The notes under the pieces were generated by a model. It saw only the letters and a program-made list of their open reading frames with translations, did not search any database and was not told the DNA's origin. Positions 1 to 64,000 of a stretch of DNA of 64,000 nucleotides are shown piece after piece. Source of the stretch: Streptacidiphilus sp. ASG 303 (GTDB lineage: Bacteria; Actinomycetota; Actinomycetes; Streptomycetales; Streptomycetaceae). Positions within the stretch are counted from its first letter, which is position 1. Every line of letters starts with the position of its first letter. The translations under genes and the position numbers were made by a program. Where the stretch lies: NCBI RefSeq assembly GCF_020991365.1, contig NZ_JAJLRA010000011.1:92154-156153 (forward strand), read 5' to 3'.

Positions 1-200
1 GACTCCGCGCTCTTCCGGTCGAGTTCGACCCCGGCCGCCTCGGCCATGCGCGCGGTGTGCTCCTCGGCCCACCGCGTCGCACGCTCCCGGCTCAGGCGCG
101 GCAGCGGGTCGTTCTTCCCGTCGTCGGGCACGCAGGCTCCCGCCGTGAGGAGGAGAAGGGTGACGCCGAGCGCGCACCGGGCGGACCTGGCGTCGGCCAT
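1..200 (-). CDS. Small lipoprotein, 3' end outside window
   Basis: The start is ATG at 198-200 on the minus strand, preceded by GGGAG. The first 66 residues are visible. A short basic n-region and a leucine-rich stretch end in the lipobox-like LTAGAC, so the mature protein should start at Cys22 or so as a membrane-anchored lipoprotein. The rest is charged and matches no family I recognise. It lies 30 bases downstream of the DUF1023 hydrolase gene on the same strand and is probably co-transcribed with it, so a partner or immunity-like role is possible but only inferred. The gene runs off the left edge of the window. Confidence 0.7.
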   Translation of the reverse strand, partial: MADARSARCALGVTLLLLTAGACVPDDGKNDPLPRLSRERATRWAEEHTARMAEAAGVELDRKSAE

Positions 201-230
201 GGGGACTCCCGGTGGTCAGGGCGAGGGGGG

Positions 231-1871
231 TCACCCGGGGAACAGGGGAACGTCGTTGTCCTGCTTGGGGACTTCCGTGGGGGGCCTCCCCGCGATGATC
301 CGCCCCTGGTTGGCGAGGCTCTGGCTCCCCTGGTCCCAGTAGCCGCTGTGGCCGTGGGTGTCGACCTCGAAGTTCCGCCCGCCGAAGGGCTCCTCGGCGG
401 GGTTGTCCCCGAGGCTGAGGTCGGAGAAGTCGTCGATGACGGCGTCGTCGGAGGCCGCCCCCACCCAGACGTGCGAGGGGTCCATGTGGAGGTCGCGGGC
501 GTGGTCGACCGTCATGCCCGGGCTGCCGACGACCGCGATGTCGTCGGCGCCGAGGCCGTGGCCGCCCGCTGCGGCCGCACCGACGGCGGTGGAGCCGTAG
601 CTGTGCCCGATCACGGTGATGTGCCCGTGGCGGTCGCCCTGGGCCGCGCGGGTCCCGGCGATGAAGTGCCGCAGGTCGGGGGCGGCGTCCTGGGCCCGGC
701 CCTGGCCGGCCACGCCCGCGTCGAGGTCGCCGCCGGACGCCTCGGGCGCGTCGTAGCCCAGCCACATCACCATCGCGACGTCCTCCCCTCGGCTCTGCTT
801 CGTCGCGGCGTTCTGGAGCCTGCCGATCCGGTCGAGCTGGCCGTCGACCGAGTCCATGGTGGTGTTGGTGCCCGGGACGAGGACGCCGGTGTGGGCGGCG
901 GTGTCGGGGTTGCCCATGGCGATGACGGCCTGGCCGTCGCCCGCGGGGTCGTAGTCCAGGAGGTAGAGCTCCTTGCCGCGCGGGGCCCCGGCCCCCTGGT
1001 CGAGGCGGTCCTGGAGGACGTGGAGGTTCTGCAGCCGCTTGTTCCGCTCGTCCTGGGAGATGTCCGTGAAGTCCTCGGGCCCGCCGAACTCCAGGTCGTT
1101 GAGCTCCTGCTCCATGGCGAGCCGGTTGGCGTGGTCGCGGACGTCGCTGGGCAGGCCGTCGGTGCCGCCGATCCGGGCGGGGTAGAGGGCCGCGTACTCG
1201 GCGCGGTCCTCGGGGCCGAGGGCCTTCCACCACGCGGCGGCGTCCCGGGGGTCGTCGGGGATCTGCGGTCCCTGCTGTCCGATCGCCTTCACGGCGTCCC
1301 GCACGTCGTGGGCCGACTCGGCGGACGCGGCGTCGTTGAAGCGGTCCATGACCATGCCGTCCAGCGAGGACAGGGCCCGCACCCCGTCGGCGTCGGCCTT
1401 GCGGGCGTCGCGCAGGGCGGCGTCGATCCGCTCCTGGAACTCGAGGCGCCGCCCGCCGCGTTCGCGTGCGATCTGCTGGGCGTCGGGGTCGTTGTGCGGC
1501 AGCGACGCGCTCTGCGGGTCGGTGACGGTGCCGTCGTGGCCGACGGCGTAGCCGTCGTCCTCGGCGCGGCGGACCGCGTTGCGCAGGTCGGTGCGGGCCT
1601 GCTCCATCCAGAACCGGGTGGTCTCCAGGACGCTGCCGATGGTCATGGCCTCGGTCCGGACGACGTCCATCCTGGCCTCGACGTCCCCCAGGTAGAAGAA
1701 GGCGGCGTCGGCGTCCTCCCCCTTCCAGCCGTGCCGGAGCGGTCCGGTCACGCGGCCGCGGTGGCGCCCGGCTGCCTCGTCCATCTCCCCGGAGACCCGG
1801 GTCCACGCCTTGGCCGCGGCCTCCAGGTCGCCGAAGTCCTGCGCCATCAGGCGTGCGAAGTCACTGCTCAT
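231..1871 (-). CDS. WXG-like N-terminal domain fused to DUF1023 alpha/beta hydrolase
   Basis: A 546-residue protein. The C-terminal half carries the DUF1023 (Abhydrolase_8) fold: nucleophile elbow GHSYGS, a following ASDDAV that may supply the acid, and HGHSGYW for the catalytic His. The first ~110 residues are helical and contain W49-K-G51, resembling WXG100/ESX helical-hairpin substrates; no signal peptide or membrane segment is seen. I take ATG at 1869-1871 (MSSDFARLM), with GGGGGAG about 12 bases upstream, over a longer reading. DUF1023 enzymes of actinobacteria are esterase/lipase-like with unknown substrate. The lipoprotein gene follows directly. A type VII-exported hydrolase is an inference from the W-x-G motif. 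Confidence 0.85.
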   Translation of the reverse strand: MSSDFARLMAQDFGDLEAAAKAWTRVSGEMDEAAGRHRGRVTGPLRHGWKGEDADAAFFYLGDVEARMDVVRTEAMTIGSVLETTRFWMEQARTDLRNAVRRAEDDGYAVGHDGTVTDPQSASLPHNDPDAQQIARERGGRRLEFQERIDAALRDARKADADGVRALSSLDGMVMDRFNDAASAESAHDVRDAVKAIGQQGPQIPDDPRDAAAWWKALGPEDRAEYAALYPARIGGTDGLPSDVRDHANRLAMEQELNDLEFGGPEDFTDISQDERNKRLQNLHVLQDRLDQGAGAPRGKELYLLDYDPAGDGQAVIAMGNPDTAAHTGVLVPGTNTTMDSVDGQLDRIGRLQNAATKQSRGEDVAMVMWLGYDAPEASGGDLDAGVAGQGRAQDAAPDLRHFIAGTRAAQGDRHGHITVIGHSYGSTAVGAAAAGGHGLGADDIAVVGSPGMTVDHARDLHMDPSHVWVGAASDDAVIDDFSDLSLGDNPAEEPFGGRNFEVDTHGHSGYWDQGSQSLANQGRIIAGRPPTEVPKQDNDVPLFPG

Positions 1872-2007
1872 GCCGGTCCTGGACTCCCCCGTGGTGATCA
1901 GCCGTCGAGCACCGCCGATCCTAGGGGCCCGCGGGGGCCCGGCCGCACCGGCCCCGCGCGTGTGACGCACACCTCGCCGCCGGGCGGGGCCCGGCAGCGG
2001 GCGGGGC

Positions 2008-2877
2008 TCAGTAGTCGAAGGCGCGGGCGGTGTTGGCGGCGACGGCGGCGGCGAGCTCGTCCTCGGTGACGCCCTTGGCCTGCGCCATGGCCCGGAGGGT
2101 GACCGGGATCAGGTAGGGGGCGTTGGGGCGTCCCCGGTAGGGGGCGGGGGTGAGGAACGGCGCGTCGGTCTCGACCAGCACCAGGTCCAGGGGGGCGACG
2201 GCGAGGGCGTCGCGCAGCGGCTGGGCGGACTTGAAGGTGACGTTGCCGGCGAAGGACATGTAGTAGCCGCGCTCGGCGCACACCTTCGCCATGGCGGCGT
2301 CGCCGGAGTAGCAGTGGAAGACGGTGCGCTCGGGCGCGCCCTCCTCCTCCAGCACGCGCAGGACGTCGTCGTGGGCCTCGCGGTCGTGGATGACCAGGGC
2401 CTTGCCGTGCCGCTTGGCGATGGCGATGTGGCGGCGGAAGGACTTCTCCTGGACCTCGGCGCCCTCGGGGCCGGTCCGGAAGTGGTCCAGGCCGGTCTCG
2501 CCGACGGCGCGGACCTCGGGCCGGGCGGCGAGCGCGTCGATCTCCGCGAGGGCGTCCTCCAGGGCGGGCAGGCCGCCAGGGGCGCGGCGCTGCCCGCTCC
2601 AGCCGTCGGGGTCGCCGAGGACGATGCGGGGCGCCTCGTTGGGGTGGAGGGCGACGGCGGCCCACACCGGCTCGTGGGCGGCGGCGAGGTCGGCGGCCCA
2701 GCGGGAGCCGGGCAGGTCGCAGCCGACCTGGACGACGGTGGTGACCCCGACGGCGGCGGCCCTGGCGAGGCCCTCCTCCGGGGTGCCGTCCTGCATGTCC
2801 AGGTGGGTGTGGGAGTCGGCCACCGCCACCGCCAGGGGCTCCGGCAGTGGCGGCGGTCCGGACTTTCCGCTGCTCAT
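2008..2877 (-). CDS. tatD: TatD family metal-dependent hydrolase/DNase
   Basis: A 289-residue cytoplasmic TIM-barrel hydrolase of the TatD/YchF-YabD group. The metal-binding signature DSHTHLD lies near residue 25, followed by GETGLD (catalytic Glu), further His ligands in VIHDREAHDD and HCYSGD, and the C-terminal VETDAPFL. TatD proteins are 3'-5' exonuclease/DNA-repair or quality-control enzymes. ATG at 2875-2877 is only 5 bases downstream of the metG stop, so the two are almost certainly co-transcribed; metG-tatD pairing is common in Gram-positive bacteria. The length is typical. Confidence 0.92.
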   Translation of the reverse strand: MSSGKSGPPPLPEPLAVAVADSHTHLDMQDGTPEEGLARAAAVGVTTVVQVGCDLPGSRWAADLAAAHEPVWAAVALHPNEAPRIVLGDPDGWSGQRRAPGGLPALEDALAEIDALAARPEVRAVGETGLDHFRTGPEGAEVQEKSFRRHIAIAKRHGKALVIHDREAHDDVLRVLEEEGAPERTVFHCYSGDAAMAKVCAERGYYMSFAGNVTFKSAQPLRDALAVAPLDLVLVETDAPFLTPAPYRGRPNAPYLIPVTLRAMAQAKGVTEDELAAAVAANTARAFDY

Positions 2878-2882
2878 GGAGG

Positions 2883-4490
2883 TCAGGCGTCCTTCTTCTC
2901 TTCCAGGCGGGGGAAGAGGATGTCGCCCTTGGTGACGGTGGAGCCGGCCGGCAGGCGCCCCCAGTCGGCGGCCTCGCCGACGCGCTGGTCGGCGAGGGCG
3001 CCGAGGGACGCCTCGGCGCCGAGGGAGTCCCACAGCTTGGCGGCGGCGGCCGGCATCACCGGGTTGAGCAGGACGGCGACGGCGCGCAGCGACTCGGCGG
3101 CGGTGTACAGGATCGTGGCGAGCCGGGCCCGGCTCTCCGCGGAGCCGTCCTTGGCGACCTTCCACGGCTCCTGCTCCGTGAGGTAGCCGTTGACCTGCTT
3201 GATGAAGTCGAAGACCGCGGCGATGCCGCCGGAGAAGTCGACCTCGTCGCCGATCCTGCGGTCGGCCTCGGCGACGGCCCGGGCGAGGCCGTCGGCGACC
3301 GCCTGCTCGGCGTCCCCGGGGGCCTCGGCGGCGGGCAGCTTGCCGTCGAAGTACCTGCCGACCATGGCGGCGACGCGGGAGGCGAGGTTGCCGAAGTCGT
3401 TGGCCAGCTCGGAGGTGTAGCGGGCCGTGAAGTCCTCCCAGGAGAAGGAGCCGTCCTGGCCGAACTGGATGGCGCGCAGGAAGTACCAGCGGTAGGCGTC
3501 GACGCCGAAGTGCGAGGTGAGGTCCTGCGGGGCGATGCCGGTGAGGTTGGACTTGCTCATCTTCTCGCCGCCGACCATCAGCCAGCCGTTGGCGACGACC
3601 TTCCTCGGCAGCGGCAGGCCCTGGGCCATGAGCATGGCGGGCCAGATGACCGCGTGGAAGCGGAGGATGTCCTTGCCGACGAGGTGCACGTCGGCGGGGA
3701 AGGTCGCGTCGAACTTCGCCGGGTCCGCGCCGTAGCCGACGGCGGTGGCGTAGTTGAGGAGCGCGTCGACCCAGACGTAGATGACGTGCTTGGGGTCCCA
3801 GGGGATCGGGATGCCCCAGTCGAAGGTGGAGCGGGAGATGGAGAGGTCCTGCAGGCCCTGGCGGACGAACTGCAGCACCTCGTTGCGGGCCGACTCGGGC
3901 TGGATGAAGCCGGGGTTGGCCTCGTAGAACTCCAGCAGCCTCGGGCCGTAGGCGGAGAGCTTGAAGAAGTAGTTCTCCTCCTTCAGCATCTCCACGGGCC
4001 GCTTGTGGATGGGGCACAGCTTGGCGCCGTCCTCGCCGTCCAGCAGGTCGCCGGGGCTCTTGTACTCCTCGCAGCCGACGCAGTACGGGCCCTCGTAGCC
4101 GCCCTGGTAGACCTCGCCCTTGTCGTACAGGTCCTGGACGAACTCCTGCACCCGGTGGGTGTGCCGCTCCTGCGTGGTGCGGATGAAGTCGTCGTTGGCG
4201 ATCTCCAGGTGCTCCCAGAGGGGCTTCCACGCCTCCTCGACGAGCTTGTCGCACCACTGCTGGGGGGTGACGCCGTTGGCGTCGGCGGTGCGCATGATCT
4301 TCTGGCCGTGCTCGTCCGTGCCGGTGAGGTACCACACCTTCTCGCCGCGCTGGCGGTGCCAGCGGGTGAGCACGTCGCCTGCGACGGTCGTGTAGGCGTG
4401 GCCCAGGTGGGGGCGATCGTTGACGTAGTAGATCGGCGTGGTGACGTAGTACGCCGACGCCCCGTTGCTGTTGGTTCCAGTGGCCGCCAT
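2883..4490 (-). CDS. metG: Methionyl-tRNA synthetase
   Basis: A 535-residue class Ia aminoacyl-tRNA synthetase that charges initiator and elongator tRNA-Met. The HIGH-type motif is PHLGHAY (residues 27-33), KMSKS lies at 310-314, and a single zinc knob is formed by C137, C140, C159 and H162 in the connective peptide. The C-terminal anticodon-binding helical domain is present, and no EMAP-like dimerisation domain is fused, as expected for actinobacteria. The start ATG lacks a Shine-Dalgarno sequence but sits 6 bases after a TAGGAT hexamer, so the message is probably leaderless. tatD follows in the same transcript. Confidence 0.97.
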   Translation of the reverse strand: MAATGTNSNGASAYYVTTPIYYVNDRPHLGHAYTTVAGDVLTRWHRQRGEKVWYLTGTDEHGQKIMRTADANGVTPQQWCDKLVEEAWKPLWEHLEIANDDFIRTTQERHTHRVQEFVQDLYDKGEVYQGGYEGPYCVGCEEYKSPGDLLDGEDGAKLCPIHKRPVEMLKEENYFFKLSAYGPRLLEFYEANPGFIQPESARNEVLQFVRQGLQDLSISRSTFDWGIPIPWDPKHVIYVWVDALLNYATAVGYGADPAKFDATFPADVHLVGKDILRFHAVIWPAMLMAQGLPLPRKVVANGWLMVGGEKMSKSNLTGIAPQDLTSHFGVDAYRWYFLRAIQFGQDGSFSWEDFTARYTSELANDFGNLASRVAAMVGRYFDGKLPAAEAPGDAEQAVADGLARAVAEADRRIGDEVDFSGGIAAVFDFIKQVNGYLTEQEPWKVAKDGSAESRARLATILYTAAESLRAVAVLLNPVMPAAAAKLWDSLGAEASLGALADQRVGEAADWGRLPAGSTVTKGDILFPRLEEKKDA

Positions 4491-4496
4491 GCAGGA

Positions 4497-4502
4497 ATCC
4501 TA
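4497..4502 (-). promoter_or_regulatory. -10 hexamer of leaderless metG promoter
   Basis: Read on the minus strand the hexamer is TAGGAT, followed by six bases and the metG ATG. This spacing places the transcription start at or next to the A of the start codon. No ribosome-binding site is seen. Confidence 0.6.
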
Positions 4503-4597
4503 TCCGCCGGGCGGGGCTGCCCCGGCGCGCCCGGGCCGCCTGCGCGGCCGCCCCTCACCGCCGCACGGGAGGGGCGGCCGCCCGGGAGCGGGCGGTG

Positions 4598-5122
4598 TCA
4601 GTCCTGCGGACCGCCGTGCCGGCGGCGCAGGTGGAGGTGGAAGGGGAGGTGGAGGCGGCGGCGGGGGCGCTTCCGTCCGGCGTACTCGTCGCGGCGGGGG
4701 GCGGCGGCGCGGGGTTCGGGCTCGTGATGCCCGGGCTCGTGGTGTCCGGCCTCGTGGCGCTCCGGCTCCGTCCCGGCCGGGTGGGGGCCCGGCGCGCCGG
4801 GGTTGCGGGTCCAGGAGCGGCCGACGGCGGCGACGCGCCCGGCGCGCATGATGCGGACGGTGTGGCCGCCGCAGCCGGGGCAGGTGGGCTTGAGCAGCGG
4901 CGAGGGGACGCGCACGCCGTTCGCCCGGTACTGGCAGACGGTGCGGCCGTCCCGGTCGGTGTGGTGCTCGATGGCGTAGTCCTGCTCCCAGCCGTACCCG
5001 CAGCTGAGGCAGGCGAAGGAGTAGGCCTCGTGGACGGCCGGGGCCGGGTTCCCGGCGGTGGCGGTCGCCGACGACGGGTCCGTGCCCGGCCTGCTCACAG
5101 GGTTACCGATGGTCTCGCTCAT
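4598..5122 (-). CDS. Zinc-ribbon protein with basic His/Arg-rich tail
   Basis: A 174-residue soluble protein. Two Cys pairs, CLSCGYGW (about residue 38) and CPGCGG (about residue 85), form a likely zinc ribbon. The C-terminal third is low complexity, rich in His, Glu, Pro and then Arg/His. ATG at 5120-5122 has GGGAG 7 bases upstream. I recognise it only as a conserved actinomycete hypothetical protein; nucleic-acid binding is a guess from the zinc ribbon and basic tail. An inverted repeat CCGGACG-N2-CGTCCGG lies 20 bases upstream of its start and could be its operator. Confidence 0.8.
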   Translation of the reverse strand: MSETIGNPVSRPGTDPSSATATAGNPAPAVHEAYSFACLSCGYGWEQDYAIEHHTDRDGRTVCQYRANGVRVPSPLLKPTCPGCGGHTVRIMRAGRVAAVGRSWTRNPGAPGPHPAGTEPERHEAGHHEPGHHEPEPRAAAPRRDEYAGRKRPRRRLHLPFHLHLRRRHGGPQD

Positions 5123-5539
5123 GACGGTCTCCCGGTGCCCTCCGGACGTCCGTCCGGTACGGGTCTTTCCTCTCCAGGGAATTCCCGGGGCGGGCCTGCG
5201 GACTCCCGGGTTGCCGAGTCTTGGCCCGCTGTTGGGGATTCCTGTACGGACCGCGGCGCGGTCCCCGTCGCTCCTTGGCCTTCCAGGTCTCCGCTTTACC
5301 TTGCGCGCGCCCGGTCGCCACCGCCCGCGCGCGGACCGGCGGCGGTGCGCCGGCGCGGCGCGCCGGTGGCGCCCGCGCGGGGCGCCCTGTCCGTCCACCG
5401 TACGCCGCCCCGGGGCGGCGCGGCAGGGCGGACGGGGCACGCCCGGCAGGCGCCCGCACCGGCCCGGACCTGCGCCGGGCCGGTCCCGTGCCGGGCCGCT
5501 CCCGGCCCGGTCCGGCCCCCGGTCGGGCCCCCGCCCGGT
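5123..5539. other. Intergenic region with two inverted repeats
   Basis: There are 417 bases without a convincing gene between rsmI and the zinc-ribbon gene, which run the same way. It holds CCGGACG-TC-CGTCCGG (5142-5157) and the perfect decamer palindrome GGGAATTCCC (5177-5186). Beyond about 5320 it becomes a very G/C-rich, low-complexity stretch in which I see no promoter, RNA gene or terminator with a T tract. Confidence 0.5.
5142..5157. promoter_or_regulatory. Inverted repeat CCGGACG-N2-CGTCCGG, candidate operator
   Basis: Seven-base perfect arms with a two-base spacer, lying 20 bases upstream of the zinc-ribbon start codon. The same element occurs at 22932-22947 in front of the ftsW-like gene. 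Confidence 0.4.
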
Positions 5540-6406
5540 TCAGCCCCGGCCCGGCTCCGCGGACGGCGCGTGCTTGGCCGCCACGACCGCGTCGAACACC
5601 TCCCGCTTGGGGATCCCGGCCTGGGCCGCCACCGCCGCGATGGCCTCCTTGCGCCGCTCCCCCGCCTCCTCCCGGACCGCCACCCGGCGGGCCAGCTCCG
5701 CCGGGTCGAGCTGCTCGGGCGCGGCGGGGGGCGCGCCGGCCACGACCACGGTGATCTCGCCGCGCACGCCGTCCGCCGCCCAGGCGGCGAGGTCGGCCAG
5801 GGGTCCGCGGCGGACCTCCTCGTAGGTCTTGGTCAGCTCCCGGCAGACCGCGGCGGGCCGGTCCGCGCCGAACGCCTCCGCCATCGCGGCCAGCGCCTCG
5901 GCGAGGCGGTGCGGGGCCTCGAAGAAGACCAGGGTGCGGGGCTCGGCCGCCACCTCGCGCAGCCGTCCGGCCCGCTCCCCCGCCTTGCGCGGCAGGAAGC
6001 CCTCGAAGCAGAACCGGTCCACCGGCAGCCCCGAGACGGCCAGCGCGGTGAGGACCGCCGACGGGCCGGGCACGGCCGTGACCGGCACCCCGGCCTCGAC
6101 GGCCGCCGCGACGAGCCGGTAGCCGGGGTCGGAGACGGACGGCATGCCGGCGTCGGTGACCAGCAGCACCCGGGAGCCGCCGGTCAGCGCCTCCACGAGC
6201 TCGCCGGTGCGGGCCGCCTCGTTGCCCTCGAAGTAGGAGACCACCCGGCCGGCCGGGGCCACCCCGAGGGCCTGGGTGAGGCGGCGCAGCCGCCGGGTGT
6301 CCTCCGCGGCGACGACGTCGGCGGCGGCGAGCTCCCGGGCGAGGCGGGGCGGCGCGTCGTCCACGTCGCCGATGGGGGTTCCTGCCAGTACGAGTAGACC
6401 TGTCAC
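5540..6406 (-). CDS. rsmI: 16S rRNA (cytidine-1402-2'-O)-methyltransferase
   Basis: A 288-residue SAM-dependent tetrapyrrole-methylase-fold enzyme. It shows the family hallmarks: LAGTPIGD at the N terminus, AAEDTRRLRRLT, VSYFEGNE, VTDAGMPSVSDPG (SAM loop), VPGPSAVLTAL and FEGFLPRK. It 2'-O-methylates C1402 in the decoding centre of 16S rRNA. The start is GTG at 6404-6406; GAGGA lies about 9 bases upstream and could be the ribosome-binding site. It is divergent from pmt across 122 bases. Confidence 0.95.
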   Translation of the reverse strand: MTGLLVLAGTPIGDVDDAPPRLARELAAADVVAAEDTRRLRRLTQALGVAPAGRVVSYFEGNEAARTGELVEALTGGSRVLLVTDAGMPSVSDPGYRLVAAAVEAGVPVTAVPGPSAVLTALAVSGLPVDRFCFEGFLPRKAGERAGRLREVAAEPRTLVFFEAPHRLAEALAAMAEAFGADRPAAVCRELTKTYEEVRRGPLADLAAWAADGVRGEITVVVAGAPPAAPEQLDPAELARRVAVREEAGERRKEAIAAVAAQAGIPKREVFDAVVAAKHAPSAEPGRG

Positions 6407-6516
6407 CGCCCCATCCTCGCAGCCCGGCGGCGGGCCCGGGGCGGCGCGGCGCCCCGGGCCGGGCCGGGGCGGGACTCCGTGCGCACCGGACCGGCCCGCC
6501 CGCGGCGGCCCACCCC

Positions 6517-6522
6517 TACGAT
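6517..6522 (+). promoter_or_regulatory. -10 hexamer of leaderless pmt promoter
   Basis: TACGAT followed by exactly six bases and GTG at 6529. The spacing and the lack of a Shine-Dalgarno sequence suggest that transcription starts at the GTG; an in-frame GTG at 6523 would then lie upstream of the message. Confidence 0.6.
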
Positions 6523-6528
6523 GTGCGG

Positions 6529-8454
6529 GTGAGCGGTGACAAGGCGACAGGAGCCCCAGCGGGCGGTGACCCCACCGGCGGCGGCGCGGGCACGCCGGGC
6601 GCACTCCCGGCGGACGGCCGGGCCGCGTCCGGCGGCGGCGCGCCCGGCGGCGCGCTGCTCACCGGCGAGCGGTCCGGCGGGGCCGGCGCGCCCGGCGCGG
6701 ACGGCGGGCACGGCACGGACGGCGGGCCCGGGGACGGCGGGGGGCCGGGGACGGCCTGGCGGCGGGCCCTGGCCCGGTACGGGTACTCCGGGCCGGACCG
6801 CGTCCCGCTGCGGCACCGGCTGGTGCCGCCGATGCCCGGCGGCGCGCCCGCCGGGGACGCGGCCGTGCTCCCCTCCTCCGGCGCGGCGCTGCTCGCGGCC
6901 CGGATCCCGCCGGGGCTGTGGCTGTGGCTGTGCCGCTGGTCGGGCTGGCTGGGGCCGCTGGCGGTGGCGCTGTTCGCGGGGGTCCTGCGCTTCGCGGACC
7001 TGGGCAGCCCCAACGCGGTGATCTTCGACGAGACGTACTACGCCAAGGACGCCTGGTCGCTGCTGCACCTGGGCTACGAGGCGAACTGGCCGGAGGACGC
7101 CAACAAGGACATCATCGCCTCGCCGCAGACCGTCCCGCTCTCCTCCCAGGCCGCGTACGTGGTGCACCCGCCGGTCGGCAAGTGGGTGATCGCGCTGGGC
7201 GAGTGGGCCTTCGGCCTGCACCCCTTCGGCTGGCGGTTCGCGACGGCGGTGCTGGGCACCCTGTCGGTGCTGATGATCGCCCGCATCGCCCGGCGGCTGC
7301 TGCGGTCCACGCTGCTGGGCTGCACGGCGGGGCTGCTGCTGGCGGTGGACGGCCTCCACTTCGTGATGAGCCGCACCGCGCTGCTGGACCTGGTGGCGAT
7401 GTTCTGGGTGCTGGCGGCGTTCGGCCTGCTGCTGGTGGACCGCGACCGGACGCGGGCCAGGATGGCCGACGCGCTGGGCGCCACCGCGGACCACCCGGAC
7501 GCCGACCCCGACGCGGCGGTCGCCGCCCGGCTGAACCTGGGGTGGCGCCCGTACCGGCTGCTGGCCGGGGTGAGCCTGGGCCTGGCCTGCGCCACCAAGT
7601 GGAGCGGCCTGTACGTGGTGGCGGCGTTCGGCGTCATGGCGGTGCTCTGGGACCTGGGCGCGCGCCGCACGGCCGGAGCCCGCCGCCCGCTGCTGTCCGT
7701 GCTGCGCCGGGACGCGCTGCCGGCGTTCGCCTCGCTGGTCGTGGTGACGGTGGGGGTGTACCTCGCCTCGTGGGCGGGCTGGTTCGCGAGCAGCGCGGCG
7801 CCGGGGAAGGGCGGCTACTACCGGGACTGGGCGTCGCAGCACCCGGGCGGCGCGACCTGGGTGCCGGGCCCGCTGCGGAGCCTGTGGCACTACCACTCCG
7901 AGGTGTACGGCTTCCACGTCAACCTGCACTCGCCGCACACCTACCAGTCCAACCCGTGGAGCTGGCTGGTGCTGGGGCGGCCGGTCTCGTTCTTCTACGA
8001 GTCGCCGAAGCGCGGCGAGGCGGGCTGCCGCGTCCAGGAGTGCGCGCGCGAGGTGCTGGGGATCGGCACGCCGCTGCTGTGGTGGGCGGGGCTGGTCGCG
8101 CTGGTGTACTGCCTCTACCGGTGGGCGCTGCGGCGCGACTGGCGGGCGGGTGCGGTGCTGTGCGGGCTGGCCGCGGGCTACCTGCCGTGGTTCCTGTACC
8201 AGGACCGCACGATCTTCCTCTTCTACGCGGTGATCTTCGTGCCGTTCCTGGTGCTGGCGCTCACCATGATGATCGGCGCGATGGTCGGGCCGCCGCGGGC
8301 CAGCCGGGAGCGGCGGATGGCCGGCGGTGTGGTGGCCGGACTGCTGGTCCTGGCGATCGTGTGGAACTTCCTGTACTTCTATCCGATCTTCACCGGGCAG
8401 ACCCTCCCGATGGACGACTGGCGCGACCGGATGTGGTTCAACGCCTGGATCTGA
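6529..8454 (+). CDS. pmt: Polyprenyl-phosphate-mannose-protein O-mannosyltransferase (GT39)
   Basis: A 641-residue integral membrane GT-C enzyme that transfers mannose from polyprenyl phosphate mannose to exported proteins, at the outer face of the membrane. The N-terminal ~100 residues are a Gly/Ala-rich cytoplasmic extension. The first large extracellular loop has FDETYYAKD (catalytic Asp-Glu), then HPPVGKW, and about ten more hydrophobic segments follow, with conserved FHVNLHSPHTYQSNPWSW and FLYQDRTIFLFY. In Streptomyces coelicolor Pmt is needed for glycosylation of the phiC31 phage receptor. I chose GTG 6529 because of the -10 spacing. A strong terminator hairpin follows the stop codon immediately. 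Confidence 0.95.
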   Translation: MSGDKATGAPAGGDPTGGGAGTPGALPADGRAASGGGAPGGALLTGERSGGAGAPGADGGHGTDGGPGDGGGPGTAWRRALARYGYSGPDRVPLRHRLVPPMPGGAPAGDAAVLPSSGAALLAARIPPGLWLWLCRWSGWLGPLAVALFAGVLRFADLGSPNAVIFDETYYAKDAWSLLHLGYEANWPEDANKDIIASPQTVPLSSQAAYVVHPPVGKWVIALGEWAFGLHPFGWRFATAVLGTLSVLMIARIARRLLRSTLLGCTAGLLLAVDGLHFVMSRTALLDLVAMFWVLAAFGLLLVDRDRTRARMADALGATADHPDADPDAAVAARLNLGWRPYRLLAGVSLGLACATKWSGLYVVAAFGVMAVLWDLGARRTAGARRPLLSVLRRDALPAFASLVVVTVGVYLASWAGWFASSAAPGKGGYYRDWASQHPGGATWVPGPLRSLWHYHSEVYGFHVNLHSPHTYQSNPWSWLVLGRPVSFFYESPKRGEAGCRVQECAREVLGIGTPLLWWAGLVALVYCLYRWALRRDWRAGAVLCGLAAGYLPWFLYQDRTIFLFYAVIFVPFLVLALTMMIGAMVGPPRASRERRMAGGVVAGLLVLAIVWNFLYFYPIFTGQTLPMDDWRDRMWFNAWI

Positions 8455-8486
8455 CCCGTGCGGACCCGGCGGCCGGGTCCGCACGG
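8455..8486 (+). terminator. Hairpin terminator after pmt
   Basis: A 15-bp perfect stem with a 3-base loop begins one base after the pmt stop codon. No T tract follows, as is usual in this G+C range. The GGGTCCGCAC of its right arm is repeated in the following 15 bases. Confidence 0.75.
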
Positions 8487-8553
8487 GTCCGCACGGGTCC
8501 GCCGGGGTCTGCGGAGGTCCGCAGGGGTTCGCACGGTTTCGCGGGCGGGCCCG

Positions 8554-8567
8554 TTGAACGCGTTCAA
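8554..8567. promoter_or_regulatory. Perfect 14-bp palindrome TTGAACGCGTTCAA
   Basis: This A/T-rich-ended palindrome stands out in the G/C-rich spacer between pmt and the PBP gene. It lies 32 bases upstream of the TACGAT -10 hexamer of the PBP promoter, a position suited to an operator or activator site. Confidence 0.45.
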
Positions 8568-8598
8568 GGGAACTGCTGCGCCCACGGACGAACACGCC

Positions 8599-8604
8599 TA
8601 CGAT
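8599..8604 (+). promoter_or_regulatory. Candidate -10 hexamer for the PBP gene
   Basis: TACGAT lies 35 bases upstream of the GTG start at 8640; a GGGGGAG ribosome-binding site intervenes, so this message would have a short leader. No clear -35 consensus is visible. Confidence 0.4.
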
Positions 8605-8639
8605 CGCCGGGTCACCGTTGGTTCGCAGGGGGAGCAGTC

Positions 8640-10307
8640 GTGGGCAGAGCGGCGAAGGTCACGGTCGGGGCGGTGTGCGCCGGGATGCTCTCGGTCGCCG
8701 GGTACGGGGTCGCGAACATCGCGGGGGCGCTGACCGGAGGCCACCGCGGGAGCGCTCCCGCCGCCCGGGCGACGGCCACGGGCGACGGCCGGCAGGCCGC
8801 GTCCGGCGAGGCGCCCTCGGCCGGCCAGGCCCGGCAGGCCGCGCAGTCCTTCCTCGCCGCCTGGGCGAAGGGCGACACCGCGGACGCCGCCGGACTGACC
8901 GACGACCCCGCCGCCGCCGCGGACGGCCTGGCCGGCTACCACGACGACCTGCACCTGGACTCCCTCACCCTCGCCCCCACGGCCGGAACCCCCGCCGCCA
9001 CCCCGCACGACCCCCCGCTGCCGGGCTCGGTCGCGGTCGGCTTCCACGCCGGGGCCCGGCTGTCCGGCCTCGGCACCTGGGCGTACGACGGGACGGTGCG
9101 GGTGGTGCGGACCACCGACGGCGGGGCGAAGGTGCACTGGTCGCCCTCGGTGCTCCACCCCCGCCTGACCGGCCAGACCGCCCTGCGGGCCCGGGACCTG
9201 CCGCCCGCCCCGCCGCGGATCACCGACCGCGACGGGAGGCCGGTCGACGCCTACCCCTCGCTGAAGGCCCTCGCGGGCGACCTGCAGGAGGCGCTCCGTG
9301 CGCGGCCCGACGACGGCACCCCCGGTAAGGGGGTGGTGATCGCGGGCGCCGAGAGCGGCGACACCCTGGCGGTCCTGCACACCTTCCGGAGGTCGAGGCC
9401 CGGCCGGGGGCTGCGGCTCACCGTCGACGGCCGCCTGCAGGCCGCGGCCGAGCGCGCGGTCGCCGAGCAGGGCCGCGGCGGCAGCCGGCTCGCCTCCCTC
9501 GTGGCCGTCGAGGCCTCCACCGGGCGCATCCTCGCGGTGGCCAACTCCCAGCCCTTCAACGCCGCCTTCCAGGGCGCCACCGCCCCCGGCTCCACGATGA
9601 AGATCGTCACCGCGGCCGCGCTGCTGGAGCACGGCGTCTCCCCCGGCGCCGCCGCCCCCTGCAGGGCGCACCTGTACGTGGACGGCAAGGAGTTCCACAA
9701 CGTCGAGGGCAGCGCCATCCCCGGGGCCACCCTGCGGGACGACTTCGCCGCCTCCTGCAACACCGGCTTCATCGCCCTGCGCGACCGGCTCGGCGACGGC
9801 GACCTCGCCGCCGAGGCCCGCGACGTCTTCGGCCTCGGCATGACCTGGCACACCGGCGTGCCCAACCGGGACGGGCAGGTCCCCCCCACCGGCGGCGACG
9901 AGGTGGAGAAGGCCGCCGACATGATCGGCCAGGGCCGGGTCCAGATGAACCCGCTGGCCATGGCGTCGGTCGCGGCCACCGTCCGCTCCGGCGTCTTCCG
10001 CGAGCCGGTCCTGCTGCCGGACCTCCCCCAGCAGCCGGCCGCCCGGCCGCTGCCCGCCCGCGTGGCCGCGCAGCTGCGCGGCATGATGCGGGCCACCGCC
10101 GTGCGCGGCACCGCCGCCGGGGTGATGGCCGGCCTCGGCGGGACCGTCGGCGCCAAGACCGGCACCGCCGAGGTGGGCCGGGCCACCGACAGCTGGTTCA
10201 CGGCCTACCGGGACGGCGTGGCCGCGGCGGCCATGGTGCAGGGCGGCGGCCACGGCTCGGCCGCGGCGGGCCCGGCGGTGCGCGCCGTCCTGGCGGCGTC
10301 CCGCTGA
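8640..10307 (+). CDS. Class B penicillin-binding protein (transpeptidase)
   Basis: A 555-residue peptidoglycan DD-transpeptidase with one N-terminal membrane anchor (residues 6-30). Residues ~65-180 form an NTF2-like MecA-N domain, then a linker, then the transpeptidase with SxxK (S318-TM-K321), SxN (S372-C-N374) and KTG (K506-TG). GTG at 8640 has a GGGGGAG ribosome-binding site. It has no glycosyltransferase domain and would work with a SEDS glycosyltransferase at the outer membrane face. The domain plan resembles actinobacterial PBPs of the PBP2x/PBP2a-like group. It ends 52 bases from a convergent gene, with a shared hairpin. Confidence 0.93.
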   Translation: MGRAAKVTVGAVCAGMLSVAGYGVANIAGALTGGHRGSAPAARATATGDGRQAASGEAPSAGQARQAAQSFLAAWAKGDTADAAGLTDDPAAAADGLAGYHDDLHLDSLTLAPTAGTPAATPHDPPLPGSVAVGFHAGARLSGLGTWAYDGTVRVVRTTDGGAKVHWSPSVLHPRLTGQTALRARDLPPAPPRITDRDGRPVDAYPSLKALAGDLQEALRARPDDGTPGKGVVIAGAESGDTLAVLHTFRRSRPGRGLRLTVDGRLQAAAERAVAEQGRGGSRLASLVAVEASTGRILAVANSQPFNAAFQGATAPGSTMKIVTAAALLEHGVSPGAAAPCRAHLYVDGKEFHNVEGSAIPGATLRDDFAASCNTGFIALRDRLGDGDLAAEARDVFGLGMTWHTGVPNRDGQVPPTGGDEVEKAADMIGQGRVQMNPLAMASVAATVRSGVFREPVLLPDLPQQPAARPLPARVAAQLRGMMRATAVRGTAAGVMAGLGGTVGAKTGTAEVGRATDSWFTAYRDGVAAAAMVQGGGHGSAAAGPAVRAVLAASR

Positions 10308-10318
10308 ACCGGCCGGGA

Positions 10319-10339
10319 GGCCGGCCCGAGGGGCCGGCC
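10319..10339. terminator. Bidirectional hairpin between convergent genes
   Basis: A 9-bp perfect stem, GGCCGGCCC with loop GAG, lies between the stops of the PBP gene (10307) and the DMFase-like gene (10360). Confidence 0.6.
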
Positions 10340-10359
10340 CGAGAGGCCAGCCGCCGCGG

Positions 10360-12033
10360 TCAGGCGCCGTAGACCTCGTGCAGGTTGTCGGCGGCCGGAT
10401 GGGTGCGGCCGGCCGGTCCGGCGGCGAAGGCCCGCAGCACGTTGGCGGTGACCCGGGTGGTGAAGGCGCCGGTGCGCCCGTCCAGGCCGTGCCGCACCCC
10501 GGGCACGCCCGGCCCGGAGGCGTCCAGCGACTCCACCCACCGCATGGTGCCGGTCGCGAAGAGGCCGGAGCCGCCCGGCCGGGCGCCGTACGCGGAGTCG
10601 CTGTGGCTGCGGGTGCCGTTGCAGACCAGCGGGGAGTGCGCGAGCACCTCCAGCGGGCGCGGCGTCGGCGCCTGCGGCGTCACCCGGTCGTACTCGACGC
10701 CGACCAGCGCCCGGAAGGAGTCCCCGGCGCGCACGCCGGTGCCCTCGAACACCCAGTGGTCCGGGCGGGAGACCACGTACGGGGCCTCCACCGGGTAGCC
10801 CTCGTAGAGGACGCCGGTGAGCGAGCTCTCCGGGTCGGGCGCCGGGTCGCGGCGGAAGTCGTTGGTGACCAGGGCGTGGTCGCCGCGGGCGTAGGCCGGG
10901 TCCTGCCGGTAGTCGGCCTTGTAGCAGACGGCCAGGCGGTGCGGGCCCGCGGCGGTGGGCTCCAGGCGGATGCGGCGGAAGCAGGTGTTGGCGCCCAGCA
11001 CCGCGAGGTTCGCCCCGGCGTCGCGCGCGCGGGCGGTGCGGGCCCGCTGCTCGGGGGTCCAGTACTCGTCGTGGCCGAGCAGGACGACGGACGCGGCGCC
11101 CGCCAGCCCGTCCGGCCGGGTCGCGACGTCGATCCCGGTGGTGTACGCCAGCGGGAGGCCCAGGCGCTCGGCGAGGCAGACCAGGGGCAGTTCGTAGACC
11201 AGGAACTTCCCGGCGCCGTCCTTGGCGTACGGCCGGTCGAAGGAGACGGCGAGGGAGCGGGTGCGGAAGGCGCCGTCCGGGCCGTTGTAGAGGCTGCGCC
11301 CGCCCCACTCGTTGTACGCCTGCCAGGTCGCCGGGGCGTTGACCAGCACGGTCCGCCCGGCGGTGCGGGCCGAGCGGACGGTGAGCGGGACGTACCGCTG
11401 GGCGGTGCGCCCGTCGGCGTCCAGCCGCAGCAGGTAGCAGCCCTCGGGCCAGCCGCGGGCGGCGACGGTGAGGCTGCGCTCCCAGTCGGCGTGGACGGTG
11501 CGGGTCGCCGCGTCCAGGCGGGGGGCGCGCTGCCGGCGGCCCCGGACGCGGCCGGACTCCCAGACCAGGCGGGCGCGGGCGCCGCCGTACCAGCCCATCC
11601 GGTAGGCGCGGACGGTGAAGCCGGGGGCGGTGGTGGAGACGTGCAGGCCGAACTCCTCGCCCGGCAGGACGCTCACCCGGTCGGTGTAGCCCTCGATCGC
11701 CGACGGCGCGCCGCGGCGGGTGATCCGCCAGTCGCGGTCGCCGGGGCGGGCGCTCTCGGCGGGGGCGGCCGGTGCCGGGCGGCCCGCCGGGGTGCGGGCG
11801 GGGTGCGCGTCGCCGCCGCCGGCCGAGCAGCCCGCGGCGGCGAGGCCCGCTCCGGCCGCCAGGCCGAGGAAGCGGCGGCGGTCCGCCGCGCGGGGGGCGT
11901 CGCCGCCGTCGTCGTGCCGTCCGTTCCCCGCCGGCCCGTCCGCCGCCGGTCCGTCCGCCGTCGGCCCGTCCGCCGTCGGTCCGTTCCCCGCCGGCCCGTC
12001 CGCCGCCCGTCCGTTCTCCGCTCGTCCGTCCAC
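10360..12033 (-). CDS. Tat-exported lipoprotein, N,N-dimethylformamidase large-subunit-like domain
   Basis: A 557-residue protein from GTG at 12031-12033, which has GGAAGG 8 bases upstream; an in-frame GTG at 12127-12129 would add 32 residues but has a poorly placed ribosome-binding site. A disordered Ala/Asp/Gly/Pro repeat (residues 1-50) precedes a twin-arginine signal DRRRFLG with lipobox-like AAAGC (Cys69), so Tat export and lipidation are likely. The exported part (MGWYGG, WQAYNEWGG, SFDRPY, LGHDEYWT, GANTCFRRIR) matches the domain family named after the DMFase beta subunit. Its real substrate in streptomycetes is unknown to me. The encoding DNA of the N-terminal repeat is itself repeated. 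Confidence 0.82.
   Translation of the reverse strand: MDGRAENGRAADGPAGNGPTADGPTADGPAADGPAGNGRHDDGGDAPRAADRRRFLGLAAGAGLAAAGCSAGGGDAHPARTPAGRPAPAAPAESARPGDRDWRITRRGAPSAIEGYTDRVSVLPGEEFGLHVSTTAPGFTVRAYRMGWYGGARARLVWESGRVRGRRQRAPRLDAATRTVHADWERSLTVAARGWPEGCYLLRLDADGRTAQRYVPLTVRSARTAGRTVLVNAPATWQAYNEWGGRSLYNGPDGAFRTRSLAVSFDRPYAKDGAGKFLVYELPLVCLAERLGLPLAYTTGIDVATRPDGLAGAASVVLLGHDEYWTPEQRARTARARDAGANLAVLGANTCFRRIRLEPTAAGPHRLAVCYKADYRQDPAYARGDHALVTNDFRRDPAPDPESSLTGVLYEGYPVEAPYVVSRPDHWVFEGTGVRAGDSFRALVGVEYDRVTPQAPTPRPLEVLAHSPLVCNGTRSHSDSAYGARPGGSGLFATGTMRWVESLDASGPGVPGVRHGLDGRTGAFTTRVTANVLRAFAAGPAGRTHPAADNLHEVYGA
11919..12030 (-). repeat. Degenerate tandem repeat encoding Ala-Asp-Gly-Pro segments
   Basis: 15-base units based on gtccgccgtcggccc, with a longer 60-base period: a 28-base block at 11921-11948 recurs at 11981-12008. 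It encodes the disordered N-terminal segment ahead of the Tat signal of the neighbouring CDS. Confidence 0.7.
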
Positions 12034-12209
12034 CGCCGCTGCCGCCTTCCGTGTCCGCCCGCGGGGGCCTCCCGGGACACCGTCGCACCGGGTCGGACAG
12101 GACGTGCCCCGCGGGCCCCGCGACGTCACCCCTGCGGGTCACGGTTGCGCCGGATGCCGGGCGCGACGGCGGGAGCCGCGCGCCGGGCGGACCGGTCGGG
12201 GCTGCGGGG

Positions 12210-13919
12210 CTACGGGGCGGCGGGGGCGCGCAGGTCCAGCGGCGGGCGCGGCACCGGGACCACCGCCGCCGCGTCCTCCGCGGCGGCCCGCCCGGGGACG
12301 GCCCGGTCGGGGACTGGCCGCTCGGGGACGGCCAGGTCCACGGCGGCCCGCCGTGCGGCGCGGGCCGCCAGGCGCGGCCACAGGGCGATGAGCGCGGGCA
12401 GCGCCAGGTAGCCGAAGCGGCCGGCGGGGGCCAGCAGGAAGGCGGTGGCCAGGCCGACGGCGAGCTGGTCGGCCGCCTGCACGGCGGTGAGCGGGGGCCG
12501 CAGCAGCAGCCGGGCCGCGACCGCGCCGCCGCCCAGGCAGAGCAGCACCAGGCAGGTCGCGCTGCCGCCGGGGGCGTACGCGGCGATCAGCCGGCCCGGC
12601 AGCGGGCTGGCGGCGGGGGTGCGGACGGCGGTGAGGCCCAGCGGGAAGCGGACCACCTGCTCCAGCATCGCGCCGGGGTGGGTCAGCGCCGTCGGCAGCA
12701 CGGTCGCCGCCGCCCCCGCCACCGCGATCGCGGCGCAGCGCAGCGCGGCCCGGCGGCCGTGGGCGGCCAGCAGCAGGACGGCCGCGACCGGCAGGGCCGG
12801 CCACGCGGTCCACTTCAGGGCGCAGGCCAGGGCGAGGGCCAGGCCTGCGGCGGCGGCGCGGCCGCGGGCCGCCAGGGCGAGGGCGAGGACGCAGAACCCG
12901 GTCAGGGGCAGGTCGACGCCGCCGACCGCGAGCGGGAGGGCGACCAGCGGGGAGGCGGTGAGGACGAGCAGGGGCGAGGCGGGGCGCGGGGCGCCGGCCG
13001 GGACGGCCGGGGTGCCGTGCGGCCGCAGCAGCCGCCAGGCGGCGGCGGCGCAGAGGAGGAAGGCGGCGGCGAACCAGAGCCGGGCGTCGCCGAGCAGGCC
13101 GGTCAGGCCGCCGTCGCCCGCCGTGACGTCGGTGGTGGCGTCCCCTCCGCCGAGCAGGGCCCGGGGCAGGCCGAAGAGGGCCATCGCGGGCAGGTAGGGG
13201 TTGTAGTCGGTGACCACGGCGGGGTCCGCCAGATAGGGGCTGCCGGTGTGGAGGAGCAGCTGGGCCGACCGCTCGACGACCCCGACCTCGGACTGCCGGT
13301 GCCCCTGGAGCGCCAGCACGGCGAGGGGCAGGACGACGGCGCCGGCGAACGCGGTCCGGGCGGCGGTGCGGGCTCCGCGGGCGCGGGGCAGCAGGCCGAC
13401 GGCGAGCGCGGCGGCCAGGTAGGCGGCCGCCGCGAGCAGGCCCCAGGTGCGCTGGTTGGCCAGGCGGGAGGTCAGGGGGAAGGCGGCGGCCCAGGCCGCG
13501 GCGGCCAGGCAGGCGAGGACGCGGGCGCGGCGGCTGCCGGCCGCCCGGGTGCAGGCGGCGAGCGCGGAGCGGACCGCGGGGGACGCGGCCCGCACGGCCG
13601 GGGTCCGCGGGAGGGGCAGGGCCCGCACGGCGGCCAGGGCCCGCAGGGCGGCGGGCAGCGCCCGTGCGGCGGCCGGGGCGGGCACGGTCCGCGGGGCGGG
13701 CCGGGCCGGGCCGGGCAGGCCGCCGCCGGCGGCGCGGGGGGAGGGGACCACCGGCGCGGGCCCCGGGAGCCAGGGGCCGGGCATCCGGCGCGGCGGTGCG
13801 GTGCGGGCGGCCGTGAGGGCCGCGAGCGCTTCGAGGGGCGCGGGGTGCGGGGTGCGGCCGGTCCCGGGCCTGCGGAGGGCGGCGGCGTGCAGGCGGCCTG
13901 GCAGTCGGGTGGTCACCAT
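12210..13919 (-). CDS. Multi-spanning GT-C glycosyltransferase (GT87/DUF2029-like)
   Basis: A 569-residue integral membrane protein. The first ~130 residues are Ala/Pro/Arg-rich and cytoplasmic; then about ten hydrophobic segments follow. Features of polyprenyl-phosphate-sugar-dependent GT-C enzymes are present: an extracellular loop with HTGSPYLADPAVVTDYNPY, GGVDLPLTGFCVLALALA, ALKWTAWPALPVA and a final AGRFGYLALPALI. The acceptor is unknown. The ATG lacks a Shine-Dalgarno sequence; TAGCGT ends 8 bases upstream, so it may also be leaderless. The long N terminus could mean a later true start, for example near residue 46. Confidence 0.75.
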   Translation of the reverse strand: MVTTRLPGRLHAAALRRPGTGRTPHPAPLEALAALTAARTAPPRRMPGPWLPGPAPVVPSPRAAGGGLPGPARPAPRTVPAPAAARALPAALRALAAVRALPLPRTPAVRAASPAVRSALAACTRAAGSRRARVLACLAAAAWAAAFPLTSRLANQRTWGLLAAAAYLAAALAVGLLPRARGARTAARTAFAGAVVLPLAVLALQGHRQSEVGVVERSAQLLLHTGSPYLADPAVVTDYNPYLPAMALFGLPRALLGGGDATTDVTAGDGGLTGLLGDARLWFAAAFLLCAAAAWRLLRPHGTPAVPAGAPRPASPLLVLTASPLVALPLAVGGVDLPLTGFCVLALALAARGRAAAAGLALALACALKWTAWPALPVAAVLLLAAHGRRAALRCAAIAVAGAAATVLPTALTHPGAMLEQVVRFPLGLTAVRTPAASPLPGRLIAAYAPGGSATCLVLLCLGGGAVAARLLLRPPLTAVQAADQLAVGLATAFLLAPAGRFGYLALPALIALWPRLAARAARRAAVDLAVPERPVPDRAVPGRAAAEDAAAVVPVPRPPLDLRAPAAP

Positions 13920-14175
13920 AGCCGGTCACGCTATGCAGGGGGCGGCCGCGGCGTCGTCCCGCTGGAGGGGGTATCGGGTGTACCCCTACGGGTTGACCCG
14001 GGGCGCCCCACCGGACCCGGTGCGTCCGGTTCCGTGCCGGTGCGTCCGCCCGCCGTCGCGCCGCGTGACGGCGCCGCCCCTCCCGGCGGCCTGCGCCCGG
14101 CCCGCGTCCCGGCGCGTCCCGGCCCGGCGGACCTCGGCGGGTCCCGGCGCGCCCCGCCCGGCCGCGGCGGTCGGC

Positions 14176-14859
14176 TCAGCCCTCGCCGCCCGGGGGCGGG
14201 GTGAGGCCGTTCTCGTACGCGAAGACCACCGCCTGGGTGCGGTCGCGCAGGCCGAGCTTGGCGAGGATGCGGCCCACGTGGGTCTTCACGGTCTGCTCGG
14301 AGAGCACCAGCCGTTCGGCTATCTCGGCGTTGGACAGGCCGCGGGAGACCTCGCGGAGCACGTCCAGCTCGCGCTGGGTGAGCGCGGCGGCGGCCTCGGG
14401 GCGCAGCGCCCCGTACCGGCGGCGGCGGGCGAAGTCGGCGATCAGGCGGCGGGTGACGGAGGGGGCGAGCAGGGCCTCGCCGCGGGCGACCACCCGCACC
14501 GCGTCGATGAGGTCGCGGGCGGGGGCGTCCTTGAGGAGGAACCCGCTGGCGCCGAGGGCGAGCGCCTCGTAGACGTACTCGTCGAGGTCGAAGGTGGTGA
14601 GGATGAGGATGCGCGGGGCGCCGGGGTCGGTCTGGTCGCCGATGATGCGGCCGGTGGCGGTGAGGCCGTCCATGCCGGGCATGCGGATGTCCATCACGAC
14701 GACGTCCGGCCGCAGGCGGGCGGCGGCCTCGACGGCCTGGAGGCCGTCGCCGGCCTCGCCGACGAGCTCGATGTCGGGGGCGGAGGAGAGGAGTGCCCCG
14801 AGGCCGTCGCGCACCATCTCCTGGTCGTCGGCGAGCACCACTCTGATCGTCTGCCCCAC
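14176..14859 (-). CDS. NarL/FixJ-family response regulator
   Basis: A 227-residue regulator. The receiver domain (1-120) has acidic pair D11-D12, phosphoacceptor D57 in VVVMDIRM, T85 in ILTTFD and K107 in FLLKDAP. The LuxR-type HTH (about 155-220) contains LTQRELDVLREVSRGLSNAEIA and TVKTHVGRILAKLGLRDR. GTG at 14857-14859 has GGAGGA 5 bases upstream. It lies 35 bases downstream of its histidine kinase and is the second gene of a two-gene operon. The target promoters are unknown. Confidence 0.94.
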   Translation of the reverse strand: MGQTIRVVLADDQEMVRDGLGALLSSAPDIELVGEAGDGLQAVEAAARLRPDVVVMDIRMPGMDGLTATGRIIGDQTDPGAPRILILTTFDLDEYVYEALALGASGFLLKDAPARDLIDAVRVVARGEALLAPSVTRRLIADFARRRRYGALRPEAAAALTQRELDVLREVSRGLSNAEIAERLVLSEQTVKTHVGRILAKLGLRDRTQAVVFAYENGLTPPPGGEG

Positions 14860-14894
14860 GGGGTCCTCCTGCTGCGGTCCGCTTCCTGCGGCTC

Positions 14895-16271
14895 TCAGTC
14901 TCCCTCCCCGGGGAGGCCCGTCTGCTCGCGGGGCTCGGGCCGCGGCGGGCGCCGGGGCAGCGGGCCGTGGCGGCGCACGGCGGCCAGGTCGACGGGCAGC
15001 TCGGCCCGCACCTCGAAACCGCCGTCGGCGCCGCCGCGCGGCCCGGCGCGCAGGGTGCCGCCGAGCATGGCGACCCGCTCCCGCATGCCGACCAGGCCGT
15101 GGCCGCCCCAGGCGGCGTCGGGGACGGGCGGGCGGCCGTGGCCGCGCCCGTCGTCGCTGACCCGCACCACCACCGCGTCGCCGCGCTGGACGACCTCGAC
15201 CTCGACCCGGGCGCCGGGGGCGTGGCGGCCCGCGTTGGACAGCGCCTCCTGCACGATGCGGTAGGCAGAGACGTCGACCCCGGCGGGCGGGGTGCCGGAG
15301 GCGAGGGTGAGGGAGAGGTCGACCTGCATGCCGGCGGTGCGGGCGGTCTGCACCATGTCGGGGATCTGCCCGATGCCGGGCTGCGGGGCCAGCTCCAGGT
15401 CCTCGTCCTCCTCGCGCAGCAGCCCGATGACCCGGCGCATCTCGGTGAGGGCGGTGGTGGACGCCTCCCGGATGGCGGTGAAGCTGCGCAGCGCCTGCGG
15501 CGGCAGGCCCGGCGTCTTGTAGGGGGCGGCCTCGGCCTGGATGGCGACCATCGACATGTGGTGGGCGACGACGTCGTGCAGTTCGCGGGCGATGCGGGAG
15601 CGCTCCTCCAGCACGGCCTGGCGGGCGAGGTCGCGGCGGCGCTGCTCCTCGGCCTGGACGAGGCTGCGCTCGGCCTCGCGGCGGGAGTGGATGGCCTCGC
15701 CGAGGAGCAGGACGAGCGTGGTGATGAAGACGGCGACGGCCAGCACCAGCCAGGAGAGGCCGGTGAGCGGCACGGCGGGCAGCAGGACGACGAGGAGGAC
15801 CACGGCGATCGCGCCGAGGGAGATGCGGCGGCCGTAGGTGATGGCGCAGCCGAAGACCAGCATCAGGTAGGCGGCGCAGCCGGCCGCGGGCCACGGCCAG
15901 AACGGCTCGGGGATGCGGGGCGACTCGGCGAGGACGGTGAGCAGCATCCCGGCGGTGGCGATCCGCCAGGCGGTGAGCGGCCGTACGGGGGCGACGAGCA
16001 GCGGCAGGACCTGCAGGCTGCACAGGGCCCAGGCGAGGCCGGGCGGCACCAGGGTGGAGAGCTGGGCGGCGGCGGCGACGGCGAGGAGGAGGACGCCGGC
16101 GGCGGCGGGCACCGAGAGGGCCTTGCGCCAGAACGGGAAGGCGGGCCCGGCCAGCCGCATCGGCCGGTCCGGGGCGGACCAGGCGGCCTGCCGGACCAGG
16201 TCGAGCACGCGGGCCGCCCGCCGCAGGGCGCGGGCGTGCGGCGGGCGGGGGGCTGCGCTGGTGGTGTCCAT
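14895..16271 (-). CDS. Sensor histidine kinase, HisKA_3 family
   Basis: A 458-residue membrane kinase with about five or six N-terminal hydrophobic segments (residues 50-190), then a coiled region, the dimerisation/phosphoacceptor box with H232 in ARELHDVVAHHM, and a HATPase_c domain with N box QEALSNAGRHAPG, DDGRGHG and GHGLVGMRERVAMLGG. It lacks a large extracellular sensor domain, so it probably senses a membrane or lipid-associated signal. It is first in the operon with the response regulator. The C-terminal ~35 residues are a disordered Pro/Arg tail. Confidence 0.93.
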   Translation of the reverse strand: MDTTSAAPRPPHARALRRAARVLDLVRQAAWSAPDRPMRLAGPAFPFWRKALSVPAAAGVLLLAVAAAAQLSTLVPPGLAWALCSLQVLPLLVAPVRPLTAWRIATAGMLLTVLAESPRIPEPFWPWPAAGCAAYLMLVFGCAITYGRRISLGAIAVVLLVVLLPAVPLTGLSWLVLAVAVFITTLVLLLGEAIHSRREAERSLVQAEEQRRRDLARQAVLEERSRIARELHDVVAHHMSMVAIQAEAAPYKTPGLPPQALRSFTAIREASTTALTEMRRVIGLLREEDEDLELAPQPGIGQIPDMVQTARTAGMQVDLSLTLASGTPPAGVDVSAYRIVQEALSNAGRHAPGARVEVEVVQRGDAVVVRVSDDGRGHGRPPVPDAAWGGHGLVGMRERVAMLGGTLRAGPRGGADGGFEVRAELPVDLAAVRRHGPLPRRPPRPEPREQTGLPGEGD

Positions 16272-16346
16272 GGTGGGGTCAGCGTAGGGCCCGGGGCGGC
16301 CGCGGGGGGCGCCCCGGGCGCGCGGGGTCCGGGTGCGGGAGGGGGT

Positions 16347-17804
16347 TCAGCGGCGGGGCGCCGGGGCGGGCGCGGCGGGGGCCGCCTCGCGGCGGGCGAG
16401 GCGGGAGTGCCGGATGCCGTAGCCGAAGTAGAGCAGGGCGGCACCGGCCAGCCAGACCCCGAAGAGGGTGAAGGTGAGGCCGTGCAGCCCGTAGATCAGG
16501 TACGCGCAGAAGGCGACGCTGAGCAGCGGCACGACGGGGTAGCCGGGGACCTTGAAGCCGCGGTCGAGGTCGGGGGCGGTACGGCGGAGCACCATCACGC
16601 CGACGGAGACGACGGCGAAGGCGACCAGGGTGCCCATGCTGGTGAGGTCGGCGAGGACGTCCAGCGGGACGAAGGCGCCGAGCAGGGCGACGCCGGCGCC
16701 GACGACGACGGTGTTCCACACGGGGGTGCCGGTGCGGGGGGAGACCCGGGCGAAGCGGGCGGGGAGCATGCCGTCGCGGCCCATGGAGTACAGGATCCGG
16801 GTCTGGCCGTAGAGGACGACCAGGGTGATGCTGAAGATCGACACGATGGCGCCGAGGGCGAACATGGTGGAGGGCCAGGTGCTGCCGGTGACGTCGCGCA
16901 GGATCTGGGCGAGGCCCGCCTCCTGGCCCTCGAACCGCTGCCAGGGCTGCGCGGCGACGGCGGTGAGGGCGACGCCGACGTACAGCAGGGTGACGACGCC
17001 CAGCGAGATGAGGATCGCCAGCGGCATGGTGCGCCGGGGGTCCTTGACCTCCTCGCCGGCGGTGGAGACCGCGTCCAGGCCGATGAAGGAGAAGAAGATC
17101 GACGAGGCGGCGGCGCCGATGCCGCCGATGCCCAGCGGCGCGAAGTCGCTGAGGTTGCCGGAGTGGAAGCCGGTCAGGCCGATGCAGACGAAGAGCACCA
17201 GGATGGCCAGCTTGACGGCGACCATGGCGGCGTTGACGCGGGCGGACTCCCGGGCGCCGCGGACCAGCAGCACGCAGCACAGGGCGACCAGGACCACGGC
17301 GGGCAGGTTGACGTAGCCGCCGTGGCCGGGCGGCTGGGCGACCGCGTCGGGCAGGGTGACGCCGAGGACGTCGTGGAGGAACTCGTTGAGGTACTGCCCC
17401 CACGTGACCGTGATCGCCGAGGCGGAGACGCCGTACTCCAGCAGCAGGCAGGCGCCGACGCCGAACGCGGCGGCCTCGCCGAGGGTCGCGTAGGCGTAGG
17501 AGTAGGACGAGCCGGAGACGGGGATCGCGGAGGCCAGCTCGGCGTAGCAGAGCGCGGTGAGGCCCGCGGTGACCGCCGCGATGACGAAGGAGAGCACGAC
17601 GGCGGGCCCGGCCTCGGGCACCGCCGAGCCGAGCACGAAGAAGATGCCGGTGCCGACGGTGGCGCCGATGCCGATGGAGGTGAGCTGCCACAGCCCGATG
17701 GAGCGGCGCAGGCTGCCCCCGGTGGTGACGCCGCCCTCGGCGACGAGTGCGGAGACGGGCTTCCTGCGCAGCATGCGCTCGCCGAGGGGGGTGGTCCTGG
17801 GCAC
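16347..17804 (-). CDS. APC-superfamily amino-acid permease (CAT-like)
   Basis: A 485-residue transporter with about twelve hydrophobic segments. TM1 carries the helix-breaking GIGATVGTGIFFVLG, TM3-4 has CYAELASAIPVSGSSYSYAYATLGE, and TM6 has FFSFIGLDAVSTAGEEVKDPRR, all as in the cationic amino-acid transporter (YfnA/CAT) branch. I use GTG at 17802-17804 (VPRTTPLGERM) because GAAGGAAA lies 6 bases upstream; a longer reading is possible. The promoter region is unusually A/T-rich, with a consensus TATAAT on this strand at 17903-17908. Substrate is inferred from the family only. Confidence 0.9.
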   Translation of the reverse strand: MPRTTPLGERMLRRKPVSALVAEGGVTTGGSLRRSIGLWQLTSIGIGATVGTGIFFVLGSAVPEAGPAVVLSFVIAAVTAGLTALCYAELASAIPVSGSSYSYAYATLGEAAAFGVGACLLLEYGVSASAITVTWGQYLNEFLHDVLGVTLPDAVAQPPGHGGYVNLPAVVLVALCCVLLVRGARESARVNAAMVAVKLAILVLFVCIGLTGFHSGNLSDFAPLGIGGIGAAASSIFFSFIGLDAVSTAGEEVKDPRRTMPLAILISLGVVTLLYVGVALTAVAAQPWQRFEGQEAGLAQILRDVTGSTWPSTMFALGAIVSIFSITLVVLYGQTRILYSMGRDGMLPARFARVSPRTGTPVWNTVVVGAGVALLGAFVPLDVLADLTSMGTLVAFAVVSVGVMVLRRTAPDLDRGFKVPGYPVVPLLSVAFCAYLIYGLHGLTFTLFGVWLAGAALLYFGYGIRHSRLARREAAPAAPAPAPRR

Positions 17805-17902
17805 GACGTGTTTCCTTCGCACGGGGGGCGGGGCCGGCCGGGTCGCGGGGGCGGTACCCGGAGAAATCGGCACTGTCGTCCATGAACAGTGCAGATGTTT
17901 TT

Positions 17903-17923
17903 ATTATACGAATCATTGCATGA
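17903..17923 (-). promoter_or_regulatory. Consensus -10 TATAAT with adjoining inverted repeat, permease promoter
   Basis: The minus strand has TATAAT at 17903-17908, inside about 40 A/T-rich bases. Just upstream (17913-17923) is TCAT-TGC-ATGA, an inverted repeat in the -10/-35 spacer, suited to a repressor. No good -35 hexamer is seen. The predicted leader is about 90 bases. The rest of 17805-18112 holds nothing else I can name. Confidence 0.55.
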
Positions 17924-18112
17924 AAACACGGCGGCCCGCGCAGGGCTCCCCCGCCGGGCGCCCGGGAGACCCCGGGAGACGGGGAAAGCCGGAAAAGGCG
18001 GCTGCTAGGTTACTGAGGCCGATGGGGCAGCCACCTGCGGGGAGAAGGCACCGGAGCATGGGCGAGCGGAACGTGCGGGGCGGGAACGGCGCGGGCTCGG
18101 GCGGGGGACGGC

Positions 18113-19765
18113 ATGTCCCTGCCTGCTGAGAGCACCGTGCCCGGCCGCACCGCGGTACGCCTGCCGCGGCAGGCGGGCCCCGAGCCCCGGACAACGGCGC
18201 GGCCCGCGCCCGGGCCCGGGCCCGCACCGGCGCCGTCGGCCCGGCGGGCCGCCGCCACGGCGGCGCTCTGCTTCGCCCTGACCGCGGCGATCGGCCTGCA
18301 GTCCTGGCTGACCGGCCGGGTCGGCGGCTTCGACCTCGGCATCTTCGACCAAGGCGTCCGCAGCTACGCGCACCTGCAGCTGCCGCACTCGGCGATCAAG
18401 AACGTCCACCACGGGTTCCCGGCCGGCTTCTCCCTCCTCGGCGACCACTTCTCCCCCGTCCTGGCGCTGCTCGCCCCGCTGTACTGGGTCTGGGACGACC
18501 CGCGCATGCTGGTCCTCGCCCAGTCCGCGCTCTTCGCCGCCGGCGTCCCGGTGGTGCGGCGCATCGCGGCGCACTGCCTGGCGGCGCGGCCGGGGGCGGT
18601 GTCCGCGGCCGCCGACACGACCGGGCTGGTCTACGCGCTGGGCTGGCCGCTGTGCACGGCCGCGAGCGTCGGCTTCCACGAGGTGGCCTTCGCCGTCCCG
18701 CTCACCCTCCTGCTCCTGGAGCGCGGCCTGGCCCGGCGGTACCGGTCCGTCCTGCTCTGCGCCGCGCTGCTGGCGTGCACCAAGGAGGACCTGGGACTGG
18801 TCGTCGGCGTGTACGGCCTGGTGCTGGCGGCGCGGGCGCACCGGCGCGCGGACCGGCGCGGCACCGCCACCGGGGCGGTCCTCCTCGCCGCGGGCCCGCT
18901 CTGCTCGGCCGCCGCCATCCGCTGGGCGGTCCCGGCCTTCGGCGGCCGTCCCGACTACTACTGGAGCTACGGGAGCCTGGGGCCCGACGGCGGTTCGGCG
19001 CTCGCCCGGATCCTCGCCGACCCCGGCGTCCTCCTGCACACCGCCACCACGCCGCTGATCAAGCCGGCCCTGCTGCTGTGGCTGCTCGGCACGCTGCTGC
19101 TCCTGCCGCTGGGCTCCGCGACCGCCCTGCTGGCCGTGCCGCTGCTGGCCGAGCGGGTCCTCTCCGACAACCCCAACCACTGGCCGGCGACCCACCACTA
19201 CGACGCCTTCGTCTGGCCGATCCTGCTGGTCGCCTCGGTGGAGGTGCTCGGGCGGCTGGCCGGCGCCGGACGGCCGCGGCTGCGGCGCGCGGGCCGCGCG
19301 CTCGCGGCCGGTGCGGTCGCCTGCAACCTCGCCGCCACCTGCTGCATGGGCCTGTACGGGCTGGCCAACCCGCGGATCTGGAAGCCGCGGCCGGACCGCA
19401 GCGCCCTCGTCCGGGCGGCGGCGCTCATCCCCGACGGCGCCTCGGTGGAGGCGGACAACAACGTCGCCCCCCACCTGACCCCGCGCACCGACGTCGTCCT
19501 CGTCGACGCCGTGCCGCACGGCCGGGAGTACGTGGTGATCCGCAGCGGGGTGCGGGCCTTCCCGTTCGCCGACGTCGGGCAGCAGCAGGAGCGGATCCGC
19601 CTGCTGCTGGCCCACGGGTACGAGACGGTGTGGAGCGGGGACGGCGTCGTCCTGCTCCGCCGGACGAGGACCGAGCCCATCCCCGGCATGCGGGACCCCG
19701 CCTCCGGCGGGCCGGTGCGGGACGTCGTCCCGCCGGACGTGGGGAGGAACCTCTTCCGGGGGTGA
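18113..19765 (+). CDS. DUF2079 polytopic membrane protein
   Basis: A 550-residue protein with about ten hydrophobic segments. It shows DUF2079 landmarks: GGFDLGIFDQGVRSYAHL, LLGDHFSPVLALLAPLYWVW, FHEVAFAVPL, CTKEDLGLVV and LSDNPNHWPATHHYDAF, followed by a soluble extracellular C-terminal domain (from about residue 430, VEADNNVAPHLTPR). The fold resembles GT-C glycosyltransferases, with an Asp in the first extracytoplasmic loop, but no donor or acceptor is known to me. ATG at 18113 follows GGGGGA. It is divergent from the permease across 308 bases. Confidence 0.85.
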   Translation: MSLPAESTVPGRTAVRLPRQAGPEPRTTARPAPGPGPAPAPSARRAAATAALCFALTAAIGLQSWLTGRVGGFDLGIFDQGVRSYAHLQLPHSAIKNVHHGFPAGFSLLGDHFSPVLALLAPLYWVWDDPRMLVLAQSALFAAGVPVVRRIAAHCLAARPGAVSAAADTTGLVYALGWPLCTAASVGFHEVAFAVPLTLLLLERGLARRYRSVLLCAALLACTKEDLGLVVGVYGLVLAARAHRRADRRGTATGAVLLAAGPLCSAAAIRWAVPAFGGRPDYYWSYGSLGPDGGSALARILADPGVLLHTATTPLIKPALLLWLLGTLLLLPLGSATALLAVPLLAERVLSDNPNHWPATHHYDAFVWPILLVASVEVLGRLAGAGRPRLRRAGRALAAGAVACNLAATCCMGLYGLANPRIWKPRPDRSALVRAAALIPDGASVEADNNVAPHLTPRTDVVLVDAVPHGREYVVIRSGVRAFPFADVGQQQERIRLLLAHGYETVWSGDGVVLLRRTRTEPIPGMRDPASGGPVRDVVPPDVGRNLFRG

Positions 19766-20102
19766 GCCGGCCCGGGCGCGGGCGCCGGGGTCCGGGCGCC
19801 GGTCCCGGGCGGGACGGGGACCGGGCGGGACGGGGACCGGGGGACGGTGCGCCGGGGTCCGTGCCCGGGCGGACGCCCCGGCCGCCGCAGCGGGCCCGCG
19901 GGAGGGCGCGGCCCCCTTTCCCGCGGCCTCCCGGAATTCCGGGGGAGGCGGCGTCCGGAACGGCGCGGGGGAATCCGGGAATTCCCTTTGCAGGAGGCCC
20001 GGGTGACGCCGCGGCGGAATTCCCGGAATTGCCGCACCGGGACGGCGGACGGGCCCGGGCGCCGCACGGGAACGGCTGCGGCCGACGGCGGGTGACCCCG
20101 CG
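19766..20102. repeat. Convergent intergenic region with GAATTC palindrome cluster
   Basis: The 337 bases hold a 16-base direct repeat (about 19806-19837, cgggcgggacggggac twice) and three GGAATTCC octamers: CCCGGAATTCCGGG (19930-19943), GGGAATTCCC (19977-19986) and GGAATTCC (20016-20023) followed by GGAATT. Hairpins from these may terminate both convergent transcripts. No gene is supported here; an 82-codon open frame on the plus strand has no recognisable content. Confidence 0.55.
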
Positions 20103-21569
20103 TCAGCGGACCCGCAGGACCGCCTGCATCACGTCCCGGGCGATGGGCGCGGCGAGCCCGCCGCCGCTGATGTCGGCGCGCCGGGCGTCGCTGTCCTCGA
20201 CCACCACCGCGACGGCGACCCGCGGCGCCGCCCCCTCCCGGCCCGCGTACCCGATGAACCAGGCGTAGGGGGTGCCCCGGTTGGCCACGCCGTTCTGCGC
20301 GGTGCCGGTCTTGCCGCCGACCACGGCCCCCGGGATCTGCGCCCTGGTGCCGGTGCCCTCGGTGACCACGTCCTCCATCATCGAGCGCAGCTCGGCGGCG
20401 ACCCGCGGGTCGACGGCCTGCCGGTACGTCCGCTCCGACTCGATGGCGACGGCGGTCCCGTCGGCCCGGGTGAGCCGGTCGACCAGGCGGGGCGCCATGA
20501 TCCGGCCGCCGTTCGCGATCCCGGCGGCGACCATGGCCATCTGCAGCGGGGTGGCCCGGGTGTCGTACTGGCCGATGGAGGAGAGGGCCAGGCGGGCCGG
20601 GTCCATGCGGGTGTCGAAGACGCTCCGGGAGACCGCGACCGGCACCCGCAGCCGGGGGTCGTTGAAGCCGAACGCCTCCGCCGCGGCCACCATGCGGTCC
20701 AGGCCGAGGTCGACGCCGAGCTTGGCGTAGACGGTGTTGCAGGACCGGGCCAGGGCCAGCCGCAGGGTGGCGTCGAGGCAGCCGGGGGCCTCGTTGGTGA
20801 GCTCCCGGTCGGTGTCCGGCAGCCGCAGCGGCTCCGGGCTGTCGGTGGGCACGTCGGGGTCGGCGCCGGCCGTCAGCGCCGCCGCGGCCGTGACCACCTT
20901 GAAGGTGGAGCCCGGCGGGTACGTCTGCCGCAGCGCCCGGTCCAGCATCGGCTGCAGCGGGTCGGCCTGGAGCGCGGCCCACGCCCGGCGGACGGCTGCC
21001 GACGACCCCGCGAGGCTCCCCGGGTCGTACGACGGCGTGCTGACGAGGGCGAGGATGCGGCCCGTCGCCGGCTCGACGGCGACGACCGCGCCGCGCTTGC
21101 GGTCCATCGCCCGGTACGCGGCCTGCTGCACCGCCCCGTCGAGGGTGGTCACCACGTCACCGCCGCGCTGCGGGGTGCGGGTGACCGCGTCCCAGGGCGC
21201 GAAGACCGCCAGACGGGGGTCGGTCCCGGCGAGGACGTCGTCCTCCACGCCCTCCAGCAGGGTGTTGCCGTAGATCTGGGAGGAGTAGCCGGTCGCCGCC
21301 GCGTAGACGGGGCCGTCGCGGTAGGTGCGCTCGTACCGGAACATGCGGCCGTCCGCCCGCGAGCCGGTGACGGGGCGGCCGTCGACCAGGATGTCCCCCC
21401 GCGGCTGCGCGTAGCGGGCGATCGCCGCGCGCCGGTTGGCCGGGTTGTCGTCGTACCGCTGCGCCCGGAGCACCTGCACCCGGGTGGCCTGCACGAGCAG
21501 CGCCACGATCAGCAGCAGGCAGAAGGTGCCGGCCCGCCGGCCCGTGACGGAGATGCCCGGCCGGCTCAC
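20103..21569 (-). CDS. Class B penicillin-binding protein, PbpA/PBP2-like
   Basis: A 488-residue transpeptidase with one N-terminal membrane anchor (residues 13-30), a dimerisation domain including NRRAAIARYAQPRGDI, and the catalytic motifs S221-TF-K224, S276-C-N278 and K420-TG. GTG at 21567-21569 overlaps the stop of the FtsW-like gene by four bases (GTGA), indicating translational coupling. The FtsW/RodA-PBP pairing makes a complete SEDS glycosyltransferase plus transpeptidase unit. Streptomycetes carry several such pairs; this one lacks the PASTA kinase and phosphatase genes of the origin-proximal locus. Confidence 0.94.
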   Translation of the reverse strand: MSRPGISVTGRRAGTFCLLLIVALLVQATRVQVLRAQRYDDNPANRRAAIARYAQPRGDILVDGRPVTGSRADGRMFRYERTYRDGPVYAAATGYSSQIYGNTLLEGVEDDVLAGTDPRLAVFAPWDAVTRTPQRGGDVVTTLDGAVQQAAYRAMDRKRGAVVAVEPATGRILALVSTPSYDPGSLAGSSAAVRRAWAALQADPLQPMLDRALRQTYPPGSTFKVVTAAAALTAGADPDVPTDSPEPLRLPDTDRELTNEAPGCLDATLRLALARSCNTVYAKLGVDLGLDRMVAAAEAFGFNDPRLRVPVAVSRSVFDTRMDPARLALSSIGQYDTRATPLQMAMVAAGIANGGRIMAPRLVDRLTRADGTAVAIESERTYRQAVDPRVAAELRSMMEDVVTEGTGTRAQIPGAVVGGKTGTAQNGVANRGTPYAWFIGYAGREGAAPRVAVAVVVEDSDARRADISGGGLAAPIARDVMQAVLRVR

Positions 21570-22885
21570 CGGGGCACCGCCGGGCGCCGCGCGGCGTCGC
21601 TCATCCGCACCAGGAGCGCCACCATCACCCAGTTGGTGACCACCGACGAGCCGCCCTGGGCCAGGAACGGCATGGTCATCCCGGTGAGCGGGATGAGGTC
21701 GAGCACGCCGCCGGCCACCACGAAGACCTGGAGGGCGACGATCCCGGCGAGCCCGATGGCGAGCAGCCTGCCGAACGGGTCGCGCAGCGCGATGCCGGTC
21801 TTGAAGCCCCGGCCCACCAGCACCGCGTAGAGCAGCAGCAGCGCGGTGAGGCCGGCCAGGCCCAGTTCCTCGCCGACGGTGGCCAGGACGAAGTCGGACT
21901 TGGCGGCGAAGCCGATCAGGATCGAGTGGCCGCGGCCCAGGCCCGTCCCCAGCAGGCCGCCCGCGGCGAACGCGAAGAGCGACTGCGCCAGCTGTCCCGC
22001 ACCCCGCCCCGCGTCGATGGACGCCGTCGGGTGCAGCCAGTCCTCGACGCGGCCGTGCACGTGCGGCTCCAGCAGCCCCACCGCCACCGCGGCCGCCGCC
22101 GACAGCAGCAGCCCGATCGCGATCCAGCCGCTGCGGGCGGTGGCGACGTACAGCAGGATCACGAAGAGGCCGAAGAAGAGCAGCGAGGTCCCCAGGTCGG
22201 TCTCCAGCACCAGCACGCCGACGAAGACCGCCCACACCACCAGGACCGGCCCCAGCACCCGCCCCCGGGGCAGCTGCCAGCGCCAGATCCGCCGTCCGGT
22301 GAGCGCCAGCGCGTCGCGGAACGCCGCGAGGTAGGCCGCGAAGAAGACCGCCAGCAGCACCTTGGCGAACTCGCCGGGCTGGATGGAGAAGGAGCCCACC
22401 GTGATCCAGATGTGCGCCCCGTACACCGCCGGGAAGAAGACCGGCAGGACCAGCAGGACCAGCGCCGCCAGGGCGCTGATCCAGGCGTACCGGCGCAGCA
22501 CCCGGTGGTCGCGCACCGCGAGCAGCACGGTGACGAAGAGGGCGACGCCGGTCGCCGACCACAGGAGCTGGGTGGGGGCGGCCTGGTCGCCGGGCGTCGC
22601 CCGGTCGAGCCGGTAGATCACCACCAGTCCGATGCCGTTGAGCAGCAGCGCGATCGGCAGCAGCAGCGGGTCGGCGTAGGGGGCGCGCCAGCGCACGGTC
22701 GCGTGCGCCAGCAGGGCCAGGACGCCGAGCGCCGCGCCGTAGCCGCCCGCGCCGGCCGGCACGCCCCCGTCGATGGCCGCGCCGACCGCGACGTACCCGA
22801 GGACGGACACCCCGACCGCGGCGGCGAGCAGCAGCAGTTCGGTGGTGCGCCCGGTGGGGACGCGGACGGCGGGCGGTGGGGCCAT
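21566..22885 (-). CDS. SEDS peptidoglycan glycosyltransferase, FtsW/RodA family
   Basis: A 439-residue polytopic protein (about ten to twelve membrane segments). SEDS signatures are ITVGSFSIQPGEFAKVLLAVFFAAYLA, VLVLETDLGTSLLFFGLF (catalytic Asp environment), GRGHSILIGFAAKSDFVLATVGEELGLAG and LPLTGMTMPFLAQGGSSVVTNW-type C terminus. It polymerises glycan strands from lipid II. The start ATG has GAGAGGAC about 12 bases upstream. A 20-base perfect palindrome lies 45 bases upstream. It is translationally coupled to the PBP gene. A RodA-versus-FtsW assignment is not possible from sequence alone. Confidence 0.93.
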   Translation of the reverse strand: MAPPPAVRVPTGRTTELLLLAAAVGVSVLGYVAVGAAIDGGVPAGAGGYGAALGVLALLAHATVRWRAPYADPLLLPIALLLNGIGLVVIYRLDRATPGDQAAPTQLLWSATGVALFVTVLLAVRDHRVLRRYAWISALAALVLLVLPVFFPAVYGAHIWITVGSFSIQPGEFAKVLLAVFFAAYLAAFRDALALTGRRIWRWQLPRGRVLGPVLVVWAVFVGVLVLETDLGTSLLFFGLFVILLYVATARSGWIAIGLLLSAAAAVAVGLLEPHVHGRVEDWLHPTASIDAGRGAGQLAQSLFAFAAGGLLGTGLGRGHSILIGFAAKSDFVLATVGEELGLAGLTALLLLYAVLVGRGFKTGIALRDPFGRLLAIGLAGIVALQVFVVAGGVLDLIPLTGMTMPFLAQGGSSVVTNWVMVALLVRMSDAARRPAVPR

Positions 22886-22929
22886 GGGCAGGTCCGTCCT
22901 CTCGGCGGAGGGGGCGCGGCGGAGGGACG

Positions 22930-22949
22930 GTCCGGACGGCCGTCCGGAC
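22930..22949. promoter_or_regulatory. Perfect 20-bp palindrome upstream of the ftsW-like gene
   Basis: GTCCGGACGGCCGTCCGGAC reads identically on both strands and contains CCGGACG-N2-CGTCCGG. It is followed by imperfect direct repeats of ggcgcccgga. It lies in the 219-base region between the DUF1269 stop and the ftsW-like start, which run the same way; either a terminator for neither gene or an operator for ftsW-pbp. Confidence 0.45.
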
Positions 22950-23104
22950 GGGGACGCCCGGACGGAGGCGCCCGGAGAGGAGCGCCCGGACGGGGCGGCT
23001 GCCGCCCGGGAACGGGGAGCGCCCCGGGGCGGAGGCGCCCCGGGGACGGACAGCGGGACGGACGGGCCGCTGCCCGTCCGTCCCTCTGCGGAACCCGCCC
23101 GTCG

Positions 23105-23608
23105 CTACGCGGGGTGCGCCACCTTCGTGGCCTTCAGGGTCTCCCGCAGGTGCTCCTCGGCCTCGGCCGAGAGCGAGGTCTGGATGATCTCGCCGCCGAA
23201 GCGGGCGATCTCCGGCAGCACCTTGTCCGGGGTGGCCTGGCGGACCAGCACGAAGAGGGCGGCGCTGCCGGGCTGCAGCTTCTGCCCGACCTTGCGCATG
23301 AAGTCGTCGTCCACGCCCACCTCGGTGGCGGCGCCGACCGCCGCACCGGTCGCACCGCCGATGGCGGCGCCGAGGAAGGGCATGAAGAAGAGGAGGCCGA
23401 TCACCCCGCCCCACAGCGCGCCGGAGGCGGCGCCCATGCCGGTGGTGCTGACCGCCTGGTGCAGCTTGATGCGGCCGTCCTGGCGGCGCTCGACGACGAC
23501 GGCGTCCTCGATGTCGATGAGCTTCTGCTTCTGCAGGTTCCCCAGCTCGGTGCGGACCTGCTGGGCGGTGGGGAGGTCGGGGTAGGAGATGGCGAACAGG
23601 TTGCTCAC
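23105..23608 (-). CDS. DUF1269 membrane-associated protein
   Basis: A 167-residue protein of the DUF1269 family. The N-terminal half is a ferredoxin-like alpha/beta region (FAISYPDLPTAQQVRTEL, IEDAVVVERRQDGRIKLHQ); a glycine-rich double hairpin (GALWGGVIGLLFFMPFLGAAIGG) can enter the membrane; the C-terminal half repeats the alpha/beta pattern (SAALFVLVRQ, GGEIIQTSLS). GTG at 23606-23608 has a strong GGAAGGAG. Its function is unknown; family members are often stress-induced. It is divergent from the DUF2786 gene. Confidence 0.88.
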   Translation of the reverse strand: MSNLFAISYPDLPTAQQVRTELGNLQKQKLIDIEDAVVVERRQDGRIKLHQAVSTTGMGAASGALWGGVIGLLFFMPFLGAAIGGATGAAVGAATEVGVDDDFMRKVGQKLQPGSAALFVLVRQATPDKVLPEIARFGGEIIQTSLSAEAEEHLRETLKATKVAHPA

Positions 23609-23799
23609 GGGAGTTGCTCCTTCCGGGGGGGCGGGCGGCCCTGCCCCACGGGCCATCCTCGGCGAGGCGGGCCGTTCCCGCCCGGTGTGCTGGTCCACTC
23701 GGGCGGCAGCGGCAGCGGCGGCGGACGGGGGTGGGGTGGGCCGGGCCGGGTCGGAGCCGCGGGCGGGCCCCGCCCGGCCGGCGGCGCACCCGCGGCGGC

Positions 23800-23805
23800 T
23801 ACCGT
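23800..23805 (+). promoter_or_regulatory. -10 hexamer of leaderless DUF2786 gene promoter
   Basis: TACCGT is followed by seven bases and the GTG at 23813. There is no Shine-Dalgarno sequence. Confidence 0.55.
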
Positions 23806-23812
23806 GGCGGCC

Positions 23813-25132
23813 GTGACCCGCGAGCAGGAACTGGACCAGCTGATCGGCGGCGCCGTCGGAGCCCCGGCGGACGCCGCGGAGGACGCCGTGGACGCGGCCG
23901 CGTCCGCCCTCGCCGCCGCCGCGGGCGCCCCGGCGGCGGACCGGGCCCGGGGGCGGGCCGGGGCGGACGGCCGGAACGGGGCAAAGCCGCGGGACGGGGC
24001 GGACGCGGTGGGCACGGCCCTGCTCGCCGCCGCCGGACGGGCGGTGCGCCGGGCCTGGGAGAACGGCTGGCAGCCCGCCGACCTGGTCCGGGTCGTGCGC
24101 CGCGACCTCGCCCCGCACCACGCCGCCCTCGCCGTGGACGCGGTCGCCGCCGAGGGCCTCCGCTACGGCGACGGCGAGCTGCCGCCGCGCTGGGCCGCCC
24201 AGCTGTCCGACCTGGACGCGGCCGTCCGGTGGGACGGCGGCGGCGCCCACCTCGCGGCCTTCGCCGCACAGTGGCGCCTGGACCGCTTCGGCGCGGTCGT
24301 GGCCTGGCTGGAGCTGCTGCGCCTGCTGGTCCGGCTCCCCCGGATCACGCCGGTCGCCCCGCCCCCCGGCAGCCGCTTCCCGCGGCCGGGCTCCGCACCG
24401 GCGGCTGCGGCGCCCCGGATGCTCGCCCGGGTGCGGGCGCTGCTCGCCAAGGCCGAGGCGACCCCGTACGCCGAGGAGGCCGACGCCTTCACCGCCAAGG
24501 CGCAGCAGCTGGCCGCCCGGTACAGCATCGACGAGGCCCTGCTCGACGCCGACCCGGCGCACCCGGCGGGCGGCCCGGAGGCCCGCCGGATCGGGGTGGA
24601 GGAGCCGTACGCCGCGGCGAAGGCGGTGCTGCTCGACGCCGTGGCGGCCGCGAACCGCTGCCGCAGCGTCTGGTCGTCCGACCTCGGCTTCTCCACGGTC
24701 GTCGGGTACGGGCCCGACCTGGACGCCGTCGAGCTGCTGCACGCCTCCCTGCTGGCCCAGGCCACCGGCGGGATGAACCGGGCCGCCGACCGGCACCACC
24801 GCAGCGGCCGCTCGCGGCGCACCCGCGACTTCCGGCAGACCTTCCTGGTCGCCTTCGCCGGGCGCATCCGCACCCGGCTGGCCGACGCGGCCGGCGAGGC
24901 GGCGCGGGAGGCCGAGGCGGAGGCGGCCGCGGGGGCGTCCGGCACCGCTGCGCGCCCTCCGCTGCTCCCGGTGCTCGCCGCCCGGGAGGTCGCGGTGGAG
25001 GACGCGGCGGAGCGGATGTTCCCCGGCACCGTCCGGCACCGTCTGCGCGGCCGCGACCTGGCGGGGTGGGAGCACGGCACCGAGGCCGCCGACCGCGCCC
25101 GGTTGGGCGTTCCCGGCCCGGGAGAGGCCTGA
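23813..25132 (+). CDS. DUF2786 domain protein
   Basis: A 439-residue soluble protein. Residues ~60-180 are helical (RRAWENGWQPADLVRVVRR). The DUF2786 motif lies at about 205-245: MLARVRALLAKAEATPYAEEADAFTAKAQQLAARYSID. The C-terminal half contains RNRCRSVW-like and SLLAQATGGMNRAADRHHR segments, then an Ala/Glu-rich stretch. Homologues are common in actinomycetes with no known function; some phage proteins carry the same domain. It is transcribed alone, probably leaderless, and ends 73 bases before the VWA operon. Confidence 0.85.
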   Translation: MTREQELDQLIGGAVGAPADAAEDAVDAAASALAAAAGAPAADRARGRAGADGRNGAKPRDGADAVGTALLAAAGRAVRRAWENGWQPADLVRVVRRDLAPHHAALAVDAVAAEGLRYGDGELPPRWAAQLSDLDAAVRWDGGGAHLAAFAAQWRLDRFGAVVAWLELLRLLVRLPRITPVAPPPGSRFPRPGSAPAAAAPRMLARVRALLAKAEATPYAEEADAFTAKAQQLAARYSIDEALLDADPAHPAGGPEARRIGVEEPYAAAKAVLLDAVAAANRCRSVWSSDLGFSTVVGYGPDLDAVELLHASLLAQATGGMNRAADRHHRSGRSRRTRDFRQTFLVAFAGRIRTRLADAAGEAAREAEAEAAAGASGTAARPPLLPVLAAREVAVEDAAERMFPGTVRHRLRGRDLAGWEHGTEAADRARLGVPGPGEA

Positions 25133-25167
25133 CCGTTCCCGGGCCGGGACCGCGGCCGCCCCTCCCC

Positions 25168-25199
25168 TGACGATCGGACAGTCTGACGATCACTAGGAT
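25168..25199 (+). promoter_or_regulatory. Leaderless VWA-operon promoter with direct repeat
   Basis: TAGGAT (25194-25199) is followed by six bases and the GTG at 25206. The octamer TGACGATC occurs at 25168-25175 and 25184-25191, a 16-base period (about 1.5 helical turns), the second copy abutting the -10 hexamer. The pair may be a regulator site. Confidence 0.55.
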
Positions 25200-25205
25200 C
25201 TGCGG

Positions 25206-26516
25206 GTGATCACCAGACGACGGTCGGCGGCGGTCCTGCTCGGCGTGCTCGCCGCCCTGACGACACTCGGCGCGCCACCGGCCGCCGCCGACGAGACCAC
25301 CCCCGCGAAGGAACCGCCCAAGGTCGAGCTGGTGCTCGACGTCAGCGGCTCGATGCGTGCCACCGACCTCGGCGGCCGCAGCCGCATCTCGGTCGCCCAG
25401 CAGTCCTTCCGGGAGGTGGTGGACTCGCTCCCGGCCGAGACCGAGCTCGGCATACGCGTGCTCGGGGCCTCCTACCCGGGCAACGACAAGCGGCTGGGCT
25501 GCAAGGACACCCAGCAGATCGTGCCGGTCGGCCACCCCGACCGCACCGAGGCCAAGACCGCCATCGCGACCCTGCGCCCCACCGGCTTCACCCCGGTCGG
25601 CCTCGCCCTGCGCGAGGCCGCGAAGGACCTGGGCACCGGCGAGACCACCCGGCGGATCGTCCTCATCACCGACGGCGAGGACACCTGCGCCCCGCCCGAC
25701 CCCTGCGAGGTCGCCCGCGAGCTCGCGGCCCAGGGCACCCACCTGGTCGTCGACACCCTCGGCCTGACCCTGGACGACAGGGTGCGCCGCCAGCTCACCT
25801 GCATCGCCTCCGCCACGGGCGGCACCTACACGGCCGTGCAGAGCGGCAACGAGCTGACCGGCCGCATCAAGCAGCTGGTCAAACGGGCCGGCGACACCTA
25901 CGACCAGACCCCGCAGCGGATCTCCGGCGCCGCCGAGTGCGCGACCGCGCCGCTGCTCTCGCCGGGCGTCTACAGCGACCGCGAGCAGGTCGAGGAGCAC
26001 CGGGCCTACCGGGTGCCGGTCCGGCCGGGCCAGGAGCTGCGGGCCTCCGTCAGCGTCGCCCTCGACCGGCCCCTCGGCCGGGACCGCGGCGTGCTGCTGC
26101 GGGCCCTGTCCACGGACGGGCAGGAGCTGGTCCGCGGCAGCGACGCGGGCAGCGGCCGCACCGACGTGCTCTCGACCGGCCTGCGCTGGTCCCCGGCGCA
26201 GGGCGACGGTGCGTCGGCGCCCGCCACGGCCGCGGACGGCGGGACGGGCACCGGGACGGACGGCACCGCGCAGGCCGCGGAGAGCGTCTGCCTGGTCGTC
26301 AGCAACTCCTTCGCCGTGCCGGCGGCCGTCCGGCGCGCCCCGGGCATGCCGGTCGAGCTGACCGTCGACGTGGTCGACGCCTCCCCCGCCCCCGGCGGCC
26401 CGGACCTCGGCCGCGGCTGGGTGCTGCTCGGCGTCCTGGCCCTCGCCGGCCTGCTCACCGGTCTGGTCGCGGGCTGGCTCGCCCGCTGGCGGATCGCCGT
26501 CTGGAGGGAGAACTGA
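25206..26516 (+). CDS. Secreted, C-terminally anchored VWA-domain protein
   Basis: A 436-residue exported protein: signal peptide (1-28, cleavage near PAAA-DE), VWA domain (about 40-225) with an intact MIDAS (D45-V-S47-G-S49, downstream Thr and LITDGED), a beta-rich region (about 245-390), one C-terminal membrane helix (WVLLGVLALAGLLTGLVAG) and a basic cytoplasmic tail. It should bind a divalent cation and a protein ligand at the cell surface. The stop is one base from the start of the next gene, a small exported protein, so the two form an operon. No chelatase or secretion ATPase is nearby to identify the partner. Confidence 0.87.
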   Translation: MITRRRSAAVLLGVLAALTTLGAPPAAADETTPAKEPPKVELVLDVSGSMRATDLGGRSRISVAQQSFREVVDSLPAETELGIRVLGASYPGNDKRLGCKDTQQIVPVGHPDRTEAKTAIATLRPTGFTPVGLALREAAKDLGTGETTRRIVLITDGEDTCAPPDPCEVARELAAQGTHLVVDTLGLTLDDRVRRQLTCIASATGGTYTAVQSGNELTGRIKQLVKRAGDTYDQTPQRISGAAECATAPLLSPGVYSDREQVEEHRAYRVPVRPGQELRASVSVALDRPLGRDRGVLLRALSTDGQELVRGSDAGSGRTDVLSTGLRWSPAQGDGASAPATAADGGTGTGTDGTAQAAESVCLVVSNSFAVPAAVRRAPGMPVELTVDVVDASPAPGGPDLGRGWVLLGVLALAGLLTGLVAGWLARWRIAVWREN

Positions 26517-26517
26517 C

Positions 26518-27369
26518 ATGCGTACGGCACACCTCCTGCGCACCGCCGCCGGCCTGACCGCCGCCGGGGCGGCCCTGCTGGCCGGGGCGTCCGCGCCCGC
26601 GTCCGCCGCACCGGCCGACACCGGCACCGCGTCGCCCGGGGCGTCCGGCTCCGCCGTCCCCGGCACGGCGGGGACGTCCTTCCTCACCGCCGCCGCCCTG
26701 GGCCGGGGCGCCCCGGTCCAGCTGTCCGCCTCCACCGGCGACTACCTGTACTGGGCGTTCGGGGCGGCCGCCGGGCAGACCGCCACCGTCGGCGTGACCG
26801 TCTCCCTGCCGCCCGCGGCGAACCGCCACGGCGCCGCCACCTGGACCGTCGACGTCTTCGACGGGCTGCGCCGCCGCCAGGCGTGCACGGCCGGGACGCA
26901 GACGGCCGCCGCCGCGGCCGACGCCGCGACCGTGTCCCTGGACTGCACGCTGCGGCAGGTGCGGTCCTGGGCCGAACCGTGGTCCGGCGACCCGCTGCCC
27001 GGGACGTACTACGTCCGGCTCTCGGCCACCGACCTGCCCGAGCCCGACCTGGGCCTGCCGGTCCGGGTGGAGGCGCGGGTGACGTCCGAGGACGGCGACG
27101 CCGAGCCCGAGGGCGGCGGCCTGCGGGCGCCGCTGGTCCCGGCCGTCCACCCCGGCGCCACCCTCGCCCCGGGTGCCGTCCCGTCGGCGGCGCCCCCGGC
27201 TCCGTCCGGGCCCTCCGCGGCCCGGCCCGTCGAGAGGGCCCGCGGGTGGTTCTCCGGGATCTCCTCGCGCTGGATCTGGACGGCCGGCGGCGGCGTGCTC
27301 GCCGCCCTGCTGGGCGTGGCCGGGTACAGCCTCACCCGGCACCCGCGCCGCCGGCCCTCCGCCGGCTGA
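26518..27369 (+). CDS. Secreted, C-terminally anchored protein, partner of the VWA protein
   Basis: A 283-residue protein with signal peptide (LTAAGAALLAGASAPASA), a beta-sandwich-like ectodomain (residues 50-185; GDYLYWAFGAAAGQTATVGVTV recalls pre-peptidase C-terminal domains), a Pro/Ala linker, one membrane helix near the C terminus and a short Arg-rich tail. The same topology as the VWA protein, and a one-base gap between the genes, argue for a surface complex. ATG at 26518 follows GGAGGGAG inside the preceding gene. I do not recognise a specific family. Confidence 0.82.
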   Translation: MRTAHLLRTAAGLTAAGAALLAGASAPASAAPADTGTASPGASGSAVPGTAGTSFLTAAALGRGAPVQLSASTGDYLYWAFGAAAGQTATVGVTVSLPPAANRHGAATWTVDVFDGLRRRQACTAGTQTAAAAADAATVSLDCTLRQVRSWAEPWSGDPLPGTYYVRLSATDLPEPDLGLPVRVEARVTSEDGDAEPEGGGLRAPLVPAVHPGATLAPGAVPSAAPPAPSGPSAARPVERARGWFSGISSRWIWTAGGGVLAALLGVAGYSLTRHPRRRPSAG

Positions 27370-27375
27370 CCCGGC

Positions 27376-27411
27376 ACGGCGGCCGGGGGGCGTTTCCTCC
27401 CCGGCCGCCGT
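27376..27411 (+). terminator. Hairpin terminator of the VWA operon
   Basis: The arms acggcggccgggg and ccccggccgccgt form a 13-bp stem around a loop that contains the only T run nearby. It lies six bases after the stop codon. Confidence 0.7.
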
Positions 27412-27618
27412 ACCGGGCCCTGGCCCCTCGGCGGCCGGGGCCGCGGGGCCCCGGAGGCGGGCCCCGGAGACGGGCCCCGGGGCGGCTCGCGGCGGAACGC
27501 GCTGCGGGGGACGCCCCGCGAGGGAGCGCCCCGCAGAGAAACCTGGGCCGGAGTGTGCCCATACTGGCGGTGGGTGCCTCCCGCCGCAGCCCCAGCCGCC
27601 ACGAGGGGAGCAGAGCGC

Positions 27619-28470
27619 ATGTGCCGATGGCTCGCCTACTCGGGTTCGCCGATCCTGCTCGAGGACATCGTCTACAAGCCCTCCCACTCGCTGATCGAGC
27701 AGAGCCTGCACGCCAAGCTGGGCGTGGAGACCACCAACGGCGACGGGTTCGGCATCGGCTGGTACGGCCACCGCTCCACCCCGGCGGTCTTCCGCGACGT
27801 GGGCCCGGCCTGGAGCAACCGCAACCTGCGGGAGCTCACCAGCCACATCCGCTCCCGGATGTTCTTCGCCCACATCCGCGCCTCGACCGGCTCGGCCACC
27901 CAGCAGACCAACTGCCATCCCTTCCGGTACGGGCGCTGGCTGTGGATGCACAACGGCATGATCGACGGCTTCTCCGCGATCAGGCGGGAGCTGGCCCTCG
28001 CCGTCGCCCCCGCGCTCTTCCCCTCGATCGAGGGGTCCACCGACTCCGAGGTGATGTTCTTCCTCGCGCTGGGCCTGGGCCTCGCCGAGGACCCGCCCGG
28101 CGCGGTGGCGCGGATGGCCGGGCTGGTGGAGGAGGTGGGGTGGCGGCACGGTGTCGAGCACCCCGTGCAGATGACCGTCGCGGTCTGCGACGGCACGCGG
28201 ATGTGGGCGTTCCGGTACTCCACGGAGCACCGGTCGCGGTCGCTCTTCCACAGCACGGACATCGAGGGCCTGAAGGAGCTGTACCCCGACAGCCCGCTGG
28301 TCCGGAGGGCCTCGGAGGAGGCCAGGCTGGTCGTCTCCGAGCCGCTGGGCGACGTCCCGGGGGCCTGGAACGAGGTGCCCGAGTCCAGTTACGCGGTCGT
28401 CGAGCACGGCCGCTACGAGATCCGTCCCTTCGCGCCGGCCCGGGTGCCGGTCCCGGCCGTGGGGGCGTGA
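27619..28470 (+). CDS. Class II glutamine amidotransferase (YafJ-like)
   Basis: A 283-residue Ntn-hydrolase-type glutaminase. Met is followed directly by the catalytic Cys (MCRWLAYSG); other class II markers are NGDGFGIGWYG, FFAHIRAST, NCHPFRYGRWLWMHNG and STDSEVMFF. No synthetase domain is fused, so the ammonia acceptor is unknown; similar stand-alone proteins (YafJ, EgtC) modify small molecules or peptides, and EgtC-like function is unlikely without egtABD neighbours. ATG at 27619 has GAGGGGAG 9 bases upstream. A hairpin separates it from the convergent sulP gene. Confidence 0.88.
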   Translation: MCRWLAYSGSPILLEDIVYKPSHSLIEQSLHAKLGVETTNGDGFGIGWYGHRSTPAVFRDVGPAWSNRNLRELTSHIRSRMFFAHIRASTGSATQQTNCHPFRYGRWLWMHNGMIDGFSAIRRELALAVAPALFPSIEGSTDSEVMFFLALGLGLAEDPPGAVARMAGLVEEVGWRHGVEHPVQMTVAVCDGTRMWAFRYSTEHRSRSLFHSTDIEGLKELYPDSPLVRRASEEARLVVSEPLGDVPGAWNEVPESSYAVVEHGRYEIRPFAPARVPVPAVGA

Positions 28471-28514
28471 CCGCCGCCGTCCGTCCTCCGTGACCCGCCG
28501 GGGCCGCCGGGGCC

Positions 28515-28543
28515 GCGCCGCGGGCGTCCGCCGCCCGCGGCGC
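28515..28543. terminator. Bidirectional hairpin between convergent genes
   Basis: A perfect 12-bp stem (gcgccgcgggcg) with a 5-base loop lies between the amidotransferase stop (28470) and the sulP stop (28561). Confidence 0.65.
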
Positions 28544-28560
28544 CGGACGCCCGCCGGAGG

Positions 28561-30180
28561 TCAGGCGGGCACCCGGACCTGCTCCGCCCCCTCGCCGCCG
28601 TGCAGGCCCTGGCCGCCGTGCCGGGCGGTCCAGTCCTCCAGCGCGGTGCGGCAGGCGTGGTCCAGGTGGCGCAGGCCGGACGTGTCCAGGGTGGCCGGAC
28701 GGTCCTGCGGCAGGGCCTCCAGGGCGGCCAGCAGCCTGGGCAGCCGCAGGAAGGTGGCGTTGCCGGAGAGCCGCACGAGCACCGGCGCGCCCGCCCCGAG
28801 CACGTCCGGCGCGAGCACGTCCGGCGCGAGCACGTCCGGCGCGAGCACGTCCGGCCCGTCCGCACCGCCCTCCCCGCACCCGTCGGCCGCGGGCGCCGGG
28901 TCGACGACCTCCACCTGGAGGTGGGAGATCTCCCAGGCGCTCTTGAGGACCGCCAGCAGCAGCCCCAGCAGCACCCCCTCCAGCAGGTTGGCCGCCACGA
29001 CCGCCACCGCCGTCGCCAGCAGGACGACGGCCTCCCCGCGATGCGCCCGCCACAGCGGCGGGAGGGTGGAGACCGGTACCAGCTTGGCCCCCGCGTGCAC
29101 GAGGACGGCGGCCAGCGCCGCCAGCGGGATCACGCCGAGGGCCCCCGGGAGCAGCGCGGCGAACAGCAGCAGCCAGCAGCCGTGCAGCACCCGGGACGCC
29201 CTGGTCCGCGCGCCCGCCTGGACGTTGGCGGCGCTGCGCACGATCACCGCCGTCATGGGCAGCGCCCCGAGCAGCCCGCACACGGTGTTGCCGACGCCCT
29301 GCGCCACCAGTTCCCGGTCGTAGTGCGTGCGCGGGCCGTCGTGCAGGCGGTCCACCGCAGCCGCGCAGAACAGCGACTCGGCGGAGGCGACCAGGGCGAA
29401 GGCGACGGCGGTGCCGAGCAGCCCCGCCCCGGCCAGTCCCGCCAGGTCGGACAGGCCGGGCGGCCGCACGGCCTCCAGCAGGCCGCGGACCTCGACCCTG
29501 GGCGTGTCCACCCCGGCGAGGACGGTCACGGCGGTGGCTGCGGCGACCGCCGCCAGCGGGCCCGGCACGGCGGTGCGCACCCGGTACGGCAGACGCGGCC
29601 ACAGCAGGAGCAGCAGCAGGGTGCCGCCGCCGACCGCGGCCGTGGTGAGGGCCTGCGGCGAGCCGGCGGTGGCGGCCGCCAGGGCGGGCAGGCCGGCCAG
29701 GTCGGCCGGGCCGTTGCCGTGCCCCTTGGCACCGAGCATCGGGTACAGCTGGCCCGCGACCAGGACCAGCCCGATGCCGGCCAGCATGCCGTGGACGACG
29801 GAGACGGAGACGGCGCGGAACCAGCGGCCGAGCCGCAGCGCCCCCATGGCCGTCTGCAGCAGTCCGGCGGCGAGGACGACCACGCCCAGCGCGGGCAGGC
29901 CGTGGTCGGTGACGGCCTGGTGCACCAGGACCGTCAGGCCCGCCGCCGGTCCGGACACCTGGAGGCTGCTGCCGGGCAGCACGCCGGCGACCAGGCCGCC
30001 CACGATGCCGGTGACCAGGCCCAGTTCGGCGGGGGCGCCGCTGGCGACGGCGATGCCGACGCAGAGGGGGAGGGCGACCAGGAAGACCACCAGGGAGGCG
30101 GCGAGGTCGCGGCGGAGGACGGCGGGCCGGAGGAGCGCGGACCGGAGGAGGGCAGGACGGAGGGCGGGACGACGAGTCAT
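28561..30180 (-). CDS. SulP-family anion transporter with C-terminal STAS domain
   Basis: A 539-residue transporter with 10-12 membrane segments and a STAS domain (about 450-535; TLDTSGLRHLDHACRTALEDW). The SulP signature is LPLCVGIAVASGAPAELGLVTGIVGG near residue 40, with VSGPAAGLTVLV after it. The family carries sulfate, bicarbonate or other anions. Between the last helix and STAS the linker has four near-identical PDVLA pentapeptides encoded by 15-base tandem repeats. ATG at 30178-30180 follows GAGGA. No carbonic anhydrase is adjacent, so the substrate is undetermined. Confidence 0.9.
   Translation of the reverse strand: MTRRPALRPALLRSALLRPAVLRRDLAASLVVFLVALPLCVGIAVASGAPAELGLVTGIVGGLVAGVLPGSSLQVSGPAAGLTVLVHQAVTDHGLPALGVVVLAAGLLQTAMGALRLGRWFRAVSVSVVHGMLAGIGLVLVAGQLYPMLGAKGHGNGPADLAGLPALAAATAGSPQALTTAAVGGGTLLLLLLWPRLPYRVRTAVPGPLAAVAAATAVTVLAGVDTPRVEVRGLLEAVRPPGLSDLAGLAGAGLLGTAVAFALVASAESLFCAAAVDRLHDGPRTHYDRELVAQGVGNTVCGLLGALPMTAVIVRSAANVQAGARTRASRVLHGCWLLLFAALLPGALGVIPLAALAAVLVHAGAKLVPVSTLPPLWRAHRGEAVVLLATAVAVVAANLLEGVLLGLLLAVLKSAWEISHLQVEVVDPAPAADGCGEGGADGPDVLAPDVLAPDVLAPDVLGAGAPVLVRLSGNATFLRLPRLLAALEALPQDRPATLDTSGLRHLDHACRTALEDWTARHGGQGLHGGEGAEQVRVPA
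28798..28857 (-). repeat. Four 15-bp tandem repeats in sulP linker
   Basis: The unit gagcacgtccggcgc is repeated four times with a single final-unit difference. On the coding strand it gives PDVLA-PDVLA-PDVLA-PDVLG in the linker ahead of the STAS domain. Copy number can vary without frameshift. Confidence 0.9.
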
Positions 30181-30320
30181 CAGGTCCTCACTGGGAGTGC
30201 TCGCGGACGGATGTCCGGGACGGGTGGAACAGGACTGCGGGCAGGCGGCCGCGCCGCTCCGGGGGCGCTGGAGGCCGCCCCGGGGCCGGGCGGGACCGCC
30301 GGGCGGCGGCAGGGGCCGCG

Positions 30321-30355
30321 GGCGTCAGGCGTCAGGCGTCAGGCGTCAGGCGTCA
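30321..30355. repeat. Five 7-bp tandem repeats at a gene 3' end
   Basis: GGCGTCA is repeated five times exactly (TGACGCC on the minus strand). The last copy provides the TGA stop codon of the small exported protein encoded at 30353-30736, so slippage alters only the downstream region. Confidence 0.9.
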
Positions 30356-30736
30356 GCAGAGGAGAACACGCAGACGGACGGGATCGGGTGCGGCCGGTGG
30401 TGCGGCTGCCGCCGGGCGCCCGGCGGCGCGGCGTCCGCCGGTACCGGGTCCGGCCGGAGGGTCCGGCAGGGGCGTCCGGCATCCCGTGGAGCGGCCGGAC
30501 ACGGGACCGCCGGGGGCCGGGCCGCGGCGGGTCGGAGGGGACTCGGACCGCCCGGCGCCCTGCGGGAGCGGTTCCTCCTCCCCCGGCGGCTGCTGCACGA
30601 GCGACGGCTGCACGGCCGGGGCGGTCGGCCCGGCGTCCTGCGCAGCGGCCGGGCCCGTACCGGCGAGGGCGAGCAGGGCCGCCAGCAGGAGGACGACGGC
30701 CGTCCGCACGGTCGTGCGCGCAGCGGCGAACGGCAC
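30353..30736 (-). CDS. Small exported Pro/Gly-rich protein
   Basis: A 127-residue protein from GTG at 30734-30736, which has GGGAGGGGG 6 bases upstream. The first 33 residues are a good signal peptide (RTAVVLLLAALLALAGTG, then PAAA-QD). The mature part is short, Pro/Gly/Ala/Arg-rich and probably disordered, with one Cys near residue 90 and one at the C terminus. I know no family for it. A weak frame beyond the signal peptide means the C-terminal part could be degenerate. It lies alone between sulP and a small membrane-protein gene. Confidence 0.55.
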   Translation of the reverse strand: MPFAAARTTVRTAVVLLLAALLALAGTGPAAAQDAGPTAPAVQPSLVQQPPGEEEPLPQGAGRSESPPTRRGPAPGGPVSGRSTGCRTPLPDPPAGPGTGGRRAAGRPAAAAPPAAPDPVRLRVLLC

Positions 30737-30775
30737 GGGCCACCCCCTCCCGACACAGGATGTCATCACTCACCG

Positions 30776-30804
30776 TAAGTAAAGCATGCGGATGTGACGA
30801 ACAA
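30776..30804 (-). promoter_or_regulatory. Candidate promoter for the small exported protein
   Basis: On the minus strand TTGTTC is followed by 17 bases and TACTTA, in one of the few A/T-richer stretches here. It lies about 40 bases upstream of the GTG start. The remaining bases up to 31045 hold no supported feature. Confidence 0.4.
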
Positions 30805-31045
30805 TCCGCTACCGGACGCGTCCCGCAGCCGCCGAACGCACGCCGCGGAACCACGGCGGCCCGGCGGCAGGGGCCTTCCGACCTGCGGCGTCACGCGCCG
30901 GACGGCCGTCCTCCCCCGGGCGCGCGGGCGCACCACCGCACCGGCGCCCGCCCTCCGGGCGCCTCGCGATCCCCCCGCCCGCACCCCGCCGGGCAGGCGG
31001 CCCGCCAGGCCGCGGACCCTTGCCGTCCGGTCGCCCCCCGGCCGG

Positions 31046-31324
31046 TCACACCCCGGCCGGACGCGGTCCGACCGGGAGCACCTCGGCCCGGCCGGCCGCC
31101 CGGTGGCCGGAGACCAGGTGCGGAGCGGCCACGAAGAGCAGCCACACCGCGCCGGCGATGAGCGCGAAGACGATGCCGATCGGGGCGGCGAAGGCGACGA
31201 CCGGCGAGGAGGCCGCCCAGACGGTCGCCTTCAGGGGCTCCCTCCGCGACCTGAGCGCCATCCCCAGGCACCCCAGGAAGGCCAGGATCATCACCACGTA
31301 GTACAGGACGTTGAACCAGCTCAT
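31046..31324 (-). CDS. Small membrane protein
   Basis: A 92-residue protein with two clear hydrophobic segments (residues 3-24, WFNVLYYVVMILAFLGCLGM, and about 38-70, which may fold as one long or two short helices) separated by the basic loop RSRREPLK. ATG at 31322-31324 has GGGAG 8 bases upstream. The organisation resembles DUF2516-type actinobacterial membrane proteins, with the WFN start and double-helix layout, but I cannot confirm that. Function unknown. Confidence 0.75.
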   Translation of the reverse strand: MSWFNVLYYVVMILAFLGCLGMALRSRREPLKATVWAASSPVVAFAAPIGIVFALIAGAVWLLFVAAPHLVSGHRAAGRAEVLPVGPRPAGV

Positions 31325-31680
31325 GGACCTGCTCCCTGCGACGTCCCCCCTCCACCGTGGCCACGTCCGGCCGCACCCGTCAACCGGGCGGCCGCCCGCC
31401 GGGGAACCGGCCGCCCCTCGACCGCGGGCCCCGGCTGCGACTGCGATTGCGGAGACACGTCTCCGAGGCGCACCCCTCCGGGCGCGGCGGCCGGCGCGAC
31501 CGCGGCGGCGCGCCTCGGGGCAGCCCGCAGGCCGCCCGGACACCCGGGCACCCGGGCACCCGGGCACCCGGAGGCCGACCGTGTGACGCCCGGTCACGGG
31601 AGGGTGCTGCGGCCGTTCTCTGCCTGCCCTGGCGAACGCGGAGGACCCCATCCGCACACCGTCCCCGGAAGGGACCACCC
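31325..31680. other. Intergenic region with octamer repeat
   Basis: The 356 bases contain the tandem octamer cacccggg repeated nearly four times (31541-31571). I see no gene. Its right end carries GGAAGGGA, the apparent surviving ribosome-binding site of the pseudogene that follows. Confidence 0.45.
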
Positions 31681-32075
31681 GTGCACGCCGCCTCCCGCGC
31701 GACCGCCGCCCCGCTCGGCACGCTCCTCCTGCCCACCGGCCGCTCCGGCGGGGCGCGTCCGCCCCGCACGCCGACGCCTCGGCGGGCCCCGACGACCACG
31801 GCTGCCTGACGTCCGGCCAGGCGGCCGGCTCCTTCCCGCTCAAGCTGACAGGGCAGCCGGTCACGACCGAGGCCTTCGCAGCCGGGAAGGGCACGGTCGG
31901 CATCGTGTTCGCGCACACGGCCGGGGAGACCGTGTGCGCGCGGGCCCCCACGGCCTCCCCCGGCGCCGCCCGCGACTGCCTCGCCCTCACCTTCACCTCG
32001 CTCGGGGCGTCCGGCCGGCCGAGGAGAACGTGGCCGACGCCTGTCCGGGAGCGGGTCAGGGGCGGTCCGCAGGGC
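31681..32075 (+). pseudogene. Frameshifted relic of a secreted alpha/beta hydrolase
   Basis: GTG at 31681 with GGAAGGGA 8 bases upstream opens a signal-peptide-like frame (RATAAPLGTLLLPTGRSGG). At about 31750 coding sense moves to another frame, which reads HADASAGPDDHGCLTSG, then FPLKLTGQPVTTEAF and GTVGIVFAHTAGETVC, the oxyanion-hole region of streptomycete serine alpha/beta hydrolases, followed by CLALTFTSLG. From about 32010 the homologous-looking PAEENVADAC is in a third frame. The nucleophile elbow and everything after it is missing. At least two frameshifts plus a 3' truncation make this a decaying gene rather than a sequencing artefact, though a base-call check is warranted. Confidence 0.65.
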
Positions 32076-32136
32076 GTGGGGGAGGCCGGGGAGGTCCGCC
32101 CTGGCTGCGGCGCCCCGCCGCCCCGCACAACGCCGG

Positions 32137-32166
32137 AGGCCCTGCCCGGTTTCCCGGGCAGGGCCT
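32137..32166 (-). terminator. Hairpin terminator downstream of tRNA-Ala
   Basis: A perfect 13-bp stem (aggccctgcccgg) with a 4-base loop starts nine bases after the tRNA 3' end. It can also stop reading from the opposite side. Confidence 0.85.
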
Positions 32167-32172
32167 CTGTTG

Positions 32173-32248
<76 letters not shown>

Positions 32249-32259
32249 AACGAGAAAGA

Positions 32260-32265
32260 ACTCTA
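32260..32265 (-). promoter_or_regulatory. -10 hexamer of tRNA-Ala
   Basis: TAGAGT on the minus strand, 11 bases upstream of the mature tRNA 5' end. No clear -35 hexamer. Confidence 0.5.
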
Positions 32266-32327
32266 GCATCCTTGGGAGGGTGCTCGCGCACGCCCCGGCG
32301 CCGGGACCGGCGGTTATCCGCCGGGCG

Positions 32328-33530
32328 TCACTCGTTGGCGGCGCGGGGCCGGGGCTGCTCGGCGGCGATGTCCGGGGCGGGGTGTTGGGGTGCGGCGTAC
32401 TGGTCGAAGAGCGGCGTGCGCCCGCGCGGCTCCTCGGCGGCCGGGGGCGCGGCGGCCCGGCCGGCGCTCCAGGCGTCGGGTGCGCCGAGGTCGAGGCTGC
32501 CGGTGCTGCGGGGGGCGACCGGGGCCGTGACGTAGGTGGGGAGCGGGACGGGCACGGGCTCCCAGGAGTCGGGGTCGGCCTCGGCGGAGCGCTCGCGCAG
32601 CCCGTCGACCCACTCCTCGTGGTCGGTGGCCTCGGTGGCCTCGACGAGGGCCGGCCGCTCGGCGGCGGGGTCGGCCCCCGGGTGCTCCCGGTCGGCCCCG
32701 GCCCGGTGGCCCGCGTCCGCCGCGGTGCCCGCGTCGTCCCGGTGGCCCGCGCCGTCCCGGTGGCCGGGTGCGGCGGGGCGGTCCGGCGCCGCGGGGCGGC
32801 GGGCCGGGCCCGGCTGCGGGTGGCGGGCGGTGGCCTGGGGCGCCGCGGGGCGGGCCTCGGACCGGTGGTGGCCCCGGTGCCCCTGGTGACCCTGGTGGCC
32901 CTGGCGCTCGCGCAGCCGCTGTGCGGCCTCGGCGGCGCGGCGGCGGTCGAGCTTCACCTCGTAGCGCAGGCGCTCCTGGCGGCGCAGGCGCCCGATGTAG
33001 AGGGAGAGCAGCACGGCGGGGGCCGCCGGCGCCCAGAGCAGGGACAGGCCGCCCACGGCGGCGGCGATCGTGCCGAGGGTGAAGGCCGCGAAGAGGGCCG
33101 TGACGATGCGGCGGCGGCGGGCGAGGAGCCGGGCCCGGCGGCGGGCTCCGGCGCGGGCCTCGCGCTCGGCGCGGGTGGGCCGCGGCGCGGGCGCCGGGGT
33201 GCGGGGGGCGGGCATCCGGTCGTGTGCGGACGCACGGGTCGCGGCGGGCGCGCCGTCCGCCGCGGCGTCGGCGCCGGGGCCGTCCGCGCCGGGGGCACCG
33301 TCGTCGGGAGCGTCGGCGCCGGGGGCGCCGGTGTCGTCGTTCCGACCGTCCAGGGACCGGGTGATGCGACGCTCCATCGCCGCCCGCCCCGACAGGAGGC
33401 GGATGGCGGTGCTGAAGCGTTCCGTCGGGCGCGCCTCGTTGAGCTCGTCCTGCCTGCGGAGCCACATCGGCACCAGGTAGGCAGCCCAGGCCCCTACGAT
33501 CGCCGCGTAGATGAGGCCACTACTGCTCAC
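32328..33530 (-). CDS. sepX: Divisome membrane protein SepX/GlpR
   Basis: A 400-residue protein with the SepX/GlpR plan: an N-terminal membrane helix (GLIYAAIVGAWAAYLVPMW, residues 5-23) running into the conserved RRQDELNEARPTERFSTAIRLL, a disordered Ala/Gly/Asp linker, two further membrane helices (about 141-180) and a long disordered C-terminal tail with GHQGHQGHRGHH. In Streptomyces venezuelae SepX is needed for septation and sporulation; its corynebacterial relative GlpR is the membrane receptor of the MoeA-like protein Glp. A moeA/glp gene lies four genes upstream here. GTG at 33528-33530 follows a -10 hexamer by seven bases and is probably leaderless. Confidence 0.9.
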   Translation of the reverse strand: MSSSGLIYAAIVGAWAAYLVPMWLRRQDELNEARPTERFSTAIRLLSGRAAMERRITRSLDGRNDDTGAPGADAPDDGAPGADGPGADAAADGAPAATRASAHDRMPAPRTPAPAPRPTRAEREARAGARRRARLLARRRRIVTALFAAFTLGTIAAAVGGLSLLWAPAAPAVLLSLYIGRLRRQERLRYEVKLDRRRAAEAAQRLRERQGHQGHQGHRGHHRSEARPAAPQATARHPQPGPARRPAAPDRPAAPGHRDGAGHRDDAGTAADAGHRAGADREHPGADPAAERPALVEATEATDHEEWVDGLRERSAEADPDSWEPVPVPLPTYVTAPVAPRSTGSLDLGAPDAWSAGRAAAPPAAEEPRGRTPLFDQYAAPQHPAPDIAAEQPRPRAANE

Positions 33531-33537
33531 GTGTCAC

Positions 33538-33543
33538 ACCGTA
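33538..33543 (-). promoter_or_regulatory. -10 hexamer of leaderless sepX promoter
   Basis: TACGGT on the minus strand, seven bases before the GTG. It gives sepX its own promoter, separate from the upstream mo-cofactor genes. The 150 bases to the GNAT stop are A/T-richer than average. Confidence 0.55.
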
Positions 33544-33680
33544 GGGGTGGGAAGCGGCGCCTGTCGCCGTTTACTGCCGGTGTGTCGCATGATCAAGCTG
33601 ATTCTCCGACTATTTTGTGGGCTCGCATGACGGAATGACGTTCCCTTTGCGAGCCTTCGGGATCGATTTCGAACGCTTAT

Positions 33681-34286
33681 TCAATTCGCCGGTCGGCCCG
33701 CCCGGGAGGCCCGCCAGCGGCCCAGCAGGCCCTCCGGCACCTCCTCCGAGGTCAGCGCGTAGACCAAGTGGTCGCGCCAGTCGCCGTCGATGTGGAGGTA
33801 GCGGGGGCGGAGCCCCTCCTCGCGGAATCCGAGTTTCTCCACGACGCGCCGGCTCGGCGTGTTCTCGGGGCGGATGCAGATCTCGATGCGGTGCAGTCCG
33901 AGGGCGCCGAAGCAGTGGTCGGCGGCGAGCGCGACGGCGGTGGGCGTGATGCCCCGGCCGGCGACCGCCTGGTCGATCCAGTAGCCGATGTTGGCGGAGC
34001 ACATGGAACCCCACGTGATGCCGCCGACGGTCAGCTGGCCGACCAGCCGGCCGCGGTACGTGACCACGAACGGCAGCATCCGGCCCGCCGTGGCCTCCGC
34101 CTTCAGGTAGCGGACCATCTGCCGGAAGGTCGGCCGGGGCCCGGCGAGCCGGCCGGGCGGGGGCGGCGGCGTGGTGGCCTCCCAGCGCCGCAGCCAGTCC
34201 CGGTTGCGGCTGCTGACCTCGCGCCAGGCCTTCTGGTCCCGGACCCTTATCGGCCGCAGGCCGACGTCCCCCTCGTCGAGGGTCAC
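33681..34286 (-). CDS. GNAT acetyltransferase, RimJ/RimL-like
   Basis: A 201-residue acetyl-CoA-dependent N-acetyltransferase with the RimJ/RimL pattern: LRPIRVRDQKAWREV at the start, GQLTVGGI and IGYWIDQAVAGRGITPTAVALAADHCF (acetyl-CoA pyrophosphate loop), LHRIEICIRPENTPSRRVVEKLGFREEG. RimJ/RimL enzymes acetylate protein N termini, ribosomal proteins or small amines. The start is GTG at 34284-34286, 14 bases downstream of mogA; no strong ribosome-binding site is seen. It lies in the conserved stretch leading to sepX. Confidence 0.88.
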   Translation of the reverse strand: MTLDEGDVGLRPIRVRDQKAWREVSSRNRDWLRRWEATTPPPPPGRLAGPRPTFRQMVRYLKAEATAGRMLPFVVTYRGRLVGQLTVGGITWGSMCSANIGYWIDQAVAGRGITPTAVALAADHCFGALGLHRIEICIRPENTPSRRVVEKLGFREEGLRPRYLHIDGDWRDHLVYALTSEEVPEGLLGRWRASRAGRPAN

Positions 34287-34300
34287 GGGCCAGACGGGGT

Positions 34301-34894
34301 TCAGGGGGTGCTCCTGGGCTGGGAGTGGTGCCGGTGCCGCCCGTCCTGGTCGGGGCGGGGGTGGTCGCCCCCGCGCACCTGGTCCACGGCGTGCGCGAGG
34401 AGCGGCGCGAGGACGGCCAGGCCGTCGCGCACGCCGCCGGTCGACCCCGGCAGGTTGACGATCAGCGTACGTCCGGCCAGTCCGGACAGGCCACGCGACA
34501 GGACCGACGTCGGGACCTTCTCGCGCCCGTACGCCCGGACCGCCTCGGCGATGCCGGGGACGGGCCGGTCGATCACCCGGGCCGTCATCTCGGGGGTGAG
34601 GTCGGTGGGCGAGATGCCGGTGCCGCCGGTGGTGAGCACCACGTCGTACCCGGCCGCCACGGCCTCCCGCAGCACGGCCTCCACGGGCTCGCCGTCGGGG
34701 ACGACCCGGGGGCCGTCGGCCGCGAAGCCCATCGCGGTGAGTCCCTCGACGAGCAGCGGGCCGCCCCGGTCCGCGTAGACGCCCGCCGAGGCCCGGTTGG
34801 AGACGGTGACGGCGAGGGCCCGTCCGGCGGTCCCCCGCGCCTCGCCCGCGGGCCCCCCGGCGCCCGGCCCGGTACCCGCCGGCCCGGCGCTCAC
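34301..34894 (-). CDS. mogA: Molybdopterin adenylyltransferase-like MogA/MoaB protein
   Basis: A 197-residue MoCF-domain protein with TTGGTGISPTD (molybdopterin-binding loop), SNRASAGVYADRGGP near the start and LIVNLPGSTGGVRDGL near the end. It adenylates molybdopterin before metal insertion. GTG at 34892-34894 overlaps the moaC stop by four bases, indicating coupling. The N-terminal ~25 residues (Gly/Ala/Pro) and the C-terminal ~25 residues (His/Arg/Asp) are low-complexity extensions. MogA and MoaB cannot be told apart by sequence here. Confidence 0.9.
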   Translation of the reverse strand: MSAGPAGTGPGAGGPAGEARGTAGRALAVTVSNRASAGVYADRGGPLLVEGLTAMGFAADGPRVVPDGEPVEAVLREAVAAGYDVVLTTGGTGISPTDLTPEMTARVIDRPVPGIAEAVRAYGREKVPTSVLSRGLSGLAGRTLIVNLPGSTGGVRDGLAVLAPLLAHAVDQVRGGDHPRPDQDGRHRHHSQPRSTP

Positions 34895-35400
34895 CGGCTG
34901 CCGCCGCGGTGCCAGTCGCCGCTGCGGCCGCCGGTCTTGGACTCGACGCGGACCGCGTCGATGACGGCCTCCCGGTCGACGGCCTTGACCATGTCGACCA
35001 CGGTGAGCCCGGCCACCGCGACCGCGGTGAGGGCCTCCATCTCGACCCCGGTGCGGTCCGCGGTGCGGACGGTGGCGGTGATCTCCACCGCGTCGTCGGC
35101 GACCGCGAGGTCCACCTCCACGCCGGAGACGGCGATGGGGTGGCAGAGCGGGACGAGGTCGGGGGTGCGCTTGGCGCCCATGATCCCGGCGATCCGCGCC
35201 ACCGAGAGGGCGTCGCCCTTGGGCACGCCCTCGCCGCGCAGCAGCTCGACCACGCGCGGCGAGACCAGCACGCGGCCGGACGCCCGGGCGGTCCGCACGG
35301 TGGCGGCCTTCTCCGAGACGTCGACCATGCGGGCCGCCCCCGCGTCGTCGACGTGGGTGAGGCGGTCGGCCGGGCGGCCGTCGGGCGGGTTCGCGGTCAC
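34891..35400 (-). CDS. moaC: Cyclic pyranopterin monophosphate synthase MoaC
   Basis: A 169-residue enzyme converting the MoaA product to cyclic pyranopterin monophosphate. Family motifs are all present: LTHVDDAGAARMVDVSEK, KRTPDLVPLCHPI, TGVEMEALTAVAVAGLTVVDMVKAVD and the final ESKTGGRSGDW. GTG at 35398-35400 has GGAG 5 bases upstream. It is coupled to mogA downstream. MoaA, MoaD and MoaE are not in this window. Confidence 0.96.
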   Translation of the reverse strand: MTANPPDGRPADRLTHVDDAGAARMVDVSEKAATVRTARASGRVLVSPRVVELLRGEGVPKGDALSVARIAGIMGAKRTPDLVPLCHPIAVSGVEVDLAVADDAVEITATVRTADRTGVEMEALTAVAVAGLTVVDMVKAVDREAVIDAVRVESKTGGRSGDWHRGGSR

Positions 35401-35465
35401 GGGTTCTCCGGTTGCGGGGTGGGGCGCCTGTCCTGCCCCGCGCGGGGCCGCGCGGGGTGCGGGCG

Positions 35466-36920
35466 CTACCGTACCCGGCCTCCGGCGCCGGAATCAGCGG
35501 GCTCCTCCAGCAGGACCACGTCCAGCAGGGAGCCCGCCTCGGCGGAGGTGGTCCCCTCGTCCAGCACGATCAGGCAGTCGGCCCGCGCGAGGGCGCCCAC
35601 CAGGTGCGACCCGGCGCCGCCGACCGGCGTCACGGTGCCCGGCCGGCCGCTGCCGTCGGCCGGGGGCCGGTAGCTGCCGCGCAGGAACTGCCGGCGGCCG
35701 GCGGGCGAGCGCAGCGCGGCCGTGGTCACGGCCCGCACGACCGGCCGGTGCACCCGGCCGGCGCCCATGAGGGTGCGGATGGCCGGCCGGACGAAGAGCT
35801 CGAAGGAGACGTAGGCGCTCACCGGGTTGCCGGGCAGCGCCAGCAGCGGCACGCCCGCGCCGGGGCCGATCCGGCCGAACCCCTGCGGCTTGCCGGGCTG
35901 CATCCGCAGCCGCCGGAAGTCGACCTCGCCGTACTCGGCGAGGACCTGCTTGACCACGTCGTACGCCCCGACGCTGACCCCGCCGCTGGTGACGACCAGG
36001 TCGGCGCTGCCCGCCAGCTCCTCCAGGACCGCCCGCAGCGCGGCGGGGTCGTCGGGGACGGCGCCCACACGGCGGGCGTCCGCGCCGGCCTCGCGGGCGG
36101 CGGCGGTGAGGGCGTAGCTGTTGGACTCGGAGATCTGCCCGGGGCCGACGGGCTCGCCGGGCGGCACCAGCTCGCTGCCGGTGGACAGCACCGCGACCCG
36201 GGGCCGCGGGCAGACGCGGACCGTGGCGCGGCCCACGGCGGCCAGCAGGCCGATCCCGGTGGGGCCGAGCACGGTGCCCGCGGTGAGGACGGTCTCGCCC
36301 GCCGCCACGTCGCTGCCGCGGCGGCGCACATGGGCTCCCGGCGGCACCGGGCGGAAGACCTGGACCTCGGCCGAGAGGCCGGCCGCCATGCGGTCGGCGG
36401 CCTCCGGGCCGCCGCTGCCGCCGTCGGTCCACTCCACGGGGGCCACGCCCTCCGCGCCGGGCGGCAGGGGCGCACCGGTCATGATCCGGACGGTCCGGCC
36501 GGAGGAGACCACCGGGAGCTCCCCGGTCCCGGCCGCGACGTCGCCGACGACGGAGAGCACGGACGGGTAGCGGTCGGTGGCGCCGTCGGTGTCGGCGCTG
36601 CGGACCGCGTAGCCGTCCATGGAGCTGTTGTCGAACGGCGGCAGGTCGCCCGCCGCCACCACGTCCTCGGCGAGCCGGCAGCCCTGGGCGTCGAGCAGCG
36701 GCAGCTCGACGGGCGGCAGCGGCCGCACGGACGCGAGGACGTCGGCGAGGTGCTCGTCCACCGACCACATGCGGGCGGCGGGGGCGGCGGGCGGGGCCTG
36801 GTCCTGTCCGCCGGTCCGGTCCCGCCGCGCCTGCCGCCCGCCCCGTGGGCCGTCGTGCGCCGCGCCTGCCGTTCCGTCCGTGGACCCTGTCATCGCCTCG
36901 CCGCTCCCGCCGCCCGTCAT
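35466..36920 (-). CDS. moeA: MoeA/gephyrin-like molybdotransferase (possible Glp)
   Basis: A 484-residue protein with MoeA domains in order: FDNSSMDGYAV, IMTGAPLPPGA, GSDVAAGE, the MoCF domain with VAVLSTGSELVPPG, VVTSGGVSVGAYD and LALPGNPVSAYVSFELF, and domain IV to the end. It would ligate molybdate to adenylated molybdopterin. In corynebacteria a MoeA homologue (Glp) instead acts in cell division through GlpR and FtsZ; conserved linkage to sepX here raises the same possibility. ATG at 36918-36920 is preferred (GAGGA 8 bases upstream). The first ~50 residues are Gly/Ala-rich and probably disordered. Intact molybdate-site residues do not exclude a dual role. Confidence 0.92.
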   Translation of the reverse strand: MTGGGSGEAMTGSTDGTAGAAHDGPRGGRQARRDRTGGQDQAPPAAPAARMWSVDEHLADVLASVRPLPPVELPLLDAQGCRLAEDVVAAGDLPPFDNSSMDGYAVRSADTDGATDRYPSVLSVVGDVAAGTGELPVVSSGRTVRIMTGAPLPPGAEGVAPVEWTDGGSGGPEAADRMAAGLSAEVQVFRPVPPGAHVRRRGSDVAAGETVLTAGTVLGPTGIGLLAAVGRATVRVCPRPRVAVLSTGSELVPPGEPVGPGQISESNSYALTAAAREAGADARRVGAVPDDPAALRAVLEELAGSADLVVTSGGVSVGAYDVVKQVLAEYGEVDFRRLRMQPGKPQGFGRIGPGAGVPLLALPGNPVSAYVSFELFVRPAIRTLMGAGRVHRPVVRAVTTAALRSPAGRRQFLRGSYRPPADGSGRPGTVTPVGGAGSHLVGALARADCLIVLDEGTTSAEAGSLLDVVLLEEPADSGAGGRVR

Positions 36921-36993
36921 GCCTTCGTCCTCGTCCCGCGCGGACCTGCCGCGCCCCGCGCCCCGCCCCGCACCGTGGGCCGGACCGGGCCCG

Positions 36994-37923
36994 TCACGCC
37001 TGCAGCTCGGTGGAGGCGAACTCCTGGAGCCAGGCGCGGAAGTCGGGGCCCAGGTCCTCACGCTCGCACGCCAGCCGGACGATGGCACGGAGGTAGTCGG
37101 CGCGGTCGCCCGTGTCGTAGCGGCGGCCCTTGAAGAGCACGCCGTGGACCGCTCCGCCCGTGTCCGCGCTGCGGGCGGCGAGGGTGCGCAGGGCGTCGGT
37201 GAGCTGGATCTCGCCGCCGCGGCCGGGCTCGGTCTCGCGCAGCACCTCGAAGACGGCCGGGTCGAGGACGTAGCGGCCGATCACGGCGTAGCCGGAGGGG
37301 GCGTCGGCGGTGTCGGGCTTCTCGACGAGGTCGGTGACCCGGACGACCTCGCCGTCCTCGCCGGAGCCCTGCCACCCTATGGGCTCGACCGCGGCGCAGC
37401 CGTAGAGGTGGATCTGCTCGGGGTCGACCTCGATCAGGGCGACGACGGAGCCGCCGAGGGCCTGCTGCACCTCGATCATGCGGGAGAGCAGCGGGTCGCG
37501 CGGGTCGATGAGGTCGTCGCCGAGCAGGACGGCGAAGGGCTGGCCCGCCACGTGCTGCTCCGCGCAGAGGACCGCGTGGCCGAGGCCCTTGGGGTCGCCC
37601 TGGCGGACGTAGTGCATGGTGGCGAGGGTGCTGGACTCGCGGACGCGCTCCAGTTTGGCCTCGTCGCCCTTGCGGGTGAGCTGCTCCTCGAGCTCGTAGT
37701 TGCGGTCGAAGTGGTCCTCGAGGGCGCGCTTGTTGCGACCGGTGATCATGAGGACGTCGGAGAGGCCGGCGGCCGCCGCCTCCTCGACCACGTACTGGAT
37801 GGCCGGTTTGTCGACGACCGGCAGCATCTCCTTCGGGGTCGCCTTGGTGGCGGGGAGGAAGCGGGTACCCATTCCGGCGGCGGGCACCACGGCCTTGGTG
37901 ATGTGAGGGCGGGCGTTGGTCAT
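36994..37923 (-). CDS. galU: UTP-glucose-1-phosphate uridylyltransferase
   Basis: A 309-residue nucleotidyltransferase making UDP-glucose for glycans. The signature VPAAGMGTRFLPATKATPKEMLPVVDKPAIQ-type N terminus (residues 12-42), GLGHAVLCAE, LLGDDLID, EKPDTADAPSGYAVIGRYVL and GRGGEIQLTDAL are all present. ATG at 37921-37923 lacks a Shine-Dalgarno sequence and lies six bases after TAGAGT, so it is probably leaderless. It leads the galU-moeA-moaC-mogA-GNAT series, with 73 bases to moeA. The length is typical. Confidence 0.96.
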   Translation of the reverse strand: MTNARPHITKAVVPAAGMGTRFLPATKATPKEMLPVVDKPAIQYVVEEAAAAGLSDVLMITGRNKRALEDHFDRNYELEEQLTRKGDEAKLERVRESSTLATMHYVRQGDPKGLGHAVLCAEQHVAGQPFAVLLGDDLIDPRDPLLSRMIEVQQALGGSVVALIEVDPEQIHLYGCAAVEPIGWQGSGEDGEVVRVTDLVEKPDTADAPSGYAVIGRYVLDPAVFEVLRETEPGRGGEIQLTDALRTLAARSADTGGAVHGVLFKGRRYDTGDRADYLRAIVRLACEREDLGPDFRAWLQEFASTELQA

Positions 37924-37929
37924 GCGGAG

Positions 37930-37935
37930 ACTCTA
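37930..37935 (-). promoter_or_regulatory. -10 hexamer of leaderless galU promoter
   Basis: TAGAGT on the minus strand. Its first three bases are the TAG stop codon of the upstream GGDEF gene, and six bases separate it from the galU ATG. Confidence 0.55.
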
Positions 37936-38835
37936 CTGAGGTGCGGAAACACCCAGATGAGCATGGTCTGATTTTGTGATGAGAGTGTGCCCGTCCGTGG
38001 TCGTGAGGCCTCCCCGGGACGGCGCCGGGGTGGGCGGCAGGGGCCGCCTGCGACTGCCGGGGGCACGCCTGGCCCCGGCGAGGGACCGGTCGGCGGCGCG
38101 CAGCAGGGTCGCGGCGTGATCTCCGTCACCCGGCAGCACCGCGACGCCGGCGACGGCGGTGAGGCCGCTGCCGCCCAGCCGGGAGCGGCCGGCGGGGCCG
38201 TCGCCGGACAGGCCGTCGCCGGACAGGCCGCCGGCCCGGCCCGGGGGGCCGTCGGCGGTCCGGACGGGGGCCGCCCCCGGGGCCCCGCCGCCGTCGGGGC
38301 CGCCGGGGAGGGGGAGCCGGTGGCGGCGCACCGTCCAGCAGAGGCGCTCGGCGACCTGGGCGGCCCCCTCCCTGCCGGTGTCCGGCAGCAGCACCAGGAA
38401 CTCCTCGCCGCCGTAGCGGCCCAGGGTGTCGGTGCGGCGGACCTCCACGGCGAGGCGCTGGGCGAGGTCGCGCAGCGCGGCGTGGGCGCGGGGGTGGCCG
38501 TGGGCCTCGCTGATCGCCCCGAAGCCGCCCACCTCCAGCAGGACCAGCGCCATCGGACGGCCGCTGCGCAGGTGGCGGTCGATCTCGCGGTCGAGGGTGA
38601 GCTGCAGGTGGCGGTAGTTCCCCACGCCGGTGAGGGGGTCGGTGGCGGCACTGCGCTCCAGTGCGGCGCGGGCGGACTCCAGGTCCAGCACCCGGCGCCC
38701 GAGCTCGGCGGCGCGGGCGGCGGCCCGGCGCTGACCGCGGCGCAGCCGCAGCGCGGTCCCGGCGAGGGCGGCGGAGGCGGCGCACGCGGGCACGCTGAGC
38801 GCCGCCAGGGCCTGGACCAGCACTGCCGTGCTCAT
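37933..38835 (-). CDS. Membrane-anchored GGDEF-domain protein, probably degenerate
   Basis: A 300-residue protein: one N-terminal membrane helix (residues 6-29), a short coiled segment, and a GGDEF domain from about residue 65 (SAATDPLTGVGNYRHL; RYGGEEF at 140-146). The active-site signature is intact, but the metal/substrate region reads LLEVGGFGAISEAHGHPRAH where active cyclases have D-x-D-x-F-K-x-x-N-D and GH-x-x-GD, so the Asn and second Asp that bind GTP are replaced. A Gly/Pro-rich insertion interrupts the C-terminal half. It may be an inactive c-di-GMP or GTP sensor. ATG at 38833-38835 has GGGAGG 7 bases upstream. Confidence 0.85.
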   Translation of the reverse strand: MSTAVLVQALAALSVPACAASAALAGTALRLRRGQRRAAARAAELGRRVLDLESARAALERSAATDPLTGVGNYRHLQLTLDREIDRHLRSGRPMALVLLEVGGFGAISEAHGHPRAHAALRDLAQRLAVEVRRTDTLGRYGGEEFLVLLPDTGREGAAQVAERLCWTVRRHRLPLPGGPDGGGAPGAAPVRTADGPPGRAGGLSGDGLSGDGPAGRSRLGGSGLTAVAGVAVLPGDGDHAATLLRAADRSLAGARRAPGSRRRPLPPTPAPSRGGLTTTDGHTLITKSDHAHLGVSAPQ

Positions 38836-39041
38836 ACCGCCGCCTCCCGGGGTCGCCCTATCTTGTCGTGCTCATACCAGAGTGATGCCCCTACCCCGTC
38901 TTCGCAGCCGTACCGCCGAAACGGCAGACCCGTCGGCCGGCCGACCGGCCGACCGTCCGGCGCACGGACCCGCGTACGGGCCGGCGCGGCAGACTGGGCC
39001 CGGACGACGCCCGGACGTCGGTGAGGAGCACCGGACCATCC

Positions 39042-39656
39042 ATGGACAACGAGAAGACCGCCCTGAGGTCACGGCTGCTGGCGCGCCGCCGCACAATCCC
39101 CGCGGCGGAGCGGGGCGCGGCGGCGCGGGCGTTCGCCGAGCGGGTGCCGGAGCTGCTGGCCGCGGCGGACGCCGCGGGCGGGGGGACGGCGGGGACAGGA
39201 AGGCGGCCGACGGTGGCGGCCTACGCCTCGGCGGGGACGGAGCCCGGCACCCGGCTGCTGCTGGAGGCACTGCGCGGCCGGGGGATGCGGGTGCTGCTGC
39301 CCGTGCTGCTGCCCGACGACGACCTGGACTGGGCGCTGTACGACGGACCGGACGGGCTGCTCCCGGCGGGGCGCGGCCTGGTGGAGCCCGCCGGGCCGCG
39401 GCTGGGCCCGGAGGCCGTGTGCGGGGCCGGGGCCGTCCTGCTGCCGGGGCTGGCGGTGGACCGCCGGGGCCTGCGGCTGGGCCGCGGCGGGGGCAGCTAC
39501 GACCGGGTGCTGGCCCGGCTGGCGGCGTCCGGGTCGCGGGCGCGGGCGGTGGTGCTGCTGTACGACGGCGAGGTGCTGGACGAGGTGCCGGCCGAACCGC
39601 ACGACCGGGCGGTGGACGCGGCGGTGACGCCGTCGGGCGTGCACGCCTTCGGCTGA
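39042..39656 (+). CDS. 5-formyltetrahydrofolate cyclo-ligase
   Basis: A 204-residue MTHFS-family enzyme converting 5-formyl-THF to 5,10-methenyl-THF with ATP. Motifs: KTALRSRLLARRRTIP at the start, VLLPVLLPDDDLDWALYDG, LLPGLAVDRRGLRLGRGGGSYDRVL (ATP/folate-binding signature) and VDAAVTPSGVHAF at the end. ATG at 39042 is preferred; GAGGAG lies about 14 bases upstream, a long spacing, and an in-frame GTG at 39021 is the alternative. It is divergent from the GGDEF gene and ends at a 20-bp terminator stem. Confidence 0.93.
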   Translation: MDNEKTALRSRLLARRRTIPAAERGAAARAFAERVPELLAAADAAGGGTAGTGRRPTVAAYASAGTEPGTRLLLEALRGRGMRVLLPVLLPDDDLDWALYDGPDGLLPAGRGLVEPAGPRLGPEAVCGAGAVLLPGLAVDRRGLRLGRGGGSYDRVLARLAASGSRARAVVLLYDGEVLDEVPAEPHDRAVDAAVTPSGVHAFG

Positions 39657-39672
39657 CCCGGGACCGGGCGGG

Positions 39673-39715
39673 GACGCCCGTGGGGGCCCTCCGGCGGAGG
39701 GCCCCCACGGGCGTC
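39673..39715. terminator. Strong bidirectional terminator
   Basis: A perfect 20-bp inverted repeat with a 3-base loop lies between the convergent cyclo-ligase and penicillin-acylase genes. Confidence 0.85.
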
Positions 39716-39738
39716 GGGCGGGTCGGGCGGGCGGGCCG

Positions 39739-42630
39739 TCAGCCCCGGGTGAGGACCAGGCGGTCCTTGGCGGCCTTCTTCACCGCGTCCGCGGAGAAGG
39801 CCCAGGGCAGCAGCTGCCCGTCCTTCCACAGCTCGGTCTGGTCGTTGTAGTGCGGGTGGAAGGCGTGGCCGGAGGCGCCCCCGACGTTGATCCAGCGGGA
39901 GGCGTCGAGGTTGCTGAGGTCGACCACCATCCGCATGGAGGGGATCCAGTCCACCTGGTAGCCGGCGGCGGCGTTCCAGCCGGCCGCGTCCACCGCGGCG
40001 GAGCCGCCGGACAGCTCGTACGGGCCGCGGTTGAGCAGCCGGTGCACCAGCCCGGAGGCGACGGAGGAGTCGTCGCTGCCCAGGGTCTGCTCCTTGAGGG
40101 TCAGCGTGTGCAGGCGGCCCCAGCTCCAGGTGGAGACGTCCTTGCTGAGCTTGGAGGTGAGCTCCTGGCGGGCGTCGGTCATGGCCTGGAGCAGCAGCGC
40201 GTCCCGGCCGTGGTGGACCCGGCCGTAGACGTCGGTGTAGTCCCACCAGGGGCTGTCCGGGTTCTTCAGCTGCTGCCGGACCACCTCCGTCCAGCGGTCG
40301 CCGCCGTCGGGCTGCGCCTGCGAGGGCTCGCGGGTGCCGCACTCCTGGACGAGCTTGGGCTTGCCGCCCACGGCGTCGTCGGGGAGGTTCTGGTCGGACT
40401 TCTGCTCGACGAGCTGGCAGTCGCCCTCGGCCCGCAGGTCGGCGGGGAACTTGTCGCCGAAGGCGCGCAGCAGCAGGTTGCGCCAGACGCCGTTGTAGAA
40501 GGCGGCGGCGGCCGAACCGGCGTCCTGGTGGTAGTTCCAGTCCTTGAGCAGGTCCTGGGCCTCGCGGACGTAGGAGTCGCCGACGCGGGTCCGCAGCAGG
40601 TAGGGCACGAGGGTGCGGGCCATGACGCTGGTGTTGTCCAGCTGCATGTCCTGCATGTCGTCCGGGGAGATCCGGCCGCCGTTCCTCAGCTTCCCGTCGA
40701 TCAGGTCGGTGATCTGCCGGGCGCGGGTGCCGTACTCCCAGTCCTCGGTGAGCCGGTACCGGTACGTCGGGTCGACCACGGCCTGGTTGGCGGTGACGAT
40801 GTAGCCCTCCGGCGGGTTCTCCGCCCACGGCAGGGCGGAGAAGGGGATCCAGGCGTCCTGCTGCCGGGCGTCCTTCTTCCAGCTGTAGGCCGGGTCCCAG
40901 CCCGGGGCGGGGTAGGTGCCGTCGAAGCCCTTGGCGCGGATCGGGACGAGGCCCGGCGCCTGGTAGCCGATGTTGCCCCGGGTGTCGGCGTAGACCAGGT
41001 TCTGCGCGGGGACGGCGAAGTCCTTCGCCGCGGCGCGGAACTGGGCGAAGTCCTGCGCCCGGTCCAGCTCGAAGACGGCGTCCATGGTGTTGGAGGGGGT
41101 GAGGGCCGTCCACTTCAGGGCGACGCCGTAGCCGGTGACGCCGCGGTCGGGGGCCGCGTCGCCGACGGGGGCGTACTTGCCGACCTTCTGGTCGGACTCG
41201 CTCTGGTCCGAGATCAGCGGGCCGTTGTTGGTCTCCCGGACGGTGATCTCGACGTCCTTGCCGCCGGCGACCTTGATGACCTCCCTGCGGACGGTGAAGG
41301 GCCTGTCCCTGCCGTCGTAGAGGTAGGTGCCGGGGCCGGTGATCTTCTCCAGGTAGAGGTCGGTGACGTCGGGTCCGAGGTTGGTGAAGCCCCAGGAGAT
41401 GCTCTGGTTGTGACCGATCACGACGCCGGGCATGCCGGAGAAGGTGAAGCCGGCGGTGTCGAAGGGGCAGGAGGCGTCCACCGAGCGGCAGTGCAGGCCC
41501 ATCTGGTACCAGACGGACGGCATGCCGGGGCCGAGGTGCGGGTCGTTGGCCATCAGCGGCTTGCCGGTGGTGGTCCTCTTCCCGGAGACCACCCAGGAGT
41601 TGGAGCCGATGCCCTGGCCGGCGGGGCCGAGGAGCTGCGGCAGGCGGTCGGCGGTGCCGGAGAGCGAGGTGAGCAGGCCGGAGACCTCGGCGCGGGCCTG
41701 AGTGGTGCGGGTCCGGGGGGTGCGGGACGCGGCGCCGGAGGCGGAGGTGCCGGTCGCGGAGGTGCCCGGCCCGGAGGCGCCCTGCCCGGCGGTGCCGGTC
41801 GGCGCGGCGCCCGGGGCGGTGCCGGCCGACCCGGTGGCGCTCCCGGTCCCGGTCCCGGTCCCCGTCCCGGCGGCGGTGCCCGGCGGCAGGTACCGGCCGT
41901 CGGCGGAGACGGTGCCGGTCTTCAGGATGGTGCCGTTGCGCTGGTACGGGTAGTCCGGGTACAGCTGCTTGATCTGGTCCGCCGTGAAGTCCTGGCTGAG
42001 CAGCGAGCGGTCGATCTCGTCCTGCATGTTGCCGCTGAGGTCCCAGGCCATCGCCTTGAGCCAGGCGACCGAGTCCACCGGCGTCCACTTCTCCGGCGTG
42101 TAGCTGCCGTTGACCGCGCCCAGCAGGGTGTACTCCAGGGAGGCGGAGGAACCGCCGGGGTGCTTCGCCAGCCAGGCGTTCACCCCGTCCGCATAGGCCT
42201 GGAGGTACTTCTTGGTCGTCGCCGACAGCTTGGTGTCGTACTCGGCCCTCGCGACCCGGGCCCAGCCCATGGTGCGCAGGAAGGCGTCGGTGTCCACCTG
42301 GCCCTTGCCGAACATCTCGGACAGGCGGCCGGAGGTGATGTGGCGCCGGACGTCCATCTCCCAGAAGCGGTCCTGGGCGTGGACGTAGCCCTGGGCGCGG
42401 AAGAGGTCCTCGGGGCTGTCGGCGTAGAGCTGGGGGATGCCGTGGGCGTCGCGCTCCACGTCGACCGGGCCGGACAGGCCGGGGACCGGCACGCTGCCGG
42501 AGACCTGCGGGTACGAGGCGCGGACGGTCCGCACGCCGAACCAGCCGCCGGCGCCGAGTCCGGCGACGAGCAGCAGGACCAGCACGATCACGATCAGGCG
42601 GGCGCGCCGGAACTTCTTCGAGCGGGGCAT
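39739..42630 (-). CDS. Penicillin acylase family Ntn-hydrolase, membrane-anchored
   Basis: A 963-residue pro-enzyme. One N-terminal membrane helix (residues 12-34) anchors it outside the cell. The alpha-chain part has ADSPEDLFRAQGYVHAQDRFWEMD; the beta chain should begin at S343 in QGIGSNSWVVSG after autoproteolysis, with the oxyanion Asn farther on. The family cleaves amide-linked side chains: penicillins, acyl-homoserine lactones or lipopeptides. The spacer contains an unusual Gly/Thr/Ala low-complexity stretch (about 250-303) encoded by repetitive DNA. ATG at 42628-42630 has AAGGA 6 bases upstream. The substrate cannot be told from sequence. Confidence 0.93.
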   Translation of the reverse strand: MPRSKKFRRARLIVIVLVLLLVAGLGAGGWFGVRTVRASYPQVSGSVPVPGLSGPVDVERDAHGIPQLYADSPEDLFRAQGYVHAQDRFWEMDVRRHITSGRLSEMFGKGQVDTDAFLRTMGWARVARAEYDTKLSATTKKYLQAYADGVNAWLAKHPGGSSASLEYTLLGAVNGSYTPEKWTPVDSVAWLKAMAWDLSGNMQDEIDRSLLSQDFTADQIKQLYPDYPYQRNGTILKTGTVSADGRYLPPGTAAGTGTGTGTGSATGSAGTAPGAAPTGTAGQGASGPGTSATGTSASGAASRTPRTRTTQARAEVSGLLTSLSGTADRLPQLLGPAGQGIGSNSWVVSGKRTTTGKPLMANDPHLGPGMPSVWYQMGLHCRSVDASCPFDTAGFTFSGMPGVVIGHNQSISWGFTNLGPDVTDLYLEKITGPGTYLYDGRDRPFTVRREVIKVAGGKDVEITVRETNNGPLISDQSESDQKVGKYAPVGDAAPDRGVTGYGVALKWTALTPSNTMDAVFELDRAQDFAQFRAAAKDFAVPAQNLVYADTRGNIGYQAPGLVPIRAKGFDGTYPAPGWDPAYSWKKDARQQDAWIPFSALPWAENPPEGYIVTANQAVVDPTYRYRLTEDWEYGTRARQITDLIDGKLRNGGRISPDDMQDMQLDNTSVMARTLVPYLLRTRVGDSYVREAQDLLKDWNYHQDAGSAAAAFYNGVWRNLLLRAFGDKFPADLRAEGDCQLVEQKSDQNLPDDAVGGKPKLVQECGTREPSQAQPDGGDRWTEVVRQQLKNPDSPWWDYTDVYGRVHHGRDALLLQAMTDARQELTSKLSKDVSTWSWGRLHTLTLKEQTLGSDDSSVASGLVHRLLNRGPYELSGGSAAVDAAGWNAAAGYQVDWIPSMRMVVDLSNLDASRWINVGGASGHAFHPHYNDQTELWKDGQLLPWAFSADAVKKAAKDRLVLTRG

Positions 42631-42862
42631 CTGTGTCCTTGGCAGAGGTCCTCTTCGGCGTACCGTCCGGGCGTGCCGGACAGGGGCCACCCTAGGCGGG
42701 GCGGTCGGACCGGTACGCACGCGGGGTCAGAGGGAGGCTACCGGGCCCGCGTGACCACTCCACCCTTCACCAAGGAAAGGTAAACTGTTAGGCTGTATAA
42801 CGATCCTCTTCCCAGGCGTGCCCTTCCGCCCACACCCACGACAACCAGCGGGGTGCCACTGC

Positions 42863-44350
42863 GTGACCGTCGACCGCCTCAACCTGCTGCTCCTGGTCTT
42901 CGCGGCCATCATGATCGTCGCGATGGCGGCCGTCCGGCTGGCCACCCGCACCGGCCTGCCCAGCCTGCTGCTCTACCTCGGCATCGGCGTCGCGATGGGG
43001 CAGGACGGACTGGGCGTGCGCTTCGACGACGCCGCGCTCACCCAGGTCCTGGGCTACGCCGCGCTGGTGGTGATCCTGGCGGAGGGCGGCCTCGGCACCA
43101 CCTGGCAGGCGATACGCCCCAGCCTGCCCGCCGCCGGCGTCCTCGCCACGGCGGGCGTCGGCGTCAGCGTCCTCGTGACGGCGGCGGGCGCGCACTGGCT
43201 GGTCGGCCTGGACTGGCGGCTCGCGCTGCTCATCGGCGCGGTGGTCTCCTCCACCGACGCCGCGGCGGTCTTCTCCGTGCTGCGGCGCATCCCGCTCCCC
43301 CGGCGGGTCACCGGCCTGCTGGAGGCGGAGTCCGGCTTCAACGACGCCCCCGTGGTCATCCTGGTCGTCGCCTTCGCCACCACCGAGCCCCTGGAGCCCT
43401 GGTACGTCCTGCTCGGCACCATGGCCGCCGAGCTGGCGATCGGCCTCGCCGTCGGCCTCGCCGTCGGCCGGCTCGGCGCCCTCGGGCTGCGGCACGTCGC
43501 CCTGCCCGCCTCCGGCCTCTACCCCATCGCGGTGCTGGCCCTGGTCGTCCTCGCGTACGCGGGCGGCGCCCTGCTGCACGGCTCCGGCTTCCTCGCCGTG
43601 TACGTCGCCGCGGTGGTCCTCGGCAACTCCCGGCTGCCGCACGGCCCCGCGGTCCGCGGCTTCGCCGACGGGCTGGCGTGGGTCGCCCAGATCGGCATGT
43701 TCGTCCTGCTCGGACTGCTCGTCACCCCGCACACCATGCGCGACGCGGTGGTGCCCGCCCTCGTGGTGGGCCTGGTGCTGGTCTTCGCCGCCCGGCCGCT
43801 GTCCGTCGTGCTGTCCACCGCGCCGTTCCGCACGCCCTGGCGCGAGCAGGCGCTGCTCAGCTGGGCCGGGCTGCGGGGCGCGGTGCCCATCGTGCTGGCC
43901 ACCATCCCGCTGGTGGCGGACGTGCCCGGCGCTCGGCGGGTGTTCAACGTCGTCTTCATCCTGGTCGTCGTCTTCACCCTGCTCCAGGGGCCGACGCTGC
44001 CCTGGGTCGCCGCACGGCTGCGGATCTCCGACGACACCCTCGGCCGCGACCTCGGCATCGAGTCCGCACCGCTGGAGAAGCTGCACGGCCACCTGCTGTC
44101 GGTGGCCCTGCCCGAGGGGTCCCGCATGGTCGGCGTCGAGATCGGCGAGCTGCGGCTGCCGACCGGGGCGGCCGTCACCCTCGTCGTCCGGGGCGGGCAG
44201 AGCTTCGTCCCCGGCCGCACCACCGTGCTGGCCCCCCGGGACGAACTGCTCGTGGTCACCACCGACCAGGTCCGCGACGCCGCCGAGCGGCGGCTGCGGG
44301 CCGTGGACCGGGGCGGCAAGCTGGCGGGCTGGCTCGGCGTCCGTACCTGA
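42863..44350 (+). CDS. CPA1-type potassium/proton antiporter with TrkA-C domain
   Basis: A 495-residue protein with about twelve membrane segments and the CPA1 core (VVSSTDAAAVFSVLR and LEAESGFNDAPVVI, carrying the ion-binding ND motif), followed by a cytoplasmic TrkA-C/RCK_C domain (about 415-475; MVGVEIGELRLPTGAAVTLVVRGG). NhaP2/CvrA-like K+/H+ exchange is the likely activity; TrkA-C domains can bind c-di-AMP. I use GTG at 42863 (VTVDRLNLLLL); a longer frame opens at 42818. A/T-rich sequence with TATAAC at 42796-42801 may be the promoter, without a good -35 match. Confidence 0.9.
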   Translation: MTVDRLNLLLLVFAAIMIVAMAAVRLATRTGLPSLLLYLGIGVAMGQDGLGVRFDDAALTQVLGYAALVVILAEGGLGTTWQAIRPSLPAAGVLATAGVGVSVLVTAAGAHWLVGLDWRLALLIGAVVSSTDAAAVFSVLRRIPLPRRVTGLLEAESGFNDAPVVILVVAFATTEPLEPWYVLLGTMAAELAIGLAVGLAVGRLGALGLRHVALPASGLYPIAVLALVVLAYAGGALLHGSGFLAVYVAAVVLGNSRLPHGPAVRGFADGLAWVAQIGMFVLLGLLVTPHTMRDAVVPALVVGLVLVFAARPLSVVLSTAPFRTPWREQALLSWAGLRGAVPIVLATIPLVADVPGARRVFNVVFILVVVFTLLQGPTLPWVAARLRISDDTLGRDLGIESAPLEKLHGHLLSVALPEGSRMVGVEIGELRLPTGAAVTLVVRGGQSFVPGRTTVLAPRDELLVVTTDQVRDAAERRLRAVDRGGKLAGWLGVRT

Positions 44351-44445
44351 CCGGCGTCCGCAGCTCACCGGCTTCCGCAGCTCACCGGCGGCCGGGCCCG
44401 GCCGGGCGGTTCGTTACCATGGCCCGACGTACGACCACGACTGGA

Positions 44446-44471
44446 CTCTGCAACATCCGCCTGATGCAGAG
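44446..44471 (+). other. Hairpin in the leader upstream of the MFS gene
   Basis: The arms CTCTGCA and TGCAGAG are 12 bases apart, downstream of a possible TACCAT -10 hexamer (44415-44420). It lies about 150 bases upstream of the MFS start in a 268-base leader region. Confidence 0.3.
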
Positions 44472-44618
44472 CCGGCGCGACCGCCCGGCGGCCGCGGTCC
44501 GCTCGACGGATCCGGTATCTACCCCGGTCGACGCACCTGAGGACGGCTCTCGGTGCGCCCCGGGGGTTCGCCGTGCGCGGGTCCGGGGCGTACTACCAGG
44601 CGGCAGGAAGGACCGACC

Positions 44619-46034
44619 GTGACGGTTCGCCGAACGGTCGACAGGACGGGCGGCGCGGGCCCTGCGGGCGGCACGGGCACCCCGGACGGCGCGGGCACCC
44701 CGGACGGCACGGGCACCCCGGACGGCATGGGCAGGACGGGCTACGGCGCGCTGCTGCGCACCCCCGGCGCCTGGGCGTTCCTCGTCCCCGCGTTCGCCGC
44801 CCGGCTCCCCTACGCGATGCTCACCATGGGCGTCGTGCTGCTGGTGCACCGCACGCACGGCTCCTACGGGACCGCGGGCGGCGTCGCCGCGGCCGCCGCC
44901 GTCGCCCAGGCCCTGGCCGGGCCGCAGACCGGGCGGCTGGCCGACCGGTACGGGCAGGCCGCGGTGCTGGTCCCCGGGGTGCTGCTGCACGCCGCGTCCA
45001 CCGCCGCGCTGACCGCGCTGGCCCTCGGCCGCGCGCCGGTGTGGGCGCTCTTCGCCGCCGCCGCCCCCGCGGGCGCGACCGTGCCGCAGATCGGCGCCAT
45101 GGTGCGGGCCCGCTGGGTGGCGCGGCTGGACGGCGGCCCGCTGCTGGGCACCGCCTTCGCCTTCGAGTCGGTGACGGACGAGTTCACCTTCGTCGTCGGC
45201 CCGGTGCTGGCCACCGCGCTGTGCACCGGCGTCGCCCCGGCCGCCGGGCTCGCCGCCGAGGCGGCCCTCACCGTCGCGGGCGGCCTCGCCTTCGCCGCGC
45301 TGCGCCGCTCCGCGCCCGCCCGGCACCCGCGTCCGGCGGGCGGCGGCCGGCGGGCCTCCGCGCTCGCGGTCCCCGGGGTGCGGCTGCTGGTCCTGGCCTT
45401 CCTCGGCGTGGGGTCGGTCTTCGGCGCCGTGCAGGTGTCGGTGACGGCCTCGGCGGGCGAGGCGGGGCGGCCCGGCATGAGCGGGACCGTCTACGGCGTC
45501 TTCGCGGTCGGCAGCATGCTGGCGGGGGTCCTCTACGGGGCCGTGCCGTGGCGGCGGCCGCCGCACCGGCGGATGCCGGCCGCCTACCTGGCGATGGTGC
45601 TGGGCTGCTCGGCGCTGTGGGCGCTGCCGGACCTCACCGCGCTCGCGGCGGGCGTCCTGGTCTGCGGGCTGACGGTCGCCCCGAACCTCATCACCGGCTA
45701 CACGCTGGTGGAGTCGCTGGTGCCGGCCGGCGCCAAGACGGAGGCCTTCACCTGGCTGACCGGCGCCATCGGGCTCGGCCTGGCGGCCGGGTCGACGGCG
45801 GCCGGGCAGCTGGTCGACGCGGTGGGCGCCCGGGCCGGGTTCCTGGTGCCGGTGGCCGGCACCGGGGCGGCCCTGGCGGTGCTGCTGGTGCTGCGCGGGC
45901 TGCTGGAGCCGGGACCGGCGCCGGGCCGCACGGTGGCCCGCGGGACGGGTGCCGGGGGACGGCCGGCCGGCAGGGCGGGCGCCGGGGCCGCGGGCACCGG
46001 CACGACGCAGCTCACACCTGCCGCGCTGGACTGA
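44619..46034 (+). CDS. MFS transporter
   Basis: A 471-residue major facilitator with twelve predicted membrane segments; AGPQTGRLADRYGQ is the loop 2-3 motif A variant and GTAFAFESVTDEFTFVVGP marks helix 5. GTG at 44619 has AGGAAGGA 5 bases upstream. The N-terminal cytoplasmic segment contains a TPDG-type repeat (GTPDGAGTPDGTGTPDG) encoded by three 18-base tandem repeats at about 44672-44727; the C-terminal tail is Gly/Ala-rich. The substrate is unknown. The start overlaps by four bases the end of a small open frame (44419-44622), noted separately. Confidence 0.88.
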   Translation: MTVRRTVDRTGGAGPAGGTGTPDGAGTPDGTGTPDGMGRTGYGALLRTPGAWAFLVPAFAARLPYAMLTMGVVLLVHRTHGSYGTAGGVAAAAAVAQALAGPQTGRLADRYGQAAVLVPGVLLHAASTAALTALALGRAPVWALFAAAAPAGATVPQIGAMVRARWVARLDGGPLLGTAFAFESVTDEFTFVVGPVLATALCTGVAPAAGLAAEAALTVAGGLAFAALRRSAPARHPRPAGGGRRASALAVPGVRLLVLAFLGVGSVFGAVQVSVTASAGEAGRPGMSGTVYGVFAVGSMLAGVLYGAVPWRRPPHRRMPAAYLAMVLGCSALWALPDLTALAAGVLVCGLTVAPNLITGYTLVESLVPAGAKTEAFTWLTGAIGLGLAAGSTAAGQLVDAVGARAGFLVPVAGTGAALAVLLVLRGLLEPGPAPGRTVARGTGAGGRPAGRAGAGAAGTGTTQLTPAALD

Positions 46035-46064
46035 TCGCCGGGAATGCCGCATCATTGAGGGTCG

Positions 46065-46091
46065 TTAGCACTCACCAGGTAAGAGTGCCAG
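46065..46091 (+). promoter_or_regulatory. CIRCE-like inverted repeat (HrcA operator) before fmdB
   Basis: TTAGCACTC, nine bases, GAGTGCCAG. The left arm matches the CIRCE consensus in all nine positions, the spacer length is the canonical nine, and the right arm differs from GAGTGCTAA at two positions. The right arm overlaps the fmdB ribosome-binding site and lies 11 bases before its GTG start. Confidence 0.75.
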
Positions 46092-46101
46092 GAGGAAGCA
46101 A

Positions 46102-46428
46102 GTGCCGACGTACCAGTACCAGTGCACCGAGTGCGGCAGCGGCCTGGAGGCGGTGCAGAAGTTCACCGACGACGCGCTGACCGAGTGCCCCCAGTGCCAG
46201 GGCCGCCTTCGGAAGGTCTTCTCCGCCGTGGGCGTGGTCTTCAAGGGCTCCGGCTTCTACCGCACGGACAGCCGCTCGTCGTCGAGCTCCTCGGTGGGCT
46301 CCGCGTCCACCTCGACGCCGGCCTCCTCCGGCGACTCCGGCGGTTCCGGCAAGGCTGCGGCCAAGCCCGCCGCGAGCAGCACCCCGGCGTCCGGCGCCTC
46401 CTCCGCGGGCAGCACCTCCGCCGCCTGA
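46102..46428 (+). CDS. FmdB-family zinc-ribbon protein
   Basis: A 108-residue protein. The N-terminal zinc ribbon (residues 1-45: MPTYQYQCTECGSGLEAVQKF and CPQCQG) holds two CxxC pairs, then GVVFKGSGFYRTDSR, then a Ser/Ala-rich disordered tail. Named after a regulator of formamidase, this family is a small putative regulatory or chaperone-like zinc protein of unknown general role. GTG at 46102 has AGGAGGAA. The CIRCE-like operator suggests heat-shock control by HrcA. mtnP follows from its own leaderless promoter. Confidence 0.92.
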   Translation: MPTYQYQCTECGSGLEAVQKFTDDALTECPQCQGRLRKVFSAVGVVFKGSGFYRTDSRSSSSSSVGSASTSTPASSGDSGGSGKAAAKPAASSTPASGASSAGSTSAA

Positions 46429-46538
46429 GCGGCGGCACGGCACGGCGGTCCCGGCACGCCCGGGGGCCGCACGCGCGGCAGGCACTCCGAGGCCCCGCAC
46501 CCCCTCCGGGGCGGTGCGGGGCCCCTGGTGCGTCCGGA

Positions 46539-46544
46539 TAGGCT
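46539..46544 (+). promoter_or_regulatory. -10 hexamer of leaderless mtnP promoter
   Basis: TAGGCT is followed by seven bases and the ATG at 46552; no ribosome-binding site. Confidence 0.6.
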
Positions 46545-46551
46545 TCCCGCC

Positions 46552-47424
46552 ATGGCGGACACCAGCAGCACCCCCACGGCCGCGGCGGGCCCCGCGGACA
46601 TCGCCCCCGTCGAGGTGGGCGTCCTCGGCGGCTCCGGCTTCTACGCGTTCCTCGACGAGGTCACCGAGGTGGTCGTCGACACCCCCTACGGACCGCCCAG
46701 CGACTCCCTCTTCGTGGGCGAGCTGGCCGGGCGCCGGGTGGCGTTCGTCCCCCGCCACGGGCGCGGCCACCACCTGCCGCCGCACCGCATCAACTACCGC
46801 GCCAACCTGTGGGCGCTGCGCTCCCTGGGCGCACGGCAGATCCTGGGCCCCTGCGCGGTGGGCGGCCTCCGCCCCGAGTACGGCCCCGGGACGCTCGTCG
46901 TCCCCGACCAGTTCGTGGACCGCACCTCGGGCCGGCTGCAGACCTTCTACGACGGCGTGCCGCTGCCCGACGGCACCGTCCCGCGGGTGGTCCACGTCTC
47001 CTGCGCCGACCCCTACTGCCCCGCCGGCCGGGCGGCCGCGCTCGCGGCGGCCCGCGCCTCGGACTGGGAGCCGGTGGACGGCGGCACCCTGGTCGTCATC
47101 GAGGGGCCGCGCTTCTCCACCCGCGCCGAGTCGCGCTGGTACGCGGCACAGGGCTGGTCGGTGATCGGCATGACCGGGCACCCGGAGGCCGTGCTCGCCC
47201 GTGAGCTGGGCCTCTGCTACACCTCGATCGCCCTGGTCACCGACCTCGACGCCGGGGTGGAGACCGGGGAGGGCGTCACCCACGAGGAGGTGCTGGCCGT
47301 CTTCGCGGAGAACCTCGGGCGGCTGCGGACGGTGCTCGCCGAGGTGGTCAGGGGCCTGCCGTCGGAGCGGGACTGCATCTGCGCCCACGCGCTGGACGGG
47401 CTGGAGACCGGCCTGGGGCTCTGA
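46552..47424 (+). CDS. mtnP: S-methyl-5'-thioadenosine phosphorylase
   Basis: A 290-residue PNP/MTAP-family enzyme of methionine salvage that splits methylthioadenosine into adenine and 5-methylthioribose-1-phosphate. Key segments: GVLGGSGFY (phosphate loop), RHGRGHHLPPHRINYRANLWAL, GPCAVGGLRPEYGPG, VVIEGPRFSTRAES and GMTGHPEAVLARELGLCYTSIALVTDLDAG (purine site). An N-terminal Ala/Thr-rich extension of ~20 residues is present. ATG at 46552 is chosen on the -10 spacing. A methylthioinosine-specific variant is possible but less likely. Confidence 0.93.
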   Translation: MADTSSTPTAAAGPADIAPVEVGVLGGSGFYAFLDEVTEVVVDTPYGPPSDSLFVGELAGRRVAFVPRHGRGHHLPPHRINYRANLWALRSLGARQILGPCAVGGLRPEYGPGTLVVPDQFVDRTSGRLQTFYDGVPLPDGTVPRVVHVSCADPYCPAGRAAALAAARASDWEPVDGGTLVVIEGPRFSTRAESRWYAAQGWSVIGMTGHPEAVLARELGLCYTSIALVTDLDAGVETGEGVTHEEVLAVFAENLGRLRTVLAEVVRGLPSERDCICAHALDGLETGLGL

Positions 47425-47745
47425 ACCCGGGGGTCCGGGAGCGGGGCTCGGACCGGCGGCTCGGGGCCCGGACCGGCGGCTCGCGGCTGGGACCGGGGCT
47501 CCGGGTCCGGGGCGGACGGCGGGGCCTCCCGGCCTCCCCTTCGGGGGGACGCCTGTCAAGCGGAAGGCCCACACCTCACCCCCCGGGGTGAGGCGGGTCG
47601 TCCACACCCCGGGTCTGTCCACAGGCTCCGGGGGCGGGGATGCGGGGGCCGCCGATCGGGGCCACCGTGGCGGGGCGGTCGTCACCGGCCGCCCGGTCCG
47701 GCCGCCCGGACCGGCTCCTCCCGCGAACAGGTGGTGTGACGGCCC
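47425..47745. other. Intergenic region downstream of mtnP
   Basis: It holds a direct repeat of cggaccggcggctcg (about 47449-47484) and a 9-bp hairpin (47574-47593, cctcacccc/ggggtgagg) that may terminate mtnP transcription. No gene is seen before the ATG at 47746. Confidence 0.5.
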
Positions 47746-48054
47746 ATGACCGCGTTCCACGGCACGTTCCCCGCGTCCCCGCGCCACGCGGGCGTCCGCA
47801 GCGGGGTGCCCGGGCCCCCGTCCGAGGTGCCTCCCCGCCGCCCCGTACCGCGCTTCCCGCCGGTCCGGGCGGGCTGCGGCGGGCTGTACCGGCTGGGGCG
47901 GGCCGTGCGCCGCAGTCCCGCGCCGCTGGCGGCCGGCCTGCTCGCCACGGCGGCGGCCCTGGCGTCCGGCGCCCCGTCCGGGGCGGCGGCGCCGGACGGC
48001 GGAACCCCCTGCGCCCCCGCGCCGGGGGCCGTCCACGACGGCGGCCGCCGGTGA
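47746..48054 (+). CDS. Short protein with one hydrophobic segment, possibly truncated
   Basis: A 102-residue open frame starting ATG at 47746 with AGGTGG about 9 bases upstream. A Pro/Arg-rich, positively charged first half (RAVRRSPAPL) leads into one hydrophobic segment (LAAGLLATAAALASG) and a short Pro/Gly tail. Streptomycetes often have a SAF/CpaB-like exported protein at this position after mtnP; this could be its truncated N terminus, but that is from memory and unproven. Codon use is consistent with coding. Function unknown. Confidence 0.4.
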   Translation: MTAFHGTFPASPRHAGVRSGVPGPPSEVPPRRPVPRFPPVRAGCGGLYRLGRAVRRSPAPLAAGLLATAAALASGAPSGAAAPDGGTPCAPAPGAVHDGGRR

Positions 48055-48113
48055 GGCCGGCGGGTGGTGCGGCCGGGCGTGCGGTCCGGGCCCTCCGGGT
48101 GGCGGGGGCTGGG

Positions 48114-48344
48114 TCAGCCGCCGTGGTGCGGAGGCTTCTGGCTCAGGTACCACTCCAGGTCGCGGCCGCCGGAGGCGCGCGGGGCCGACTCGCCCCAACC
48201 CGCGTCCGTGTCGTCGGAGGTCTGCCGGTCCAGCGGGTCGTCGAAGACCAGGCCGGCCGGGGGGCGGGGCCGCGACCGGTCCTCCCGGCGCGCCCGCGCC
48301 TCCTCCTGCCCCTGCTGTCCGTCCCCGCCGCGGTCGTCGCTCAT
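48114..48344 (-). CDS. Small conserved hydrophilic protein
   Basis: A 76-residue, highly charged protein: an Arg/Glu-rich start, then GLVFDDPLDRQTSDDTDAGWGE, and a C terminus ending KPPHHGG. I recall this pattern (FDDPLD, SDDTD-GWGE, KPPHH) from small conserved hypothetical proteins of Streptomyces. ATG at 48342-48344 is preferred; the frame opens earlier, to 48440, through a Gly/Asn/Thr repeat. It follows hrdD on the same strand, 193 bases downstream. Function unknown. Confidence 0.65.
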   Translation of the reverse strand: MSDDRGGDGQQGQEEARARREDRSRPRPPAGLVFDDPLDRQTSDDTDAGWGESAPRASGGRDLEWYLSQKPPHHGG

Positions 48345-48536
48345 GCTGCCGGTCCCGTTCGTGTCGTCCATGCCGTTCGTGCCGTCCGTACCGCCGTCGC
48401 CGCCCGCAGGGGCCGGGCCGCCGGTGCGGGCCGCGGGCACCCCGGCCCCTCCGCTCCCCAGCCTAGGCGTCCCCTCGCCCCGGACAGCGCGGAGCCCCGG
48501 TGCGCGGGGCGCGCACCGGGGCTCTCCGCAGGGCGG

Positions 48537-49508
48537 TCAGGCTGCCTCGAAGCCCGAGTGGTGGGCCATCCGCTTGAGCTCGGCGAGGGCGTGCTTCTCG
48601 ATCTGCCGGATGCGCTCGCGGGTGAGGCCGTGCTGCTTGCCCACCTCGGTGAGGGTGCGTTCACGGCCGTCCTCCATGCCGTAGCGGGAGCGGATGATGG
48701 ACGCGGTCCGGTCGTCGAGGCGGCCGATGAGGTCGTCCAGCTCCTCCCGGCGCAGCATCACCAGGACGGCGTCCTCCGGGGAGACGGCCGCCGTGTCCTC
48801 GACGAGGTCGCCGAACTGCGTCTCGCCCTCGTCGTCGACCGACATGTTGAGGCTGACCGGGTCGCGGGCCCAGTCCAGCACGTCCTTGACGCGCTCCTCG
48901 GTGGAGCCCAGCTCGGCGGCCACCTCGGCGGGCTCCGCCTCGCGGCCCAGCTCCTTGGACTTCTCCCGCTGGACCCGGCGGATCCGGCCGAGCTCCTCCA
49001 CCAGGTGGACGGGCAGCCGGATGGTGCGGGACTGGTCGGCGATGGAGCGGGTGATGGCCTGGCGGATCCACCACGTCGCGTAGGTGGAGAACTTGTAGCC
49101 CTTGGCGTAATCGAACTTCTCGACCGCCCGGACCAGGCCGGCGTTGCCCTCCTGGATGAGGTCCAGCAGGGGCAGGCCGCTGCGGGGGTAGCGTCGGGCG
49201 ACCGCGACGACCAGGCGCAGGTTGGAGCGGATGAAGACGTCCTTGGCGCGGTCGCCGTCCTCGGCTATCGCCCGCAGTTCGTCCTCCCCGACGCCCTCCG
49301 GCAGGACGCCCGCGTCGAGCAGGTGCTCGGCGTAGACGCCGGCCTCGATGCGCAGGGACAGCTCGACCTCCTGGGCGGCGTCGAGCAGGGGGGTCCGGGC
49401 GATCTCGTCGAGGTACATGCCGACGAGATCGCGGTCGGCCTCACTGTTGGCCGGGCGGGCGGTGCGCGCCCGGTCGGCCTTGTCGCGAACGACGGCACGG
49501 GTGGCCAT
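48537..49508 (-). CDS. hrdD: Group 2 sigma factor HrdD
   Basis: A 323-residue sigma-70-family protein with regions 1.2 (DLVGMYLDEIARTPLLDA), 2 (SNLRLVVAVARRYPRSGLPLLDLIQEGNAGLVRAVEKFDYAKGYKFSTYATWWIRQAI), 3 and 4 (RTLTEVGKQHGLTRERIRQIEKHALAELK), and a short N terminus without a large region 1.1. Start MATRAVV and length match HrdD of streptomycetes, a principal-like but dispensable sigma factor. ATG at 49506-49508 has GGGAG 6 bases upstream. The promoter region contains GGAAC and GGGAAT, in keeping with reported sigma-E control in S. coelicolor. Confidence 0.93.
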   Translation of the reverse strand: MATRAVVRDKADRARTARPANSEADRDLVGMYLDEIARTPLLDAAQEVELSLRIEAGVYAEHLLDAGVLPEGVGEDELRAIAEDGDRAKDVFIRSNLRLVVAVARRYPRSGLPLLDLIQEGNAGLVRAVEKFDYAKGYKFSTYATWWIRQAITRSIADQSRTIRLPVHLVEELGRIRRVQREKSKELGREAEPAEVAAELGSTEERVKDVLDWARDPVSLNMSVDDEGETQFGDLVEDTAAVSPEDAVLVMLRREELDDLIGRLDDRTASIIRSRYGMEDGRERTLTEVGKQHGLTRERIRQIEKHALAELKRMAHHSGFEAA

Positions 49509-49590
49509 GCGTACTCCCTTGCTTCCGGTGCCTGCTTGCCTTCCTGTGACGGCGCGGACCGGTCCCGGCCCCGCGTCGACGTAACGATTC

Positions 49591-49625
49591 AACGAGCAGA
49601 ATCCGGACATCATTCCCAACGTTCC
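49591..49625 (-). promoter_or_regulatory. Candidate ECF (sigma-E-type) promoter of hrdD
   Basis: On the minus strand GGAAC (49621-49625) and GGGAAT (49612-49617) are possible -35 elements; from GGAAT, 17 bases lead to CGTT (49591-49594). This lies 83 bases upstream of the hrdD start. Confidence 0.4.
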
Positions 49626-49757
49626 CGATTCCCCGGGGAGATGCAGTACCCTGCCGATCCTCCCCGGAAAGGTGGACGCGGAGTCACCTTCTGCTCACGA
49701 TCGGTCGACCGGTTCCGTCCCGCGCAGGGCGCCTACCCCCGGCGCCCTCACCGCACG

Positions 49758-50411
49758 TCAGCTTCCGGACGGGTCGCGGCCGTAGTCCGCCAGCTTCGCG
49801 GCCGCCTCCTCCAACTGCCCGGCGTCCAGGGTGCGGGGCAGTCCCGCGGCGCGGGTGCGCAGGTACACGTCGCAGAGCCACTCCAGCTGGAGCGCGAGCC
49901 CGTACGCCTCGGGGAGGCCGGCCGCCGCGGTCACGGCGCCGTGGTTGGCCAGCAGGCAGCCGCGGCGCCCGCCCGCCAGCGCCGCGGCCACCCCGGCGGC
50001 GAGTTCGGGGCTGCCGTAGACCGCGTAGGGGGCGATCCGCAGCGGGCCGCCGAACATCGCGGTGTAGTAGTGCACCGGCGGCAGCTGCGAGAGCCCGTCG
50101 AGGCAGGCGGCGGCGGTGGCCGCCGGCGAGTGGGTGTGGACGACCGCCCCGGCGCCGGTGGCGTCGTAGGCGGCCAGGTGGAAGGGGAGCTCACTGCTGG
50201 GCGGCAGCGGCGCCTCCACGGGGCTCCCGTCGAGCCGGTGGACGCCGACAAGTTCGGGGGTCAGGTCGTCGTAGTCCACGCCGCTGGGGGTGACCGCCAG
50301 CAGTCCGCCCTCGCGGACCGAGAGGTTCCCGGCCGTGCCGACGACCAGGCCGTCGGGCCGCAGCCGCCGGGCATGGCGGACGACCTGGGCGCGGGCCTCG
50401 GCGAGCAGCAC
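49758..50411 (-). CDS. Class II aldolase/adducin family protein
   Basis: A 217-residue zinc-dependent aldolase resembling L-fuculose-phosphate aldolase. It shows GTAGNLSVREGGLLAVTPSGVDYDDLTP (phosphate loop), SSELPFHLAAYD (catalytic Glu), VVHTHSPAATA (two zinc His) and LLANHGAVTAA (third His). It should cleave a sugar phosphate into DHAP and an aldehyde, or perform a related salvage reaction. GTG at 50409-50411 has GGGGGAG directly upstream. No kinase or isomerase is adjacent to indicate the sugar. Confidence 0.9.
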   Translation of the reverse strand: MLLAEARAQVVRHARRLRPDGLVVGTAGNLSVREGGLLAVTPSGVDYDDLTPELVGVHRLDGSPVEAPLPPSSELPFHLAAYDATGAGAVVHTHSPAATAAACLDGLSQLPPVHYYTAMFGGPLRIAPYAVYGSPELAAGVAAALAGGRRGCLLANHGAVTAAAGLPEAYGLALQLEWLCDVYLRTRAAGLPRTLDAGQLEEAAAKLADYGRDPSGS

Positions 50412-50525
50412 GTCTCCCCCTGCGGGGTCGGGGCCCGTCGGCGGGGTGCGGGGGCCGGTCTCTGCGCAACTCCGGGCGCCGTCCCCGGGTTCCCCGGGGC
50501 CGGCCCGGTCCCCGCCCCCGTCCGG

Positions 50526-52367
50526 CTACCGGCCGCCGTCCGCCCCCCGACCGCCGTCCGGCTCCGGACCGCCGATCGGCTCTCCGATGTCGGCGGCCGT
50601 CACCCGCTCCAGGCGGGGCTCGCCGCCCTCTCCCCGCCGGGCCCGTTCCAGCAGCAGCCTTCCGCTGCGGCCCCGCAGGGACAGGGTCATCACCTGGTTG
50701 CCGAAGTAGGGCCCGGCCAGGCGGTCCCAGCGGACCGGGGTGGGGGCGAGCCGGCCGTGCCGGGCCAGCAGCGCGCCGATGCGGCGGGCGGTGCGGCTCC
50801 AGCCGAAGCGGAAGGCCAGCCGGATCGGGGTCGGGACGCTGTTGTGCACCGGCGAGCAGGTGAGCTGCAGGAGCCGGGCCCGGGGCGCCGGGCCGCTCCG
50901 GGGGAACGCCTCGGCGAGGTAGGCGTGGTGCACGTCCCCGGAGAGCACGCAGACGCTCGCCGGCCCGTCGGGGGCGTCGGCCCGTTCGAGGAGCAGGTCG
51001 GCGAGGGCGTCGAAGGAGCGCCGGAAGGCCGCCCAGTGCTCCAGGTCCCCCGCGCGCCGCAGCGGCTCGGACCGGGCCGCCCACCACGGTCCGCGGACGC
51101 CCGCGCACAGGGCCTCGTTCCACGACTCGACGTCGTGGACCGCGGGCGGCAGCAGCCAGGGCAGGGAGGCGCCGACCAGCAGGTGGTCGCACTCCCCGTC
51201 GGCGGCCTGCTCGGCGATCCAGTCCAGCTCCTCCCGGCCGACCATGCCGCGGTCGCCCTCGGTGAGCACCCGGCCCGCCCTGGAGTCGATCATCAGCAGC
51301 CGGGTGCGTCCGAAGTCCCGCCGGTAGCTCCACCGCACCCGGCCCTTGGCCCCCTCCTCGTCGGGCAGGTCCGCCTCGCCGTCCGCCCGGCGGGCGTGGG
51401 CGCGCACCAGCTCCGCGCAGTCGCCCGTGTGGGAGCGGACGGCGGCGTACAGCTCGTCGGCCTCCAGGTCGTCCGGGGCGAGGTTGCCCAGGTGCTGGTA
51501 GATCCAGTACGAAGCCAGGCCGCTGGTCACCCGCTCCGCCCACCAGTCGGTGGCGGCCATGTCGCGGCGCCAGGAGGCGGAGGTGTTCCAGTCGTCGACG
51601 ATGTCGTGGTCGTCGAAGATCATGCAGCTGGGGACGGTGGAGAGCAGCCACCGGATGTCCGGGTCGAGCCAGCTCTCGTAGTAGAGGTGGGTGTACTCCT
51701 CGAAGTCCGCCACCTGGCCGTGCGGGGGCTTCGCCAGGTCGCGGCGGCCCGCCAGCCACGCCTGGGTGGGCTCGGAGGTCTCGTCGGCGTACACCTGGTC
51801 GCCGAGGAGCAGCAGGCCGTCGGGCCAGTCCGCGGTGTCCGGACGGGCGGCGAGGCGCTGCGCCAGGGTGTCCAGCGCGTCGGGGTCGAGCCGGGAGCCG
51901 TCCGTGCTCGGCGGGGAGGCCCAGCGGCAGGAGCCGAAGGAGAGGCGGAGCGGGCGGTCGGCGCCCTCGGGCGGCAGGGTGCGGATCCGGCTGGGAGGCA
52001 GGGCGGAGTCCTCCGGCGGCCAGACCTGCACGCCGTCCAGCTCGACCCGGTAGGTGCTGGTGGTGCCGGGGCGCAGGCCCCGGAGCACGGCGAGGGCGTA
52101 GTGGTGGCCGGCGACCTCCCAGGTGCGGGCGGTCGCGGTCACGGCTCCGGCGGCCGCGCCGCCGGTCCGCGCCCGCTGCCCGGCCGCCTCCTCCGGTCCC
52201 GCCGTCCCCTCCGGTCCCGCCGCTCCCCCGGCCCCGGGGCCCTCCCCGGGCCCGGCCGCCCCGTCCGTGCGGACGGCGACCTCGCAGGGCCCCGCGGTCT
52301 CCACCCACACGGTGGCCGAGTCGCGGTCGACGTACCGCAGCAGCGGCCCCAGGACCAGTCCGGGCAT
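50526..52367 (-). CDS. PhoD-like metallophosphoesterase
   Basis: A 613-residue protein of the alkaline phosphatase D family. An N-terminal beta domain (LGPLLRYVDRDSATVWVET) has an Ala/Gly insertion; the catalytic part shows FGSCRW, LLLGDQVYADE, MIFDDHDIVDDWN and LSGDVHHAYLA metal ligands. No Tat or Sec signal is seen, so it is probably cytoplasmic, unlike secreted PhoD. ATG at 52365-52367 and GTG at 52377-52379 both have acceptable purine-rich sites; I prefer the ATG. The substrate may be a phosphodiester rather than a monoester. Confidence 0.88.
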   Translation of the reverse strand: MPGLVLGPLLRYVDRDSATVWVETAGPCEVAVRTDGAAGPGEGPGAGGAAGPEGTAGPEEAAGQRARTGGAAAGAVTATARTWEVAGHHYALAVLRGLRPGTTSTYRVELDGVQVWPPEDSALPPSRIRTLPPEGADRPLRLSFGSCRWASPPSTDGSRLDPDALDTLAQRLAARPDTADWPDGLLLLGDQVYADETSEPTQAWLAGRRDLAKPPHGQVADFEEYTHLYYESWLDPDIRWLLSTVPSCMIFDDHDIVDDWNTSASWRRDMAATDWWAERVTSGLASYWIYQHLGNLAPDDLEADELYAAVRSHTGDCAELVRAHARRADGEADLPDEEGAKGRVRWSYRRDFGRTRLLMIDSRAGRVLTEGDRGMVGREELDWIAEQAADGECDHLLVGASLPWLLPPAVHDVESWNEALCAGVRGPWWAARSEPLRRAGDLEHWAAFRRSFDALADLLLERADAPDGPASVCVLSGDVHHAYLAEAFPRSGPAPRARLLQLTCSPVHNSVPTPIRLAFRFGWSRTARRIGALLARHGRLAPTPVRWDRLAGPYFGNQVMTLSLRGRSGRLLLERARRGEGGEPRLERVTAADIGEPIGGPEPDGGRGADGGR

Positions 52368-52565
52368 GGGCTCCCCCACCTCTCCTCCTGCGGACCGCCG
52401 CAGCGGCGGTCCGGTCTGCGTGGCGGTCCGAGCGGCTGCCCGCCGTCGGCGGTCGGCATGCCTGCAGCCGGGGAACCGGCGGCGTGGGAACCGGCGGCCG
52501 GCTCCCGGCCCGCCGGGTGCCCGGCAGCCGGGGGGCCGGTGGCCGGGGGGCCGGCGGCCGGGGTG

Positions 52566-53597
52566 TCAGCGGTCGACGATGCGGTCGAAGTGCGTCGTGG
52601 TGTGGCGCAGGGTGGCCCGCAGCTCCTCGCCGACGGTCGGCGGGGCGGTCTCGCCGGGCACGAAGAGGAGGCTGACCTGCATGTGCGGCGGCTCGGCGAA
52701 GGCCGCCTTGCGGCCGGCCCAGGTGAAGGGCGACGGGGTGCGGTTCACGGTGGCGAGCCCCGCGCGGGCGAGGTTCTTGGCCCGCGGAGTGACACCCTGC
52801 ATGTACTTCGGCGCCTCCAGCCCCACGCCGTGGGCGGTGCCGCCAGCCACGACCACCAGGTGGCCGTCGACCGGCGCCTTGAGCTGGCGGTAGCCGTAGC
52901 GGTCGCCCTTGGCCAGCGGGGTGACGTCCAGCACGGTGCCGCGGCAGTCCAGCGCGTCGTGGTCGCCCAGCCAGAGCCGGGTGCCGATACGGGGACGGAA
53001 GTCCAGGCCCGGGTGGAGTCCGCGCAGCCGGCCGATCTCGTCGGCGGACAGGTGGCTGACGTAGACGGCGGGGATCGGCAGTCCGGCGGCGGAGAGCCGC
53101 GTGACCCAGTCCGAGCACTCCTGCACGGGGTCGTAGTCGTCGGGACGGTCCAGCGGCAGGTGCAGGGCGAAGCCCTCCAGCCGCACGTCGTCCAGGGCGG
53201 TGGCCAGCTTGGCCACGTCGTCCTCGCCGATGCCGTGGCGGCGCATGCTGGTCATGCACTCCACCACGGCCCGGCGGCCGACCAGCGCCCGCACCCCGGC
53301 GACACTGCCGACGGTCCGCACCACGCGGCCGGGCAGCGGCACCGGGTCCTCACCGATCCGGTAGGGCGTGAGCACCAGGACGTCGCCGCCGAAGTACTCC
53401 ACGGCCTCGGCCGCCTCGTAGGCGGTGCCGACCGCCAGCATCGGGGCGCCGAGCAGGGTGGCCTCCTCGGCCAGCCGGCGGTTGCCGAAGCCGTAGCCGT
53501 TGCCCTTGGCCACCGGCACGAGGCCGGGGAACGCCTGCAGCACGGACTGCTGGTGGGCGCGCCAGCGGGCGGTTTCCACGTAGAGCGAGAGCGCCAT
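52566..53597 (-). CDS. PLP-dependent alanine-racemase-like protein
   Basis: A 343-residue fold-type III PLP protein. K31 in PVAKGNGYGFG is the Schiff-base lysine of the alanine racemase N-terminal barrel; RHGIGEDD, HLPLD and the barrel pattern follow. The C-terminal part (RIGTRLWLGDHDALDCRGTV, KGDRYGYRQ) resembles the racemase beta domain only weakly, and the usual catalytic Tyr context is not obvious. It lies 63 bases downstream of femX on the same strand, implying a cell-wall amino-acid role. ATG at 53595-53597 has AGGAAGG 9 bases upstream. The racemised substrate, if any, is unknown. Confidence 0.85.
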   Translation of the reverse strand: MALSLYVETARWRAHQQSVLQAFPGLVPVAKGNGYGFGNRRLAEEATLLGAPMLAVGTAYEAAEAVEYFGGDVLVLTPYRIGEDPVPLPGRVVRTVGSVAGVRALVGRRAVVECMTSMRRHGIGEDDVAKLATALDDVRLEGFALHLPLDRPDDYDPVQECSDWVTRLSAAGLPIPAVYVSHLSADEIGRLRGLHPGLDFRPRIGTRLWLGDHDALDCRGTVLDVTPLAKGDRYGYRQLKAPVDGHLVVVAGGTAHGVGLEAPKYMQGVTPRAKNLARAGLATVNRTPSPFTWAGRKAAFAEPPHMQVSLLFVPGETAPPTVGEELRATLRHTTTHFDRIVDR

Positions 53598-53660
53598 CCT
53601 GGTGTGCCTTCCTGCGGTGGAGACGGGGTGCGGGGAGACGGGGTGCGGGACCGCCGGCCG

Positions 53661-54794
53661 TCAGCGGGCGACTGCTCGACTCGTCATATACATGTCGAAG
53701 GCCTTCTGCAAGACCTTGCTCAGCGGGAAGTCCCACTCGCCGAGGTACTCCGCCGCCTGGCCGCCCGTACCCACCTTGAAGCGGATCAGGCCGAAGAGGT
53801 GGTCGTCCTCGTCCAGGGTGTCGCTGATGCCCCGCAGGTCGTAGACGTGGGCGCCCATGGCGTGCGCGTCGCGCATCATCTGCCACTGGACGGCGTTGCT
53901 CGGCTGGACCTCGCGCTTGCGGCTGGTCGAGGCGCCGTAGGAGTACCAGACGTGGCTGCCGGTGCGCAGCATGGTGGTGGCCGCCAGCACCTCCCCCTCG
54001 TGCGAGGCGAGGTAGAGCCTCATGCTGTCGGGGGTCTCGCTGTTCATGGCCTTCCACATGCCCTGGAAGTACGACAGCGGGCGCGGGATGAAGTGGTCCC
54101 GCTCGCCGGTCTCCCGGTAGAGCTCGTGGAAGAGCGGCAGGTCCTCGAAGCGGCCCAGGTGGACCTGGACGCCGGCCTTCTCGCTCTTCTTGATGTTGCG
54201 GCGCCACTGCTGGTTCATGCCCTTGAGCACGTCGTCCATGCTGCGGCCGGCCATCGGGACCTGGAAGACGTAGCGCGGCTGGCCGGCGGAGAAGCCGCCG
54301 CCGTCCTCGTCGTCGTTCTGCAGCCAGCCCATGCGGCGCAGCCGGTCGACGACCTCGAAGGCGCGCGGTTCGTACGCGCTGGCCTCGACGTCGCGCAGCC
54401 GCTTGGCGGTCTTGCCCGCGATGGCCTGCTTGATGGTCTCGGCGTTCCAGCGGCGGATGACCACCGGCGGTCCCATCTTGACCGAGAAGGCCCCCTGCGC
54501 CTTCAGGTGCGCCAGCATCGGCTGCAGCCAGCGCTCCAGGTCCGGGTCGAACCAGTTGATCACCGGGCCCTCGGGCAGGTAGGCCAGGAAGCGCTTGAGC
54601 TTCGGCAGCTGCCGGTACAGCACCAGGCCGACGCCGACGAGGCGGTTCTGCTCGTCGAACCAGCCGATGGACTCAGGACGCCACTCGGCCTTCACGCCGC
54701 CCCACGCGGGCACCTGCATGTGGCTGGCGGAGGGCAGGCTCTGGATGTAGGCCAGGTGCTCCTCGCGGCTGATGGTGCTCAGGCGCAGGCTCAT
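53661..54794 (-). CDS. femX: FemX-type lipid II glycyltransferase
   Basis: A 377-residue FemABX enzyme, built of two GNAT-like domains. Landmarks are SASHMQVPAWGGVKAEW, RFLAYLPEGPVINW, QQWRRNIKKSEKAGV with the connecting helical region, and YGASTSRKREVQPSNAVQWQMM near the second active site. It uses aminoacyl-tRNA to add the first interpeptide residue (glycine in streptomycetes) to lipid II. ATG at 54792-54794 has GAGGAG 11 bases upstream. The racemase-like gene follows; the two likely form an operon. No VanJ/VanK resistance context is present, so housekeeping FemX is favoured. Confidence 0.93.
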   Translation of the reverse strand: MSLRLSTISREEHLAYIQSLPSASHMQVPAWGGVKAEWRPESIGWFDEQNRLVGVGLVLYRQLPKLKRFLAYLPEGPVINWFDPDLERWLQPMLAHLKAQGAFSVKMGPPVVIRRWNAETIKQAIAGKTAKRLRDVEASAYEPRAFEVVDRLRRMGWLQNDDEDGGGFSAGQPRYVFQVPMAGRSMDDVLKGMNQQWRRNIKKSEKAGVQVHLGRFEDLPLFHELYRETGERDHFIPRPLSYFQGMWKAMNSETPDSMRLYLASHEGEVLAATTMLRTGSHVWYSYGASTSRKREVQPSNAVQWQMMRDAHAMGAHVYDLRGISDTLDEDDHLFGLIRFKVGTGGQAAEYLGEWDFPLSKVLQKAFDMYMTSRAVAR

Positions 54795-54917
54795 GGGTCG
54801 CGAGCTCCTCGTGCGGCAATGGTGATCGGTGTGAGCCTACCTGCCGCTGCCCCGGACCCCGTAGGGACGGAGGGGGCTTCTCCGCCGGGCGGGGCAAGCC
54901 CGGCGGCGGGGGGCGGC

Positions 54918-55388
54918 TCAGGGGACGACGGTGACCGGCCAGCGCCCGGCCTTGACCAGTCGCACCGCCACCGAGCCGACGATGCGGTGCCCGGCCCGCT
55001 CGGAGGCGCCGACGACCACGGCGTCCGCCTTCAGCCGGTCGGCCGTCGCCACGATGCCGGTGTAGGGGTCGCCCGGGAAGGTGTGGAACTCCCAGCGGAA
55101 GTGGTCGGGGTCGCCGAAGCGCGCCACCGCCTGCCGGATGTACTGCAGCAGGTCGTCGGCGACCTGCCGGCCGGCCTCCAGGAGCGGGCCGCCCACGCCC
55201 GCGGCCACCGCGGACGCCACCGGCTGGACGTAGACCAGGGCCAGCAGCGCCCCCTGCCGGCGGGCCAGGCCCGCGGCGTAGGCGGCGGCGCGCCAGGAGG
55301 AGTCGGAACCGTCCACCCCGGCCAGGATGGTCTTGGGACCGTCCATGCCGTACTCGAAGCCCTGCCCGCTGCCCGCTGCCTCAGCCAC
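54918..55388 (-). CDS. Universal stress protein (UspA family)
   Basis: A 156-residue single Usp domain: ILAGVDGSDSSWRAAAYAAGLARRQGA, then ADAVVVGASERAGHRIVGSVAVRLVKAGRWPVTVVP. The ATP-binding consensus G-2x-G-9x-G-S/T is altered (GASERAGHRIVGSV), so nucleotide binding is uncertain. GTG at 55386-55388 lies six bases after TAGGCT and has no ribosome-binding site, so the message is probably leaderless. Confidence 0.9.
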   Translation of the reverse strand: MAEAAGSGQGFEYGMDGPKTILAGVDGSDSSWRAAAYAAGLARRQGALLALVYVQPVASAVAAGVGGPLLEAGRQVADDLLQYIRQAVARFGDPDHFRWEFHTFPGDPYTGIVATADRLKADAVVVGASERAGHRIVGSVAVRLVKAGRWPVTVVP

Positions 55389-55394
55389 GGGCCG

Positions 55395-55400
55395 AGCCTA
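55395..55400 (-). promoter_or_regulatory. -10 hexamer of leaderless usp promoter
   Basis: TAGGCT on the minus strand, followed by six bases and the GTG. Confidence 0.55.
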
Positions 55401-55435
55401 CCCGCGCGGGGGCCGCCGCACGGCACCGCACGGCC

Positions 55436-55470
55436 CCGGCACCGGCACCGGCACCGGCACCGGCACCGGA
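55436..55470. repeat. Hexanucleotide tandem repeat
   Basis: CCGGCA-type units are repeated about six times. It lies between the usp promoter and the tetR 3' end. Farther on, gcgcggccggtcaggcgg occurs twice (about 55597 and 55625), the second copy containing the tetR stop codon. Confidence 0.8.
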
Positions 55471-55632
55471 CGGTCCATGCACCGCGGGACGTCCGCCGCT
55501 CCGGCCGGGGTCGCGGCGGGGTCACGGCGGGGGCGGTCGGGCGGCGCGGGCAGGCGGCGCACGCGGACAGGCGGGTCGGCGGACAGTCGGGCCGGCGGCG
55601 CGGCCGGTCAGGCGGACAGTCGGCGCGGCCGG

Positions 55633-56265
55633 TCAGGCGGTCCGGCCGTCCGGGCCGGACCGCCGGGCGCGGCGCGGGCGGTACTCGACCAGGGTGAGGG
55701 CGAGGGAGACGTACCGCTCGACGAGGTCGTCGACGGTCAGCTCGCCGTCGGGCCGGTACCACTGGGCGACGGCGTTGCACATGGCGATGACCGCCCGGCG
55801 GGCGTCGTCGGGGTACGGGGTGAGGAAGAGCGCGCGGGCCCGTCCGTCCTCGACCACGTCCTGGAACATCCGGGTGGCCTCGGCCCGCCTGCGGTGGAAG
55901 TGCGCCCGCTGCTCGTCGTTGAGGCTGCGGTCCTCGGTCAGCTCGACGGCGCTGCGGTCGCGCTGGCCGGCCCGGAAGCGGACGGTGGCCTCGACCAGCG
56001 CCTCCAGCCGCTCGGCCGGGTCGTCGCCCGCCCCGGCGAGGGCCGTGTCGCAGGCGCGGCGGTAGCGGTCCATGCCCTCGTCGAGCAGCGCGTGGAGCAG
56101 TTCCTGCTTGCCGCCGTAATAGTGGTACAGCGCGGAGAGGCTGACCCCGGCGCGCTGGGCGATGTCGCGGATGGAGGTGGAGCCGTACCCGCGCTCTGCG
56201 AACTCCTGGCGGGCGGCCTCCAGCAGGGCCCGGTGGCCCGCGGGCCGCAGGGTGTCGAGGTCCAT
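55633..56265 (-). CDS. TetR-family regulator
   Basis: A 210-residue repressor. The N-terminal HTH is canonical (LLEAARQEFAERGYGSTSIRDIAQRAGVSLSALYHYYGGKQELL), and the C-terminal helical ligand domain resembles TetR_C of fatty-acid/acyl-CoA regulators (RAHFHRRRAEATRMFQDVVEDG). It is divergent from the acyl-CoA dehydrogenase gene, with operator-like sequences between them, so it probably represses that operon and itself in response to an acyl-CoA. ATG at 56263-56265; the GAACGTTC palindrome sits about 35 bases upstream. Confidence 0.92.
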   Translation of the reverse strand: MDLDTLRPAGHRALLEAARQEFAERGYGSTSIRDIAQRAGVSLSALYHYYGGKQELLHALLDEGMDRYRRACDTALAGAGDDPAERLEALVEATVRFRAGQRDRSAVELTEDRSLNDEQRAHFHRRRAEATRMFQDVVEDGRARALFLTPYPDDARRAVIAMCNAVAQWYRPDGELTVDDLVERYVSLALTLVEYRPRRARRSGPDGRTA

Positions 56266-56299
56266 GGGCGCTTCCCGTCCCCGAGGTCGACAGCTGATC

Positions 56300-56382
56300 G
56301 AACGTTCAGCATTCTAGGCGAGAAGAGGGCAGGGAGGGCTCTGGACAGCCCCAGGACCGATGGTTAGCTTAACAAGCGTTCG
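56300..56382. promoter_or_regulatory. Divergent tetR/acyl-CoA dehydrogenase promoters and operators
   Basis: Minus strand: TAGAAT (56311-56316) is the tetR -10, with the palindrome GAACGTTC (56300-56307) just downstream. Plus strand: TGGACA (56342-56347), 17 bases, TAGCTT (56365-56370); GTTA-GCT-TAAC (56363-56373) overlaps this -10, and AGCGTTCG (56375-56382) repeats a half of the first palindrome. Binding at these sites would explain joint repression. Confidence 0.6.
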
Positions 56383-56403
56383 ACCACCAGAAGGGACCAC
56401 GTC

Positions 56404-57561
56404 GTGCGCCGCACCGTTTTCAGCGAGGACCACGAGGCTTTCCGGGCGACCGTCCGCGAGTTCATCGCCAAGGAGGTCGTGCCGGTCTACCCGGAGTGGG
56501 AGAAGGCCGGCCACGCGCCGCGCGACTTCTACCGCAGGCTGGGCGAGCTCGGCGTCTTCGGCATCGAGGTGCCGGAGGAGTACGGCGGCGCGGGCATGGG
56601 CGGCTTCAAGTACCAGGCCGTGGTCACCGAGGAGACGATGCGCGCCGGGGTGAGCCTCGGCAGCGCGGGCGTCCACACCGGCCTGGTGCTGCCCTACATC
56701 CTGGAGTACGGCAGCGAGGACCAGAAGAAGCGCTGGCTGCCCGGCTTCGTCTCCGGCGAGATCATGACCGCCATCGCCATGACCGAGCCCGGGACCGGCT
56801 CGGACCTCGCGGGCATCACCACCCGCGCCGAGCTCTCCGCCGACGGCACCCACTACGTCCTCAACGGCGCCAAGACCTTCATCACCGGCGGCGTGCAGGC
56901 CGACCTGATGCTGGTGGTCTGCCGCACCTCCCCCGCCGGCCCCGAGGACCGGCGCGGCGGCCTGTCGATCCTCTGCGTGGACACGAGGTCCCCCGGCTAC
57001 GCGGTGGGCCGCAAGCTGGAGAAGATCGGCCTGCGGACCTCCGACACCGCGGAGCTGTCCTTCACCGACGTCCGCGTCCCGGTGGAGAACCTGCTGGGCG
57101 AGGAGGGCCGCGCCTTCTCCTACCTCACCCGCAACCTGGTCCAGGAGCGGCTGGCCATCGCGGTGGGCGGCTACGCCTCGGCGCAGGCCGCGGTCGGCTT
57201 CGCCGTGCAGTACGTCAAGGACCGGCAGGTCTTCGGCCGCACGGTGGCCGAGTTCCAGAACACCAAGTTCGTGCTGGCCGAGTGCGCCGCCGAGGTCGAG
57301 GCCGCCCAGTCGATGGTCGACCGCGCCCTGGAGCTGCACGAGACCGGCGAGCTGACCCCGGCCGACGCCGCCAAGCTGAAGCTGTTCTGCACCGAGGTGT
57401 CCGCGCGGGTGGTCGACAAGTGCCTGCAGCTGCACGGCGGGTACGGCTACATCCTGGAGTACCCCATCGCGCGGCTATACACGGACGCCCGGGTGACCCG
57501 CATCTACGGCGGCACCAGCGAGGTCATGAAGACCGTCATCGCCAAGTCCCTCGGCCTGTAG
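56404..57561 (+). CDS. Acyl-CoA dehydrogenase, long-chain type
   Basis: A 385-residue flavoenzyme. AMTEPGTGSDLAG (FAD/substrate loop), NGAKTFITGG and RDRQVFGR-like KDRQVFGRTVAEFQ are typical. The segment RIYGGTSEVMK has Gly where medium-chain enzymes have the catalytic Glu; E248 in LVQERLAIA is instead placed like the base of long-chain and isovaleryl-CoA dehydrogenases. It introduces the first double bond in beta-oxidation. GTG at 56404 has GAAGGGA 7 bases upstream. A thiolase gene follows 30 bases later in the same operon. Confidence 0.94.
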   Translation: MRRTVFSEDHEAFRATVREFIAKEVVPVYPEWEKAGHAPRDFYRRLGELGVFGIEVPEEYGGAGMGGFKYQAVVTEETMRAGVSLGSAGVHTGLVLPYILEYGSEDQKKRWLPGFVSGEIMTAIAMTEPGTGSDLAGITTRAELSADGTHYVLNGAKTFITGGVQADLMLVVCRTSPAGPEDRRGGLSILCVDTRSPGYAVGRKLEKIGLRTSDTAELSFTDVRVPVENLLGEEGRAFSYLTRNLVQERLAIAVGGYASAQAAVGFAVQYVKDRQVFGRTVAEFQNTKFVLAECAAEVEAAQSMVDRALELHETGELTPADAAKLKLFCTEVSARVVDKCLQLHGGYGYILEYPIARLYTDARVTRIYGGTSEVMKTVIAKSLGL

Positions 57562-57591
57562 GCCGCGGGGAACCCACGAGGAGGACCCCTG

Positions 57592-58758
57592 ATGCGCGAC
57601 GCAGTGATCGTCGACGCCGTGCGCACCCCGGTCGGCCGGCGCGGCGGCGCCCTGGCCGGGATCCACCCCGCCGACCTCTCGGCCCACGTGCTGAACGCCC
57701 TCGCCGCCCGCACCGGGCTCGACCCGGCACTGGTCGACGACGTGGTCTGGGGCTGCGTCTCCCAGGTCGGCGAGCAGACGGCCTGCATCGGCCGGTACGC
57801 GGTGCTCGCCGCCGGCTGGCCGGAGGAGGTGCCGGGCGTCACCGTGGACCGGCAGTGCGGCTCCTCGCAGCAGGCGGTGCACCAGGCGGCGGCCGGGGTG
57901 GTCTCCGGCCAGTACGACATCGCGGTCGCCGGCGGCGTGGAGTCGATGACCCGGGTGCCGATGGGCTCCTCCTGGGGCGGCGGCGCCGTCGGGGAGCCGT
58001 ACGGGCCGCTGGCACGGGCCCGGTACGGGGGCGTCGAGTTCAACCAGGGCGTCGGCGCCGAGATGATCGCCGAGGAGTACGGGCTGGGCCGCGCCGAGCT
58101 GGACGCGTACGCCCTGGAGTCGCACGCCCGGGCCGCCCGTGCGATCGACGAGGGGTTCTTCCGGGACCAGACCGCGCCCGTGCCGGTCGCCGGCCCGGAC
58201 GGCGAGGAGCGCCTCTTCACCACCGACGAGGGCGTGCGGCGCGGCTCCACCCCGGAGCAGCTGGCCGGGTTGAGGACCCCGTTCCGCGCGGACGGGGTGG
58301 TCTCGGCCGGGAACGCCTCGCAGATCTCCGACGGCGCGGCCGCGCTGCTGGTCACCACGGGTGAGATCGCGGCCCGCCACGGCTGGCGGCCGATCGCGCG
58401 GGTGCACACGGCGACGGTGGTCGGCACCGACCCGGTGACGATGCTCAAGGGGCCAATACCGGCGACCGCGAAGGTCCTCAAGCGGGCGGGGCTGTCGCTG
58501 GGCGACATCGGGGCGTTCGAGGTCAACGAGGCGTTCGCCTCGGTGGCGCTCGCGTGGCGGAAGGAGACCGGGGCGGACCCGGCACTGCTCAACCCGCACG
58601 GCGGCGCGATCGCCCTGGGGCACCCGCTGGGCGGCTCCGGCGCCCGGCTGATGACGACCCTGGTGCACCACATGCGGGACAACGGCGTGCGCTACGGCCT
58701 GCAGACCATGTGCGAGGGCGGCGGGATGGCCAACGCCACCGTCCTCGAGCTGCTCTGA
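57592..58758 (+). CDS. Acetyl-CoA acyltransferase (thiolase)
   Basis: A 388-residue thiolase. C89 in DRQCGSSQQA is the nucleophile; NPHGGAIALGHPLGGSGARL carries the catalytic His and CEGGGMANA the second Cys; EVNEAFASVAL is also present. It cleaves 3-ketoacyl-CoA or condenses acetyl-CoA. ATG at 57592 has GAGGAGGA upstream. With the preceding dehydrogenase it supplies the first and last steps of a beta-oxidation cycle, and hydratase/3-hydroxyacyl-CoA dehydrogenase must be encoded elsewhere. Confidence 0.95.
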   Translation: MRDAVIVDAVRTPVGRRGGALAGIHPADLSAHVLNALAARTGLDPALVDDVVWGCVSQVGEQTACIGRYAVLAAGWPEEVPGVTVDRQCGSSQQAVHQAAAGVVSGQYDIAVAGGVESMTRVPMGSSWGGGAVGEPYGPLARARYGGVEFNQGVGAEMIAEEYGLGRAELDAYALESHARAARAIDEGFFRDQTAPVPVAGPDGEERLFTTDEGVRRGSTPEQLAGLRTPFRADGVVSAGNASQISDGAAALLVTTGEIAARHGWRPIARVHTATVVGTDPVTMLKGPIPATAKVLKRAGLSLGDIGAFEVNEAFASVALAWRKETGADPALLNPHGGAIALGHPLGGSGARLMTTLVHHMRDNGVRYGLQTMCEGGGMANATVLELL

Positions 58759-58828
58759 CGGCACCGGGGCCCGTCCCCGCGCCGCGTCCGGCCCCGGCCG
58801 GGCGCGGCATCGGCCCCCTCGGGCGGTG

Positions 58829-59437
58829 TCAGCCCTCCCCGGGCGGCTCGGCGGCCTCGTCGGGGGCGGCCGTCCGGGCCGCCCCGTCCGTCCGGGCCGC
58901 CCTGTCCGTCCGGGCCGCCGTCCCGGCACCGGCCGCCGTCCCCGCCCGGGCCGCCTTCCCTGTCCTCGGCCCGGTCTCCGCCCCGACGGCCAGCGCGGCG
59001 GCGTCCAGCCCGCGGGTGAGCGCGTCGAGGCGCGTCCGCAGGTCGGCGATCTCCTCGAGGCTCATCCCGGTGGCGGAGGCGATCCGCAGCGGCACCTCGC
59101 AGGCCCGGTCGCGCAGGGCGTCCCCCGCCGCGGTGGGGGTGACCGTGACGGACCGCTCGTCCTCCGGGCTGCGGCGGCGCTCCACGAGGCCGGCCGCCTC
59201 CAGCCGCTTGAGCAGCGGCGAGAGGGTTCCCGAGTCCAGCCGGAGGGCCTCGCCGAGGCCCTTGACGGTGGTCCCGCCGTGCTCCCAGAGCACCATCATC
59301 ACCAGGTACTGGGAATAGGTGAGGCCGAGGTCCCTGAGCAGGACGCGGTAGACGGCGCCGAAGGCGCGGTCGGCGGCGTTCAGGGCGAAGCAGACCTGGT
59401 TGTCGAGCCGCAGGGCTTCCTCGTGCTTGGTCCTCAT
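58829..59437 (-). CDS. ohrR: OhrR-type MarR regulator with low-complexity tail
   Basis: A 202-residue peroxide-sensing repressor. C16 in RLDNQVCFALNAADRAF is the conserved OhrR redox cysteine, followed by LGLTYSQYLVMMVLWEHGG and the winged helix (LGEALRLDSGTLSPLLKRLEAAGLVERRRSPEDERSV). Oxidation of C16 by organic hydroperoxides should release DNA and derepress ohr, transcribed divergently. The last ~55 residues are an Ala/Arg/Thr/Gly repeat tail absent from usual OhrR (~150 residues), encoded by short repeats. ATG at 59435-59437 has GGAGG nearby. Confidence 0.92.
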   Translation of the reverse strand: MRTKHEEALRLDNQVCFALNAADRAFGAVYRVLLRDLGLTYSQYLVMMVLWEHGGTTVKGLGEALRLDSGTLSPLLKRLEAAGLVERRRSPEDERSVTVTPTAAGDALRDRACEVPLRIASATGMSLEEIADLRTRLDALTRGLDAAALAVGAETGPRTGKAARAGTAAGAGTAARTDRAARTDGAARTAAPDEAAEPPGEG

Positions 59438-59469
59438 GCCTCCAGGGTAACGGCCTGCAGCGCGCCATC

Positions 59470-59485
59470 GAGTTGCGCACAACTC
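59470..59485. promoter_or_regulatory. Inverted repeat GAGTTG-N4-CAACTC, candidate OhrR operator
   Basis: Perfect 6-base arms with a 4-base spacer in the ohrR/ohr divergent region, followed by a second half-like CAATTGCG. It is 33 bases from the ohrR start. Confidence 0.6.
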
Positions 59486-59591
59486 AATTGCGTGCTTCAG
59501 TTATGTCCGTACGCAGGAACACCGGACATGCAGGACCCCAGAGATGCGGGATCCCGGAAACACGGGATCCAGGACGGGAAGGACGCGCACG

Positions 59592-60002
59592 ATGGACGCG
59601 CTGTACACCGCTGTCGCCACCGCCAACGGCCGCGAGGGCCGGGCCGTCAGTTCGGACGGCCAGCTGGACCTGCCCCTCTCCCCGCCCCCGGCGCTCGGCG
59701 GCAGCGGACAGGGCACCAACCCCGAGCAGCTCTTCGCGGCCGGCTACGCCGCCTGCTTCGCCAGCGCCCTCGGCCTGGTCGGCCGGCAGGCCAAGGTCGA
59801 CACCAAGGACGCCTCCGTGACCGCCGAGGTCTCCATCGGCAAGGTCGGCGAGGGCTTCGGCCTGGCCGTCGTCCTCCGGGTGGAGCTGCCGGAGGAGCTG
59901 CACGGCGAGACCGGCGAACTGCTGGTCAAGAAGGCGCACGAGGTGTGCCCCTACTCCAACGCGACCCGCGGCAACATCCCCGTGGAGCTCGTCGTCGAGT
60001 GA
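59592..60002 (+). CDS. ohr: Organic hydroperoxide resistance protein Ohr
   Basis: A 136-residue OsmC/Ohr-family thiol peroxidase. C55 (GYAACFASAL) is the peroxidatic and C119 (HEVCPYSNATRGN) the resolving cysteine; TNPEQLFAAGYAACF and TRGNIPVEL are family signatures. It reduces organic and fatty-acid hydroperoxides using lipoylated partners. ATG at 59592 is chosen (GGAAGGA about 9 bases upstream). The leader contains an 8-bp hairpin (59549-59570, ggatcccg/cgggatcc). Controlled by the divergent ohrR. Confidence 0.95.
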   Translation: MDALYTAVATANGREGRAVSSDGQLDLPLSPPPALGGSGQGTNPEQLFAAGYAACFASALGLVGRQAKVDTKDASVTAEVSIGKVGEGFGLAVVLRVELPEELHGETGELLVKKAHEVCPYSNATRGNIPVELVVE

Positions 60003-60200
60003 GACGACGGGCCGGGCGCCCCGCGGGGCGGCCGGCCCGTCGCACCGGCCGCGCACACGCCGTCCCCCGACGGCGGTGCGCGGCCGGCGTCGTCGCCCCC
60101 GGACCGGCGGCCGTGCCGGTCGGTCCCCCGGGGCGGCCCGGCCGCAAGGCCGGGCGGACCGCCCGGGCGGCTGCGGCCCCGCCCGGGCGGTCCTGCTGTG

Positions 60201-60250
60201 GGACCCCGCGCCCCGGACCCCGCACGCCCGGGGTCCGGGGCGCGGGGTCC
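60201..60250. terminator. Long bidirectional terminator hairpin
   Basis: A perfect 22-bp inverted repeat with a 6-base loop (cacgcc) lies between the convergent ohr and sigma-regulator genes. Confidence 0.85.
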
Positions 60251-60257
60251 GTGCGCC

Positions 60258-61073
60258 TCAGGGCTCGTACACCTGGTCCATCCGCACCACGCGGCCCCCG
60301 GCGTCCTGCCGGACCGCGAAGAGCAGGCCGGGGTGGCGGGCCAGCCCGGCGGCCAGCTCGGCGAGCGAGGCGACGGCCGGCCGGCTGCCGGTGCTGAGCG
60401 GGGCGGTGGTGGTGACCGCCGCCGTGGGCGCGACGGCGATCCGGCGGACCGCTCCGGACGGCGCCAGGGTGGTGCCGCCGGGGGCCGACGGGTCGGCCGC
60501 ACAGGAGAGCGGGACCGCCTCGACCGCCGCGGCGAGCCCACGCAGCGGGTCCTGGCGCAGGGTGATCCCCCGGACCCGCATCAGCACCGTGCGGGCGCCC
60601 GCCGCCGCACAGGAGGCCTGCGCCGTGGGCAGCGGCAGCGGCAGAGCCGTCGCGGTGCCGGCCGGCCCTCCGGCCGTCGGGGACCCGGCCGTCGGGGCGG
60701 GCGCGCCCGTGCCGCGGGACGGGCCCGTGGAGGCGGACCCGGTGGCGGCGGGCCCGGACGTCCGGCCGGGCGCCGGGGCGCCGGGGCGGGTGTCCGCGGG
60801 TGCGGGCACCGCCGGTGCGGTGGCCGCCGGGCGGACGGGCCCGGGGGCGGGAGGCGCCTGCGCACCGTGGAATCCCCCGGCCAGGCCGTACGCGGTGCCG
60901 CCCGCCAGCAGGCCCGCGAGGGCCGCCGACGGCACGAGGACGATCCGCCTGCGGCGCCGCTGCTCGGTGCGGCGGCGCAGCCGTGCGGGGTGCAGCGGCG
61001 GCGCGGCGTCGCGCTCCGCCGACTCGGCGAGCCCCTGCAGGGCGTCCCGGAACTGCTGATCCCAACCGTTCAT
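60258..61073 (-). CDS. Single-pass membrane protein, putative ECF sigma regulator
   Basis: A 271-residue protein. A ~35-residue cytoplasmic N terminus (WDQQFRDALQGLAESAERD) ends in a very basic RRRTEQRRRRR, then one membrane helix (IVLVPSAALAGLLAGGTAYGLAG), a long Pro/Ala/Gly linker and a C-terminal extracytoplasmic domain (about 155-271) with two Cys. ATG at 61071-61073 overlaps the sigma-factor stop by four bases, so the two are co-translated. Topology and coupling suggest an anti-sigma factor, but no zinc-binding HxxxCxxC motif is present. Confidence 0.8.
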   Translation of the reverse strand: MNGWDQQFRDALQGLAESAERDAAPPLHPARLRRRTEQRRRRRIVLVPSAALAGLLAGGTAYGLAGGFHGAQAPPAPGPVRPAATAPAVPAPADTRPGAPAPGRTSGPAATGSASTGPSRGTGAPAPTAGSPTAGGPAGTATALPLPLPTAQASCAAAGARTVLMRVRGITLRQDPLRGLAAAVEAVPLSCAADPSAPGGTTLAPSGAVRRIAVAPTAAVTTTAPLSTGSRPAVASLAELAAGLARHPGLLFAVRQDAGGRVVRMDQVYEP

Positions 61074-61564
61074 CGCGCGGAGATTCCCAGGAGGTCGTCG
61101 GACAGGTGTCGGGCGAGGGTCGCGCGGGCCCGGGAGAGCCGGACCTTCACGGTGCCGACCGGCGAACCGGTCTCCGCGGCGACCTCGGCGACCGGCAGGT
61201 CGCACAGGTAATGGAGCACCACCGCTCGTCGCTGCTCCTCGGGTATCCTCCGCAGCGCCGCCACCAGGGCGGCGTGCTCCGGTCCGGGTTCGCGGACGTC
61301 GCCGGGGGCGCCGTGGCGGAACCAGGCCATGAGGGTGCTGCGGGCCCGGCGCCACCGGCTGACGGCGAGCCGCCAGGCGACGGTGCGGACCCAGGCCTCG
61401 GGCGCGTGGGCGGAGGAGAGCTCCTCGCGCCGGTCCCAGGCGCGCACGAAGGCCTCCTGGACGACGTCCTGCGCGTCGGCCAGGTTCCCGGTCATGGCGT
61501 AGAGCTGGCCGACGAGGCGCGGCCAGCTCCTGCTGTAGAAGGCGTCGAACTCGTCAGGCGCCAA
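61070..61564 (-). CDS. ECF sigma factor, SigE-family, TTG start
   Basis: A 164-residue ECF sigma factor with region 2 (EFDAFYSRSWPRLVGQLYAMTGNLADAQDVVQEAFVRAWDRRE) and region 4 (RIPEEQRRAVVLHYLCDLPVAEVAAETGSPVGTVKVRLSRARATL). The only start that fits family length is TTG at 61562-61564, with AAGGAG 9 bases upstream; no in-frame ATG or GTG is nearby. It overlaps the downstream membrane-protein gene by four bases. The promoter is flanked by a 16-bp palindrome. Confidence 0.9.
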   Translation of the reverse strand: MAPDEFDAFYSRSWPRLVGQLYAMTGNLADAQDVVQEAFVRAWDRREELSSAHAPEAWVRTVAWRLAVSRWRRARSTLMAWFRHGAPGDVREPGPEHAALVAALRRIPEEQRRAVVLHYLCDLPVAEVAAETGSPVGTVKVRLSRARATLARHLSDDLLGISAR

Positions 61565-61676
61565 GCGTCCCCGCTCCTTGCTCCGGCCGGTGCGGCCTCC
61601 TCCGGACGACGCGCGCGCCGCCGCGCCCCGGCGCGCCCGGGGTCCGGCGCACGGGGCGGCCGCCGCCCCGCGAGGG

Positions 61677-61698
61677 GCGGCACCGGTGCCGCACTCTA
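61677..61698 (-). promoter_or_regulatory. Sigma-gene -10 hexamer with abutting 16-bp palindrome
   Basis: On the minus strand TAGAGT (61693-61698) is followed immediately by the perfect palindrome GCGGCACCGGTGCCGC (61677-61692), covering the expected transcription start. Upstream (61715-61760) ctgcccggtacgtcccc is tandemly repeated. The rest of 61565-61966 holds only low-complexity G/C-rich sequence. Confidence 0.5.
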
Positions 61699-61966
61699 TC
61701 CGCCACGTCTTCCTGTCCCTGCCCGGTACGTCCCCCTGCCCGGTACGTCCCCCGCCCGGCACGCCGCCGGCCGGTCCGCGCCCCGCCCGGGACGGGCGGG
61801 GGCCCCGGCCGGCGGCGGCCCGGTGCGTGTGCCGCGGGGGCGGTCCGGGGGCCGGGCCGGCGGCCCTGTCCCCGCCGGCTCCGGTCCCGGTCCTCCCCCG
61901 CGGCCTGTGCCCCGCCCGGCCCGGTCCCGCGCCAGGGGGGAGCGGCGGGGCCGGATCGGGCGGGGC

Positions 61967-62024
61967 CCTCCCCCGGCCCGGCCGCGGCATCGGGGGGACG
62001 GCGCCGCGGCCGGACCGGGGGAGG
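61967..62024 (-). terminator. Hairpin terminator after the DUF4232 lipoprotein gene
   Basis: A 10-bp plus 11-bp stem, interrupted by one mismatch, closes a 14-base loop. It lies 55 bases after the stop codon at 62079. Confidence 0.65.
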
Positions 62025-62078
62025 GTGCTCACTCCCGGCCGGGAGGCGTCCGCCGGGAGGAGTTCGGGTGCGCCGGCG

Positions 62079-62906
62079 TCAGCCGGCGGCCTTCAGCACC
62101 TTCAGCGCCTTCTGGGTGTCGGTCGAGACCGGGCCGGTGCGGAGGATGCCCGGGCAGACGTTGAGCGGCCTGTCGGCGCCGGTGGAGGTGTGCACCGGGA
62201 GGCGGAGCAGGCCGCTCTGGCCGGGGATGCCGACGTCGAGGCCGTCCAGCGCGGGGCAGGCGGTGCCGGTGACGAACCGGACGCCGACGTAGACGCTGCC
62301 GCCGGCGGCGACGGTGACCTGGCCGGGGGCGGTGCCGACACGGGTCTGCTTCACGCCCTCCAGCGGGCCGCCCACGGAGAGGGGGGTGATGCCGGTCCAG
62401 CCGTCGAGCACGCAGGACGAGGTGGTGGTGTTGACCAGCTTCACGACGGTGGTGACGACGCCGGGGGGCAGGTTGCCCACGTCGATGCCGGAGGTGGCGG
62501 CGGGAGCCACGACGGAGCCCTTGAGGTCCTTCAGGGCGCAGACCGAGCCGACGGCGTCGCCGGCGGTGCCGACCGCGCTGCCGACCGCACGGCCGGCGGC
62601 GCCCTTGACGCTGCCCGCGGCGGAGCCGGCGACGCCGCCCACCGTGCCGACGGCCTTGCCGGCGTCGACGGAGGCCGGCAGCGAGGCCGCGCCCGAGGGA
62701 AGCCTCACGCCGCGCCCGGCCGGGAGGGAGGGCAGGCCGGCGGGGACGCTCACCGAGGGCGAGGGCAGGGCGGCGGCCGCACCCGCCGGGGTCGGCAGGC
62801 CGGCGGCGGCGGGCGTGCCGGACTTGCAGGCGGAGAGGCTCAGGGCCGCGGCACCGGCGATCGCGAGGACGGCGAGGTGCTTCGGGGTGCGGGTTGCAGC
62901 GCGCAT
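62079..62906 (-). CDS. DUF4232-type lipoprotein
   Basis: A 275-residue lipoprotein: signal peptide with lipobox LSLSAC (Cys27), a low-complexity Ala/Gly/Pro/Val segment (about 30-115) and a C-terminal beta domain with VVKLVNTTTSSCVLDGWTGI, SVYVGVRFVTGTACPALDGLDVGIPG and a terminal Cys, in keeping with DUF4232. Paired Cys suggest disulfides outside the cell. ATG at 62904-62906 has GGAG about 11 bases upstream. Function unknown; it is transcribed alone. Confidence 0.85.
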   Translation of the reverse strand: MRAATRTPKHLAVLAIAGAAALSLSACKSGTPAAAGLPTPAGAAAALPSPSVSVPAGLPSLPAGRGVRLPSGAASLPASVDAGKAVGTVGGVAGSAAGSVKGAAGRAVGSAVGTAGDAVGSVCALKDLKGSVVAPAATSGIDVGNLPPGVVTTVVKLVNTTTSSCVLDGWTGITPLSVGGPLEGVKQTRVGTAPGQVTVAAGGSVYVGVRFVTGTACPALDGLDVGIPGQSGLLRLPVHTSTGADRPLNVCPGILRTGPVSTDTQKALKVLKAAG

Positions 62907-63147
62907 GGGGGGCTCGGCTCCAGGGGCGTGGGCTGGTGACTTGCCCCCTCTACGCAGCTCGGCGGGTGCCGGGTTACATGCCCCTGACGACTTTTCTGCG
63001 TGACCCCGGTCACATCGTCGTACCGGCCGTCCGGCGCGGGCCGTGGGGCACCGGCGTCCGTACCGGCGCCCCGGACGGCGCCACCCGGCCCGCGCACACC
63101 GCACGGCACGGCACGGCCCGCACGCACCCCGCGTCCCGGCCCCGGCC

Positions 63148-63447
63148 TCACATGGCCAGATAGGCCCGCATGTGGGTGGTCTCCTCGATCTCGCCTCCCG
63201 CCTTGGCCAGCAGCTGCCTGGACAGGTCGCCCAGCGCACGGGCCGCGGCCACCTCCTCGCCGACCCGCTGCTGCTCCGGGTCGTCGGGGTGCCGGGTCGC
63301 GTGCCCGTGGGCCCTCAGCTCCGACCCGTCCTGCAACCGGAGCAGGGCCGCCGCCCGGGTCCGGGCGCCCTCCTCGCGGAACTCCATCTCGACGTGCCAC
63401 CCGACGATCGTCTGCGCCGGGTCCCTGGTCTGCGTCCGCGTCTGCAC
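63148..63447 (-). CDS. DUF1876 (dsRBD-like) protein
   Basis: A 99-residue soluble protein. VGWHVEMEFREEGARTRAAALLRLQDGSELRAHGHATRHPDDPEQQRVGEEVAAARALGDLSRQLL is the complete DUF1876 domain, which has an alpha/beta fold resembling dsRNA-binding domains. GTG at 63445-63447 has an excellent GGAGGTGAT 5 bases upstream. The role is unknown; such genes are multi-copy in streptomycetes. It lies downstream of acylphosphatase on the same strand, 102 bases away. Confidence 0.88.
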   Translation of the reverse strand: MQTRTQTRDPAQTIVGWHVEMEFREEGARTRAAALLRLQDGSELRAHGHATRHPDDPEQQRVGEEVAAARALGDLSRQLLAKAGGEIEETTHMRAYLAM

Positions 63448-63549
63448 GGCAATCACCTCCGAGCACTGACCCTTCCAGGGTGCGCCGGTCCCGGCGCGCG
63501 CACCACCCGCGGGCGGGCGCACCGGCGCACGGCGGCCCGGGCGCCGGCC

Positions 63550-63825
63550 TCAGCGGGTGGGCAGCACGGCGAAGCCGACGGCTCCGGCCGGCTCCTCCTC
63601 CGCCACCTCGACCCGGTCCACCCGGGCGGCGGGCGGCCCGTGGCGCACCCAGGCGAGCAGCTGCTCCACGCGCTCGGCGGGCCCCTCGAAGACCGCCTCC
63701 ACGCCCCCGTCGGCGCGGTTGCGCACCCACCCGGCCACGCCGTGCCCGACGGCCGTCCTGCGGCAGGCGTCCCGGAAGAAGACGCCCTGCACCAGGCCGG
63801 TCACGACCACACGCCTGCGGACCAT
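63550..63825 (-). CDS. Acylphosphatase
   Basis: A 91-residue alpha/beta-sandwich enzyme hydrolysing carboxyl-phosphate bonds. The signatures GLVQGVFFRDACRR (catalytic R18) and GWVRNRADGGVEAVFEG (N36) are intact. ATG at 63823-63825 gives the standard length; an in-frame GTG four codons earlier, with GGAGG upstream, is the alternative. Confidence 0.93.
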   Translation of the reverse strand: MVRRRVVVTGLVQGVFFRDACRRTAVGHGVAGWVRNRADGGVEAVFEGPAERVEQLLAWVRHGPPAARVDRVEVAEEEPAGAVGFAVLPTR

Positions 63826-63867
63826 GCGCCCCGCCACCTCGCCTCCTGGACGGCCGTTCCCGGACAA

Positions 63868-64000
63868 CGTATCCCCGGGGCGCCCCGGCCGCCCGCAGCG
63901 CCGGCCGGAGGCAGGCGGCGAGGGGGCGGCGCGGCGGCGGCGGGCCGCCGCGTGACGGCGGGCGCCGCGGGCCGCATGCTGGAAGGTGGGGCGAGCGGCG
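63868..64000. other. Right-edge intergenic sequence
   Basis: The last 133 bases are G/C-rich and hold no feature I can support; GGAAGGTGGGG near 63984 might belong to a gene outside the window. Confidence 0.3.

Follow-up and report, generated by a model that had tools for sequence, protein, structure and literature searches.

Introduction

In Mycobacterium tuberculosis, transcription of the FmdB-family gene rv0991c (ruc) is subject to two opposing inputs. As described in PMC7448276, HrcA represses the gene, SigH induces it, and the two sites overlap. The same paper reports that an hrcA mutant contains abundant Ruc and that heat shock raises the level of Ruc in this mutant still more, that the reduced protein is the zinc-binding form and the oxidised protein the one that prevents aggregation, that clients bound to Ruc can be refolded by the DnaK system, and that the ruc mutant has no strong virulence defect in mice. 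Rv0991c is also named among the genes that lie beside SigH ChIP-seq sites and show SigH-dependent transcription (PMC4803200). The link between HrcA and Rv0991c is repeated in PMC8557902, where an rv0991c-rv0990c operon is mentioned, and in PMC8223512, where it is attributed to Stewart et al. 2002. A study of acidic and oxidative stress includes an FmdB-family gene from M. intracellulare in its table of changed genes (PMC11022373).

The promoter recognised by SigR has the consensus GGAATN18GTT according to PMC2375139, and the consensus GGAAT-N18-19-GTT is given for Streptomyces coelicolor in PMC9205884, where 71 SigR targets are reported. The locus analysed here combines an HrcA operator, a SigR-type promoter and an fmdB gene. 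The preliminary description of this DNA had taken a link between HrcA and an FmdB protein to be undescribed; that was mistaken, as the repression of the counterpart Rv0991c/Ruc by HrcA is published (PMC7448276). The preliminary description also overlooked the SigR-type promoter that is fused to the operator.

Results

The gene was found in a 64 kb stretch of DNA, referred to as the window. The gene and the elements just before it are as follows.

46065 to 46091, unstranded: CIRCE operator (HrcA box), 16 of 18 arm positions, N9 spacer
46091 to 46098, plus strand: ribosome-binding site GGAGGAAG, read from the sequence
46102 to 46428, plus strand: fmdB/ruc, encoding a 108-aa zinc ribbon protein with a Ser/Ala-rich low-complexity tail (TIGR02605, 9.9e-21; PF09723, 2.6e-15)

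Read on the plus strand, the operator upstream of fmdB is TTAGCACTC-ACCAGGTAA-GAGTGCCAG. It is a 9-9-9 inverted repeat that differs from the consensus TTAGCACTC-N9-GAGTGCTAA at two positions and has the exact spacer. When the 64 kb window was scanned it was the sole match at up to three mismatches, and none of 100 shuffles of the window contained such a match (0 expected by chance). The pattern scan and the shuffles thus confirm the earlier claim of a CIRCE with a nine-base spacer and 16 of 18 arm positions; the site is real and not a product of chance. An overlap with the ribosome-binding site had also been claimed. It exists but is slight, GGAGG (46091-46095) sharing one base with the right arm. 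The operator ends 10 bases before the start codon, a GTG at 46102.

Assignment of the product to the FmdB family was made by family profile search, in which both TIGR02605 and PF09723 scored above cut-off. The translation contains a CxxC-N17-CxxC zinc ribbon with C8, C11, C29 and C32, cysteines numbered as they are in the Rv0991c mutants described in PMC7448276, and a C-terminal tail of about 50 residues that by eye is rich in Ser, Ala and Gly. No solved structure was matched by sequence at E up to 0.1. The gene in the window corresponds to M. tuberculosis Rv0991c (Ruc). By analogy with Ruc, its product is very likely a redox-activated chaperone.

Conservation of the operator was followed in a scan of named genomes, from which the best 80 of at least 284 confirmed relatives were used, a sample that leans to close relatives. 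A CIRCE with at least 14 of 18 arm positions was present within 250 bases of the start at 72 of these 80 loci. Of 1705 control stretches, taken from the same loci and matched in length, none reached 14 of 18; the maximum was 13, seen in 3. Conservation of the arms across relatives, the first check proposed for the site, is therefore borne out, and this count against controls is the real test of it. Of 197 genomes of the class, 92 matched a strict pattern in which the right arm is followed by a GTG start with PTY codons, as compared to 2 of 197 for the reversed control. From the 105 pattern-negative genomes, 36 were hand-picked to span families and inspected; 32 of them have the gene, 30 loci were obtained, and 25 of the 30 carry a CIRCE that scores 14 of 18 or better. 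The strict pattern therefore counts too few.

The operator was missing from eight of the best 80 of at least 284 relatives (L053, L065, L070, L073, L078, L083, L085, L087) and from five of the 30 further class loci (L127, L135, L149, L153, L154). hrcA is present in 33 of the 36 inspected genomes, including all five that have no CIRCE at the gene; thus the link is not universal. A per-column profile was drawn from 51 CIRCE-positive loci with no SigR motif. Core arm columns were conserved at 0.98-1.0, except for one where C and G share the position, and most flank and spacer columns at 0.3-0.6, the best up to 0.84; these loci had been preselected for a CIRCE scoring 14 of 18 or better, so that arm conservation is partly built into the profile, which is not a separate test. 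Among Streptomycetaceae, fair conservation extends to the spacer columns, and conservation there alone cannot separate the motif from shared descent. The distance between CIRCE and the start codon reaches 95 bases in other lineages (L152).

Some upstream regions showed features of their own. The CIRCE-less loci L065, L070 and L127 have AACTGTACCCTT in common upstream of the gene, perhaps as another kind of control element in that lineage. The upstream sequences of L073 (titled Bifidobacterium breve MAG), L078 (Actinobacteria MAG) and L135 (a small genome) are nearly identical, and the title of L073 is probably a binning or naming error. L133 has a tandem pair of nearly identical CIRCE-like repeats in its upstream region.

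The rest of the putative regulon was searched for in the same genome (7.0 Mb). A scan with the TTAGCACTC form of CIRCE gave five places, against none for the reversed-pattern control: two before groES-groEL (L093), two before a second groEL (L092) and one at fmdB. The groES, groEL and second groEL proteins were identified by family search, which says only GroEL for the latter two; they are presumably what usage calls groEL1 and groEL2. hrcA is present at G000:C156 (TIGR00331, 1.3e-96) and has upstream of it a sixth site, a perfect CTGGCACTC-N9-GAGTGCCAG. A scan with this form at three mismatches found 11 sites where the reversed control found 14, and is too loose in this GC-rich genome. The fmdB operator resembles those of groES-groEL1 and groEL2 in sequence and spacing, but the chaperonin sites are paired and have no adjoining SigR motif, whereas the fmdB site is single and fused to a SigR-type -10. 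The SigR motif is absent beside all other CIRCE sites of the genome (L092, L093, L094). Given the conserved operator and the other regulon genes of this genome, the proposed membership of the FmdB protein in the HrcA regulon is well supported, and fmdB likely belongs to it in the window organism.

Two candidate promoters lie immediately upstream of, or run into, the operator.

46041 to 46066, plus strand: SigR/SigH-type ECF promoter, GGAAT (46041-46045)-N18-GTT (46064-46066), from consensus match and conservation
46027 to 46055, plus strand: putative sigma-70-like promoter, TGGACT (46027-46032)-N17-CATCAT (46050-46055), from conservation of the box pair; its sigma class is suggested by the boxes

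In the SigR-type promoter the -35, the spacer (N18) and the -10 all agree exactly with GGAAT-N18/19-GTT, as in the S. coelicolor SigR promoters (PMC9205884, PMC2375139), but at fmdB the -10 lies inside the HrcA operator: the TT of GTT is the first TT of the CIRCE left arm (offset -1). Of 249 family genomes, 212 contain the exact composite of SigR promoter and CIRCE, and no reversed control was among the matches listed; the composite also occurs in 3 of 3 genomes of the genus. The gene is present in 35 of the 37 family genomes that have no exact composite. Thirty of these loci were read, and all carry a CIRCE of 15 or 16 of 18. At 21 of them, all from genus g7, GGAAAT replaces GGAAT; the other nine have no GGAA -35 and comprise seven loci of g2 and g5, L117 (g15) and L125 (g10). 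L117, from genome G016, has CGAAT and ATT; its CIRCE is in the displaced position described below, with no SigR match. L125 (G143) belongs to the largest genus in the family sample; CIRCE and GTT are kept there, the GGAA -35 is absent, and the SigR half seems to have been lost.

The two box pairs were compared over 73 loci, namely the window and the 72 CIRCE-positive named loci from the best 80 of at least 284 relatives. The SigR-type pair, searched as GGAAN-N17-19-GTT near CIRCE, was found in 51 of the 73 and was absent in 22; the sigma-70-like pair, searched as TKGACN-N16-19-BANNWT, lay within 26 bases upstream of CIRCE in 56. Both pairs were present in 43 loci and neither in 9. In upstream sequence shuffled base by base the SigR-type pair appeared at 0.45%, and in shuffled upstream sequence the sigma-70-like pair appeared at 0.25%, rates that are optimistic because box definitions and offset ranges were fixed after the sequences had been viewed. 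All 42 named Streptomycetaceae loci among the best 80 (membership taken from record titles) and the window carry both pairs, the SigR composite being exact or near in 42 of 42 when GGAAA in L014 is counted.

The placing of GTT relative to CIRCE varies with lineage among the best 80 of at least 284 relatives. The offset is -1, and once -2, in Streptomycetaceae including the window, and -3 in four mycobacterial loci. Three Nonomuraea loci have -7, as does a Parafrankia locus whose -35 is weaker. In the four mycobacterial loci (L059, L069, L080, L082), which do not include M. tuberculosis itself, GTT ends just before CIRCE, whereas in the window the TT is shared. Their operator reads CTAGCACTT-N9-GAGTGCTAA and ends 28-30 bases from the start, as against 10 in the window. 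The overlap of an HrcA site with a promoter of the SigH/SigR class is nevertheless common to the window and M. tuberculosis ruc (PMC7448276).

The sigma-70-like pair also differs in position. In Streptomycetaceae (same best 80, with the window) its boxes stand at -38 or -39 and at -15 or -16. The pair is present in 13 of the 30 other CIRCE-positive named loci of that sample, and in 11 of these 13 it abuts CIRCE, with the first box at -28 or -29 and the second at -5. CIRCE thus lies about 10 bp further downstream in Streptomycetaceae, except that genera g2 and g5 of that family keep the -29 arrangement. In the window, the TGGACT box and the stop codon of the MFS gene upstream overlap. The notion that TGGAC is merely the end of the upstream coding sequence was rejected despite this overlap, for the box is kept where the upstream frame ends earlier. 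TGGAC is found at -28 to -32 in 28 of the 51 CIRCE-positive, SigR-less loci (7 of the 28 from g2 and g5), and in 9 of the 28 a long upstream reading frame stops before the box; frames were taken with a crude caller at more than 450 bases, and at several loci none was found.

In a tree of HrcA and DnaJ from 30 genomes, g2 joins g5 (97.7/98). Their position as sister to all other sampled Streptomycetaceae is weakly supported (84.9/42). The direction of change is therefore read from the agreement with the outgroup geometry. Gain of the SigR fusion within Streptomycetaceae is the simpler reading, though unproven.

Discussion

The arrangement at fmdB suggests a dual-input gate in which HrcA acts on a SigR-driven promoter of the actinomycete ruc gene, the product being an FmdB-family, redox-regulated holdase. 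We hold this reading with considerable confidence. The operator, its conservation, hrcA and its regulon, the promoter motif and the fixed overlap were all observed directly; that the window organism has the same HrcA/SigR control and redox activity as M. tuberculosis is expected by analogy. RNA polymerase with SigR would start from GGAAT-N18-GTT. SigR is the counterpart of SigH and is freed once its anti-sigma factor is oxidised. An HrcA dimer on CIRCE would cover the SigR -10 together with the expected start near 46072 (46070-46075), shutting the promoter, and, sitting just downstream, would probably also shut the sigma-70-like promoter. Heat or unfolded protein would inactivate HrcA and so lift repression. 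Full expression may need both the removal of HrcA by heat or misfolding and the release of SigR by thiol oxidation. Ruc would then be made alongside GroES/GroEL and would itself be switched on by oxidation.

The sigma-70-like boxes may be a working promoter, as their conservation suggests. Alternatively, HrcA could control the gene through CIRCE while the housekeeping sigma factor transcribes it from TGGACT-N17-CATCAT, with GGAAT...GTT a by-product of descent and of the constraint on CIRCE, which already fixes the TT of the SigR -10. Such control would fit the slightly wider spread of the sigma-70-like pair (56 loci against 51 of the 73 from the best 80 of at least 284 relatives and the window), its occurrence as the only pair in 13 loci, Micromonospora-type included, and the fact that g2 and g5 of the same family manage with no SigR pair. 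We nevertheless consider it unlikely: GGAAT is kept at the SigR spacing from GTT in 212 of the 249 family genomes, SigR-type pairs with a different offset, namely -3 in mycobacteria and -7 in Nonomuraea (among the best 80), occur where the sigma-70-like pair is lacking, and SigH binds at this place in M. tuberculosis, as listed in PMC4803200.

A role of CIRCE in RNA, as a 5′ hairpin that alters mRNA stability or masks the ribosome-binding site, is highly improbable. The repeat does stand just 5′ of the ribosome-binding site, and both arms would be present in an mRNA started at the sigma-70-like promoter; a transcript from the expected SigR start would carry the right arm only, and in other lineages CIRCE may lie as far as 95 bases from the start (L152). 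This role was rejected on the fold of RNA 46060-46110, in which the CIRCE hairpin does not form and stability is not clearly above that of shuffles (z -1.22). That the repeat is a chance or relic site, functionless in this lineage, is hardly credible and as a chance origin was rejected on the 0 of 100 shuffles: some hrcA-bearing lineages have no such site and the operator is known here from sequence, but with 0 matches expected by chance in the window stand its presence in 72 of 80 relatives (best 80 of at least 284) against 0 of 1705 controls, and the hrcA gene and CIRCE-bearing chaperonin operons of the same genome.

Under the dual-input gate, the differences in geometry could be explained if CIRCE were the fixed core of ruc control across many actinomycetes and the sigma input had changed several times. 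A widespread arrangement, TGGAC-N17/18-CANNAT abutting CIRCE, would have been kept even in g2 and g5; elsewhere in Streptomycetaceae CIRCE would have come to lie about 10 bp (one helical turn) downstream, the TT of the new junction serving as SigR -10, and mycobacteria (-3) and Nonomuraea (-7) would have reached the same fusion by other geometries. We give this history an even chance. If true, disulphide stress and protein misfolding would have been wired to a redox-activated chaperone more than once, by convergence. The offset differences offer a concrete case in which a repressor site and an alternative promoter may have fused more than once.

fmdB may already be listed as a SigR target in published lists, the SigR regulon paper reportedly being that of Kim et al., Mol Microbiol, 2012. 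In the portions of text covered by our literature search, we found no link of fmdB/ruc to HrcA or SigR in Streptomyces, no report on fmdB binding, expression or start site for the window organism or any Streptomyces, and no mention of a composite SigR-HrcA promoter of Streptomycetaceae, the SigR half of which may sit in supplementary target lists. What is new here is the breadth of the ruc-HrcA link in actinomycetes, now extended from mycobacteria to many others, and the composite SigR-HrcA promoter of Streptomycetaceae. Streptomyces would provide an easily handled, non-pathogenic group for the study of a redox-activated chaperone and a two-signal promoter.

The surroundings of the gene also differ from those of its mycobacterial counterpart.

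46491 to 46523, plus strand: strong GC-rich hairpin, a possible terminator with no U-tract (stem coordinates from the centroid structure)

The region around it (46480-46550) folds at -44.7 kcal/mol (z -2.97) and lies between fmdB and a gene for S-methyl-5′-thioadenosine phosphorylase, so that fmdB is probably transcribed mostly alone. The next gene is thus the thioadenosine phosphorylase gene, as compared to the rv0991c-rv0990c operon mentioned for M. tuberculosis (PMC8557902). The genome has a second FmdB-type gene at G000:C156:138321-138464 (L095), with no CIRCE upstream (best score 8 of 18); its 73-aa product has a Gly/Cys-rich tail ending in CCGGGCCG. Further along the window, on the minus strand at 48537-49619, an open frame by eye resembles a primary-type sigma factor.
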